Shown here one piece after another: positions 1 to 45,398 of a stretch of 45,398 nucleotides of DNA. Positions within the stretch are counted from its first letter, which is position 1, and the number at the start of each line of letters is the position of its first letter. The notes under the pieces are model-generated. The model was given only the letters and a program-made list of their open reading frames with translations, had not been told where the DNA came from and did no database searches. This DNA is from Schlesneria paludicola DSM 18645 (GTDB taxonomy: Bacteria > Planctomycetota > Planctomycetia > Planctomycetales > Planctomycetaceae), in NCBI GenBank assembly GCA_945862235.1, contig CAMAYU010000028.1:1-45398 (forward strand), given 5' to 3'. The position numbers were made by a program, and so were the translations under genes.

Positions 1-2087
1 CTCGTTCGCCAGCGGCCGATCGCGTCGAAGTTGTCGAAGGCGAAGCCCAGCGGGTCGATCTTCTGATGGCAGGAAGCGCAGGTGGCGTGGGTCGCGTGGG
101 CTTCGAGTTGTAAGCGGATCGTGGCCTTCGGCTGATTGCTTGGTGTCGGCGCGAGAGGTTCGACGTTTGGCGGCGGGGGGGGCGGCGTGCGGCCGAAGAT
201 TGCTTCCGAAACCCAGACGCCGCGATGCACCGGACGATGCCGCGTGCCGTCCGAAGTGAGCGAGAGAATGGAAGCGTGAGTCAGCAAACCGCCACGATGA
301 TCCTCGGCGCGGAGCAACATTTGCTGGAAGCCAGAGGCGGCCGGGCGCGGCAGGCCGTAATGCATCGCGAGGCGCGGATTCATCATCGTCCAATCGGAGA
401 CGAGGAACTCGCGGAGCGGCAGGTTCTTGGAAAAAACCTCACCGAAGTAGCCGGTCGTCTCCAACACCAGGCTCTGTTCGAGCCACTTATCGTAGTCGGG
501 GTAGAGGCTGGCATCGGGCGGGAACTGGCCGACGCGATGAAGCTGCAACCACTGACGCGGGAATGATTCCATGAATCGGCTGATCTTCGGATCGGCAAGC
601 ATCCGCGTCAGTTGGGCGCGGAGCACCTCGGGCTGTTGCAGCGTGCCTTGCCGTGCGAGGGCGAAGAGTTCGTCGTCGGGCATTGAGCTCCAGAGAAAAT
701 ACGAGAGTCGCGACGCGAGTTCCCAGTCATTGACTGTTTCGCGGCGCTGCGAGGTCGAGCCTTCTTCGAGATGGAAAAAGCTTTTTGATGTCAGCACGGC
801 GACCATTGCGGCTCGGAAGGCGGAACGGAAGTTCTCACCAGCCGTCAATTCGCTCTGGATGATTTTCAGAGCGCGATCAAGCTCCGCGTCAGTGACGGGT
901 CGTCGCCATGCGCGCATCGCGAATCGGCGCAGACATTCGCGAGCTTCAGTCAGGTCGCCATCCTTGGCGGGAATCAGCCCTTCGCGTTTCTTCTGGTCGG
1001 CTGCGGGCAAGATCGGGCCTTCGGTTTCCACCCAATCGACAATTAGCAGGGGAAAGATCAGTTGCCCTTCGTCGTTGAACAGTCGGTAGCCTGTCGGTCG
1101 GTTCTGGCGGCTGACTTTCGTGTTCACGAATGGGAATTGAGTGACGCTCGGAGTCTGGCCATCGGCCAGCATTCCAGGCGACTCGTTCATCACATTGAAG
1201 TTGCCTTCGGGCAGGAAGGTCTCGATCTCGATGACCGTCGGTTGGTCTTCGGCCGCGTTCACGTCCAAGCCGACGACCGAGCGTTTCAGTTGATGATGCC
1301 ACAGTGCGAGATGCGGCAGCCGGCCCTTAAAGGACGGGAGCGCACTGAGCTGGATTCGGATTCGATACAAGCCCGGAACGCTGGCGCTGACGAGGTGCTG
1401 ACCATGTCCCGGCCAGATCGGCCAGCGCACCGGCCCGGCCAAGCCCTGTTCCTGCAACCATTTTTCCTGGCCGGCGTTCGCTTCGCGCCGGCTCTTTTGG
1501 AATGCGGGCTGCTGATCGGGAAAGGCCCGCGCGAGCACCGTTTCGGCCGCGCCGAAGTAACGGTCCACATGCGACGGTGAAAGCGTCAGCAGCGAGCCGA
1601 TGCGATCGAAACCGTGCCAACGAGGGTCTTCGTTGAACGCTCCCGGCAGGTTCACGTCGAAATAGACGCCGAGCAGATCGTAGACGGTGTGACCGTATTC
1701 CTCGCGGCTCAGCCGATAGTGTGCGACGGGTCCGCGCTTCGCCATCCGCGCCGCTTCTCCCTCCTTGATCCGCGTGGAGAGCCAGTCAACCACCTGTCCG
1801 AGTTCTTGCGGTTTGGGCTGCGGCTCTTTCGTCGGCGGCATCTCGCCAGAGTTCAGGCGAAAGACGACCTCGCTCCAGCGTTGAGCAACCGCTTCATCGG
1901 CGAAGTCGCGCGACAAGGTGTCGAGCCGGAGTTTGCCTTCCTGCTTTTTCGCGTCGTGGCAGCGCAGGCAGTAAGTCTGAAAGAACGGTTGCACGGCCTT
2001 GTCGAACGCGGGCGATTCTTCAGCGGCCTGCACTTTTGCAGTGACGATGACGAGTGACAGAACAAATTGAGCGAGTCGGTATTTCAT
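1..2087 (-). CDS. DUF1592/DUF1588-type planctomycete cytochrome c protein, copy A (C-terminus cut by window edge)
   Basis: Reading the minus strand from the ATG at 2085-2087 gives an open frame of about 695 residues that runs off the left edge. It starts with a signal peptide (MKYRLAQFVLSLVIVTAKVQA), followed by a heme-binding CxxCH (C40-L-R-C43-H44) of the planctomycete cytochrome C (PSCyt1) type. DUF1587 (around 110-180), DUF1595/DUF1592 (around 400-560) and DUF1588 follow; DUF1588 includes the proline run FGRTPPPPPP and a second C-A-S-C-H near residue 672. The terminal DUF1585 domain lies outside the window. The protein is very close to copy C at 10451-12871 over its whole length, so the two are paralogues. 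It is probably an exported or periplasmic protein; the electron-transfer role is inferred from the heme motif, and the substrate is unknown. It follows Hyp-A on the same strand after a 95-bp gap that holds a hairpin. Confidence 0.93.
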   Translation of the reverse strand, partial: MKYRLAQFVLSLVIVTAKVQAAEESPAFDKAVQPFFQTYCLRCHDAKKQEGKLRLDTLSRDFADEAVAQRWSEVVFRLNSGEMPPTKEPQPKPQELGQVVDWLSTRIKEGEAARMAKRGPVAHYRLSREEYGHTVYDLLGVYFDVNLPGAFNEDPRWHGFDRIGSLLTLSPSHVDRYFGAAETVLARAFPDQQPAFQKSRREANAGQEKWLQEQGLAGPVRWPIWPGHGQHLVSASVPGLYRIRIQLSALPSFKGRLPHLALWHHQLKRSVVGLDVNAAEDQPTVIEIETFLPEGNFNVMNESPGMLADGQTPSVTQFPFVNTKVSRQNRPTGYRLFNDEGQLIFPLLIVDWVETEGPILPAADQKKREGLIPAKDGDLTEARECLRRFAMRAWRRPVTDAELDRALKIIQSELTAGENFRSAFRAAMVAVLTSKSFFHLEEGSTSQRRETVNDWELASRLSYFLWSSMPDDELFALARQGTLQQPEVLRAQLTRMLADPKISRFMESFPRQWLQLHRVGQFPPDASLYPDYDKWLEQSLVLETTGYFGEVFSKNLPLREFLVSDWTMMNPRLAMHYGLPRPAASGFQQMLLRAEDHRGGLLTHASILSLTSDGTRHRPVHRGVWVSEAIFGRTPPPPPPNVEPLAPTPSNQPKATIRLQLEAHATHATCASCHQKIDPLGFAFDNFDAIGRWRT

Positions 2088-2112
2088 AAAACTGGTCTCA
2101 GATCCTTTCATG

Positions 2113-2151
2113 CCATCGTTCTGCCAATTCCGGCGGGTGGCAGAACGATGG
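2113..2151. repeat. Perfect 14-bp hairpin downstream of Hyp-A
   Basis: Arms at 2113-2126 (CCATCGTTCTGCCA) and 2138-2151 are exact reverse complements around an 11-base loop. Part of the arm is repeated once more, directly, at 2153-2164. It sits in the 95-bp gap between the Hyp-A stop and the start of cytochrome copy A. It may be an intrinsic or processing hairpin or a dispersed repeat; no clear T-tract is seen. Confidence 0.75.
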
Positions 2152-2182
2152 GGGCAGAACGATGAAGACTCCTCTGCTGAGT

Positions 2183-3373
2183 TCAGGGCAGACTGAAAAC
2201 AGCCGATCGCTTCTGCTCTTCAATCGTCTTCAATCGTTCTTCCGACGGCATGGTCACGAAGAGCCAATCATGGCACTTCACGCGCACTGCTCGACCCGGG
2301 CGATAGCCGTCGAGCAATTCCGTGAACTTCAGGCGGACCTGAATGCCGCTGCTGCCGGGAGGCGGGTTCTCGGCTTCCTTCCACTCGATCACCTGGCCGA
2401 TCTTCTTGTCGCTACGGTGAAACCAGGTGCGCAGCGACTTCTCGGCGACGGCCACACCGAAGCCTTTTTCCTGAGTCGCTTTCAACTCGGCATACAGCGA
2501 CGGGTCCATGCCGCCAAACAACGTGAGCGTCACGGTGCCGCCACCGAAGTCGTTGTCTTCGACGGAGTCGATCCAGCCGGGAAGCCAACGCTGTTTCTGA
2601 TACTTCACATGACGGCGTCGCTGGAGATCGGTTGCGAACTTTCGGCTGTCGTCATCGAGCCAGATTTCCGAGACCTTGAATTCCTTGTCTCGCCAACCGG
2701 GCGACCAGCCGAGATTGAACTGCACGACTTGCTCGGGCGCGATGTCCGCCAGATCAACCAGCGTACGGCCTTTCCAGACCTTCGTGACGTCCTCGATGTC
2801 GAAGGTGTAGGGCGTGTTGATGCCGTCCTTGGCCATTTGGCCCGACGGTGCCACGTTGATTTTGCCTTTGTTGGCGTCGATCGACACCACCTGCCAACTC
2901 TGGCCACGCCGCTGATAGAAACTGAAATCGTCTTCCAACGAGACGGCGTGATTGTGCTTGAGCTGGAATTGCTCCATGTCCTTCGGCAGCGGTGGGATCG
3001 TGGATTCCTCGCCAACCGGCGGCACGTAGAAGTAGCCATGTACATGAGTGCCGATCGGAACGTCGCGCAGTTCCGCCGGAGCCCCGTTAAGCCAGATCAT
3101 GCCGTAGGGGAGCATGGCAAAATAATGGAGTGGGCCAGCGTGATAACGTTCCCCACCATCTCCATCCAACCGCAAGCCACCCCGGCGATTGACGGGGTCC
3201 ACGATCACCAGTTCGCCCGCGAGGTAGGTGCCGGTATTCGGCAGCGGAAACTTACCCGGTTGAAGGACATGGTCTGCCGCAACTTGAGCTTGCAAGAGCG
3301 AGCCGAACGGCCCTGTCACACAGGTCAGGAACAGGAAAACCGTTAATCGTCGAGGGAAGCGTGTCATGGTCAT
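2183..3373 (-). CDS. Secreted protein of unknown function (Hyp-A), paralogue of 9234-10394
   Basis: The 396-residue product begins with a signal peptide (hydrophobic run LTVFLFLTCVTGPFGSLLQA), so export is likely. I recognise no named domain. Residues about 50-115 (GKFPLPNTGTYLAGELVIVD, then a PYGMIWLNGAPAELRDVPIG stretch) alternate hydrophobic and polar residues like a small beta-barrel. A similar pattern recurs in the middle (VVSIDANKGKINV ... VWKGRTLVDLADIAPEQVVQ) and again near DSVEDNDFGGGTVTLTLFGG. This suggests three diverged OB-like units, which is inference. The start codon overlaps the stop of the upstream DUF1552 gene in an ATGA at 3370-3373, indicating translational coupling. A second in-frame ATG lies two codons downstream. 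The close paralogue Hyp-B sits in the mirrored position of the cluster. Confidence 0.88.
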   Translation of the reverse strand: MTMTRFPRRLTVFLFLTCVTGPFGSLLQAQVAADHVLQPGKFPLPNTGTYLAGELVIVDPVNRRGGLRLDGDGGERYHAGPLHYFAMLPYGMIWLNGAPAELRDVPIGTHVHGYFYVPPVGEESTIPPLPKDMEQFQLKHNHAVSLEDDFSFYQRRGQSWQVVSIDANKGKINVAPSGQMAKDGINTPYTFDIEDVTKVWKGRTLVDLADIAPEQVVQFNLGWSPGWRDKEFKVSEIWLDDDSRKFATDLQRRRHVKYQKQRWLPGWIDSVEDNDFGGGTVTLTLFGGMDPSLYAELKATQEKGFGVAVAEKSLRTWFHRSDKKIGQVIEWKEAENPPPGSSGIQVRLKFTELLDGYRPGRAVRVKCHDWLFVTMPSEERLKTIEEQKRSAVFSLP

Positions 3374-4680
3374 GAACTTTCAAAACCGCTCAACGCCCCT
3401 GTGCTGGACGCGAACTTATCAGTCTCGGCACCCATGCGACGCAGCATGGATACAAAGAGATTGGCCAACGGAGTGTTGTCATCGCGTTTGAAGGCGAGAT
3501 GCTGACCGTGTTTGAATCCGCCGCCGGCGAGCAGGATGGGGAGGTTGGTGTTGTCGTGGGTGTTGGAGTCTCCCATGTTGCTGCCGTAGAGGATCATCGT
3601 ATGGTCAAGCAGTCGCTGCTCGCCGTCGCGTTTGGTGGCGAGGCTTTTCAGGATCTTTTGCAAGAGGGTCATCTGTTGATGATCAGCGTCTTCGAGCTGC
3701 TTCACTTTGTCGGCGGCCTGGCCATGGTGGCTGAGATTGTGGTAGCCGTCGGTGGTGTTCTGATCGGAGTGGAGCTTGAAAACGGGTGTGGCGAAGGCAT
3801 CCACCATGAGCGTGACGATGCGTGTGGAGTCGGATTCGAGCGCAAGCTGCGCCATCGACAGCATCAGGTCAAACTTCTCGAAGAACAGCTTTTGATCCTG
3901 AATGTCGGCGGGTGGCGGCTGGATTGTCGTGGGCTTCGGGCGCTGTTCCCAGGCACGGGCGATTTGCAGGCGTTCTTCGAGCTCGCGCACGGAGGTAAAG
4001 TACTGATCGAGCCGCGCTTTGTCGTCGTTGCCAAGGTCGCGGCTGAACTGCCTGGTTTCATCGAGCAACGTGTCGAGGATGCTGCCGCGTTCGTCGAGCC
4101 GGTGGAGTTGTTCCTGCACCGAAGCGGGGTCGCCTTGGACGAACATCTTCTGAAACAACGCGGGCGCGCTGTCCTCGGCGGGCAGCAGGACGCCATCGCG
4201 GGTCCAAGAGAGGCTGCGGTTGGCTTTATCGATGTTGACGCCAAGATTCAGCGTGGGGAATCGCGTGACTGGACCAAGCCTTTCGGCGGCGAACTGGTCG
4301 AGCGAGATCTGATTCCGGAAGCCGCTTTTCGTGGGGCCGCGTGCGGCGGTGAGGAAGCAATTCTCGGTACTGTGCCCGCCGACCACGCCGGGATGTGAAA
4401 GGCCGCTGAAGACGGTGAAGTCGTTGCGGAACTCGGCGAGCGCGGCGAGGTAGGGCGAGAGTTCGTAATCACGTCCGGCTGTTTGTGGGAAGAACGGCTT
4501 CGGCAGCACACCGAGGTTGTTGGAGATGAGCAGCATTCGCGGCGGCGGCTGCAAGTCTGCGGCACGCGCCAAGACCGGCGTCATGCACTCCAGCCACGGC
4601 AGCGCGAGTATGGCTCCCGCACCGCGCAGGAATCGGCGGCGTGAGAAACGCGATGAGGTGGAGACGTTTGGAGCGTTCAT
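3370..4680 (-). CDS. DUF1552 protein, Tat-exported (copy A)
   Basis: The product has 436 residues from the ATG at 4678-4680. This start lies 4 bp after the stop of the upstream cytochrome gene and places a twin-arginine signal (SRRRFLRGAGAILALPWLEC) at the N-terminus. An upstream extension in the same frame to 4833 would overlap that cytochrome and is rejected. The rest matches DUF1552: the RMLLISNNLGVLPKPFFP region, the HSTENCFLTAA segment, and a conserved C-terminal block (YGSNMGDSNTHDNTNLPILL followed by AGGGFKHGQH). In this phylum DUF1552 genes are characteristically found beside DUF1592-type cytochromes, as here. The fold is often compared with sulfatase/DUF1501-like proteins, but no activity has been assigned. 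The gene overlaps Hyp-A by 4 bp. Confidence 0.93.
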   Translation of the reverse strand: MNAPNVSTSSRFSRRRFLRGAGAILALPWLECMTPVLARAADLQPPPRMLLISNNLGVLPKPFFPQTAGRDYELSPYLAALAEFRNDFTVFSGLSHPGVVGGHSTENCFLTAARGPTKSGFRNQISLDQFAAERLGPVTRFPTLNLGVNIDKANRSLSWTRDGVLLPAEDSAPALFQKMFVQGDPASVQEQLHRLDERGSILDTLLDETRQFSRDLGNDDKARLDQYFTSVRELEERLQIARAWEQRPKPTTIQPPPADIQDQKLFFEKFDLMLSMAQLALESDSTRIVTLMVDAFATPVFKLHSDQNTTDGYHNLSHHGQAADKVKQLEDADHQQMTLLQKILKSLATKRDGEQRLLDHTMILYGSNMGDSNTHDNTNLPILLAGGGFKHGQHLAFKRDDNTPLANLFVSMLRRMGAETDKFASSTGALSGFESS

Positions 4681-4684
4681 GGCG

Positions 4685-7207
4685 TTATTGGCATCCCGCT
4701 TCACCGAGGAAGATTTTGCTTTGCACGAGAGCGAGCACCAGATCGCGCACGCGGTAACCATTGCCAGCGCAGGCATCGAGCATCGTTTCGATTTCACGTC
4801 GGTCGGCGAAACGAACGGGTGTGCCGGTGGCATAGAGGGTGAACTGATGAAGCAGGTTGCGGGCGAGCTGGCGGGGATTGGACCCGACGATGGTTTTCAG
4901 ATCGCGAATGTTTTGGAAGGTGCGGCCATCGAGGAGTTTTCCGCTCGCATCGACGGGCTCGGAAATGGTGTAGGCGAAATCATGGCCGGCGCGGTCGATG
5001 CCGGTGATGCGTTCGCCTTGCTCGATTCCGCGATAGCGGGTGCGCCAGCCACCGAGGATGTCGAAGTTTTCGAGTGCGAGGCCCACGGCATCGAAACGGG
5101 CGTGGCAGGCGGCGCAGGATTTGGACTTGGTGTGCAGCGCGAGCAGATCGCGGATGGTTTTGGCACCGCGAATGTCGGGCTCGACGGCAGGGACGCTCGT
5201 CGGCGGTGGCGGTGGTGGTTCGCCGATGAGGCGATCCATGATCCAGGCACCGCGCACTACGGGCGAGGTGGCGGTGCCGTTGGAGGTGACTTTCAAAATC
5301 GCGGCCTGCGTGAGCAATCCGCCGAGCGGACTGTCCTGCGGCAGCGCGACCTTGCGCATCGCGGAACCGCTCAGCGGTTGGAGCCGGTAGTGCTGCGCGA
5401 GGCGATCGTTGGCAAAGATGAAGTCGGCATCGACAAGCACGCGGGCGGGCAGATTGTCGCGAATCATCGCGGTGACGAAGGTGCGCGTTTCCAGCTCCAG
5501 CGACTCAACGAGGTAGTCGTCGAAGCGATACTCGGGATAGAGGCGAATGTCCGGTTCGTCGCGGCGCACATGTCGGAGATTGAGCCAGTAGTCGGTGAAG
5601 TTCTTCACGAAACGTTCGAAGCCGCCGCTGGCGATGAGACGCTCGGTCTCGCGGTGAAGTGTCTTGGCATCGCGGAGTTGTCGGGAACGAGCCGCTTCGA
5701 GCAGCGTGGCATCGGGACGCGAGTTGGTGAGAAAGTGCGAGAGTCGTGAAGCGATGGCGAAGTGATCGTCGGCGCGATCGGGCTCGCGCAGATATAGGAA
5801 GTGGGTGGAGCAGAGGAAGGCCTTGTAGCCAGCCAGCATCCCCTCGGCAAAAGGCGAATTCTTATCGAGCCGGGTGAGGATGAGCTGCTCGAACTTCTGC
5901 AGGGCTTCATCCGGTACGGGTTCGCGTGCGGCGTGGTTCACGAAGCGACGCAGCAGTCGTTTCACGTCCTCCCTGGGCTGCGGGGATGACGCTTCCACGC
6001 CGAGATCATCAAACAGCACACGATGCGACGGCGGCGGCCATGTCTCCGATGAGATGGGGCCTTCGACTTCGAGCCATTGAAAAGCGACGCCGGACTGCCC
6101 GCCGTCGGGAAACGGTGGATAACGATAGGTTGGCGGGCCACCTTGGACGTTGCGAGCGAGCGGCACGGGGAGACCGAGCAGGCTGTACTCAAAGGTCTCA
6201 CGCTCGCGCAGGCGGATGGTAGTTTCATACGTCGCGACGGCGGGCTGAATGTCGATGATACCGCCGGTGGCGCGGACATCGCCGGAGACATCGGGACCGG
6301 ATGGTTTACGGGCGCGGAAGGTCATCGGCACCGGCTGCAAGGCGGGTTTGAGTTCGTAGCCACTGATCTGCAAGACGGCACGGGCGGAGAAACGCACCTT
6401 GTATTCGCCCGGCAGTTTGGCGACGAATCCCCTTGGGTAACCGTAGTAGGGCCAGTGGGCGGAGCGAAAGAGCGCGAGTTCGAGTGCGGGATCGTCGCGC
6501 AAGGCATCGAGTTGTTTCGGATCGACGGCTTTGTTGTCTTTCGCGAAGAACATCGCCTCGCGTTCGCCGAAGGTCGAATTTTCCGGGAATAGACTTGTGC
6601 CCACGGCGCGGAACTTCGTCACGGGCGGCGGATTGGCTCCGCCGGCCATCGCTTGACGCAGTGCGGCCTCGGCGGCATCGAGATAGGCCATGAGTTGCAC
6701 GCGCGACATGTCGAGCGTTTCGGAGGTCTTGTTGAAGTGGTGCCCTTCGCGGTCCTCCGGGATCATGTCGCGAATATCGAGGAGCGGCAGTTGCAATACG
6801 TCGCGAAGGTTCTGCTCGTACTCATCGCGGTTCAGCCGCCGCATCGGGCCGCGGCCGTGAGTGACGATCTCAGCGTGGTCCGCATCGTGGATCGCCATCG
6901 CAAGGTGCTTCACCAACTCCGCGCGCCGTGCCTGCGGAAGGTCTTCGTCCTGCGGCGGCATCTCGCCCTTTTCGATGCGGTCGTGAATGCGAATCCACCG
7001 GCCACGGGTGGCGTGATCGTGGAGCTCGAACGGCAATGCAACGAGATCGAGTCCGCCCTCAGCGGTCTTCTCGTCATGGCACTCGAAGCAGGTCCGTTTG
7101 AGGAGCGGCGCAAGCGTCGGAGGCAGGCCATCCTCGGCCGCGTGCAACACGGCCAACGGAGCCAGCAGCAGGGCGGTAAAGATGAGGGTGAGGACGGAAA
7201 ACTTCAC
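4685..7207 (-). CDS. DUF1592/DUF1588-type planctomycete cytochrome c protein, copy B
   Basis: This is a large exported protein with a signal sequence (FSVLTLIFTALLLAPLAVLHA), a heme CxxCH (RTCFECHDEK), DUF1587 (PMRRLNRDEYEQNLRDVLQL), DUF1595/1592, DUF1588 (PPPPPPTSVPAVEPDIRGAK, then SCAACHARFDAVGLALENFD), and DUF1585 at the end (GNGYRVRDLVLALVQSKIFL). I chose the GTG at 7205-7207 (840 residues). It has an AAGG Shine-Dalgarno 7 bases upstream and puts the heme cysteines at 40 and 43, as in copy A. ATG starts at 7258 or a start at 7318 are possible but would add an unusual N-terminal leader. This copy is clearly more diverged than A and C are from each other. DUF1552-A begins 4 bp after its stop, so the two are surely co-expressed. 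Confidence 0.92.
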   Translation of the reverse strand: MKFSVLTLIFTALLLAPLAVLHAAEDGLPPTLAPLLKRTCFECHDEKTAEGGLDLVALPFELHDHATRGRWIRIHDRIEKGEMPPQDEDLPQARRAELVKHLAMAIHDADHAEIVTHGRGPMRRLNRDEYEQNLRDVLQLPLLDIRDMIPEDREGHHFNKTSETLDMSRVQLMAYLDAAEAALRQAMAGGANPPPVTKFRAVGTSLFPENSTFGEREAMFFAKDNKAVDPKQLDALRDDPALELALFRSAHWPYYGYPRGFVAKLPGEYKVRFSARAVLQISGYELKPALQPVPMTFRARKPSGPDVSGDVRATGGIIDIQPAVATYETTIRLRERETFEYSLLGLPVPLARNVQGGPPTYRYPPFPDGGQSGVAFQWLEVEGPISSETWPPPSHRVLFDDLGVEASSPQPREDVKRLLRRFVNHAAREPVPDEALQKFEQLILTRLDKNSPFAEGMLAGYKAFLCSTHFLYLREPDRADDHFAIASRLSHFLTNSRPDATLLEAARSRQLRDAKTLHRETERLIASGGFERFVKNFTDYWLNLRHVRRDEPDIRLYPEYRFDDYLVESLELETRTFVTAMIRDNLPARVLVDADFIFANDRLAQHYRLQPLSGSAMRKVALPQDSPLGGLLTQAAILKVTSNGTATSPVVRGAWIMDRLIGEPPPPPPTSVPAVEPDIRGAKTIRDLLALHTKSKSCAACHARFDAVGLALENFDILGGWRTRYRGIEQGERITGIDRAGHDFAYTISEPVDASGKLLDGRTFQNIRDLKTIVGSNPRQLARNLLHQFTLYATGTPVRFADRREIETMLDACAGNGYRVRDLVLALVQSKIFLGEAGCQ

Positions 7208-7382
7208 GTTGAACCTTGTCTGTCCGAAGTGCGTCACACGGTAAGTGAAGAGCTCCATCGACGGCGGCCCTTGGAACTGTTCTCTGTGCAACGTCCGATG
7301 ATCATGGGACGAAGTCACATCAGCCGCAAACGCCCGCGTACGATTGCCGACTGACGGTAGTGGTACAGTTTGAAATCCGTGG

Positions 7383-7586
7383 TCAGTCGTGGGGAGCGTG
7401 TTCTTTCGGTTTCTTGAGCCACTTGTACGCGGCGACGCTGCCCCAAACCGGGAACGTCAGACAGAGTGCCGGAATTACGAGAAAGGCCCAAGTAATGACG
7501 ATCACGAAAAGCCCCAACCATTTTGGAATCTCACCACGCTCCATTCGTTGATAAATCAGCGGCACTCTTGGTTTGAATTCAGCCAT
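7383..7586 (-). CDS. Small membrane protein of unknown function (67 aa), inside the TIR-flanked element
   Basis: The 67-residue frame starts at the ATG 7584-7586. A longer version to 7673 would run through the hairpin and is less likely. It reads as a plausible small membrane protein: a soluble N-terminus (MAEFKPRVPLIYQRMERGEI), a hydrophobic stretch of roughly 35 residues (WLGLFVIVITWAFLVIPALC and on) that could form one or two helices, and a basic tail (YKWLKKPKEHAPHD). I know no family for it. It lies entirely between the terminal inverted repeats of the 7356-7724 element and ends 5 bp before the inner edge of one of them. It is either cargo of that element or a fortuitous ORF. Confidence 0.5.
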   Translation of the reverse strand: MAEFKPRVPLIYQRMERGEIPKWLGLFVIVITWAFLVIPALCLTFPVWGSVAAYKWLKKPKEHAPHD

Positions 7587-7626
7587 CAAGTCGTCATCCC
7601 TTGGCTGCAGCGCCGGTAAATGAACA

Positions 7627-7649
7627 CGCCCCGGTTTATCGCCGGGGCG
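7627..7649. repeat. Perfect 8-bp GC-rich hairpin
   Basis: CGCCCCGG at 7627-7634 pairs exactly with CCGGGGCG at 7642-7649 around a 7-base loop. It lies downstream of the DUF1552-B stop and inside the TIR-flanked element, upstream of the small membrane ORF. It could reduce read-through from the upstream operon; no strong T-run follows. Confidence 0.55.
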
Positions 7650-7781
7650 GTTCTCGTTTGCAATCAATGTCACGCCGCCATGACGGCATCGTACAGGTCT
7701 TCGATTTCAAGCTGTACCACTACCCGACTGACGGCGAACGCAGGGCAAATCAGACGCTCGTGCGGTTCGCCTGCTTCCGAA

Positions 7782-9152
7782 CTACGTCACGATCTCCGAA
7801 ACATTGCCGTTGCTGTCGGCAAATTTTTCCGTCGGCACGTCCATCTTCTGAGCCATCGTCAGCAGCAGGTTGCTGAGATACGCCTTGCTGTTCACCGGGC
7901 TGTGGCAGATGGCGTAGTGTTTCGCCGGATTGTCCAAGTCATACGCATAGCCTTCTGGCTTCGACTTGGCGTTGTAGTCGATGTGCCGGCCGTGTTTGAT
8001 TCCCAGTCCGCCGCCACCGGCGAGAATCAGCGGGAGGTTCGCGTTGCCGTGGCTGTGTCCGAATGCCATGCCGCTGCCATAGAGGGCCATCGTCGAGTCG
8101 AGCAGCGGGCCATCCGCGTCGCGCACTTCGCTGAGCCGGCCGAGGAAGTAGCTGAACTGCTGGACGTTGAACGTATCGCTCGCCGTCAGATCCTGCATCA
8201 GCTTGGGATTCGCGTTGTGGTGCGACAGTGAATGGCGATCCTGCTTCACGCCGATCTCGGGAACCGACGGGCCGTTGCCTTCGTTGCCGGTGCTGAATGT
8301 CGCCACGCGGGTCATGTCGGTCTGGAATGCGAGGACGATGATGTCGTACATGGTGCGGAGATACTCGCCGAGCCGCTCCAGCGAGATATCGCGATTCAAC
8401 CGCGACTGGTCGGCGGGATCGACTTTGGGGCGAGGCGTGTCGAGCCATTTGTCCGCGCGCCCGGTCCGAATCTCGACCTCGCGCACCGATGTCAGATACT
8501 GTTCCAACCGGCCGCGATCCTCCTGACCGAGTTGATCGCCGAGCGACCGGGCTTCACCGAGAATCGCATCGAGAATGCTGCCTCGTCGTTGCAGGCCCCG
8601 ACGCTGTTTGGCGATCCCACCTTGTGGTTCCGTGAACATATCCCGAAACACGACGCCGGGATTCCCCTGCGCCGGCAACCCGATGCCATCGGCGGTGTAC
8701 GCGAGCGAGTGTCCCTGGTTGCTCATTTCGATCGACGAGTAGCGCGTGAGCGGCGCGGTCACCTGGGCCATGAGTTGATCGACCGAGATGGTGTTCCGTT
8801 CCGACTGCCCGATCTTGCCGCCGGTCAGCCAAATGCTGCTGCAGTTGTGGTGATGCCCCAGGCCATGCGGATGATGCAGGCCGCTGATCGGCGTGATGTT
8901 CGCGCGGTGCTTCTCGAGCGGCTTCAGTGACTTCGAAAACGCGTAGTCCGCGCCAGCCTGAGTGATCTGAAAGTCGATCGTATTCACACCGTTGGGCAGG
9001 TAGATGAACACGCTCCGCTTGGCTCGCGACTTGGCTTCCGCCGCGCGTAGCGGACGCATGCAGTCGAGCAGCGGCAGCGCGAGTGAAACCCCGAGTCCGC
9101 GCAACACGTGCCGGCGATTGAGAAGCCAATTCTGAGAAAGGAAGTGAGCCAT
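7782..9152 (-). CDS. DUF1552 protein, Tat-exported (copy B)
   Basis: The product has 456 residues from the ATG at 9150-9152, chosen because a GGAG lies about 9 bases upstream; an ATG five codons earlier (9167) is the alternative. The N-terminus carries a twin-arginine signal ([20 protein letters not shown]). DUF1552 features follow: [16 protein letters not shown], the [16 protein letters not shown] block, and the conserved C-terminal [20 protein letters not shown] with [13 protein letters not shown]. It is a paralogue of copy A, clearly diverged but with the same block order. It follows Hyp-B on the same strand by 81 bp. It is inferred to be exported folded through Tat and to act with the neighbouring cytochromes; no biochemical function is known. 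Confidence 0.93.
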
Positions 9153-9233
9153 TGTTCGGTGCTCCATTGAGAATTGTGTTTCGCGGTGGTCATTTCATTT
9201 GCAAATCAGCCGGATTTCGCCACGCAGAAAGGA

Positions 9234-10394
9234 TCACCGGTCGTCGAAAGAGTTCACTCGTTCTTCGGGAGGGAGTTTCACGTTGGGAAAGCCGTTGGGC
9301 CGGAAGCGGATGATTCGCCCGGCGCGATAGCCTTCCAGCAGACGCGTAAATTGCACTCGCAATTGTAACCCACTACTGCCCGGCGGTGCGTCGGGGATAT
9401 CTTTGAAATCGAGCACGGGGCCATTCCTCGAATCGTGTTCCTGCCACCAGGATCGCAACGTCCATTCCGCCGCGGCAACCGATGCTCCTCCGCCCGGTTT
9501 GGCCTGCGCGCGGGCTGCGTCATACAGGGAGGGATCCATGCCGCCAAAGAGGGTCAACGTCACGATTCCCTTGCCACCCGGCTGATGTTCGACATGATCG
9601 ACCCAGCCGGCGAGCCAGCGCGTTCGCTGATGGCGGATGTGGATCTGACGTTGTCTCTCGCGGGCGACATCGCGGGCTTCCTGGTCGGTCCAAACGTCGG
9701 CCACGTGGAATTTTCCGTTCTTCCAATCGGGTGTCCAAGTCAGGTTGAGCTGCACGTTCTGGTCGGGTGACAGATCCTTGAGTTCACCAAACGCCCGCCC
9801 TTTCCACACGCGCGTGCTTGCATCAATCTCGAACGACTGTTCGCCTTTCAATCCCGCAGTGACTTGCTGACCATCGGAGCTGACTTTGAACGCTCCCTTG
9901 CTGGCATCAACGGCCTCAATCTTCCACGTCTGTCCCTGCCGTTCGTAGAAACTGAAATCATCTTCCAAGGTGAGGGCCTGTGTCTGTTTGGGGACGTACT
10001 TGGACGAATTCTTTTCCGGCGGTGGGAAATCGGTGATGCCCTCCACAGGCAAGAGGAACATTCCATGCAGCACGGTCCCAAGGGGAACATCCCGCAATTC
10101 CGCGGGCGCGCCGTGGTAACGCACCGTGCCATAAGGAAGCAGCGCGAAACGATGGCTGGGGGCGGAGTGATACCGACCATCGTCGTTGTCGCCGATCAAG
10201 CGAAGGGCACCACGGCGATTGACGTGATCGACCGACACGAGTTCGCCGGCGAGATAAACACCCGCACCAGTGGCCGGAAACTTGCCGGGCATCGGCACGA
10301 CATCGTTCTCGCCGGCGGACAGCCGTTGTGTGCCGATCAGCATGATCAGAGCAACCAGCTTGATGCCCGACAGTGTACATCGAGACGTCGTCAT
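9234..10394 (-). CDS. Secreted protein of unknown function (Hyp-B), paralogue of Hyp-A
   Basis: The product has 386 residues from the ATG at 10392-10394, which has an AAGG about 9 bases upstream and directly precedes a signal peptide (SGIKLVALIMLIGTQRLSAG). The upstream start at 10442 would add a non-signal leader. It aligns with Hyp-A over its whole length: PMPGKFPATGAGVYLAGELV, YHGAPAELRDVPLGTVLHGM, RVWKGRAFGELKDLSPDQNV, LTLFGGMDPSLYDAA and a C-terminal GSSGLQLRVQFTRLLEGYRA. No described domain is recognised. The gene sits between a DUF1592-type cytochrome upstream and a DUF1552 gene downstream, which makes it a probable third component of that module. Confidence 0.88.
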   Translation of the reverse strand: MTTSRCTLSGIKLVALIMLIGTQRLSAGENDVVPMPGKFPATGAGVYLAGELVSVDHVNRRGALRLIGDNDDGRYHSAPSHRFALLPYGTVRYHGAPAELRDVPLGTVLHGMFLLPVEGITDFPPPEKNSSKYVPKQTQALTLEDDFSFYERQGQTWKIEAVDASKGAFKVSSDGQQVTAGLKGEQSFEIDASTRVWKGRAFGELKDLSPDQNVQLNLTWTPDWKNGKFHVADVWTDQEARDVARERQRQIHIRHQRTRWLAGWVDHVEHQPGGKGIVTLTLFGGMDPSLYDAARAQAKPGGGASVAAAEWTLRSWWQEHDSRNGPVLDFKDIPDAPPGSSGLQLRVQFTRLLEGYRAGRIIRFRPNGFPNVKLPPEERVNSFDDR

Positions 10395-10450
10395 CACGAT
10401 TGACCTTTCGTTAACCGGAAGCAATCGGAGCGATTGCGTCACAACTTCAA

Positions 10451-12871
10451 TTACCGCTTTTGAAACAAGTCCGACAGGACCAGATTCTCGATGACATCGC
10501 GGAGCCGGTAACCGTCCTTCTTGCTCGCCTGGACGATCGCCTTGATCTGTCCGGCATCATCGATCGTCATCACGCGCCGTAGAGCGTAGGTTGCCAGTTG
10601 CTCGACGAACGACTCGGCGAAGCGATCGAGATCCTCGATCAACAGTTTGCGAAAGTCGTCTGATCCTTTGAACGCCCGGCCATCGGGCAACACTCCGCTG
10701 GCATCGACGGGAGGATTCGCACCACTTCCGCCCACCACCCGCTCCTCCGTCCGATAACCGCCGATCGCGTCGAAGCTGTCGAACGCGAAACCGAGCGGGT
10801 CGATCTTCTGGTGACAGGACGCACAGGTGGCATGCGTCGCGTGTGCCTCAAGCTGCATGCGGATCGTCGCCTTCGGCTTGTTGCTGGGAGTCGGTGCCAG
10901 CGGTTCGACATTCGGCGGAGGTGGCGGCGGGGTCCGACCAAAGATCGTTTCCGACACCCACACGCCTCGATGGACCGGCCGATGCCGAGTGCCATCCGAA
11001 GTCAGCGAGAGGATTGATGCCTGCGTGAGCAGACCACCCCGATGATTCTCGGGACGCAGCGTGACTTTCTGGAAGCCCGTTTGCGCGAGAGGCGGCAGGG
11101 TGTAATGAGTCGCCAACCGTGGATTGACCATCGTCCAGTCGGAGTCGAGAAACTCGCGCAACGAGAGATTCTGCGAGTAGACCTGCTGGAAGAACTCCAG
11201 CGTCTCCAGCGTCATGCTCTTCTCCAGCCATTTGTCATATTCGGGATAGAGGCCGGGATCGGGCGGGAACATGCCGACGCGGTGCAGTTGCAGCCACTGC
11301 CTAGGGAATGCCTCGGTGAATCGCCGACCCTTGGAATCAGTCAGCATGCGGGCGACTTGACCACGCAGTACATCGGGTTTGGCGAGTGTGCCGGATTGAG
11401 CCGCTGCCACCAACTCGTCGTCGGGCATCGAACTCCAGAGAAAGTACGACAGCCTGGAGGCGAGTTCCCAATCGTTGACCGTGGTGCGTTTTTCGTGAGC
11501 GGACCCTTCTTCGAGGTAATAGAAGTTCTTCGAAGTCAGGATGGCGACGAGGCCGGCGCGATAAGCTGGGCCGAGTGTTTCGCCCGCCTTCAGTTCGCTC
11601 TCCACGATCGTGACGTAGCGCTCGGCTTCCGCATCGATCGCGGGGCGTCGCCAGGCACGCGTGGCGAACTGTTTCAGGCGGGCTTGGATCTCGCTCGGAT
11701 CGAACTCCGTCGCAGCGGGATTCACCGGGAAGACGCCGTCTCGTTTCTTTTGATCCGCCTCCGTGACGATCGGGCCTTCCCACTCAATCCAGTCGACCAG
11801 CAACATCGGATAGAGCGGCTCGCCGGCATCGGTGAAAAGCATGTAGCCGGTCGGGTTGATCCAGCGTGAGTCGCGGGAACTGGTGAAGAGGCTGCCGCCG
11901 CCATGAGTCACATTGGCGGTGTGATCGCCTTCGCCCTCTTGGAGAAACGCACCGGCCACCTCGTTGACCAACTGGAATCCGCCCGGCGACAAGCCGGATT
12001 CAAACTCAACAACGATCGGCTTGTCTTCCGGGGCCAGAATGTCCTGATCGAAGATGGACTTTTTCAACTGTTGATTCCAGATCGACAGATGCGGCGCCGG
12101 ACCCTGCGGCGGTGCCATGCCACTCAACTGGATGCGGACCCGATAGTTTCCCGGCTGCGAGATATTCATCAGATGCTCGCGGCGTCCGGGAAACAGCCGC
12201 CAGCGCACGTTCCCGGTGATCTTGTGCTCCGCCATCCATTGCTCACGCCCCTGGCCGGCCTCGCGCCGAACGGTTGTGGACTTCGATTGCTGTGCGGGGA
12301 ATGCAAGATCGAGCACCGTTTCGGCCGCACGGAAGTAACGGTCGACATGCGACGGCGAAAGCGACAGCAACGAGCCGATGCGATCGAAGCCATGCCAACG
12401 CGGGTCTTCGTTGAACAGCCCCGGCTGGTGGACGTCGAGGTAGACGCCGAGCAGATCGTGGACCGTGTGGCCATATTCCTCGCGGCTGAGTCGGTAATGC
12501 GAGACCGGACCGCGCTGGGCCATCCGCGCCGATTCGCCTTCTCTGATTCGCGTCGATAGCCAATCGACGACCCTGCCCAGTTCGTCGGCCTTCGGCTGCG
12601 GTTCCTCTTTCGGCGGCATCTCGCCCGAGTTCATCCGAAACACCACCTCGCCCCAACGCTGTGCCGCGGCTTGATCGACAAACTCGCGCGGCAGCGTATC
12701 GAGCCGGAACTTCCCTTCCTGCTTCTGCGCATCATGACAACGCAGGCAGTACGTCTTGAAAAACGGTTGAACCTGTTGATCGAATCCAACAGGCTCCGCG
12801 GCAAAGCACTTGCCCGCGAACACGGAGAGGACTGTCGTCAACAGGGCGAGGAATATCGTCTGCCGTTTCAT
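10451..12871 (-). CDS. DUF1592/DUF1588-type planctomycete cytochrome c protein, copy C
   Basis: The product has 806 residues from the ATG at 12869-12871, directly before a signal peptide (MKRQTIFLALLTTVLSVFAG). The longer frame to 12964 would overlap the upstream LRR gene and lacks a leader-like sequence. The domain order is PSCyt1 heme motif (C42-L-R-C45-H46), DUF1587 (SHYRLSREEYGHTVHDLLGV), DUF1595/DUF1592 (SRLSYFLWSSMPDDELVAAA), DUF1588 (FGRTPPPPPPNVEPLAPTPS, CASCHQKIDPLGFAFDSFDA), and DUF1585 at the C-terminus (KKDGYRLRDVIENLVLSDLF). It is strikingly similar to copy A and gives an idea of what that truncated gene lacks. It begins 43 bp after the LRR gene stop and is followed by Hyp-B after 56 bp. 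Confidence 0.95.
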   Translation of the reverse strand: MKRQTIFLALLTTVLSVFAGKCFAAEPVGFDQQVQPFFKTYCLRCHDAQKQEGKFRLDTLPREFVDQAAAQRWGEVVFRMNSGEMPPKEEPQPKADELGRVVDWLSTRIREGESARMAQRGPVSHYRLSREEYGHTVHDLLGVYLDVHQPGLFNEDPRWHGFDRIGSLLSLSPSHVDRYFRAAETVLDLAFPAQQSKSTTVRREAGQGREQWMAEHKITGNVRWRLFPGRREHLMNISQPGNYRVRIQLSGMAPPQGPAPHLSIWNQQLKKSIFDQDILAPEDKPIVVEFESGLSPGGFQLVNEVAGAFLQEGEGDHTANVTHGGGSLFTSSRDSRWINPTGYMLFTDAGEPLYPMLLVDWIEWEGPIVTEADQKKRDGVFPVNPAATEFDPSEIQARLKQFATRAWRRPAIDAEAERYVTIVESELKAGETLGPAYRAGLVAILTSKNFYYLEEGSAHEKRTTVNDWELASRLSYFLWSSMPDDELVAAAQSGTLAKPDVLRGQVARMLTDSKGRRFTEAFPRQWLQLHRVGMFPPDPGLYPEYDKWLEKSMTLETLEFFQQVYSQNLSLREFLDSDWTMVNPRLATHYTLPPLAQTGFQKVTLRPENHRGGLLTQASILSLTSDGTRHRPVHRGVWVSETIFGRTPPPPPPNVEPLAPTPSNKPKATIRMQLEAHATHATCASCHQKIDPLGFAFDSFDAIGGYRTEERVVGGSGANPPVDASGVLPDGRAFKGSDDFRKLLIEDLDRFAESFVEQLATYALRRVMTIDDAGQIKAIVQASKKDGYRLRDVIENLVLSDLFQKR

Positions 12872-12914
12872 CCCGAACTCTTCTCCGTAAACATCGTTTG
12901 CCATAGCGGAACAG

Positions 12915-14801
12915 TCATTGTGATTGAATGACCAACTCAGGGCGAGCCTTGCGAAGCTGTTCAACGCCGGCAGGAGTGACGTTTCTCAGGCCGCTCAGCG
13001 ACAGCTTCTTCAGCGACTTCGAAGAAGCCAGCGACTGGAGTCCCGCGTCCGTGATTTGAGCACTGCCGAGTTTGAGTTCTTCCAGCTTCGGCATCTGGGC
13101 CACCAGCGGCATCGAATCGTCATTGACCGTGGGAGCGTGGGAAACATCGAGTCGGCGCAGTGTGGCAATCTTGGCCGCGTGGGCCAGGCCGACGGGCGTG
13201 GCTTGATTGTCGAGCAACGCAAGGTCTTCGAGTGGTAACTTCGTCAACGCGGCGACCGCTTCGCCGGTGCTCGCGTTGTTCGCGCTGCCGATGCCGCAGC
13301 GTTTCAGTTGCGTCAGGGCCGCCAGGTGGGCGGCTCCCGCGTCGGTGAACCGCGTATGGGCGAACCACAACCGGTCAGAAATCGGGACTTGTGTGATCGC
13401 CTGTAACCCGGCGTCGTTGAGCGGCGTGAAATGAAAGTTGACGCTCTCCAGTTTGCGAAGAGCCTTCAGATGCCTGAAGCCGGTGCCGGTACACTGCGTT
13501 GACGCCAGACCGAGCGACCGCAATTCCGTCAGTCCCGCGAGATGCCTCAGCGCGTCATCGGTCACGGGAGTCAAAGTCAGGTTGAGTTCACGTAGTCCGG
13601 TCAGTGCGGCGATGTGCTGCAAGCCTTCGCCTTGAATGGCACAGTTCGCCAGATCGAGTCTTCGCAGAGTCGCAAGGCTCGTGAGCCGCTTGAGCCACTC
13701 GTCGGTGACCCGCTCGTTGCGTCCGCCTTTGCCCTTGAGTGGATTGTTGCCGTTGTACAGATCGATCGCGGCGGGTACGTCGAAGATCTCAGTGCCAACG
13801 TCGCCCGTCGCCAGATAAAGCCACTGCGGGCCGCCCGGCGTGCAGACCAGCTTCCCGCCGATGTCTTTGATCTCTGCCTCCAACGCGAGCGTGCTGCGCC
13901 GCACCTTCGCCGCCCGTTCAATCTCCGGCAGCAGGGCGACAAGTTTGCCTTGCAGGTTCTGGTCGGACACCTTTGCAATGAGGGTCCCACGGTCCACCGT
14001 TTCTTCGATCGAGAGGATCTGCGTCAGCAACGCTGTGTCCGCAGAAGTTGTCGTCAATTGAGCCAGTACGCCGTCCAGATACTGCTTGACCATGGGGTCG
14101 AGTTTGTCGAACCCGTCCGCGGAGAACGCCTGTCCCAGCGCACGCCGCACCGCGTTGTGCGCCAGATACCTGCCGTGGCTGAGAGTCAGATGAATGTCGT
14201 CGCGATAGAGGTCTTCGAGTCGTTCGATGGGAGCCTGCTTCGCGGCGATGTCTTCGGCGATCTTCGCCAGCAGGTTCTGCGCGAGCGTCTGACGAATCTC
14301 ACGCTCCGGATGCAGCCGGCGCAACTCGGCAACGAGCGCGCGAAAATAGACCGGACTGTGCGTCATTTGCTCCGGCGGTGCGTAGCTCGCGAATTCTTCC
14401 GCCCGTTTCGCATGCCAGGCCCAGCCCGAATGAATGACGAAGACCGCTTTGGGTTGCAGCGTCATCCACCCCGAAATCGTTTCGACATCCTGCGTCAGCG
14501 TCGATCCGTAGTGGGGCTGCACGGAGACGACGTCGTATTGCTTGTCTCGCAGTGCCATCGGCCAACGCGTCGATTCTTTCACGCACGGCTTGTCAGGATG
14601 AGCATGGATGTACGGCAGGTTGACTCCACAATCGACGTGCCACTGCACATCGCCTGACAACCGCGGCGGTACGGTGTCCCAAGTCAGCGAATTGCCGATC
14701 AAGTAATAACGGGTTGACGTCGGCTCTTGTGCGAGGCCCTCGGCTCTCGCCGCGGCAGTGAGCATGGCACCCAAGAGCAAACGTGTGAGCCATCGCGTCA
14801 T
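12915..14801 (-). CDS. Secreted SGNH-hydrolase-like protein with C-terminal leucine-rich repeats
   Basis: The product has 628 residues from the ATG at 14799-14801, which precedes a signal peptide (MTRWLTRLLLGAMLTAAARA). The track-length frame to 15092 adds 97 residues without leader character and is not used. Residues 31-220 look like an SGNH/GDSL esterase: block I around G36-N37-S38 (YYLIGNSLT), a middle block (VVSVQPHYGSTL), and a late D201-x-x-H204 (RDDIHLTLSHGRYLA) that would complete the catalytic set. From about residue 350 a leucine-rich-repeat domain follows, with repeats such as LRELNLTLTPVTDDALRHLA and LEELKLGSAQITDAGLQSLA. The gene heads the minus-strand cluster. It is an exported esterase or deacylase candidate whose LRR could bind a partner or substrate; both roles are inferred. 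Confidence 0.85.
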   Translation of the reverse strand: MTRWLTRLLLGAMLTAAARAEGLAQEPTSTRYYLIGNSLTWDTVPPRLSGDVQWHVDCGVNLPYIHAHPDKPCVKESTRWPMALRDKQYDVVSVQPHYGSTLTQDVETISGWMTLQPKAVFVIHSGWAWHAKRAEEFASYAPPEQMTHSPVYFRALVAELRRLHPEREIRQTLAQNLLAKIAEDIAAKQAPIERLEDLYRDDIHLTLSHGRYLAHNAVRRALGQAFSADGFDKLDPMVKQYLDGVLAQLTTTSADTALLTQILSIEETVDRGTLIAKVSDQNLQGKLVALLPEIERAAKVRRSTLALEAEIKDIGGKLVCTPGGPQWLYLATGDVGTEIFDVPAAIDLYNGNNPLKGKGGRNERVTDEWLKRLTSLATLRRLDLANCAIQGEGLQHIAALTGLRELNLTLTPVTDDALRHLAGLTELRSLGLASTQCTGTGFRHLKALRKLESVNFHFTPLNDAGLQAITQVPISDRLWFAHTRFTDAGAAHLAALTQLKRCGIGSANNASTGEAVAALTKLPLEDLALLDNQATPVGLAHAAKIATLRRLDVSHAPTVNDDSMPLVAQMPKLEELKLGSAQITDAGLQSLASSKSLKKLSLSGLRNVTPAGVEQLRKARPELVIQSQ

Positions 14802-15502
14802 GGTGCTTCTTCTGTATGAGGGATGAGAGGGTTGGGCATCGGAGTTTGGACACACTCGCTTGCGCATCTTGCTTGTCTGTCGGGAAACATTCAACGGCCG
14901 CTCCCCCAAATGGACAACCGCCATTTCTCCGGCGAGCAAGAGCGGATTGAAGTGAGCCACCTCGCTGTGAGCGGTGTTGACGAGGTCATTCAGCGGCATG
15001 GATGGCTTGGTCAGTGGCTGTGAGGAAGTTGTTACAGCTCGGCGAGAAGCATGGTGAGAATCGTCGGGACTTGGCTGGCAGCGATCTGGCACAGGGCGGC
15101 GGAAAGATCAGGGAGCGGAGCTGACGTGCCGTCGAGAGTGGCGAGGGCCTCTTCTTCGGCCGGTCCGAGGGGCCGGTCCGCGAAGTCCGTTTGGGCGTAA
15201 GCGATGGTGTGGGCTCGCGACCGCCGACCGCCGTCGGTCCGCAGCGCCATTCTGCCCATCGTTCCACCCTCACGAGTGTCCCCCACGGGAACGGAATAAC
15301 TACTTTGAAGCAGGAGAATTTGCGCAGACCGACCGGAAACGAAACGTCAGTCGTACGGACGGACCTCTCTCGACACAAGAAGAATTCACTCTCGCGAGCA
15401 ACGCCTCGCAACTCAACCAAGCACGTCGATTCCAATGCGAGCCTTGGTGGCTAGAATCCGCCGCCACATCGAACGACACATTCGCTCCCAACTAGAACAG
15501 CC
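14802..15502. other. 700-bp intergenic region, divergent promoters expected
   Basis: This stretch separates the minus-strand cluster from the plus-strand prenyltransferase gene, so it should hold both promoters. I see no RNA gene. A GC-rich dyad (GGCCGGTCC, 15159-15179 area) and one weak ORF (listed separately) are the only structures noticed. Confidence 0.4.
15032..15286 (-). CDS. Possible small ORF or gene remnant (84 aa)
   Basis: The frame ends in a well-formed helical-looking stretch (PLPDLSAALCQIAASQVPTI and on) with GC-rich third positions, so it may be translated or be the tail of a decayed gene. The N-terminal part is arginine-rich and less convincing, and no ribosome-binding site stands out. 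I recognise no family. It lies in the 700-bp gap upstream of the SGNH/LRR gene. Fortuitous ORF is a fair alternative. Confidence 0.2.
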   Translation of the reverse strand: MGDTREGGTMGRMALRTDGGRRSRAHTIAYAQTDFADRPLGPAEEEALATLDGTSAPLPDLSAALCQIAASQVPTILTMLLAEL

Positions 15503-16372
15503 ATGCTCCAACGACTTCGCCATCTGCTCGAACTGATCCGCTTCAGCCACACGGTCTTCGCGCTGCCGTTTGCCTTGCTGTCGGCGGCCTTGGCGTGGAA
15601 TCAGCCTGGCAGTCCGTTCGATGGCTGGCAACTGCTCGGCATCGTGTTGTGCATGGTCTGTGCGAGATCAGCGGCGATGGCCTTTAATCGTGTTGTTGAT
15701 CGGCGCTTCGATGGAGATAACCCGCGCACGGCGAAGCGGCACATTCCAGCGGGACTGCTCGGCCTGACAACAGTCATCGCGTTCACTGTGATCTGCTCGG
15801 CAGGCTTCATCGCGGCGACGCTTCTCTTCCTACCAAACCGCTGGCCGGTGATTCTTTCCGTCCCCGTGTTGCTCTTCCTGCTCGGATATTCGTATGCGAA
15901 GCGGTTCACCGTCTGGTGTCACTACTGGTTGTCGGCCGCGCTCATGATGTCGCCGCTGGCCGCGTGGATCGCCATTCGAGGTGAAGTTGCCGTCACTCCC
16001 GCTCTCCTCTCGGCCGTCATCTTCTTCTGGGTCGGCGGCTTCGACATGCTCTACGCCTGCCAAGACGCCGACTTCGACCGAGGCAAGCAACTCTTCAGCG
16101 TGCCGTCTCACTGGGGCATCCCCTTCGCGCTGAGATTGGCTCTCTTCAGCCACCTCTGCACGATCGCCGCCCTCTTTGCGCTGTGGCACTTCGCGGGACT
16201 CGGCACCGTCTTCTTGACGGGGATCGTGGCCGTGTCGGCTTTGCTCCTCTACGAACACTCACTCGTCCGCCCCAACGACCTGAGCCGCGTGAACGTCGCC
16301 TTCTTTAACGTGAACGCGATCATCAGCGTCGGCCTGTTCGCTGTCGGGCTGGTCGATCTGTGGTGGCGGTGA
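15503..16372 (+). CDS. mqnP: UbiA-family polyprenyltransferase (MqnP-like, menaquinone synthesis)
   Basis: This 289-residue integral membrane protein has about eight to nine hydrophobic helices. Both UbiA signature motifs are present: N62-x-x-x-D66-x-x-x-D70 (FNRVVDRRFD) and D181-x-x-Y-x-x-x-D188-x-x-x-D192 (DMLYACQDADFD), which bind the Mg-pyrophosphate of the prenyl donor. The opening LLELIRFSHTVFALPFALLS is typical of the '4-hydroxybenzoate polyprenyltransferase-like' group assigned to the futalosine route of menaquinone synthesis. That assignment is by family knowledge; a true UbiA acting on 4-hydroxybenzoate cannot be excluded. It would prenylate an aromatic acid at the cytoplasmic membrane. 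The ADP-ribosylglycohydrolase gene begins 47 bp downstream on the same strand. Confidence 0.88.
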   Translation: MLQRLRHLLELIRFSHTVFALPFALLSAALAWNQPGSPFDGWQLLGIVLCMVCARSAAMAFNRVVDRRFDGDNPRTAKRHIPAGLLGLTTVIAFTVICSAGFIAATLLFLPNRWPVILSVPVLLFLLGYSYAKRFTVWCHYWLSAALMMSPLAAWIAIRGEVAVTPALLSAVIFFWVGGFDMLYACQDADFDRGKQLFSVPSHWGIPFALRLALFSHLCTIAALFALWHFAGLGTVFLTGIVAVSALLLYEHSLVRPNDLSRVNVAFFNVNAIISVGLFAVGLVDLWWR

Positions 16373-16419
16373 GAGACACACCATTTTCAGCGTCTGCCCC
16401 GCTTCCAGTGGAAACGTTC

Positions 16420-17367
16420 ATGGCTTCCTTGACGACGACGCTTGCTGAACGCTTTAGCGGCTGCTTCCTCGGAGAAGCGATTGGCGACGCTGTTGGCAGT
16501 CCCATGGAAGGCGTTCCAGCAGACATGATCTATTCGGCTTGGGGATCAGTTGCAGACATCTTCAACACACCGGATCAGACTAAGCTGTCGTATACCGACG
16601 ACACGCAAATGATGATCGGCGTTGCGGAGGCGTTGCTGGAAGTTGACAGTCTTGAAGAAGAAGTGCTGATACGAAAGTTTGCGACTAACTTTGACCTTCA
16701 GCGTCGATACGGTTTGGGGACGATTCAAATTCTCGATGCGGTGCGTTGTGGTGGTGACTGGCGATTTCTGGCTCAGTCACTGTTTCCCGGTGGGTCCTTT
16801 GGCAATGGCGCAGCAATGCGCGTTGCTCCAGTCGGATTGATGTTTCACGATGACCTCGATCGCGTGTGGAATGAGGCGCGGCTCTCGGCATTGCCGACAC
16901 ATCGACATCCGCTTGGAATCGAAGGTGCTCAACTGCTTGCGATAGCAATCGCTCTACTGGCGAGAGACGCGATCTTCAATCAGGACCGTTTCTATGCCGA
17001 ACTGCGATCCCGCGTGACGCTGGATGAATATCGATGGCTCATCGATTCCGCTGGCAGCTTGGAGCCGGATGACACCGTCAGCTTTCTCGGTAATGGAATC
17101 GAGGCTCATCGTTCAGTCGTGACCTCGATTGCTTGCTTCGCTTTAAGCCCGAGAAGCTACAAGGAAGCGGTCGGTCGCGCGATTTGTCTTGGTGGCGATA
17201 CAGACACACTTGGTGCGATGACAGGTGCGTTAAGCGGAACACACCTTGGCATCAATGGTGTACCGCGTGAATTGCTCAGCCGCCTTGAAGACGGCGAGTG
17301 GGGATTTCGTGCAATTCAAGCCCTCGCTATGCGTCTGTTTGAAACTCGAAGCCAACGCATTGCCTGA
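16420..17367 (+). CDS. ADP-ribosylglycohydrolase family protein
   Basis: The product has 315 residues from the ATG at 16420; a GTG at 16360 would overlap the prenyltransferase gene and is less likely. The two metal-binding motifs of the ARH/DraG fold are present: T59-D-D-T62 (SYTDDTQMM) near the N-terminus and GGDTDTLGAMTGALSGTHLG at 258-277, together with an N-terminal GEAIGDAVGSPMEG loop. The family removes ADP-ribose from proteins (arginine or serine) or from small molecules, using two Mg ions; the substrate here is not predictable. The length is normal for the family. It is cytoplasmic, with no signal sequence. Its stop converges with the stop of the sugar dehydrogenase gene 33 bp away. 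Confidence 0.92.
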   Translation: MASLTTTLAERFSGCFLGEAIGDAVGSPMEGVPADMIYSAWGSVADIFNTPDQTKLSYTDDTQMMIGVAEALLEVDSLEEEVLIRKFATNFDLQRRYGLGTIQILDAVRCGGDWRFLAQSLFPGGSFGNGAAMRVAPVGLMFHDDLDRVWNEARLSALPTHRHPLGIEGAQLLAIAIALLARDAIFNQDRFYAELRSRVTLDEYRWLIDSAGSLEPDDTVSFLGNGIEAHRSVVTSIACFALSPRSYKEAVGRAICLGGDTDTLGAMTGALSGTHLGINGVPRELLSRLEDGEWGFRAIQALAMRLFETRSQRIA

Positions 17368-17400
17368 CCTTGAATATTTTGGGTCAAGGTGGAGCAAGGT

Positions 17401-19779
17401 TCATTTCTTCGGCAGTCGCGGATGTTTCGCTCCGGGCTGTTCCAGCAATGCGGCATCGTTCAGCGAGGCGAGCCAGTCTTGGATGACCTTCACCGCGTCT
17501 TGGTCCACGACCTTTGACGCGATGTGCGGCATCCGGCCTAAGTCTGTGAGCTTCATGCGTTCCAAGATCATCGAGCGTGATGGATCACCCGGCACGATGA
17601 TGCGTGGGTCTGACAGTTTGAACGCTCCTTGGCCCGGCTTCGTGTTGATCGTCGCGGTTTGAGTGAGTGGGACTGAGGCGTGCAGCTCGAACTCGGCGTT
17701 GCCTCCGCCCCAGCGGCGATGGCAGTGAGCGCAGTTGGCATGGAGGTATGAGCGTGCCCGCAGGTGAAGCTGCCCTTGAGGATCGCGGTAGTCGGCGAGA
17801 CTCGCCAACTCGGCGGGAGGCTTCGGCAGCTTCTCTTGGAAGACGCCGAGTTGCTCCAACACGGCGAGTTGATTCTCCTGTTTGTCGCCGTAGTTGTGAG
17901 TCTTGTTCATTTGCAGCGTCGTCACGCCCAGCACGTACTTCGACGCCATCGTGTGGCAGAGCGTGCATTCGGCGCGGCTCGGGAATCGCCATGTTTGTTC
18001 GCGCTGCCCGCCCGGCGCGGCGGCATCTTTGATGATGAGTTTGCGGTCCAGACCTTCTGCGGGAAGTAACTCGGCATCGGTCTGATCGTCGTTCCAGACG
18101 TAGGTGTAGCCGTTCCAATATTGGGCCCCGTACTCGTCGTCGTTCCCCGGCATCTTGCGGTACTGAAGGATGCGGGTCTCCAGTCGCTGCAAGCTGGCGG
18201 CGTTCCCTTTCTCGGTCTCAATCGCGAACGTCTTCACGAGCACCGTGCCATCCGGGAATCGCCAGCCGACATCGGGGTAATCCGGGCCGTGAGGATAGAT
18301 GACTTTGTCGAACCCGATCTTCGTGTCGCCCGGCAGCGCGATGAAGCGTTCCTTGTCGGCTCCATCTGACCACAACGGGGCGTTCACCGAGTACGGGATC
18401 AGCCCGGCTGCCGGAACGTTGTCCTTGGTCGATGCAAACAGACCGGTCTCGCTCAGCTTGCGAGGAAACGGTTTCGTTGCGACCTGCGGCGGAGCCTTCA
18501 CGATCCGATGGAACTCGCCACTGACGAAGTCCACGAGATAGACCTCGCCCGCACCGTCTTGAGCGAACTCGACAACGCGGACTTGCGTGTCGGCCAGTTC
18601 GCGATGTTCGGTCACGCTGCCCGCCAAGGGACTCACGCTGTCGTACTTCAACGACCAGAGTTTGCCCGTATCGTAGTCGCCATAGATGTACGCTCCCTTC
18701 AGTTCGGGCAGGCGGTTCGACTCGAACACGTAGCCGCCGGTGATCGACCGGAAGTCGCTATGAGGATGCTCGACGAGCGGCTTGATGAACTCACCCGGCC
18801 CCTTGGGACGCTCGGGTCGAAACGGATAGTTTCCCTCCTTGATCGACCATCCGTAGTTGCCGCCTCGTTCAATGAGATAGACCATTTCCCACAGGTCTTG
18901 CCCGACCTCACCCGCCCACAGCCGCTGCTGCTTGTCGAATGAGAACTTCCAAACCTGACGATGCCCGAACGACCAGATCTCACCGCGCGCGTCACGTTTG
19001 GCTACGAACGGGTTGTCCTTGGGAATTGCATACGCGCGGCCGGTGTCATGATGATCGACATCAATCCGCAAGATCGAGCCAAGCAGATCGCTGATGTCCT
19101 GCCCGGTCTGCAATCCGTCCGCGATGCCGCTACCGTCACCCGTCGCAATGTAGAGAAAGCCATCCGGTCCGAAGCGAAGACAGCCGCCGTTGTGTCCACC
19201 GGAAGGCCATTCGAGGAGGACCTGTTCGCTGGCGAGATCGGCCTCCAATTTTGAGTTGGCTTTGAGCGTTCCCGACTTCGCGTCGTTCACCGTGAACCGC
19301 GACAGTCTGCTTCCCGTCGGCTGATCGGGGGCGAGGACCGACATCACGAAGAACTGTCCGTTCGTCGCGAACTCCGGATGAAACGCGACGCCATAGACCG
19401 TCCGCTTCAGGTCAATCAACACGTCGGCCGTCGCGACATCGGGCTTGATCTCAAACGTGACGATCTGGCCGTGTCGAGTCGCCACACCAAACCGGTTTCG
19501 CCCCGGAACCATTCCGACCGACAACGGCTCATGCAGCTTGAGCTTTGGAAACGCGTTCTCGGTCGTGTACGGATCGGCCGGCTCGGGCGAGCCATGAATG
19601 TTGTTCGTCGTCCACAGCTCGCGCTGCTGCGTGTTGAACGGCTTCCGCGCGAGCGACTTCGCCGCCGCAGCCGGTTCCGCACTGAAGGCCGTCCCGCACG
19701 AGATACCTCCCGCATCGAACCACATCCCCGCGCCAAACAACATCCCCACAAACACGCTCGCCCACGAAAGCTTCGTCAT
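17401..19779 (-). CDS. Secreted PQQ-type sugar (sorbosone) dehydrogenase fused to a diheme cytochrome c domain
   Basis: The product has 792 residues from the ATG at 19777-19779, which has a GAGGTG Shine-Dalgarno 6 bases upstream; the longer frame to 20151 runs through a repeat and is rejected. After a signal peptide (WASVFVGMLFGAGMWF...) comes a six-bladed beta-propeller of the glucose/sorbosone dehydrogenase family: VAFHPEFATNGQFFVMSVLA, SGGHNGGCLRFGPDGFLYIA with TGDGSG, EIWSFGHRQVWKFSF, and EVGQDLWEMVYLIERGGNYG. The C-terminal third carries two heme motifs, C605-T-L-C-H609 and C683-A-H-C-H687, with a possible Met ligand in GRMPHIAS. The natural reading is a periplasmic enzyme that oxidises a sugar or aldose and passes electrons to its own cytochrome tail. 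The exact substrate is unknown. Confidence 0.92.
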   Translation of the reverse strand: MTKLSWASVFVGMLFGAGMWFDAGGISCGTAFSAEPAAAAKSLARKPFNTQQRELWTTNNIHGSPEPADPYTTENAFPKLKLHEPLSVGMVPGRNRFGVATRHGQIVTFEIKPDVATADVLIDLKRTVYGVAFHPEFATNGQFFVMSVLAPDQPTGSRLSRFTVNDAKSGTLKANSKLEADLASEQVLLEWPSGGHNGGCLRFGPDGFLYIATGDGSGIADGLQTGQDISDLLGSILRIDVDHHDTGRAYAIPKDNPFVAKRDARGEIWSFGHRQVWKFSFDKQQRLWAGEVGQDLWEMVYLIERGGNYGWSIKEGNYPFRPERPKGPGEFIKPLVEHPHSDFRSITGGYVFESNRLPELKGAYIYGDYDTGKLWSLKYDSVSPLAGSVTEHRELADTQVRVVEFAQDGAGEVYLVDFVSGEFHRIVKAPPQVATKPFPRKLSETGLFASTKDNVPAAGLIPYSVNAPLWSDGADKERFIALPGDTKIGFDKVIYPHGPDYPDVGWRFPDGTVLVKTFAIETEKGNAASLQRLETRILQYRKMPGNDDEYGAQYWNGYTYVWNDDQTDAELLPAEGLDRKLIIKDAAAPGGQREQTWRFPSRAECTLCHTMASKYVLGVTTLQMNKTHNYGDKQENQLAVLEQLGVFQEKLPKPPAELASLADYRDPQGQLHLRARSYLHANCAHCHRRWGGGNAEFELHASVPLTQTATINTKPGQGAFKLSDPRIIVPGDPSRSMILERMKLTDLGRMPHIASKVVDQDAVKVIQDWLASLNDAALLEQPGAKHPRLPKK

Positions 19780-19890
19780 GCCGCACCTCGCACGAGTGAA
19801 TGAATCGCTGAAAGAACCCTCACGAATGAGGCGGCATTCTAGCCGGGTCTCAATCCGCCCAACAAACCACGAGAGGCGAAGTCGACAGGC

Positions 19891-20023
19891 GAAGAGGCTT
19901 GAACCACGAAAGGCACGAATCAGAAAGCCAAGGCGAAGTAGGGAGCTTAGTGTTCCCCTTTTCTGGCTTTCATTCTCTTTGTCTTGGCTCGGCGATTCGT
20001 GACATTCGTGGTTCAAGCTCTTC
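19891..20023. repeat. Large imperfect inverted repeat in a divergent promoter region
   Basis: Arms 19898-19920 (CTTGAACCACGAAAGGCACG...) and 19995-20017 pair at 21 of 23 positions. Outward, GAAGAG and CTCTTC continue the pairing with one bulge; inward, AGCCAAG and CTTGGCT pair as well. The element fills the centre of the 391-bp gap between the divergent sugar dehydrogenase gene and the DUF3500-like gene. The ACCACGAAAGGCACGAA core is a dispersed intergenic repeat type. Confidence 0.8.
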
Positions 20024-20170
20024 TTCATGTTCGTCAGATCGCAAAGCGGATCGGAAGTTGGAACAATATCGCCCACTCTGGCCGAGGGGCGGACGAGTCG
20101 TTCGTTTGTGATCGCGGTCGGATTGAAATCGTGTTCGTGTTCCCATGTCACTCAAGAAAGAGACCTTTCG

Positions 20171-21163
20171 ATGACCAACCGTTCGACCTCATGCCCCGAC
20201 TGTGATGTTGTGGATCGCCGTGACTTCCTCAAGCTGGCAGCGGGAGCCGCTGCTGTGGGAGTCGCTTCGAGCTTCGGAGTTCTTCCTGGCGCTTGGGCTG
20301 CACCCAGTCCGACCAGCGCGGCCGAGACGGCCGTCGGTCGTTTCTACAACACGCTGTCGGCCGAGCAGAAGAAGGCCATCTGTTTCGGTTTCGCCGATCC
20401 GCTCCGTCAGAAGGTGAACGCCAACTGGCACATCACCAAGCCGACGGTCAGTAGCGACTTCTACAACAAAGACCAGCAGCGGCTGATCGACGAGATCGTC
20501 AAGAACGTCACGTCGAAGGATGGCTATGACCGGTTGCTCAAGCAGATGGAGTTCGATGACGGTGGGATCGGTGCCTATAGCGTGGCGGTCTTCGGTGAAC
20601 CGGGCACGTCCGCGTTCGAGTGGGAGCTGACCGGCCGACATCTCACGCTGCGTGCCGACGGCAACAGTGTGGACAAGGCCGCGTTCGGCGGGCCGATCGT
20701 TTACGGCCACGGTGAAGAGAATCCGAAAGAGAACCTGTTTCTGTACCAGACACAGCAGGTGAACGAGGTCTTCAAGGCGCTCGATGCCAACCAATCGAAG
20801 CTGGCTCTCGTGGCGAACGCTCCCAAAGAGGATGCCGTCTCGCTGCAAGGTGACGCGGGCAAGTTCGCCGGCATCGGTGTCGGGCAGCTCTCCTCCGATC
20901 AGAAGCAGCTCGTCGAGAAGACGCTCAAAGTCCTGCTCGCCCCGTACCGCCAAGAGGACGCCGACGAAGCGATGGACATCGTGAAATCGACCGGCGGGAT
21001 CGACAAGCTCCACATGGCCTTCTACCAACAAGGCGATCTCGGCAACGACAAGGTGTGGGACATCTGGCGCGTCGAAGGCCCGTCGTTCGTCTGGCACTTC
21101 CGCGGCGCACCGCACGTCCACGCCTACATCAACATCGGCGTCGCGGCTCCCGCGAAGAGCTGA
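20171..21163 (+). CDS. Tat-exported DUF3500-like protein
   Basis: The product has 330 residues from the ATG at 20171, with AAAGAGA about 8 bases upstream; the longer frame back to 20027 covers the repeat region. The N-terminus is a twin-arginine signal (VDRRDFLKLAAGAAAVGVAS). The mature part begins GRFYNTLSAEQKKAICFGFA and contains NANWHITKP, GEPGTSAFEWELTGRHLTLR, FGGPIVYGHGEE and a C-terminal WHFRGAPHVHAYINIG. This order (short alpha region, W-E-L-x-G-R-H, histidine-containing end) resembles DUF3500, a family of unknown function frequently Tat-exported. The match is by motif memory, hence the moderate confidence in the family; the gene itself is certain. Confidence 0.82.
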   Translation: MTNRSTSCPDCDVVDRRDFLKLAAGAAAVGVASSFGVLPGAWAAPSPTSAAETAVGRFYNTLSAEQKKAICFGFADPLRQKVNANWHITKPTVSSDFYNKDQQRLIDEIVKNVTSKDGYDRLLKQMEFDDGGIGAYSVAVFGEPGTSAFEWELTGRHLTLRADGNSVDKAAFGGPIVYGHGEENPKENLFLYQTQQVNEVFKALDANQSKLALVANAPKEDAVSLQGDAGKFAGIGVGQLSSDQKQLVEKTLKVLLAPYRQEDADEAMDIVKSTGGIDKLHMAFYQQGDLGNDKVWDIWRVEGPSFVWHFRGAPHVHAYINIGVAAPAKS

Positions 21164-21189
21164 TTCAAAAACCCGATGCCACCCCAAAC

Positions 21190-21276
21190 GTAGGGTGTGT
21201 GCCGCGAAGCGGAACAGACCGGAGTAACAGACCACTTCTAACTCCGGTGCGTTTCGCGTTGCGGCACGCACCCTAC
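21190..21276. repeat. Palindromic repeat (GTAGGGTGYGTGCCGC family)
   Basis: The left arm 21190-21225 and right arm 21241-21276 are reverse complements with a handful of mismatches; the outer 16 bp (GTAGGGTGTGTGCCGC) match at 15. It lies between the DUF3500-like stop and the start of the next gene. It probably folds in the mRNA; it may act as a REP-like element or terminator. Confidence 0.8.
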
Positions 21277-21305
21277 TTCTCTGTCCCGCATGAGACGATT
21301 CCACC

Positions 21306-22370
21306 ATGAGATGCCTGCCACTCAAAATTGCAGCCCTGCTGTTGATCCCTGTGGCGTTGGTCGGCGCGGCCGATGCTCCGCCCAAGTTCAATGATCCGAA
21401 ACCGCAGCGGTATGACCTGACGGCGCGCGCCAGTCAGATCGACAAGCGAGCCAAGCCGCATCCCGAGATCGAGTTTGTCTTCGAGAAAGACGGCAAGCCG
21501 CAGGACGTTCAACATGCTGCGGTCGATACGCGAGTTGAGCCGCAAGGAAAGCTGGTGATCTGGCTGATGGGGAACAGTCCGCAATTGACGGAGCGAGTCA
21601 CCGGCTACGGACTGCATTCGATCCGCGTGCATTACGCCAACGGTTGGTTCGGCAAATTTGGGAAGGAGCCGCCACCGGCCGATGACAAGTTCCTCGGCAA
21701 GATTCGGTTGGAGGCGGCGACGGGCGAAGACTTCAGCGACGTGGTGACCATTCCCAAACCGGACGGCATGTCCGAGCGGTCCGTTCAATTCGTGAACTGG
21801 CTCGCGAAAGAGAACCCGCAGGGAAAGTGGCAGCAGTTTCTCACGGCCGACAAGCAAGACCTGCGGTGGGATCGGGTCATCATGGCGGGCAGTTCGCACG
21901 GTTCGACCACCGCCGCGCGGTTCGCCAAGCATCAGCGCGTCGATCGCGTCGTGATGTTCTGCGGCCCGCGCGATCAGTACGAGACCTGGCAAGGGCTGAC
22001 TTCAGCCACTCCCGCGAACCGCTATTTCGGGTTCAGCCATGTCCTCGACGGAGGCTGGTCCGGCGATCACTACTGCCGCTCGTGGGAGTTGCTCGGCCTG
22101 CACGAGTTCGGCCCGATCGTAAACGTCGATCAGACCGCCGCCCCGTATGGAAACTCGCGCCGCCTGATCACGGACGCCGATGTAAAGAAGGACGCGAACC
22201 GCGCCCACAGTTCCGTCGTGCCGGGCGGTGCGGCCGTGAAGGATGCCGCTGGCAAATTCATTCACGAGTCAGTCTGGCGCTACCTCTTCACGCACCCGGT
22301 CGATGAAGTCGGCTCGCCATCACCAGCCGCTGCCGGTTGTCGCAAGGAGCTGCGCAAACCGGCACCGTGA
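21306..22370 (+). CDS. Secreted alpha/beta-hydrolase-like protein (BPSS1187 type)
   Basis: This 354-residue protein has a signal peptide (LKIAALLLIPVALVGAADA). The core carries a nucleophile elbow G195-S-S197-H-G199 within RVIMAGSSHGSTTAARFAKH, an oxyanion-side strand GKLVIWLMGNSP, and a late histidine-rich segment (RAHSSVVPGG). The stretch RVVMFCGPRDQYETWQGLTS is characteristic of the group annotated as BPSS1187 family proteins. By family it should be an exported serine hydrolase; the substrate is unknown. It stands 143 bp after the DUF3500-like gene, separated by a palindrome, and ends 11 bp from the convergent DUF1569 stop. Confidence 0.85.
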   Translation: MRCLPLKIAALLLIPVALVGAADAPPKFNDPKPQRYDLTARASQIDKRAKPHPEIEFVFEKDGKPQDVQHAAVDTRVEPQGKLVIWLMGNSPQLTERVTGYGLHSIRVHYANGWFGKFGKEPPPADDKFLGKIRLEAATGEDFSDVVTIPKPDGMSERSVQFVNWLAKENPQGKWQQFLTADKQDLRWDRVIMAGSSHGSTTAARFAKHQRVDRVVMFCGPRDQYETWQGLTSATPANRYFGFSHVLDGGWSGDHYCRSWELLGLHEFGPIVNVDQTAAPYGNSRRLITDADVKKDANRAHSSVVPGGAAVKDAAGKFIHESVWRYLFTHPVDEVGSPSPAAAGCRKELRKPAP

Positions 22371-22381
22371 TGGCGGCGTCA

Positions 22382-22864
22382 TCAGGCCGCATCGGGAATG
22401 AGAAAACTCAAGTGCAACTCGGCGTGACGGAGTTGCATTCCAACCCATTCGTCGTGAGCCAGTTTCCCGAAGAACGGGTGCGGCTCTGTTGGGGTCTCTC
22501 GTGACAAGCGACCGTATTGCTGACGCAGTTCATCCAGGGACGCGGCTGCCGTCGCGTTGTCGTCTGGGCGAAAAGCCGCCATTTCCTTCGTGAATTGAAA
22601 TCCGGATCCCATCGACTTCGTGATGAAGTTCTTCTTCAGAAACGGGGCCACGAAGACGCGCGCGAACCACGGAGCGAGGATGTGCGGGCCATCAAACGAG
22701 ATCCGCACGGTGCGCGCGAGGTGGTCGAGATTCTGCCCGACGGTCCAGTTGCCCACGGTGTGACAAGGTCCGTTGACGAGTCGTTCGGCATCCGCCAGCA
22801 CCGCATCGAACGATTCAAAACGGAGTGTGCGTCGGCCTGTGGCTTTGGCGGTGTTGATGGTCAT
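22382..22864 (-). CDS. DUF1569 protein (DinB/YfiT-like fold)
   Basis: The product has 160 residues from the ATG at 22862-22864, with AGGAAG 6 bases upstream; the frame continues open to 23437 but that part is antisense-frame shadow of the aldehyde dehydrogenase gene. The motif LRFESFDAVLADAERLVNGP followed by GNWTVGQNLDHLARTVRISF is the DUF1569 N-terminal pattern, and HPFFGKLAHDEWVGMQLRHA near the end supplies the conserved histidines. DinB-like proteins are four-helix bundles that often bind a metal through three histidines (here H48, H139 and H147 are candidates). It is cytoplasmic. It follows the aldehyde dehydrogenase on the same strand by 98 bp. Confidence 0.85.
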   Translation of the reverse strand: MTINTAKATGRRTLRFESFDAVLADAERLVNGPCHTVGNWTVGQNLDHLARTVRISFDGPHILAPWFARVFVAPFLKKNFITKSMGSGFQFTKEMAAFRPDDNATAAASLDELRQQYGRLSRETPTEPHPFFGKLAHDEWVGMQLRHAELHLSFLIPDAA

Positions 22865-22962
22865 GACAAGCTTCCTAAAGGACTGCCGGGGAAAGGAAGT
22901 TCGGCTGAAAGCAAAACGGGGCATCCTGTCCAGAGAGTGAATATAGAACTCATTTCTTTGTC

Positions 22963-24570
22963 TCACACGTTGAACGTGATCCCCTGCGCGAGTGGCAGTG
23001 CGTGCGAGTAGTTGATCGTGTTGGTCGTCCGGCGCATGTAGGCCTTCCAACTGTCTGATCCCGACTCGCGTCCGCCGCCGGTCTCTTTGTCGCCGCCGAA
23101 GGCCCCGCCGATCTCGGCACCGCTCGGGCCGACGTTCACGTTGACGATCCCGCAGTCCGAGCCAGCCGCTGAACAGAACAGCTCCGCCTCGCGCATGTCC
23201 GACGTGAGGATCGATGACGCGAGTCCCTGCGGTACGTCGTTGTGCAACGCAACGGCCTCGTCGAACGAGCGGTACTTCATCACGTAGAGGATCGGAGCGA
23301 ACGTCTCTTCCCGAACGATGCTTCCTACTCCCTCGCCCCGGCCTTGCGGGGAGAGGGTCGGGGTGAGGGGTTCTTCGTTTTGATTCGCATTCCCATTTGG
23401 TCCCGGCATCACGACCAACGCCGGTCGCACATACCACCCGCCCACAGGGACTCCCGTCGTGACGCGCTCACCCCCATGCACGACGCCACCCTCACTCCGC
23501 GCACGAAGCAGTGCCGCTTCCATCGCGAGCCACGCCCGTTCATCGACCAGCGGACCGACGAGCGTCCCCGCATCGAGTGGGTTCCCAACCGGCAGTCGTT
23601 CATACACGGCCTTGATGCGAGCCATGAGTTCGTCGGCGAGAGACTCATGCACGATGAGCCGTCTCAGCGTTGTGCAGCGTTGACCGCAGGTCCCGACGGC
23701 CGAGAAGACGATCGCGCGGACGGCCAGTTCCAGATCGGCAGTCGGCGCGACGATCATCCCGTTGTTGCCACCCAGTTCGAGCAACGATCGCCCGAGTCTC
23801 ACCGCAACACGTTTCGCCACGTCGCGGCCCATCGTCGTCGAACCGGTGGCCGAGATGAGTGGCAGCTCGGGCGCAGCGGCCACGGCCTCACCCACGTCGC
23901 GCAGACCCATCACGACCGAGGAAACCGCAGGCGGGACATGAGGCATCTCACGCAACACTGAGGCGACAACGGCCTGACACGCCAGCGCACAGAGCGGCGT
24001 TTTTTCCGACGGCTTCCAGACGACGGGATCGCCGCAGACCCACGCCAGCGCCGCGTTCCAAGCCCAGACCGCCATCGGAAAATTGAAGGCCGTGATGACG
24101 CCGACCGGTCCCAGCGGATGCCATTGTTCGGCGAGTCGATGCCCCGGCCGCTCGGTCGCGATCGTCAGTCCGTAAAGCTGACGTGATAGACCGACAGCGA
24201 AGTCGCAGATGTCGATGACCTCTTGAACTTCGCCGAGTGCCTCTTGCGTGATCTTGCCCGCTTCCCACGAGATCACCGTTGCGAGGTCTGCTTTCCATTC
24301 GCGAAACCGGTTGCCGACACGCCGCACGAACTCGCCTCGCTGAGGCCCCGGCACAACGCGCCACGTTGCGAAGGTGTCTCGCGCCGCAGCCAACACGCGC
24401 GGCAGATCGCTCGGTGCTGCCGCCGCGAACGAGCAGAGCGTCGTCCCATCAATCGGTGATCGCCCTGTTAGCAGCGATCCCGTTCCCGCCGTCGCCTCGC
24501 CGCCGATCCAGACGGCTAAGGGAGCGGCGTCCATCCCGAGTCGCTGGAGAGCTGCTGTCAGTGCCATCAT
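22963..24570 (-). CDS. ALDH7-type aldehyde dehydrogenase (aminoadipate-semialdehyde dehydrogenase-like) with repeat-derived insertion
   Basis: The product has 535 residues; the start is the ATG at 24568-24570 (or the adjacent ATG), with AAAGGA 6 to 9 bases upstream. The catalytic set is complete: N163 in TAFNFPMAVWAWN, E265 in LELGGNNGMI, and the nucleophile C299 in GTCGQRCTTLRRL. The ELGGNNGMIV and CGQRCTTLRR wording is that of ALDH7 (antiquitin/Pcd, L-lysine catabolism), which oxidises aminoadipate semialdehyde/piperideine-6-carboxylate with NAD. Residues 392-417 (beginning NGNANQNEEPLTPTLSPQGR) interrupt the usual path from WYVRPALVVMPGP to SIVREETFAP. They are the translation of a dispersed repeat (see finding). 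The enzyme is cytoplasmic; whether the insertion is tolerated is unknown. Confidence 0.93.
   Translation of the reverse strand: MMALTAALQRLGMDAAPLAVWIGGEATAGTGSLLTGRSPIDGTTLCSFAAAAPSDLPRVLAAARDTFATWRVVPGPQRGEFVRRVGNRFREWKADLATVISWEAGKITQEALGEVQEVIDICDFAVGLSRQLYGLTIATERPGHRLAEQWHPLGPVGVITAFNFPMAVWAWNAALAWVCGDPVVWKPSEKTPLCALACQAVVASVLREMPHVPPAVSSVVMGLRDVGEAVAAAPELPLISATGSTTMGRDVAKRVAVRLGRSLLELGGNNGMIVAPTADLELAVRAIVFSAVGTCGQRCTTLRRLIVHESLADELMARIKAVYERLPVGNPLDAGTLVGPLVDERAWLAMEAALLRARSEGGVVHGGERVTTGVPVGGWYVRPALVVMPGPNGNANQNEEPLTPTLSPQGRGEGVGSIVREETFAPILYVMKYRSFDEAVALHNDVPQGLASSILTSDMREAELFCSAAGSDCGIVNVNVGPSGAEIGGAFGGDKETGGGRESGSDSWKAYMRRTTNTINYSHALPLAQGITFNV
23320..23397 (-). repeat. 78-bp in-frame insertion containing the CCCTCGCCCCGG-type dispersed repeat
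   Basis: Exactly 26 codons inside the ALDH7 gene. The core 23330-23370 reads CCCTCGCCCCGGCCTTGCGG and onward into GAGAGGGTCGGGGTGAGGGG. The same sequence type occurs at 26773-26815 in the DUF1549/1553 gene and at 39476-39507 in an intergenic region. Confidence 0.85.
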
Positions 24571-24603
24571 TGAAGTTCCTTTCACGAAGTCGGTGAGCCA
24601 TTG

Positions 24604-24651
24604 GGCGTCAGCCCCTGGACTCTACGAATAAGGAGTCCGGGGGCTGACGCC
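24604..24651. repeat. Near-perfect 19-bp palindrome (GGCGTCAGCCCC family)
   Basis: Arms 24604-24622 and 24633-24651 pair at 18 of 19 positions around a 10-base loop. It lies between the DUF1549/1553 stop and the ALDH7 start, where it could act as a terminator or mRNA-stabilising hairpin. Confidence 0.85.
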
Positions 24652-24762
24652 ACCCGGCTCACCTGCACAAATTTCTCTGCGGGTCTACATGGCACGGATG
24701 GCAAAGCCGGGGCACGGATGAAGAGGGGTGGTTCGCATAGCGTGTGTCTGTTGCATGAACGG

Positions 24763-24790
24763 CCTCGCTCACGCGGCGGGTTGGTGTGAG
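24763..24790. repeat. Half copy of the CCTCGCTCACGC...GGTTGGTGTG repeat
   Basis: The sequence CCTCGCTCACGCGGCGGGTT and following GGTGTGAG matches one arm of the palindrome at 31031-31099 with one substitution. It ends three bases before the DUF1549/1553 stop codon. Confidence 0.75.
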
Positions 24791-24792
24791 GA

Positions 24793-27700
24793 CTATCTCA
24801 CGGTGACGAAGGCATTGTGGCTGAAGAGGACGTGGACGAAGTTTTCTCTCGCGCGTTGAACGGGGACGGCCGACGGGCCGCGTTGCGATTGTCCTCCGGC
24901 GGGGAAGACCGCAGGTTGGTTCGACTTCGTCAGCTCCGCGTGGTCTCGCAGATAGATGCGGCTCACGGAGAGTTCGGCCAGCGATGGCGAATAGTTCAGA
25001 ACCGTCTCGAACGCGGCCGTGATGAAGGCCGTGTTGGTTGGCTCATCGTTCTTGTCGCCAATTTGCTGCGTCAGCTTCTCTGCCAAGAGACGCGACTGGT
25101 CCAGCACGAGAGCGCTGTTCATCAACGCGAGCGCCTGTTGCGGGACCACACTCTCGCGACGGCGATAGCAGGCGTTCGGGTCGGCCACGTCGAACAGTTC
25201 GAGGAACTTCATCTTGTCGTTCGGCGTGTTGCGGAAGTAGAGGCTCCGTCGCAACGAGGTCTGTCCCTGCGTTTCGGGAATCTCCTCCCCGCCGCGTGCT
25301 AGATCGAGCGACCCCGCCGCGAAGAGGACGCTGTCACGCACGACCTCGGCCTCCATGCGGTGCGACGGGAAGTGCCAGAGGAATTTGTTGGTGGGATCGG
25401 GGCTGAGGGGCGAGGGCTGAGGGCTGAGCGACTGAGAAGTCGGTTCGTTGTTCTGTTCCTTGCCTCTCAGTCCTTGTCCCTCAGCGGAACTCATCCGATA
25501 CCCCGCCGACAGCACGATCGCCCGGTGGAGCGGCTTCATCTTCCAGTCGTGGTCCATCAACTCGGAGGCGAGCCAATCGAGCAATTCGGGATGCGAAGGC
25601 TGATCACCGTTGAGGCCGAAGTTGGCGACGCTCGGCACCAACGCTTGGCCGAAGTGACGGAGCCAGATGTGGTTCACCGCCACTCGCGCCGTGCGCGGGT
25701 TCTGCTTCGAGGCGATCCACTGCGCGAGTGCCGTGCGCCGTCCGGTGCTGGTTGACGGGAACATCTCGCCGACCGGGGCGTACTTCTCGTCCGGCATCTC
25801 CATCGCAGATCGGGCTGCGGCCCAAACCTGCTTCGCCGCGATGAGCTTCTGTTCCGCATCAATCGCGGCGGGCGAGTTCTCGAAATACAGGGCATCGGCG
25901 GTGGAACTGACCGCCGGTCGTAACGACGGTTTCACCGACATCAGGTACTGCTCGGCTTGCAGCACGGCTTCGTCGGCTTTGGCGACGGCGACGGCCTTCT
26001 CGGTGCGGCTGGCATTGAGGACCAGTTGCTTCCGTTTCGCGGTCGCTTTGTCGGTCGAGTCGGTTGCCGGACTGAGTCGGACTCGTTCGGCGGCGAGCCG
26101 CGCATGGAGTGACTCGACTTCCTGTTGAGCAGTGACGAGACGTCGCTCAGCCAGTGCGACTTGATCGAGCGCAACCTGCTGCTCGCGGCGCAGGTCATCG
26201 ACCGACGCGACCAGTTCGCGGATGTCGAGTTCGAGAAACTCGGCCGAGCCGCTGTGAACCCACAGCGCGAACTTTCCTGCGCGCCGCGCGACGGGCATCA
26301 CGTAGTCGAGCCGCTTCGTGCCGTTGAGCAGGATCGTTAGTTGTTGCCCGCGCGCGGTGATCTCGATCGTCGCCTCGTCGCCGACTTTGAGGTCTTTCGT
26401 CTGCACGATTCCCGCTGGCGGATAGACCTGCTGACCGCCGACGCGATGAAAGGCCTGCACGGTTTGAGTGGTGTCGCCCGTGTGCGTGTAGATGTCTTGC
26501 GAGTGGCCTTGGTCCACGTAGTCGAAGCTGAATCCGATCGACCGATACTGACCCGGCGCGAGCGGTCGGTACTTCACCTTGATCCGCACATCCTGCGGAA
26601 GAGTCTTCTTCAACACCGTCGTCGCGAAGTGAGTGACCGCTTTCTCGATGAGATGATTGTTCTCGTAAACCCACTCACCGCCCAGCGGCTGCCAGTCGTC
26701 GGGACGAGCGCGAGAGAAGTCGTCGCGGTAGAGGAAGCTGGTTTGGGGTTTGTCTTCTGTCTTAGGTTCTGTCCCCTCGCCCCGGCTCAGCGGGGAGAGG
26801 GTTAGGGTGAGGGGTTCTTCTTTTCTTGTTTCGAACTCACTTGGCTTGTTTTGCCCTGCCTGCAGAGGGGAGAGTGGAAGCGTGAGAGCCATGATCCTGG
26901 CTTCGATCTGTCTCGCCCTTTCTTTCGCCGCACCGATCTCTTGCTCGACCTTGGTGACTGCCGCGCGAGCTTGTTCGACCAACCCGACGGCCAGTTCGGG
27001 GCGGAGGCTCGGGTAGAACGCTTCGACCGGCAGCGAGACCGTTTGAATGGGAGGGAGTTCGCCGCGCAGCGCCGATGGAACTCCGGGCGACAGCGGTTTC
27101 GATTCGTCGGGGTAGCGGTTGTCGCCTCGTTGAAACAAAAAGGTTTTGACATCGGGCTGCTTGTCGAAGACGCGAGCGACGCCATCCTTCAAGACCTCGC
27201 CGAGCGTCGCGTCTTTCTCGGTGCCGGTCGTCGCGAAGAGCCGGTCGGTCCGAACGTCGTGCGGTTCGAAGAAGGCTCGAAAACGAAAGTACTCTTCCTG
27301 CGAGACTGGATCGAACTTGTGATCGTGGCAGCGGCAGCACTTCAACGTGAGGCCGAGGAACGCTTGGCCGGTGTGTTCGACGAGATCAAACATCCAGACA
27401 TTGCGGTCGAACTTGTACCAGTTCCGTCCGATGAAGCCGGTCGCGGGCAAAGCCCTCATGTCGGTCGAAGCGACTTCATCGGCCGCGAGCATTTCGACGA
27501 GCATCCGGTCGTACGGCTTGTCGTCGTTGAGCGAATCGACAATCCAGTCTCGCCATCGCCAGATGTGACGCTGGCTGTACCGGACCTCGTTGATTGCGCG
27601 GCTGCCGTACCAGTCGGAGTAGCGCCACACGTCCATCCAATGCCGTCCCCAACGCTCGCCATATTGAGGCCGCTGGAGCAGCTCATCGACCACCCGTTCG

Positions 27701-28341
27701 TAGTCGCTCGGTTGAGTGCCGGCGATGAACGCATGTCGCTCGTCGCGCGTCGGCGGCAAGCCAATCAGATCGAGGTGGACTCGCCGCAGCCACGTCGCGC
27801 GATCGGTTTCGCGCACGGGAGTCAGGTCGAGTTCGTCATGCTTCGCCGCGAGAAACGCATCGACGGGAGTTCGCACCCATTCAGGATGCTTCACCACGGG
27901 AACGCCCGGTCGCACGACGGGCCGATACGACCACCAGTCGCGTGGATCGGTCTGAGCCTTCTCGTCGGCAGGCCCCGGCGCGCCGCCATCGATCCACTTT
28001 CTGAGCAGGCCAATCTCATCCGCGGTGAGCGGCGTCCCGTCCCCATCAGGCGGCATCTGGATGTCACCCGTGCGAGCCACGATCTCGATCAGCCGACTCT
28101 TCGCTGAGTCGCCCGGCACGATGATGGCTCCACCCTCGCCACCTTTCTTCAGCAGCGTGACCGTATCAACCCGCAACCCGCTCTGCTGCTGAAGCGCCCC
28201 ATGACACGAAGAGCATTTGTGCAGCAACAGCGGCTTGATCTGCTTGAGGTAGTCCGCCGCGTCGTCTGCCAACGCAACCTCGGTCGCCAACAAGCAGGCC
28301 AGCAAAGCGAACGATGAGCGAAGTGGAGCCGTGGTCAGCAT
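24793..28341 (-). CDS. Planctomycete cytochrome c / DUF1549 / LamG-like / DUF1553 protein with repeat-derived insertions
   Basis: The product has 1182 residues from the ATG at 28339-28341, which precedes a signal peptide (LRSSFALLACLLATEVALAD). The order is: PSCyt1 heme motif C43-S-S-C46-H47; DUF1549 at about 160-370 (TWLRRVHLDLIGLPPTRDER, RWGRHWMDVWRYSDWYG) with a further CxxCH (CCRCHDHKFDP); a concanavalin/DUF1080-like module around 535-700 (YRDDFSRARPDDWQPLGGEW); a coiled coil; and DUF1553 at about 850-1120 (VNHIWLRHFGQALVPSVANF, LDWLASELMDHDWKMKPLHR). It is an exported protein of a family linked to breakdown of complex organics in planctomycetes. Two or three stretches (about 485-534, and 28 residues at nucleotides 25399-25482) look like translated repeats. 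The DUF1501 partner usually adjacent is absent here. Confidence 0.93.
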   Translation of the reverse strand: MLTTAPLRSSFALLACLLATEVALADDAADYLKQIKPLLLHKCSSCHGALQQQSGLRVDTVTLLKKGGEGGAIIVPGDSAKSRLIEIVARTGDIQMPPDGDGTPLTADEIGLLRKWIDGGAPGPADEKAQTDPRDWWSYRPVVRPGVPVVKHPEWVRTPVDAFLAAKHDELDLTPVRETDRATWLRRVHLDLIGLPPTRDERHAFIAGTQPSDYERVVDELLQRPQYGERWGRHWMDVWRYSDWYGSRAINEVRYSQRHIWRWRDWIVDSLNDDKPYDRMLVEMLAADEVASTDMRALPATGFIGRNWYKFDRNVWMFDLVEHTGQAFLGLTLKCCRCHDHKFDPVSQEEYFRFRAFFEPHDVRTDRLFATTGTEKDATLGEVLKDGVARVFDKQPDVKTFLFQRGDNRYPDESKPLSPGVPSALRGELPPIQTVSLPVEAFYPSLRPELAVGLVEQARAAVTKVEQEIGAAKERARQIEARIMALTLPLSPLQAGQNKPSEFETRKEEPLTLTLSPLSRGEGTEPKTEDKPQTSFLYRDDFSRARPDDWQPLGGEWVYENNHLIEKAVTHFATTVLKKTLPQDVRIKVKYRPLAPGQYRSIGFSFDYVDQGHSQDIYTHTGDTTQTVQAFHRVGGQQVYPPAGIVQTKDLKVGDEATIEITARGQQLTILLNGTKRLDYVMPVARRAGKFALWVHSGSAEFLELDIRELVASVDDLRREQQVALDQVALAERRLVTAQQEVESLHARLAAERVRLSPATDSTDKATAKRKQLVLNASRTEKAVAVAKADEAVLQAEQYLMSVKPSLRPAVSSTADALYFENSPAAIDAEQKLIAAKQVWAAARSAMEMPDEKYAPVGEMFPSTSTGRRTALAQWIASKQNPRTARVAVNHIWLRHFGQALVPSVANFGLNGDQPSHPELLDWLASELMDHDWKMKPLHRAIVLSAGYRMSSAEGQGLRGKEQNNEPTSQSLSPQPSPLSPDPTNKFLWHFPSHRMEAEVVRDSVLFAAGSLDLARGGEEIPETQGQTSLRRSLYFRNTPNDKMKFLELFDVADPNACYRRRESVVPQQALALMNSALVLDQSRLLAEKLTQQIGDKNDEPTNTAFITAAFETVLNYSPSLAELSVSRIYLRDHAELTKSNQPAVFPAGGQSQRGPSAVPVQRARENFVHVLFSHNAFVTVR
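25399..25482 (-). repeat. 84-bp in-frame insertion of CTCAGCCCTC-type repeat in DUF1553
   Basis: The 28 codons lie between YRMSSA and DPTNKFLWHF, two segments that are directly or nearly adjacent in typical DUF1553 proteins. On the minus strand the DNA contains the tandem-like CTCAGCCCTCAGCCCTCGCC followed by CCTCAGCCCC, translated as SLSPQPSPLSP. Confidence 0.8.
26773..26890 (-). repeat. Repeat-derived coding segment (two copies of a LTLxLSPL-encoding repeat)
   Basis: 26773-26815 is a copy of the CCCTCGCCCCGG...GAGAGGGTTAGGGTGAGGGG repeat seen in ALDH7. Next to it, 26850-26890 is a degenerate second copy. They encode EEPLTLTLSPLSRGEG and ALTLPLSPLQAG within one linker of the DUF1549/1553 protein, between the first coiled region and the LamG-like module. 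Confidence 0.75.
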
Positions 28342-28496
28342 GACGGAGTCTCGCGCAGTGCAGCGAAGGCCGGATCGAACCATCCGCATGGAGGGCCTGC
28401 GGCCGTTCGATTCAGGGAGGCGCGAGAGTGTATCGGCGAACAGAAGCCGTCACGAGGTCGTTGCCGTTGCTGGCTCTTCACCACAAACCGGGATGC

Positions 28497-30779
28497 TCAT
28501 CGCTGCTGCGAGTACGGCCACTGTTGGGGAGTTCCATTAGACGATGCGCCGTTGCCATTCGATTGTCCCGCATTGCCGCCGTTCCATATGGGGAGCGAAT
28601 TCGTCGCGGCCCCGTTGTTGGGACTGGCTCCCACAGGCTGTGAGCCACCGTTGGGCCAAGCCCCGTTGAAGGGTTGCGATCCGTTATTGGGCTGAGTGTT
28701 GGGAAGATTCGTTGGCTCGTCCCACGGAGCCTTGGCGTAGCGCGAACGGCGACCACCATTCGCGTCTTGCGACGCTGAATCCGAACCCGAGTTGGTTCGC
28801 GACTGAGGCTGGCCCCAAGAGGTGGAATCGCCGCCTTGAGTCGCCCCCGAACCGAACTGGGAAGGTAAATCCCAAGGGCGCGAGAAAGAGTTGGCCGGAG
28901 ATTCGGGAGCGATCACAATGTTGTCTGTGGGCGAGTTCGACTGAGTCGATGTCGATTCGGTCCAGCCGGAAGAGACTCCCCCCGGACGCTTCGATGCGGC
29001 GAAGGAAGACCTAGCATCGGCATTCGATTCACTGCCTCCCATCAACTGAATCATTCCCCGGTTGGACGAGTTGTTGGGGTTGGATGAAGAGAACGGAGCC
29101 AACTGCACGCCGGTGTTTTGTCCTTGGGATGAGTTCTGTCCATTCACAGCGGGACCGCCGTGTGGCCACGGCCCCCCGTTGTGATACAGACCGGGGTTCT
29201 GATTCGGGTGTTGCGGCGATGAATTGAACTCGCCGCCAAATCGCGGATCGGTGGCTGGCGGTGACGCAAACGAACCACCCATTGATCCGGAATCACTCGG
29301 GATCACCGGGAACATTCCACCGACACTCATCCCCAATTGAGCCGCAGCGAGACCGGCGCGAGCCCCCTCATCCGTGAAGTTCGTTTGCTCGATCCGTTGT
29401 GCTGCACCGGGTGTCTGCTGTCCCCACGATGATCCGTTGGATGCCGGTTGCTGCGGTGCCAAGTTATTCGCGACATTGCCTCGAACAATCGGAGCGCCCT
29501 GCCAGAACGGGATGTTTGAGTGCGGCTTCGTTCCCGGTGGAGCAGTCAGTGAATCCTGCGGGGGAGTCGAGTCGTAACGCTGTTGCGGTTCCTGTTGCAC
29601 GAAGCCATTCGAGTTACTACCTGGATACGGCAACATTGCATTGTCTGACGGCGCGGATCCGGCAGCTGCAAACGCATTCTGACGACCGGGGCCTGAAGAG
29701 GAATTGTCGCCGTTTCCGTTGGCCCATGTCCGGTCGTTCGATCCGATGCGGTCATTCGGCGTGATGAGGGGGCGCTGATCGCCCACCGGTCTCTGGTCTT
29801 GTGCCAAAGCGTCACCCCACGCGCCGCGCGGTGCCGTTCCCTCGCGGGACAACGGGCTGTTGTTGTTCGCGGATGGACGTTGTTGTCCGTTTTCAAATTG
29901 TTGTCGCTCCGAATCGGCCCGCATTGGCGCGCGTGACATGCGACCGGAGTCGGCGAGACGATCATCGGCGGGCATCGGTGGAGCGGAACGCTGTCCCGGC
30001 GCGGGTTGGTTCATCGCGAAGTCCTGTTCGCGACTTCCGCCGTCTCGCGCACCGGCTCCCGATGGCCGCCCCTGCGGAAACAGCTTCGCCAAGTACTGTT
30101 GCGTTTCCGATTCGCTCGAACCTTTACGCAGGAGTGCATAGGCCTCCTCATAGCGCCCCTGCTTGCCGTACAGCGTGCCCAGATTGAGCGTCGCGCCCTT
30201 GTGACCCGGTTCGACGGCCAGTGCTTCGAGCAACATCTTTTCAGCCTGCTTGTCGCCGCCGCGCAGCCAGTGCGAGTAGCCGATGTCGTTGAGCAAATTC
30301 GGGTTTCGAGGCTGTTTTTTCAGAGCCGCTTCGTAATGGTTATCGGCCACGCCGAACAGTTGTTGTTTGTCGGCGATCACCGCCAAACCGTGATGCGCAT
30401 CGGGGTCATCGGGCTTGACCGCCAACGCTTGCTCAAACGCGCGGCGCGACTCTTCCAGCCGGCCTTCTTTCAGCCGTTGATTTCCATCGCGCAGGCTCTC
30501 GGCAATGGTCTTGCTTTGCCGCTCTTCAGACCGTTTGGCCAGTCGCTCCTTCAATTCGGGCGACATCTCAACCGGCTTAGGCTCCTTCTTTTTCTGGCCC
30601 CAATACCGCACGACTTCTTCGTGGTTCGGGTCGTTGCCCGGTGGTTTGGCGTCCTTCTTCCAAGAGGCCGTCCATTTCTCGGAGGCGCTGTTCATCGACG
30701 CACACCCGCTGGCGGCGCACGACAAGAGTGCCATAGCCAGCAGCGAAGCCACGCAGGTCAAGCGAGCAGAATTCGTCAT
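28497..30779 (-). CDS. TPR lipoprotein with long Asn/Ser/Gln/Gly-rich tail
   Basis: The product has 760 residues. The start ATG at 30777-30779 has AAGGA 8 bases upstream. A lipoprotein signal ends in the lipobox A-S-G-C26, so the mature protein is probably lipid-anchored. Residues about 95-225 form three to four tetratricopeptide repeats (GRLEESRRAFEQALAVKPDD; DNHYEAALKKQPRNPNLLND; AEKMLLEALAVEPGHKGATL; GRYEEAYALLRKG). From about 235 to the end (over 500 residues) the chain is low complexity, rich in Asn, Ser, Gln, Gly and Pro, with no hydrophobic core. TPRs mediate protein contacts; the tail may be disordered or surface-exposed. The specific role is unknown. It is divergent from hisF across a 396-bp gap. 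Confidence 0.9.
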   Translation of the reverse strand: MTNSARLTCVASLLAMALLSCAASGCASMNSASEKWTASWKKDAKPPGNDPNHEEVVRYWGQKKKEPKPVEMSPELKERLAKRSEERQSKTIAESLRDGNQRLKEGRLEESRRAFEQALAVKPDDPDAHHGLAVIADKQQLFGVADNHYEAALKKQPRNPNLLNDIGYSHWLRGGDKQAEKMLLEALAVEPGHKGATLNLGTLYGKQGRYEEAYALLRKGSSESETQQYLAKLFPQGRPSGAGARDGGSREQDFAMNQPAPGQRSAPPMPADDRLADSGRMSRAPMRADSERQQFENGQQRPSANNNSPLSREGTAPRGAWGDALAQDQRPVGDQRPLITPNDRIGSNDRTWANGNGDNSSSGPGRQNAFAAAGSAPSDNAMLPYPGSNSNGFVQQEPQQRYDSTPPQDSLTAPPGTKPHSNIPFWQGAPIVRGNVANNLAPQQPASNGSSWGQQTPGAAQRIEQTNFTDEGARAGLAAAQLGMSVGGMFPVIPSDSGSMGGSFASPPATDPRFGGEFNSSPQHPNQNPGLYHNGGPWPHGGPAVNGQNSSQGQNTGVQLAPFSSSNPNNSSNRGMIQLMGGSESNADARSSFAASKRPGGVSSGWTESTSTQSNSPTDNIVIAPESPANSFSRPWDLPSQFGSGATQGGDSTSWGQPQSRTNSGSDSASQDANGGRRSRYAKAPWDEPTNLPNTQPNNGSQPFNGAWPNGGSQPVGASPNNGAATNSLPIWNGGNAGQSNGNGASSNGTPQQWPYSQQR

Positions 30780-31175
30780 TCAACCGATCCTTGGTTGAGG
30801 CGAGGGCAGACAGACATCGAGTTGAGTTGGCAGCCCGAAGACAGGAAACAAGCGAAGCGAGCAGAGCGGCGAAACAGTCGAAAGACAGGCAGAAAGTGCC
30901 GCTCTTCAGAGGGGATGCCGACACGAAACATCCATTCTCGTGCCGACTGCGGCGAAATGTTAAAGTCTGTTTCAAATTGTGTCGAGACGAGCTTTTCTTC
31001 CCGAAGGCCATCGAAGACAGCAAAGCCTCCCACACCAACCCGCAGCGTGAGCGAGGGCGTCGATAGACTTCGCCCTCGCTCACGCTGCGGGTTGGTGTGA
31101 GAAACTCCCTTTGGTGACTCACCTTGCCTTTTGTTGTTGACCCCATTCATTCCCCCTCCCGCCAAAGACCGCCTC
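30780..31175. other. 396-bp divergent intergenic region
   Basis: It lies between the TPR lipoprotein gene (minus) and hisF (plus) and must hold both promoters. The hisF-proximal part is occupied by the perfect palindrome at 31031-31099; nothing else was recognised. Confidence 0.5.
31031..31099. repeat. Perfect 29-bp palindrome (CACACCAACCCGC family)
   Basis: Arms 31031-31059 (CACACCAACCCGCAGCGTGA and on) and 31071-31099 are exact reverse complements around an 11-base loop. It is upstream of hisF, so it is not the terminator of a neighbouring gene. Partial relatives occur at 24763-24790, 37835-37860 and 38509-38605. Confidence 0.9.
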
Positions 31176-31952
31176 ATGCTCGCCAAACGCATCATTCCGT
31201 GCCTTGATGTTCACGCCGGTCGCGTCGTCAAAGGGGTCAATTTTTTGAACCTGCGTGACGCGGGCGATCCCGTGCAGATTGCCGCTCAGTACGAAGAGGA
31301 CGGCGCGGACGAGCTCGTCTTTCTCGACATCACCGCCAGTCACGAGCAGCGCGAGATCATGCTCGACGTGGTCCGACGCACGTCCGAAGTCTGCTTCATG
31401 CCGCTCACCGTCGGCGGCGGCATCCGGACGCTCGACGACATCCGCATGTTGCTCAGTGCCGGTTGCGACAAGGTCTCGATCAACTCGACCGCCGTGAAAG
31501 ACCCGAACCTCGTGCGCGAGGCGGCTCTGAAATTCGGCAGCCAGTGCATCGTCGTGAACATCGACCCGAAACGGATTCAACGCGACGGCCGCGAAGTGTG
31601 GGAAGTCCATGTGAACGGCGGCCGCGTCCCAACGGGACTCGAAGCGGTCGCGTGGGCACGCGAAGTCGAACGGCTCGGCGCGGGCGAGATCGTGCTGACC
31701 TGCATGGACGCCGACGGGACTCAAGACGGCTACGACCTCGAGATGACGCGCGCCGTCGCCGATGCGGTCAACATCCCCGTCGTCGCCAGCGGCGGCGCGG
31801 GACATCCCGAACACCTCCGCACGATCCTGACCGAAGGCCACGCCAGCGCCGCCCTCGCCGCCAGCATCTTCCACTACGGCACGCACCCGATCGGCGTCAC
31901 CAAGCAATACCTCGCCGACCACGGAGTCCCGATCCGCTTCAACCGGGTCTGA
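31176..31952 (+). CDS. hisF: Imidazole glycerol phosphate synthase subunit HisF
   Basis: The product has 258 residues from the ATG at 31176, which gives the canonical start [12 protein letters not shown]; an earlier start at 31131 is not needed. The catalytic aspartates D11 (CLDV) and D130 (VVNIDPKR) are in place. So are the phosphate-binding segments [34 protein letters not shown] and [13 protein letters not shown]. HisF is the cyclase barrel that uses ammonia from HisH to close the imidazole ring and release AICAR in histidine synthesis. hisH and the other his genes are not in the window, so the pathway genes are dispersed. Length is normal. Cytoplasmic. Confidence 0.98.
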
Positions 31953-32011
31953 AAGCTGACAGCATTTGTGGGATGCGTTTGGAGGAGATGACTCGCGTCA
32001 CTCCAGACCGC

Positions 32012-33430
32012 TCACTTCACGATGTAGCCCATGTCTCCCGTGGGATTCTGATTCGAGGATTTGAGATCGACTCCCCCTTGGTCGGAGTGGTCGGGGCCAA
32101 CACTCCAGACGACGGTATTCAAGGACTCTTCGCGTCGGTAGCGAATCGGCTCTCCCTTCGGATCGCACGGATCGACGGGAATCACGTCGAGGTACTGCGG
32201 TACGAGTAAGTTCAGTTCCGCAGGGAACTCCCCGCGATCTCGCCGGTAACTCTGGAGAGCGAGCACAACTTCCAAGACGGCTTGGCGTCCATCCTCTTCG
32301 TGGCTCGTCACAGTGTTTGTAATCGAGTCCGATGTCCAGAATGCCAAGCTGGCAATCGAGCGTTGAATCGCAAACTTGATCTCAGCCGGCTTGAGGCGAT
32401 TCGGTGGGGCTACCGAGTTTGGATCGGGATGAAAGAGTAGAGGGGATTTCGAAGCAGGCGTTCTGCGTTGTGTCAGCGGCTTGTCCATTTCCTCAAGACA
32501 ATTGGCCAAGATTTGCCGTTGCAGGCAGAGCATCAAATGTGGGTCGCCGACAACCCACAGTCGAAACTGTCGTGACAGGTTCGGTTCGCGACTGAAAAGG
32601 CTCGGAGCGTCCTCTGCCAATTCGCGCAGACTCATTTTCGAAAGCTGTTCATTGAGCCAGACGTACTCGGACTTCAGGACATCGGACCATGGAGCAGATG
32701 TCGCGAACACGGCTCGCACCTCATTCAATGCCTCACGCAATTGAGCAACCGAGACGGCGGGATGTTCCGCCCATCGCACGATGTCATCGACCGTACTCAG
32801 GTACATAGCTTTGCTAAACATGCGGTCGAGCCACGTTCCCCTCTGACCGAGATGTCGGCTGAAACGGAAGCCCGCAAGATGCCATTCCCACGCGGTGGCC
32901 ACGTCGCCTTGCTGCTCAAACTCCTCAGCCTCCAATCGCGCGAGGAGGAACATTCGCTGCAAGTCTATAATGTTTGCCGTCCAGATCGACTCCCCGTCTT
33001 TCATTGGCAGCGGATGTTGTGCGAGCGGAAACGTTGTTCCGCGCTTCCACTCCAACAACGCGTCGCGTTGAGCGATCCGCCAAGCCGAAATCTGTTCGCG
33101 TTCCTCCGGGGTGTTCTTTCGCTGCTCGAAGACAATGCCCGGATACTTCCCGCGCTGGTCGGGGTGAGACTCAACGGCGGCATTGACCTTGTCGTACTTC
33201 GCGAGCGCGGCTTCGTAGACGAGGATCGCGTTCTGATCGGCGGGGACATCGCGTTGGGAGAACTCAGCCACGTCGAACGGATCGCCGATGTCGGGAACTT
33301 GCGACAGCGACCACAGGCGGAAGACGACGGGCGCGGCGAACAAGGTCAGCGCCAGCATGACTGCCCAAGCTGTGGCCGGAATCGGAGTCATTCGCTGCCA
33401 CAGTGAGGGAGTTGGTTCGATGTCGGTCAT
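32012..33430 (-). CDS. Single-pass membrane protein of unknown function
   Basis: The 472-residue product has one N-terminal transmembrane helix (residues about 19-40, ATAWAVMLALTLFAAPVVFR), then a long helical, tryptophan-containing region (TAWEWHLAGFRFSRHLGQRG, WSDVLKSEYVWLNEQLSKMS). The C-terminal 80 residues (VLALQSYRRDRGEFPAELNL, IPVDPCDPKGEPIRY, VVWSVGPDHSDQGGV) resemble the end of pseudopilin-like proteins, where a processed chain of dates or values ends in a 'sequential' beta region. That resemblance is inferred and carries no prepilin peptidase site. It starts 27 bp after the permease stop on the same strand and may be co-transcribed with the transporter genes. Confidence 0.8.
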   Translation of the reverse strand: MTDIEPTPSLWQRMTPIPATAWAVMLALTLFAAPVVFRLWSLSQVPDIGDPFDVAEFSQRDVPADQNAILVYEAALAKYDKVNAAVESHPDQRGKYPGIVFEQRKNTPEEREQISAWRIAQRDALLEWKRGTTFPLAQHPLPMKDGESIWTANIIDLQRMFLLARLEAEEFEQQGDVATAWEWHLAGFRFSRHLGQRGTWLDRMFSKAMYLSTVDDIVRWAEHPAVSVAQLREALNEVRAVFATSAPWSDVLKSEYVWLNEQLSKMSLRELAEDAPSLFSREPNLSRQFRLWVVGDPHLMLCLQRQILANCLEEMDKPLTQRRTPASKSPLLFHPDPNSVAPPNRLKPAEIKFAIQRSIASLAFWTSDSITNTVTSHEEDGRQAVLEVVLALQSYRRDRGEFPAELNLLVPQYLDVIPVDPCDPKGEPIRYRREESLNTVVWSVGPDHSDQGGVDLKSSNQNPTGDMGYIVK

Positions 33431-33457
33431 GCGGGCTGACTCTGCTTTCCCTGAGCT

Positions 33458-35071
33458 TCACGGCACCGTTTCGAGATTGCTGAGCGTCCGCTTCAGCCGT
33501 GCCAGGGCACCCGGCGTAATCTTGCTGCCGGTGGTGTCGAGGCGTTTGAGGTGCGTCAGTTTTTCGAGCGACTTGAGGCCGTCGTCGGTGACGGCGGTTT
33601 GTTGCAGGTTCAGCTCGTGCAGGTGGGCGAAGTATTTCAAACGGGGGGCGAGATGTCTCATCGAGGCATCGTTACAGCGGGAGCCGGTCAGATCGAACAC
33701 GATCCCTTGTTCGTTCTCGAAGACCTTGCCGCCGAGAGACGTCGCGGTTGAGACCGCCGCACGGCGCTGCCAGCCGGGGTAGGCGAAATCGCAGCCAATA
33801 ATTGAAGCGATGGTCACGATCACCCATGCCGCACCGAGTCGTCGTTTGGCGATCTGCGAGCCGTCCCAGCGAACGATCAGCAAGAGCAAGCATGTGGACA
33901 GCCCGATCAGGCTCGCGAGCCAGGTCGCATCCAACTGCGTGTGACCTGCGACGAGCTTTGTGCCGATCAGCGCCATCATCGTGCCGGAGAGGAACGTCAG
34001 GTTGAGAATCGTCACCAAACCCAAACCACCCGTGAAGAGCGGCTGCTTTCGGCGCGAGGCATCAACTCCGCGCGTGAACGTTACCGCGAAGACGACCAAC
34101 ACTCCGACGATGAAGCCTTCGTAGATGTGGGCACCGGTCTTGATGATCTTCGCCACGCCGTCGATCACGACGCGCAAGAAGAGTGCGCCGAGTAAGGTTC
34201 CCGGCACCGTGCCGATCCCGCCTTGCAAACTGCATCCACCGACGACGGCTGCCGCGATCGCGTTCAGTTCCGCACCTCGTCCCAGCGTTTGCGGCACCGC
34301 CGCGCTTTGATCGCAGATCGCGAGGACGCCCGCCAGCGACGCCAACACAGAACTCAGGCAATACGCCAACCACTTCAAGCGGTCGGTCTGAATGCCGCTG
34401 AGTCGCGCGGCCTGCTCGTTGCCACCCAGCGCATACAGGTGCCGTCCGGTCACAGTCTTGGCGAGGAGCAGCCACGTCGCCAGAGCCAGCACCGCCAGCA
34501 GCACGGCCGGAATCCAGATGGACTGCGCGAGGTAGCGGAAGCCTCGATCATTGATGTTGATTTGCGAGCTGGCACCGCCAATGACGGACAGCGTGACGTT
34601 CTCGATGATCGCCATGCTGAGGCTGCGCAGTCCGACGAGCGTTCCCAGCGTGGCGACGAACGGTGGCAGACCGACCACCGTGATGAGCCAAGCGTGCAGG
34701 CTGCCGATCAACAGCCCGACGACCAGCGTCCCGGAAATCGCCAGCCCCATCGTGGTCACGTCGAGCTGCTGATTGCCGAGCATCGCCTCGGGCGACAAGA
34801 GCAAGAGCAGCGACGCACAGACCGTCCCGCTGAAGGCGATCACGGAGCCGGTCGAAAGGTCGATGCCGCCCGAGATGATGACGATCGCCGCTCCCAGCGA
34901 GATCAGTCCCAACTGAGTCGTCTGCCGGGTGAGGTCGATGAGACTGGCCTGCGGGTCCCGCCAGTAATTGTGCTGCGCATCGAGCAGCGTCGTCAGCACG
35001 ATCACGACACCGATTGCCACCAGTAAACTGGCCTCGTGCCGCCGCCAGAATCGTGCCCACGCTTCGCTCAT
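33458..35071 (-). CDS. RbsC-like ABC sugar permease fused to a C-terminal leucine-rich repeat
   Basis: The product has 537 residues from the ATG at 35069-35071, with GGGGGA just upstream. Residues 1-330 form a typical branched-transport permease of the ribose/xylose type: LGAAIVIISGGIDLSTGSVI, LPPFVATLGTLVGLRSLSMA, GRHLYALGGNEQAARLSGIQ, LNAIAAAVVGGCSLQGGIGT. Family members usually stop near 320-350 residues. Here three extra hydrophobic helices follow (ILNLTFLSGTMMALIGTKLV, LASLIGLSTCLLLLIV, AAWVIVTIASIIGCDFA), and then an LRR-like tail (LHELNLQQTAVTDDGLKSLE, LKRLDTTGSKITPGALARLK). The upstream gene encodes the matching binding protein. The fusion is unusual; the LRR would most likely be placed outside the cytoplasm, but topology is inferred. 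Confidence 0.92.
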   Translation of the reverse strand: MSEAWARFWRRHEASLLVAIGVVIVLTTLLDAQHNYWRDPQASLIDLTRQTTQLGLISLGAAIVIISGGIDLSTGSVIAFSGTVCASLLLLLSPEAMLGNQQLDVTTMGLAISGTLVVGLLIGSLHAWLITVVGLPPFVATLGTLVGLRSLSMAIIENVTLSVIGGASSQININDRGFRYLAQSIWIPAVLLAVLALATWLLLAKTVTGRHLYALGGNEQAARLSGIQTDRLKWLAYCLSSVLASLAGVLAICDQSAAVPQTLGRGAELNAIAAAVVGGCSLQGGIGTVPGTLLGALFLRVVIDGVAKIIKTGAHIYEGFIVGVLVVFAVTFTRGVDASRRKQPLFTGGLGLVTILNLTFLSGTMMALIGTKLVAGHTQLDATWLASLIGLSTCLLLLIVRWDGSQIAKRRLGAAWVIVTIASIIGCDFAYPGWQRRAAVSTATSLGGKVFENEQGIVFDLTGSRCNDASMRHLAPRLKYFAHLHELNLQQTAVTDDGLKSLEKLTHLKRLDTTGSKITPGALARLKRTLSNLETVP

Positions 35072-35095
35072 CAATCCCCCGCGCTGTTGAACTCA

Positions 35096-35162
35096 CCGTA
35101 GGATGGACGCCTCGTCCGTCCGTGACATGCTCCGCCAGACGGACGAGGCGTCCATCCTACGG
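35096..35162. repeat. Perfect 25-bp palindrome between binding protein and permease genes
   Basis: Arms 35096-35120 (CCGTAGGATGGACGCCTCGT and on) and 35138-35162 are exact reverse complements around a 17-base loop. It fills most of the 116-bp gap inside the presumed transporter operon. Confidence 0.9.
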
Positions 35163-35187
35163 GGCATGTCATACTCCGTGTCCCCAA

Positions 35188-36351
35188 TCACGATTGCTTC
35201 AGCCCGTACTGGTCGAGCCAAGCACGGAACTTTTCGAGCAGCATGAATTCGACCTTCGGCCCGAATAGATCGGCCTTCAGTGGGGACTTGTCGTCGGGGA
35301 CGATCACCTTGAGGCCGGTGTCGAACAGGTCTCCGTTCGGTTGACCGAGTTGAGGCAGCATCTCGGTGACGACATCTTTCTTGTCGGTTGCCAGCGCCAG
35401 CATCAGTCGCACGCCTTGATGACCCATCGCGTAGGGGTTCTGTACGACCATCGCATCGACCTGATGTTCCTGCATGGCGATGATCGTGTTCGGCTCGGCA
35501 TCGAACACGACGATGCTGAAGTCATCGCGACGTTTGAGTTCGCCGACCACTACGTCCACGATCGCGGGGGCGTTGTACGACCAGATGCCGACCAGCGTGT
35601 TGACCTTCGGGTGGTTGCGGATCGCGTTGCGAACGTTCTCACGGGCGCGGTCGAGCTGCACGTCGTCGGCCATCACGTCGGTCTTGGTGAACTTCTCACC
35701 GGCTCCTTCCGAGAAGCCACCGATCCGTTCGATGGCGTTCTGAGCTTCCGTCAATCCGACGAACGCAACGAACTCACCGCCGTCAGGTCGCACACCGGCA
35801 GCACACTTCCCGAGCACGCGGCCCGCGTCCAAGTTGTCAGTCCCGACGAACGCCGTGCGGACATCGCGATACTTGTCGCGATCCATGTCTGAGTCGATCG
35901 TCAGAATTTTGACCCCCTTCTTTTGGAGGACACGCAACTCGTCGGCGATGGCGGCGTTGTCGGCCTTCGTCACCGAGATACCGATCGCCGCGACATCCCC
36001 TTGGCTAGCGTATTGCTTGAGTTTGTCGATCTGACCGGCGGGCGTGCCGTCGTTCGTTTCCATGACCGCCGTGAAACCGGCCTCGGCGAGTTTGAACTCC
36101 TTCTCGGCGTCTTGCAGTCCCGCGCGACAGGCATCCCAAAACGGCGAGTTCCCGTTTGTCAGGAGGATGATCCGCTTCTTGCCTCCGGCCTCTGGTGCGG
36201 CATGAGCGGCGACCGGCTGGGCAGCATCATGTCCGGCGGCGGGCGTGTTGGAAGAAGCTCCCTTGGGGACCGAGGCATCACAGCCGACAAAGCAACTCGC
36301 CATCACGGCGATACACCAACTGACGGACCACGGACGCAGGCAAGACAACAT
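35188..36351 (-). CDS. Sugar-type ABC transporter substrate-binding lipoprotein
   Basis: The 387-residue product starts at the ATG 36349-36351, with TGAGG about 8 bases upstream. The signal ends in a lipobox (F-V-G-C24), so it is membrane-anchored. The mature domain is a type-1 periplasmic binding protein: KRIILLTNGNSPFWDACRAG, DVAAIGISVTKADNAAIADE, VKILTIDSDMDRDKYRDVRT, AFVGTDNLDAGRVLGK, NTLVGIWSYNAPAIVDVVVG. This is the RbsB/XylF class that pairs with RbsC-type permeases. An Ala/Pro-rich spacer follows the anchor. The permease gene lies 116 bp downstream on the same strand; no ATPase gene is present in the window, so the motor must be encoded elsewhere. The sugar cannot be named. Confidence 0.93.
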   Translation of the reverse strand: MLSCLRPWSVSWCIAVMASCFVGCDASVPKGASSNTPAAGHDAAQPVAAHAAPEAGGKKRIILLTNGNSPFWDACRAGLQDAEKEFKLAEAGFTAVMETNDGTPAGQIDKLKQYASQGDVAAIGISVTKADNAAIADELRVLQKKGVKILTIDSDMDRDKYRDVRTAFVGTDNLDAGRVLGKCAAGVRPDGGEFVAFVGLTEAQNAIERIGGFSEGAGEKFTKTDVMADDVQLDRARENVRNAIRNHPKVNTLVGIWSYNAPAIVDVVVGELKRRDDFSIVVFDAEPNTIIAMQEHQVDAMVVQNPYAMGHQGVRLMLALATDKKDVVTEMLPQLGQPNGDLFDTGLKVIVPDDKSPLKADLFGPKVEFMLLEKFRAWLDQYGLKQS

Positions 36352-36405
36352 GGAGAGACCTCAAAAAATGATTGAGAAACAGAACGGGAGAATCCCCGGT
36401 TTTGA

Positions 36406-36475
36406 ACTAGCCCGACGCGCAAGCGAGGGCTTCGCTGATTACGACGGTTTGCCCTCGCTTGCGCGTCGGGCTAGT
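36406..36475. repeat. Perfect 25-bp palindrome (CTAGCCCGACGCGCAAGCG family)
   Basis: Arms 36406-36430 and 36451-36475 pair exactly around a 20-base loop. The same element, in the opposite orientation and with a related loop, recurs at 39373-39442. It lies between the terpene-cyclase-like gene stop and the binding-protein start. Confidence 0.9.
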
Positions 36476-36494
36476 GGCGATCCTCGCCCGCAGG

Positions 36495-37631
36495 TTACTT
36501 CGCGGGCTTCACAGCCTTGGGATCACAGTACTGGAGTGCGATTAGGACGTAAGCGGTTGCAAGGTCCGGATTCCCTTCGTACCAGCGGTCATTTTTGTTG
36601 AGCCACGCGCCATTTTCTTGTTGGAGCGAGAAGACGTGTTCGGCGAGTTCTTTGCGCCAGTCGTGCAGCTTGCCATCGGCGTCCTTCACGAGATCGAGTT
36701 CCATCGTGGTGAGGGCCTTGGCGAACATCTGGTAGTAGTAAAAGACACCTTGCTGGCCGAGGCCCGGGTTCTCGCTGACCGAATAGAACTTGGTGATCCA
36801 CTCGACCGCTGCCTTCACACGCTGGTCCTCGGGTTTGAGGCCCGCGTAGATCATGCTCTTCAAGCCCGCGTAGGTCATGCTGCCGTAAGACCGCAGTCCG
36901 CCGTTGGCTGTGTTCCCCGCTTGCGAGTTCCCGCCCGCAGCCGGTGTGTAATAGAAGCCGCCGTCGTTGACCTTCGAGGCGTGCGGTGTCGCGTTGTGTT
37001 CGGTCTCCAAGTTCTGGCAGCGCGACAAAAAGACGAGCGCCTTCTGCACCGCGGGATCGTCCTGCTTGGCCCCCGCCGCTTTCAGAGCATCCAGAAAGAA
37101 GACGGTGTTCGACAGATCGGGCCGGTCCCCCGTGCGACCGTATCCCGCGCCGCCGTACTTCGGATCAGACTGGTCCGTCGTCTCACTGTCGTCCCACTGC
37201 AGCTTGCGCAGGAAGGCGTCGGCTTTCTTGATCGTGTCGGTGTGCTTGCCGTCCTTGTTCGCGGCGTGGAAGGCGAGCAGGCAGATCGAGGTTTCGTAGT
37301 TGCTGTGATGACTCTTGGGGAAGTAGATGCCGCCATCAGGCTGAATGAACGTGGCCAGATGTTTGAGAGCCTTCTCAACGGCAGGATCGGTCGCGGGAAC
37401 GCCGCTCGCCAAGAGCGAATACGTGACGAGTCCCGAGATGCCGGGAGCTTCCGGCGAAGTCCAATGGCCACCGTCCGCTTGGCTCGTTTTGAGGAAGTTG
37501 ACCGCCCGCTGACGAGACTTCGCCAAGTCATCGGCCTTCGGCCCGACGGCCTGAGCCACCAGATCGCGTCCCGCCCACAAGACCGTCGCCATCAACACAC
37601 ATTTGCCGAACCACGAACCTGTGCGGGTCAT
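36495..37631 (-). CDS. Secreted prenyltransferase/squalene-oxidase-repeat protein
   Basis: The product has 378 residues from the ATG at 37629-37631, with GAGGTG about 6 bases upstream; the frame is open to 37871 only through repeat sequence. A signal peptide (WFGKCVLMATVLWAGRDLVA) is followed by an alpha/alpha-toroid of QW-type repeats: AVNFLKTSQADGGHWTSPEA, ALKHLATFIQPDGGIYFPKS, ADAFLRKLQWDDSE, ALVFLSRCQN, HVFSLQQENGAWLNKNDRWY. The catalytic DxDD of true squalene-hopene cyclases is not visible, and the protein is exported, so a binding or scaffold role is more likely than terpene cyclisation. Similar secreted repeat proteins are common in planctomycetes. Function unknown. Confidence 0.88.
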   Translation of the reverse strand: MTRTGSWFGKCVLMATVLWAGRDLVAQAVGPKADDLAKSRQRAVNFLKTSQADGGHWTSPEAPGISGLVTYSLLASGVPATDPAVEKALKHLATFIQPDGGIYFPKSHHSNYETSICLLAFHAANKDGKHTDTIKKADAFLRKLQWDDSETTDQSDPKYGGAGYGRTGDRPDLSNTVFFLDALKAAGAKQDDPAVQKALVFLSRCQNLETEHNATPHASKVNDGGFYYTPAAGGNSQAGNTANGGLRSYGSMTYAGLKSMIYAGLKPEDQRVKAAVEWITKFYSVSENPGLGQQGVFYYYQMFAKALTTMELDLVKDADGKLHDWRKELAEHVFSLQQENGAWLNKNDRWYEGNPDLATAYVLIALQYCDPKAVKPAK

Positions 37632-37732
37632 ATTGCACCTCGAAGACATGAGATTTGAAACGGGTGAAAAAGACCCGTTCGCCGCGAGACACCATACGTT
37701 TTGGCAACACGGATGGGAATCGAATGCTTGGG

Positions 37733-37827
37733 CAGGGCTATCGCCTGTTGCCACGTGGGGTGGGACTGGCGGCGCTTCGCCGCGCCGGCCCACCAGGACT
37801 TCTACGTTGAAACAGGCGATGGCCCTG
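37733..37827. repeat. Composite inverted repeat with inner GC palindrome
   Basis: Outer arms 37733-37749 (CAGGGCTATCGCCTGTT) and 37811-37827 pair at 16 of 17 positions. Between them, 37759-37794 contains a nested palindrome (GGCGGCGCTTCGCCGCGCC). Looks like one repeat inserted in, or grown from, another. Confidence 0.75.
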
Positions 37828-37834
37828 TGTTCGT

Positions 37835-37860
37835 CCTCGCTGACGCTTCGAGTTGGTGTC
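37835..37860. repeat. Half copy of the CCTCGCTCACGC repeat
   Basis: CCTCGCTGACGCTTCGAGTT plus GGTGTC is a diverged arm of the 31031-31099 palindrome. Confidence 0.6.
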
Positions 37861-38019
37861 GCTATCGACATGATTCGGTCGTCTCAGCGGCAGTTCTGGC
37901 CAGAGGCCATCAGGAATGGCGGTTGTTCGCTGCGGAGTGGGCTGTCGAGCGGTAGATTCTCTGCGGACGATCTTGTTCCCGTTTGGAACTGCCACTATCA
38001 ACCGGCCACTCCCAAATTC

Positions 38020-38466
38020 ATGTCGATGACTCCTCAATTTGATGGTGCTCCGGTGGGGCGCGTCGGGCGGACGGCTTTGGTCGTCTGGTCGATGTTGCTG
38101 CTGGCCGGGTTTGCGATGGCGCGGTCGCTCGAACCGGACCCGCGCGGATATGGCACGCACCGTCAGTTGGGGCTACCCGAATGCACCTTTCGCACGCTCT
38201 TCTCAAAGCCCTGTCCGGGCTGCGGGATGACGACTTCTTTTTCCCATTTCGTTCGTGGTGATTTGTTGACCGCAGGCCGAGTCAATCCGGCCGGGCTGCT
38301 GTTGGCGGCCGTGTCGGCGTTGATGATTCCGTGGTGTCTGTTCAGCGCGGTGCAAGGTCGCCTGTGGTGTGTTGATGAGCCGTTGCCGTTCTTCGCGTAT
38401 TTGGTAATCGCACTCGGTGGGGTTTCGACCGCACTGTGGGCGTGGAGATTGTGGTGGGACTGGTGA
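38020..38466 (+). CDS. DUF2752 membrane protein
   Basis: The product has 148 residues from the ATG at 38020 (ATG two codons later also possible); the frame extends to 37603 only through repeat DNA. Three hydrophobic helices (about 18-33, 92-112, 124-143) flank the DUF2752 signature LPEC55-TFRTLFSKPC65-PGC68-GMTTSF. The closely set cysteines suggest metal binding or a disulfide, but no function is established for the family. It is transcribed toward the two lipoprotein genes, from which it is separated by about 200 bp carrying a repeat. Confidence 0.85.
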   Translation: MSMTPQFDGAPVGRVGRTALVVWSMLLLAGFAMARSLEPDPRGYGTHRQLGLPECTFRTLFSKPCPGCGMTTSFSHFVRGDLLTAGRVNPAGLLLAAVSALMIPWCLFSAVQGRLWCVDEPLPFFAYLVIALGGVSTALWAWRLWWDW

Positions 38467-38508
38467 TCGAGGGTTGAGTTCGTCGGCAAGAATCGTTCTG
38501 GACTTATC

Positions 38509-38605
38509 AACTCGAAGTGTGAGCGAGAAAGAATCTCACGCGGTGAGAAGTGGGTTTGTCTGCAAGGCATTCCTCGCTCACGCTTCGGGTGCGTGTTGGT
38601 GAGAG
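38509..38605. repeat. Diverged long-loop copy of the CCTCGCTCACGC repeat
   Basis: CAACTCGAAGTGTGAGCGAG at 38509-38528 is roughly the reverse complement of CCTCGCTCACGCTTCGGGTG at 38572-38591, followed by GTGTTGGTGAG. It sits between the DUF2752 gene and the first lipoprotein gene. Confidence 0.65.
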
Positions 38606-38662
38606 CCGAGTCGGAGACTCGACCTTCCTGTTTTACTGACCGTTGGGCGAAGGATCGCCATT

Positions 38663-39367
38663 ATGCAACAGACCACATTACATCGAACACGTTCCCTGCG
38701 ATCACGTCGCCTGTGGCTGAGGACTGCGGGGGGAGTGCTGTGTGTGGCGCTCGCCTGCTCGCTTCCTGGCTGCTCGCTGGGAGTCATGTTCGGCAAGATG
38801 CTGACGGGCGATCCGATGGTCCCGGCTGAATTCCGTGCGATGACGCGCGAAGACCTTGCCAAGGGGAAGCTGACGGTTCTCGTCGTCTGCACGACACCGG
38901 ACTCGGTCGAGTCGGACTTGGCCACATTGAAGTTCGACATGATCGACGGCGTGACGCGCCGCATGAAATACAACGGTGTGAAGGTCATCAACCCGGATCT
39001 CGTCGCCAAGTGGTTGGACGAGCACGGCACCGTCGGTTCGGACCTTTCCGAATTGGCTCAGGACTTTGAAGCCGACTATATCGTGCATCTCGACGTGCAG
39101 GAGTTTGGATTTCGCGAACCGAACAGCCCGAAGCTGATGCGCGGTCACTCGTCCGGCTTCGTCCGCGTGTCAAAGGTCGAATCGGCGGGGTCGCAGCGCT
39201 TTGCTCACGCCGTCTATTCGAACGAGTTCACATCGACTTACCCCGCGCATCAACCAATCTCCGAGCAGACGAAGACCTCGCTGACGTTTCAAAAAGACTA
39301 CGTGGATCGCGTCTGCGATCAGTTGGCTCAGAAATTTTATGACCACCGTCCGGGAACGGACTTCTGA
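38663..39367 (+). CDS. Lipoprotein of unknown function, paralogue 1
   Basis: The 234-residue product starts at the ATG 38663, with GAAGGA about 8 bases upstream. The basic N-terminus and hydrophobic run (TAGGVLCVALACSLPGC) end in lipobox L-P-G-C37, predicting lipidation. The mature part begins with MFGKMLTGDPMVPAEFRAMT and contains a compact alpha/beta-like region (LTVLVVCTTPDSVESDL, DLVAKWLDEHGTVGS, DFEADYIVHLDVQEFGFREP) and the motif TYPAHQPIS. The order matches the next gene, 39591-40274, so the two are tandem paralogues. I know no named domain. The nucleotide-free, membrane-anchored design suggests a structural or sensing role; this is speculation. Confidence 0.9.
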   Translation: MQQTTLHRTRSLRSRRLWLRTAGGVLCVALACSLPGCSLGVMFGKMLTGDPMVPAEFRAMTREDLAKGKLTVLVVCTTPDSVESDLATLKFDMIDGVTRRMKYNGVKVINPDLVAKWLDEHGTVGSDLSELAQDFEADYIVHLDVQEFGFREPNSPKLMRGHSSGFVRVSKVESAGSQRFAHAVYSNEFTSTYPAHQPISEQTKTSLTFQKDYVDRVCDQLAQKFYDHRPGTDF

Positions 39368-39372
39368 CAACA

Positions 39373-39442
39373 ACTAGCCCGACGCGCAAGCGAGGGCAAA
39401 CCGTTATGGAGAGTGAAGCCCTCGCTTGCGCGTCGGGCTAGT
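39373..39442. repeat. Perfect 25-bp palindrome, second copy of the 36406 element
   Basis: Arms 39373-39397 and 39418-39442 are exact reverse complements and identical to the arms at 36406-36475; the 20-base loop is related in reverse-complement orientation. It starts 6 bp after the stop codon of lipoprotein 1. Confidence 0.9.
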
Positions 39443-39475
39443 GATGAACCCCGCAATACAAAGTTGATCGACCAC

Positions 39476-39507
39476 TCGCCCTCTCCCCGCAAAGCCGGGG
39501 CGAGGGG
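39476..39507. repeat. Intergenic copy of the repeat found inside ALDH7 and DUF1549/1553 genes
   Basis: CGCCCTCTCCCCGCAAAGCC followed by GGGGCGAGGGG is the reverse complement of the CCCTCGCCCCGG...GAGAGGG element at 23330 and 26773. Here it lies free between the two lipoprotein genes. Confidence 0.85.
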
Positions 39508-39590
39508 ACCAGAGAAGACCGACACGTGCCCAACCGCTCTCTACCTTGACATCATTCATGCCGCACAGCGCATTACAAAAAGGTTCTGCC

Positions 39591-40274
39591 ATGAGAATCG
39601 GATCGACCAAGAACAGTTTCGCGAGGAGCTGTTGTTTACTGGTGGCGGCACTGCTCGTATGCACCATGCTCAACGGGTGCAGCTACGTCTTGTTCCTCGG
39701 CTATCTGATTGGCGGGCCGCCGTCCGTGGAGCCGGAGTTTGACGCGCAGACGAAGGAGTCGATGACCGACAAGGAAGTGACCGTCGCTGTCGTCTGCTTC
39801 GCACCGAATGAGGTGCTGTACGGCTTCGAGAACGTACACCACGAGCTGGCCAAGTACGTCACGTTTCGGCTGCAAGAACACAAGATCAAGACGGTGCCGC
39901 CCGACTATGTGAAGGGCTGGCTGGAAGAGAACAAGGACTGGGACAAGCCGGAAGAAATCGGCGCGTACTTCAAAGCGACGTACGTCGTCTACGTCGATCT
40001 CAACGAGTTCTCGCTTTACGAAGAGGGAAGCGCCAGCCTCTATCGTGGCCAAGCCGAAGCGATCGTCAGTGTCTGGAAGATGGACGACAGCGGCGAGGCC
40101 GAGAAGATTTTCTCCGCTGAGAAGATTTCCAAGTATCCGGCTCAGCAACCGATCAGCACGTCGGAAGAGACGTTTACCAACTTCAAGGCACGCTATCTGT
40201 CACGACTTAGCGACCAGATCGGCCGGTTCTTCTACGAGTACTACATCTCGGACGAGATCGCCGGGGACAGCTGA
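39591..40274 (+). CDS. Lipoprotein of unknown function, paralogue 2
   Basis: The product has 227 residues from the ATG at 39591, with AAAGG about 8 bases upstream; the in-frame start at 39546 is less likely. The signal ends in lipobox L-N-G-C. The mature region parallels paralogue 1: a short hydrophobic segment (YVLFLGYLIGGPPSVEPEFD), then EVTVAVVCFAPNEVLYGFEN, VKGWLEENKDWDKPEEIG, YFKATYVVYVDLNEFSLYEE, and KYPAQQPISTSEETF, the counterpart of TYPAHQPISEQTKTS. Sequence identity is low but the block order is the same, pointing to an old duplication. The gene ends 3 bp before a large palindrome shared with the convergent coiled-coil gene. Function unknown. Confidence 0.9.
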   Translation: MRIGSTKNSFARSCCLLVAALLVCTMLNGCSYVLFLGYLIGGPPSVEPEFDAQTKESMTDKEVTVAVVCFAPNEVLYGFENVHHELAKYVTFRLQEHKIKTVPPDYVKGWLEENKDWDKPEEIGAYFKATYVVYVDLNEFSLYEEGSASLYRGQAEAIVSVWKMDDSGEAEKIFSAEKISKYPAQQPISTSEETFTNFKARYLSRLSDQIGRFFYEYYISDEIAGDS

Positions 40275-40277
40275 GTC

Positions 40278-40367
40278 GTTTAACCGCGTGGGCAACGCCC
40301 CGCGCTTTGAAGGTGAAACGGCTTTCCATACCGATCGACGCGCGGGGCATTGCCCACGCGGTTAAAC
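40278..40367. repeat. 28-bp palindrome between convergent genes, overlapping a stop codon
   Basis: Arms 40278-40305 (GTTTAACCGCGTGGGCAACG and on) and 40340-40367 pair at 27 of 28 positions around a 34-base loop. The right arm contains the TAA stop (40362-40364) of the coiled-coil gene; the left arm begins 3 bp after the lipoprotein 2 stop. Placement suits a bidirectional terminator. Confidence 0.9.
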
Positions 40368-43300
40368 CACATCGTTTACGGCTACTTCAGTGGCAGGTGT
40401 CATCTCGGCGACCTCACTTCGCGGAGCCTTCTTATTGGGGGACTTGCCGTGCGAAAAGGATTGCCGGAATTTCGACCAGGAGCGGTAGAACTCCATCCCG
40501 CTGAGCAGCGCGGCCAGTGAACAGGCGGCACCATTCCAGATCTCGGTCGGCCAGCCGATGAGTGGCGCTCCGAAATAGAAGGCCGCTGCGGCAGTCGAGA
40601 CGCTCAGTAAGACCGTCTTGGCGATCAACGTCGAAAGCAGGAGCTTGGTGGTGTGTCTCGCCAGAGCCGATCGGGCGGACTGATGGGCCACTTGTCGGAA
40701 TGATTGCAAGTGGTCTCGAACGGCCTGTCGGTCCTGCTTGTGTTTCGGTCCGGCCGTCAAGTGCGAGCGATCCGCAGGATCGAACGGAATCTCTTCTGCC
40801 GCAGCAGGTCCGTCTGCGGAAGCGCCCGAAGCACGGGTTGCGGATACCGCCAGTGACTTCGCTTCTTTGGGCGAAACAGTCGCGCCACCGCGTGACCGCG
40901 ACAGTAGCCGCGCCATGTAGTTTTCGACGGAGTCATCTTCGTCTTCGGCCACGGACGTACTGGCCTGAGACGCTTCGGGAATCGGACTGGACTCTGTCGA
41001 GGTCTCACTCGTTTCGTGAGACGCTAGGACCTCGTCCGCTGTGTTTTCCTCGTCGCTGGTTGCGAGGCTCGATTCATTCAAAGACTCGAGCGATTCGCGG
41101 TCACTGCCCGCCTGAGCGAACGTGCCAACATCGTCGGACCGTTCGTCGTCGGATCGGTCGTCTTCAAGTGAGGTTTCCGCCGGACCGTCTTCCTCGGAGC
41201 TGGCGGGGCTTGCTGATTTCATGTCGAACATCTGCGCCAACTGGGCACGCAGACTCGCCAGAGGATCGCTCGATGCTTCCGCGACCGGCTGGTGTGGCGG
41301 CGCGCCGCCGTCGGGCGCAGCGATCAATCCCTCGGCGATTTCGCGTGCTATATCGTCCTCGTAGCGTGGGCCTTCGCAGACGGGAATCTCGCTGGATTCG
41401 CATTCCTTCCACCAGGCGGGCCGCTCACTCGCTCCGCATGCCGATCCGATCTCGGTTTCCGGTTCGGATTCCGTGTCTGTGACTTCGGGAATGAGGAATT
41501 CTTCGACAGCAGGCTTGGTGAAGCAGGACTCCGCGAAGGCCGCTTCGATTGCGGAGAAATCGACGACGGGGATTTCAATGTCCGTCAGTTCCAGGGCCAT
41601 GTGTTCTTCATCCGTGAGCGAAGCCACAGCGGACTCCGTGGTCGGGATGTCTGACTGGACCGATTCCGACTCGAAGTCGATCGCTTCTCGCACGGAAGAC
41701 TCGACCGAGAACAACTCCATTTCCGAAGCCTCTGCACTCAAGTCCTCTGACTGAGCGCACTCGGCTGCCCCTTCGGCGAACCGTGAGTTGTCACGTCTGA
41801 CTTCGTACTCGACAGGTGTGAAGTCCGACTGCAATGCTTCGTCGGGTGCAACTTCCGAGAACTCGAGCAGCGCGTTATCCGTCTGGATTTGCCCACACTC
41901 AGCAGACCCAATCTCGGCTTCAGTCTCGACCTGATCTTGATCAACGAGTTCGCACACCGTTTGTGCGGCGTCAAATTGTGTGGCGTCAAATTCGAACGAC
42001 TCTTGCGCCGCGCACCCGGTCTCCGCCGCGTTGCCAATCGCTGGTTCAAACTCAAAGTTCGCGGTGGCGGGAAGCAGGACACCGAAGACACGGTTGACCT
42101 CGGCGAGCGTCTCGTCGATGGAGAGTGACTCGTCCAATGTTGCCGTCGCGGTGTCGTTCGTCTCGAACAACTCTCGTTCGGCGGCAGGCTCGGCATCAGT
42201 CCTGTCGAATGAGCGGCACCAAATTTCAACGGAGTCTCCGCTAGAGAAATTCTCTTCCGACTCACCGTTGGGAATCGCCTGCTCGGGATTCAGTGAAGCG
42301 GCGACACTCAACGGGGCCGTTCCCTGCAAAGCGGATTGCTTGTCGCTCATGCGCTCAGTGGAAGACGAATCAAATACCGGGATTTCGGTGGCCGACTGCG
42401 ACGTGTCGTAGAGCGAATCGTCCTCCCAAAAACGGTAGCTCTTCGGCTCTGATCCGGTTGACGATGGACTCGAGTCCGAGATCGAGACCGTGTTGAATGG
42501 CAATGAGTTCGAGGCGCCTTCGTCGTCTTCGCCAGCGTCGTCGAGTTCCAATTCCTCAACGACGGCGTTGTCGTACTGGGCATCGCCGCCAATGGACTCT
42601 TCACTTGGAATGATGTGGTCTTGTGACATGCCGCTCAGAGTGTCATCGCTCGGTGGCAGGTTTAAGCCCAAGGACTCGTCATCCGGACGCTCCCCGTCGG
42701 GTGACGAAAGAACGAGCGGCATCGGCTCATACTCATCGGCGACGTTCTCTTCCTGCGTGGCCACGGCTTGCGTGTCGTCGTCGAACGTGGCCTGCGATTG
42801 CAGTGCGTGAGTCGGATCGGTCGCCCATTCGCTGATGTCAGGCGAGTCTAACTGAACAACTTGCTGAAAAGCGTGGGGCACGTTTCCAACGTGGCCGATT
42901 TCATCGGGGAATGAGCACGATGAAATCGTACTCCACGACTTATTCGACAGGCTGTTAAGCTGCGCGAGTTCGTCGCTCTCTTCCACAACGGTGATCGTCT
43001 GATTGACGGTAACCGTCTGATGGAAAAGGTCCGGCGACGGCAATTGCACGTCGGCGTAAGGATCGACGAAGCGATCGCCCGCGACGGATTCGTGACGGTC
43101 GTTCGAGTCAATTCCATAGCTCGACTCCCAATCCAGCGCGTTGAATGCGGGAGGCTCGGCGATGTTCAAGTCACCGGTTTGAGCGATGGCCGATTGCGGA
43201 TTGCCCACGACGAGCGGCGGCAAATCGACATTGGCGTACGGATCAACAAACGGCTCGTGAACGTCGGCATCGCTTTGTGAAGCAGACCCGCGCAGTACTT

Positions 43301-44441
43301 CGGCTTCAGAGGGACCAAGCCCACGTGCGCCGGTTCCCAAAGTTCCGACGGTGAAAGGAGCGGCCACAAAATTCGTGGCCAAATGCTGCTGCCCCGACTG
43401 CAACAGTTCGGTCTCAACCTGGCGCAGTCGTTCCCGCGTGTGAGTCCGTTCCGTGTCATCGGTGGTTACGGCGGACGGTTGCGACGGAACGGTTGCGTTT
43501 TCCATTTCAAAGCGTGTGCGCGCGGCTTCGCCCGCGCGGCGCAGATTGTCCAGTTCGATGCGGTCGGCTTGGAGTCGAGCCTGTTCTTGTTCGAGTTGCT
43601 CACGGCGTTCGGTGAGTTCAAACCGCTCCCGCTCGCGAATCGAGGCGGCTGCCACGCGCTCGGTCATCAATTCGGCGCGATCTCGTTCGAACTGCTGCCG
43701 AGCCGCGAGAACCTCCGACTGCATCGCGATGGTTGCGAGACGTTCCTGAGCGACTTGAGCATCACGCTCTTTGATTGCGGCCAAATGCTGCTGCCGTTCA
43801 CCGGCGAACTCCATCCGCAAAGACTTCACCGTGAGATGATCATTCGACAATTGCGATCGCAGCGCGGCCAGTTCCCGCCGATCCCGTTCCAGTTCCGCGT
43901 GTGTTCGCTGAATGTCGGATCGTTCGAGGTTCAGGCGATCGGCGTCGGCCGACAGTAAGGCGCGGCGTTGCTCCAGCGATTGGAGTTGTTCGTTCAATTC
44001 GGCCGACGTGCGGCGATAGGAGGTGTCCCATTCCTGCCACAGCTTTTGGTGGCGAGCGTACTCTTCCTCAAGTTCCCGTCGCGTGGCGTCCTTCGTGATT
44101 CGCAGTTGTTCGTGTTCGTGAATCAGCTGGGAATGCTGTCGCTGCGCTTCGGCTTCGCGTTCTTCTACGCGGGCAATCCGCTCCTGAACCTGTTCCGTTT
44201 GGCGAGCCAGTTCGTCCGCACGCTTTCGCAATTCTGCTTGTTGCTCGACAACGTCGCGACGCCCGATGGCCAACGAATCGAGGCGCGCGGCCGTATCGTC
44301 GGGAGTACTCGGTCGCTCGGGGAGTGGTCGATTCAACTCAGCCAGTTTGTGCGAAATCTCGTCCAACCGCAGATCGAGAGCCGGTGTTGATGACACGAAA
44401 GTGGAAGTCGGTCTCGCAGCGCTGGCGCCACCTCGCTGCAC
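40362..44441 (-). CDS. Very large coiled-coil/acidic membrane protein (possibly the C-terminal part of the FHA protein)
   Basis: The frame encodes about 1359 residues from a GTG at 44439-44441. Residues about 20-330 are a long coiled coil (repeated E/R/Q/L heptads such as RADELARQTEQVQERIARVE). Around 400-480 the motif DPYA(N/D)V(D/Q)LP occurs twice. Residues about 480-1200 are extremely rich in Glu, Asp, Ser and Ala, so probably disordered. Near the end are two hydrophobic segments (about 1267-1290 and 1303-1318) and a basic tail, suggesting a membrane anchor at the C-terminus. No ATG or Shine-Dalgarno suits the start. The frame is the same as that of the upstream FHA ORF, 17 codons beyond its stop, so this is likely one protein split by a TGA. 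A structural or scaffold role is inferred. Confidence 0.85.
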   Translation of the reverse strand: MQRGGASAARPTSTFVSSTPALDLRLDEISHKLAELNRPLPERPSTPDDTAARLDSLAIGRRDVVEQQAELRKRADELARQTEQVQERIARVEEREAEAQRQHSQLIHEHEQLRITKDATRRELEEEYARHQKLWQEWDTSYRRTSAELNEQLQSLEQRRALLSADADRLNLERSDIQRTHAELERDRRELAALRSQLSNDHLTVKSLRMEFAGERQQHLAAIKERDAQVAQERLATIAMQSEVLAARQQFERDRAELMTERVAAASIRERERFELTERREQLEQEQARLQADRIELDNLRRAGEAARTRFEMENATVPSQPSAVTTDDTERTHTRERLRQVETELLQSGQQHLATNFVAAPFTVGTLGTGARGLGPSEAEVLRGSASQSDADVHEPFVDPYANVDLPPLVVGNPQSAIAQTGDLNIAEPPAFNALDWESSYGIDSNDRHESVAGDRFVDPYADVQLPSPDLFHQTVTVNQTITVVEESDELAQLNSLSNKSWSTISSCSFPDEIGHVGNVPHAFQQVVQLDSPDISEWATDPTHALQSQATFDDDTQAVATQEENVADEYEPMPLVLSSPDGERPDDESLGLNLPPSDDTLSGMSQDHIIPSEESIGGDAQYDNAVVEELELDDAGEDDEGASNSLPFNTVSISDSSPSSTGSEPKSYRFWEDDSLYDTSQSATEIPVFDSSSTERMSDKQSALQGTAPLSVAASLNPEQAIPNGESEENFSSGDSVEIWCRSFDRTDAEPAAERELFETNDTATATLDESLSIDETLAEVNRVFGVLLPATANFEFEPAIGNAAETGCAAQESFEFDATQFDAAQTVCELVDQDQVETEAEIGSAECGQIQTDNALLEFSEVAPDEALQSDFTPVEYEVRRDNSRFAEGAAECAQSEDLSAEASEMELFSVESSVREAIDFESESVQSDIPTTESAVASLTDEEHMALELTDIEIPVVDFSAIEAAFAESCFTKPAVEEFLIPEVTDTESEPETEIGSACGASERPAWWKECESSEIPVCEGPRYEDDIAREIAEGLIAAPDGGAPPHQPVAEASSDPLASLRAQLAQMFDMKSASPASSEEDGPAETSLEDDRSDDERSDDVGTFAQAGSDRESLESLNESSLATSDEENTADEVLASHETSETSTESSPIPEASQASTSVAEDEDDSVENYMARLLSRSRGGATVSPKEAKSLAVSATRASGASADGPAAAEEIPFDPADRSHLTAGPKHKQDRQAVRDHLQSFRQVAHQSARSALARHTTKLLLSTLIAKTVLLSVSTAAAAFYFGAPLIGWPTEIWNGAACSLAALLSGMEFYRSWSKFRQSFSHGKSPNKKAPRSEVAEMTPATEVAVNDVV

Positions 44442-44492
44442 GGGTTCAACGGGTTCAAAAGAACCGGTGACTCCAGCCGTGACGCCGTCTCC

Positions 44493-45248
44493 TCAAGCTG
44501 ACGCCTTAACGTGACCTATCGCGCCTGTCGAATTCGACGATACCACCGACGGCACGATCACGACGGGTGAATGAAAGATGGGCGCGACGACCTTCGGCTC
44601 AGCGGTCCCGCTCTCGGGCGTCTCGCCGACGCCATGTCCATGCGCGGCAAGCGATCGTTCCACCGGAATCAGAACTTCCACGCGGTGATGTTCGACTGCT
44701 TCGACGGCGACAGCCGGTGCCAGCGTGCGGAACATGCTCGGAGCCAGCTCGCTCGATTTAGGTGACGCGTGTGCCTGCCCCGACGAAGTTCCAACTCGCC
44801 ACGATGGTCCTGTCGAGGCATTGCGATTCAACAAGTCATCGCTGGGAAACAAGCCATCGTCGTCAAACGTCCCCGTGTTTGAAGCTTCAAAGCCCTCTAG
44901 CTCATCGGCGCGCGCGGCACGAACACGAAATGTCAGCGGCCCGAGACTCAAGCGGTCTCCCGGTCGCAAGGCCATCTCCGATACTGGTCCCTCATTGATC
45001 CACGTCTGCGGATGAAGTGCCTTTACCACCGTCCGGTGTTCACTCACGACGATCAATGCGTGGCGCGGTTCAACATTGTCGGCGCGGACTCGCACTGTGC
45101 ATTGACTGTCGGTGCCGAGCAAATGCCTGCCCAAGCCAAGGCGAATGGTCGGCAGGCCGCAATGTTGAGGCGGTTCCAACACCAGCGGTGTTGAGAACTT
45201 GGTGTACGCCAAGCTGCGAGTGGGAGGCTTTGCGATGTGGGACGGCAT
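44493..45248 (-). CDS. FHA-domain protein (in-frame upstream of the coiled-coil ORF)
   Basis: From the ATG at 45246-45248 the product has 251 residues; the same frame is open, without a stop, to the right edge, so the true start may be further upstream. Residues about 30-110 form an FHA domain: PTIRLGLGRHLLGTDSQCTV (strand with the conserved G-R), VEPRHALIVVS (the S/R-H motif), and WINEGPVSEMALRPGDRLSL with GPLTFRVR. FHA domains bind phosphothreonine peptides. The remaining residues are a flexible Ser/Ala/Val/Pro-rich linker ending at TGA 44493-44495. The linker composition continues unchanged after the TGA into the next ORF. It could be a stand-alone FHA protein or the N-terminus of a roughly 1630-residue protein interrupted by a nonsense codon. 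Confidence 0.82.
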   Translation of the reverse strand: MPSHIAKPPTRSLAYTKFSTPLVLEPPQHCGLPTIRLGLGRHLLGTDSQCTVRVRADNVEPRHALIVVSEHRTVVKALHPQTWINEGPVSEMALRPGDRLSLGPLTFRVRAARADELEGFEASNTGTFDDDGLFPSDDLLNRNASTGPSWRVGTSSGQAHASPKSSELAPSMFRTLAPAVAVEAVEHHRVEVLIPVERSLAAHGHGVGETPESGTAEPKVVAPIFHSPVVIVPSVVSSNSTGAIGHVKASA

Positions 45249-45398
45249 GCAATGCCGTTCAGAGTTTGAGGGGGCAGTGTTGCGAAAACCCCTTTGCACG
45301 TTGGCGTTCGGACTCCGATGCCAGACGTTGTTTGGGGGGCTTTGGCGGGCTGTCGGATTTCTTGCGCGGCCAGTGACGACGTGATTTGGGGCCGGTGC

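Follow-up and report, generated by a model that had tools for sequence, protein, structure and literature searches.

Between two co-directional minus-strand genes in the stretch of planctomycete DNA analysed here (45,398 nt; hereafter the window) lies a short interruption with inverted ends and a single small open reading frame, and the question is what inserted there, by what machinery and with what cargo. Positions 7356–7724 were confirmed to be a 369-bp insertion. It is very probably a non-autonomous IS1-type element placed between two planctomycete gene modules, and the reading as a mobile insertion cassette is preferred over that as a plain MITE. The features involved are:

4685–7318, minus strand: flanking gene, planctomycete PSD/PSCyt protein (DUF1585, 1587, 1588, 1592, 1595)
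7348–7355, no strand: left copy of the target site duplication (TSD), 8 bp, CGACTGAC
7356–7377, plus strand: left terminal inverted repeat (TIR), GGTAGTGGTACAGTTTGAAATC
7383–7586, minus strand: cargo ORF, 67 codons including the stop, ATG start, one predicted membrane helix
7597–7602, minus strand: Shine-Dalgarno-like AAGGGA, 10 nt before the ATG, found by eye
7622–7653, minus strand: predicted leader hairpin, terminator-like, GAACCGCCCCGG-CGATAAA-CCGGGGCGtGTTC, conserved at other sites in the genus
7670–7705, minus strand: putative C-terminal remnant of an IS1-type transposase, IEDLYDAVMAA and stop, its first codon overlapping the right TIR
7703–7724, minus strand: right TIR, GGTAGTGGTACAGCTTGAAATC (minus-strand reading)
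7725–7732, no strand: right copy of the TSD, 8 bp, CGACTGAC
7782–9167, minus strand: flanking gene, DUF1552 (HXXSHH)

The TIRs and target duplication proposed in a preliminary description of this DNA are real. The arms, each of 22 nt, are complementary at 21 of 22 positions (95%), and their pattern (≤3 mismatches) matches the window at just these two places; 100 dinucleotide shuffles gave no match. The exact 8-bp CGACTGAC is best taken as the target duplication. A longer direct repeat, CCGACTGACGG, is present at 7347–7357 and 7724–7734, and a 10-bp duplication with ends at 7357 and 7723 had been offered as an option; this is unneeded, since the duplications beside other elements with these ends are 8 bp long, the sole 9-bp case (L064) being one of 27 exact duplications from at least 118 stretches scanned. 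The GC content of the element is 0.534, compared with 0.604 for the window. Further copies in the same genome had been suggested as a check, and neither a DNA search nor the TIR pattern found a second copy in the 6.83-Mb, 377-contig assembly. A query with the transposase of the complete element L044 (see below) found no IS1-type transposase there either. With neither an autonomous partner nor a second copy found in this assembly, mobility in this host is without support, and so is the earlier description of the element as active. The opposite possibility raised there, that of a 67-aa gene conserved in place with TIRs found nowhere else, does not fit the data: none of the 14 other genomes of the genus matched the 67-aa protein, and the TIR was present in 17 others of 170 genomes.

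These ends belong to a family of IS1-type ends. Within the taxonomic family, 18 of 170 genomes, the element's own included, contain the 22-bp end (≤3 mismatches), at 31 places in all, whereas the reversed control gave 4. When the whole phylum was searched with an 18-bp TIR query (≤1 mismatch), 5 of 392 genomes matched, again including its own, and exact matches to the end pattern occurred in several other phyla among the matches listed. Ends of the same type, with 8-bp duplications, bound complete IS1-type elements of 2.1–4.4 kb, and they are also found on transposase-less elements in relatives and in other phyla. Exact 8-bp duplications with paired ends were seen at L012 (699 bp), L017 (122 bp), L022 (394 bp), L034 (120 bp) and L036 (111 bp), and paired ends without a duplication at L029; L042, with an exact 8-bp repeat but poor ends (7 mismatches), was left uncounted. 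Scanning genome contigs (genome_contigs) for the pattern GGTAGTGGKWCAGYTTGA gave at least 118 stretches, of which at least 32 had a TIR pair with a duplication, 27 of them exact, at sizes from 68 bp to 4.4 kb. In ten of the 32, among the matches listed, a match covers most of the transposase, and the transposase frame of L149 seems interrupted. An end-independent scan (193 loci, with 10 overlapping ones omitted and at least one element still counted twice) required inverted ends of at least 15/20. Pairs starting with GG were tallied by duplication lengths of 5, 6, 7, 8, 9, 10 and 11 bp, giving 2, 1, 1, 18, 0, 0 and 0 loci, respectively. The corresponding counts for pairs with any start were 19, 9, 4, 20, 2, 4 and 1, so that a chance background is visible at the short lengths. 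The earlier proposal of transposition is thus backed by the TIRs, by the exact 8-bp TSD and by complete IS1-type elements that have ends of this kind.

IS1 ends start with GG and IS1 duplications are 8–9 bp long; the ends and the 8-bp duplication of the window element agree with this, and its ends are common to elements that encode an IS1-type transposase. Two such complete elements, L044 (4022 bp, AGATTCGG, 292-aa transposase) and L048 (3468 bp, AATTGCAG, 288-aa transposase), have exact 8-bp TSDs and carry passengers, and both transposases exceed the Pfam IS1 cut-off (PF03400). NCBIfam IS1 is their top NCBIfam match, at 61 bits for L044 and 46.5 bits for L048, below its equivalog cut-off of 100, and we therefore use the label 'IS1-type' rather than strict IS1 membership. 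Because their elements are 2.1–4.4 kb long with passengers and their transposases score below that cut-off, the relatives form a distant IS1 subgroup, which may be ISMhu11-like.

The interior of the element has no transposase frame, as first described, and just the C-terminal tail appears to be left. Read along the minus strand, the right end leads directly into ATC-GAA-GAC-CTG-TAC-GAT-GCC-GTC-ATG-GCG-GCG-TGA. Comparison with relatives strongly indicates that this segment, 7670–7705, is an IS1-type transposase tail: the L044 transposase ends in ...LWKIEDLYDAVMG followed by its stop, a pattern common to some of its subgroup, and 9 of the 11 codons in the tail match L044. A tail motif composed after inspecting both the window and L044 sequences had one match in six frames of the window, next to the TIR, and eight matches in 2.77 million control codons from other loci, real transposases being encoded at some of them. 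Similarity alone is insufficient here (tblastn, E = 2.3; the window tail was not reported by the transposase profile), and the call is made because motif, frame, stop and position combine.

Between the transposase tail and the ORF lies the predicted hairpin, the evidence for which is comparative. Its 19-nt core (≤2 mismatches) was found at 25 sites in 8 of 15 genomes of the genus, with none for the reversed control. When the 12-pair structure was applied to all 25 sequences, standard pairs made up 85.3%, compared with 78.4% in shuffles, and cells changed on both sides numbered 28, compared with 9.0. The number of pairs with two-sided change (5 versus 3.5 in shuffles) is not unusual, and it is the outer pairs that show the compensatory changes. 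By eye, some six of the 25 resemble ordinary terminators, and these were omitted from a second alignment of 19 rows. The 94-nt leader region has a local fold z-score of only −1.7; Rfam gave no match to 7300–7800 at E up to 1, and a scan for sigma-70 promoters found none. An IS1-type transposase tail precedes six of the 25 sites (five by profile, that of the window by motif). At the L271 site the frame upstream is integrase-like and exceeds the Pfam Phage_integrase cut-off; at the L254 site an integrase-like frame scores 23.1 bits, below that cut-off of 27.1. Others lie behind unrelated genes. A transposase-specific terminator was ruled out, as many leader loci have no detectable transposase tail. 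Ten hairpin loci were examined for a TIR pair with a TSD and nine had none, so that most such cassettes are not demonstrably bounded by ends. Several small membrane genes of the genus have the hairpin leader in common, some of them in tandem. The hairpin of the window is terminator-like on both strands, so it may damp read-through from the 7782–9167 gene towards the 4685–7318 gene.

The 67-codon membrane ORF noted originally is present on the minus strand, and its hydrophobic segment is strong (best 19-residue Kyte-Doolittle mean, 2.6). The ORF had no match in 98 relatives, among plasmids, phages and viral contigs, or in Pfam, NCBIfam, PHROGs and PADLOC, and its GC3 is 0.588, compared with 0.788 and 0.741 for its neighbours; for these reasons it could be a young or foreign gene, or no gene at all. 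A place in the FxGWRRK small-membrane family was not accepted (profile E = 0.07, score −0.2). The idea of a cargo gains from relatives that repeat the layout of transposase tail, hairpin and small membrane ORF. Two elements of the same genus have this order, one of 699 bp (L012/L255, TSD CCTACTTG) and one of 731 bp with another TIR (L005/L276, TSD CCTTGTTG). We infer that the ORF is expressed and that its product resides in the membrane.

The element had been described as splitting a tight minus-strand cluster. This is partly right: its flanks are co-directional, but the element separates two modules. The first consists of the PSD/PSCyt gene 4685–7318 and a DUF1552 gene at 3370–4833, homologues of which adjoin in five of five loci. 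The second consists of the DUF1552 gene 7782–9167, the gene at 9234–10442 and a PSD/PSCyt gene at 10451–12964. In six of eight loci the 7782–9167 homologue is beside homologues of both partners; in L220 it adjoins the 10451–12964 homologue alone, and in L205, which holds the closest homologue, it adjoins neither. None of the compared loci, which reach ∼1.5 kb per side, showed both modules. No empty site was found in the relatives' loci compared, where the intergenic DNA is unalignable; outside the window, the joined flanks match just a 28-bp and a 17-bp piece of these loci. The G013 homologue of 7782–9167 is 86% identical, with DNA similarity ending inside the gene and a different gene following, and homologues of 4685–7318 (from G010, G014, G006 and G013, and the paralogue in its own genome) can be aligned only within the gene. 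The listed GTG start of 4685–7318 at 7318 may be too far upstream, the similarity to its closest homologues starting between codons 35 and 66.

Three other accounts of the element were weighed. It might be a plain MITE, derived from an IS1-type element by internal deletion, with an open frame that arose by accident and a function that lies solely in its ends. Eighteen of the 32 paired-end stretches listed above measure 68–246 bp, which leaves little space for a gene, and 22% of the element's dinucleotide shuffles contained an ATG ORF of 67 codons or more; the missing homologues and low GC3 of the ORF also suit this account. However, when the ORF also had to have a hydrophobic segment, the share of shuffles fell to 0.9% for a mean of 1.6 or more and to none of 2000 for 2.5 or more, a Shine-Dalgarno-like site (by eye) precedes the ATG, and the relatives hold different small membrane ORFs behind their transposase tail and hairpin. 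An accidental frame is a possibility to be taken seriously, but we think it unlikely. Of the earlier reading as a MITE family with a cargo ORF, the cargo part is retained on the strength of the shared layout, while the MITE label gives way to that of a mobile insertion cassette, present as a single copy. In another account the mobile unit is the hairpin with its small gene, spread through the genus behind various recombinases, and IS1 ends merely captured one copy. The distribution of the hairpin core over the genus speaks for this, with its mixture of transposase tails, two integrase-like frames and unrelated genes upstream, and tandem small FxGWRRK genes follow the L254 site (in L290). Because 9 of the 10 hairpin loci gave no paired ends with a duplication, such a cassette would have no visible ends of its own, whereas the copy in the window has IS1-type ends exactly at its borders; in addition, the terminator-like appearance of some of the hairpins speaks against a common unit. 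We consider this account improbable.

The assignment of the ends to another family, such as IS1595, was also considered, as an 8-bp TSD is compatible with IS1595 and other families too. Part of the L044 transposase matches PF12762 weakly, below the cut-off, the full L044 protein scores 23.1 bits with NCBIfam IS1595, and L048 scores 31.4 bits with NCBIfam IS6, both again below cut-off. Against this, the two transposases of L044 and L048, taken in full, score above the PF03400 cut-off and have IS1 as their best NCBIfam match, at the sub-cut-off scores given above. The PF12762 domain is absent from the genome that carries the element, and no DDE_Tnp_IS1595 transposase was found in that genome or in relatives sharing the ends. 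An origin outside the IS1-type group is thus very improbable.

Under the preferred reading, a mobile insertion cassette of IS1 type, the ancestor would have been a passenger-bearing IS1-type element with GGTAGTGGTACAG ends and the order transposase, hairpin, small ORF. The complete element L044 has the same order, its hairpin being identified by eye and its small ORF being without a hydrophobic segment. An internal deletion would have removed the transposase gene except for its last codons, leaving one end abutting the tail. Both ends would then have been recognised by an IS1-type transposase acting in trans, and insertion of the 369-bp unit would have generated the 8-bp duplication. The unit would carry the 67-aa small membrane-protein gene behind the hairpin, which would probably insulate it by blocking incoming transcription from outside, or would terminate the upstream transcript.

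Elements of this kind are known. As described in passages of PMC3129680, mobile insertion cassettes (MICs) have IS ends and no transposase, may be activated by the transposase of a related IS, and are named alongside MITEs and solo IRs. The window element has IS ends, a TSD and no transposase, together with a passenger ORF that we take to be a gene. What is new with respect to known MICs is that the ends are of IS1 type, the membrane-protein cargo is very small, and the element keeps a putative transposase tail and a conserved leader hairpin. A transporter IS (tIS) is an IS with passenger genes, according to passages of PMC9330008 and PMC7986276. The complete relatives (L044, L048 and others), with transposase and passengers, are elements of this type, whereas the window element has lost the intact transposase of its own. 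With its 369 bp, TIRs, TSD and no transposase it resembles a MITE; it would differ in its probable gene, the 67-codon membrane ORF, and in a putative transposase remnant. MITEs are usually multicopy in a genome, whereas this element is single-copy. The likeness to IS1 (GG-starting ends, 8-bp duplication, relatives' transposases above the PF03400 cut-off) is set against relatives that are larger, carry passengers and fall below the NCBIfam IS1 equivalog cut-off. In a limited open-access literature search, no title or abstract opening among those listed described cassettes of a transposase tail and a membrane gene.

Small membrane ORFs were then sought behind other transposase fragments. The L044 transposase query gave matches in 36 of 170 family genomes: 21 full-length, 31 C-terminus-reaching fragments, two with the N-terminus only and six internal. 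Of the C-terminal fragments, 28 were kept and three dropped for short downstream sequence, two of which (L312 and L028) had a small membrane ORF. A fragment passed if the longest ATG ORF starting ≤450 nt downstream was ≤200 aa and had a hydrophobic segment, the membrane call being a simple hydropathy rule. Ten of the 28 passed, nine of them with the ORF start within 120 nt, whereas random sites in the same loci (n = 3505) gave 8.8% at 450 nt and 3.4% at 120 nt (binomial tails, 8e-5 and 2e-7, for fragments that are not fully independent, L045 and L280 carrying the same FxGWRRK family). The divergent upstream side of the fragments gave 2/28 and 1/28 at the two distances. Outside the genus, 5 of 20 fragments passed (binomial tail, 4e-4). 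Among the 28, L313 is a frame-broken near-full copy, and L298, L203 and L315 start near a contig end, which makes their 5' loss uncertain; none of these four is among the ten, and without them the count is 10/24. None of 19 full-length transposases was followed by a small membrane ORF (two of the 21 had no locus), a comparison limited by several elements ending just past the stop, so that a downstream ORF lies outside the element. Contigs from outside the family gave 1/10, with 4 of 14 dropped for short downstream sequence, one of which (L148) had a small membrane ORF; the pattern was thus not seen outside the family.

Some of these genes lie in tandem runs. In L277 (G007:C131:43500-49505), the transposase tail is present as a direct repeat in four places between 2977 and 5810 (78–152 bp, 87–93% identical), with different small ORFs behind the first three. 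In L045 (G012:C49:98000-106000), two cassettes lie head to tail at 4791–6316, in the order FHGWQRK gene, hairpin, transposase tail and then, at once, the end of an FRGWRRK-gene cassette. In L290 (G010:C11:1-5000), six FxGWRRK membrane-protein frames follow in a row by profile at 1111–3800, with a seventh, broken, by eye; the run lies behind an integrase-like frame scoring below the Pfam cut-off. By eye, the beginning of L290 suggested a tRNA, but ARAGORN found none and the idea was dropped.

A wider reading can be put forward tentatively, although we consider it unlikely: in this planctomycete family, dead IS1-type transposase tails would be launching sites for small membrane genes. Short hydrophobic genes might be captured, or born de novo, behind the tail and its hairpin, which would serve as their leader and terminator; transposition between surviving IS ends would spread these genes, and recombination between the repeated tails would build up tandem runs. 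In this view the 369-bp element would be a minimal case, still bounded by its ends. Few bacterial genes are as poorly understood as those for orphan small membrane proteins, and a vehicle (IS1-type ends and an 8-bp duplication), a scar (the transposase tail) and a leader hairpin would allow the origin and spread of such genes in planctomycetes to be traced. A single-copy 369-bp element, invisible to copy-number searches, is here tied to a transposon family present in several phyla.

The elements with IS1-type transposases also carry other passengers. One of 77–105 aa with the motif GRLGGLKGGKARA or a variant recurs in L048, L091, L098, L103, L149 and L161, from several phyla. L044 (2514–4142) encodes a 542-aa passenger with a match to HATPase_c_4 and a sub-threshold match to Schlafen AlbA_2, which also matches the PADLOC pAgo model. 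Parts resembling toxin–antitoxin systems were seen in L173 (4622–6084), where a HigB-like toxin is followed by an HTH/IrrE-like protein, and in L103 (2751–3887), which has an HTH passenger with a sub-threshold IrrE-like match.
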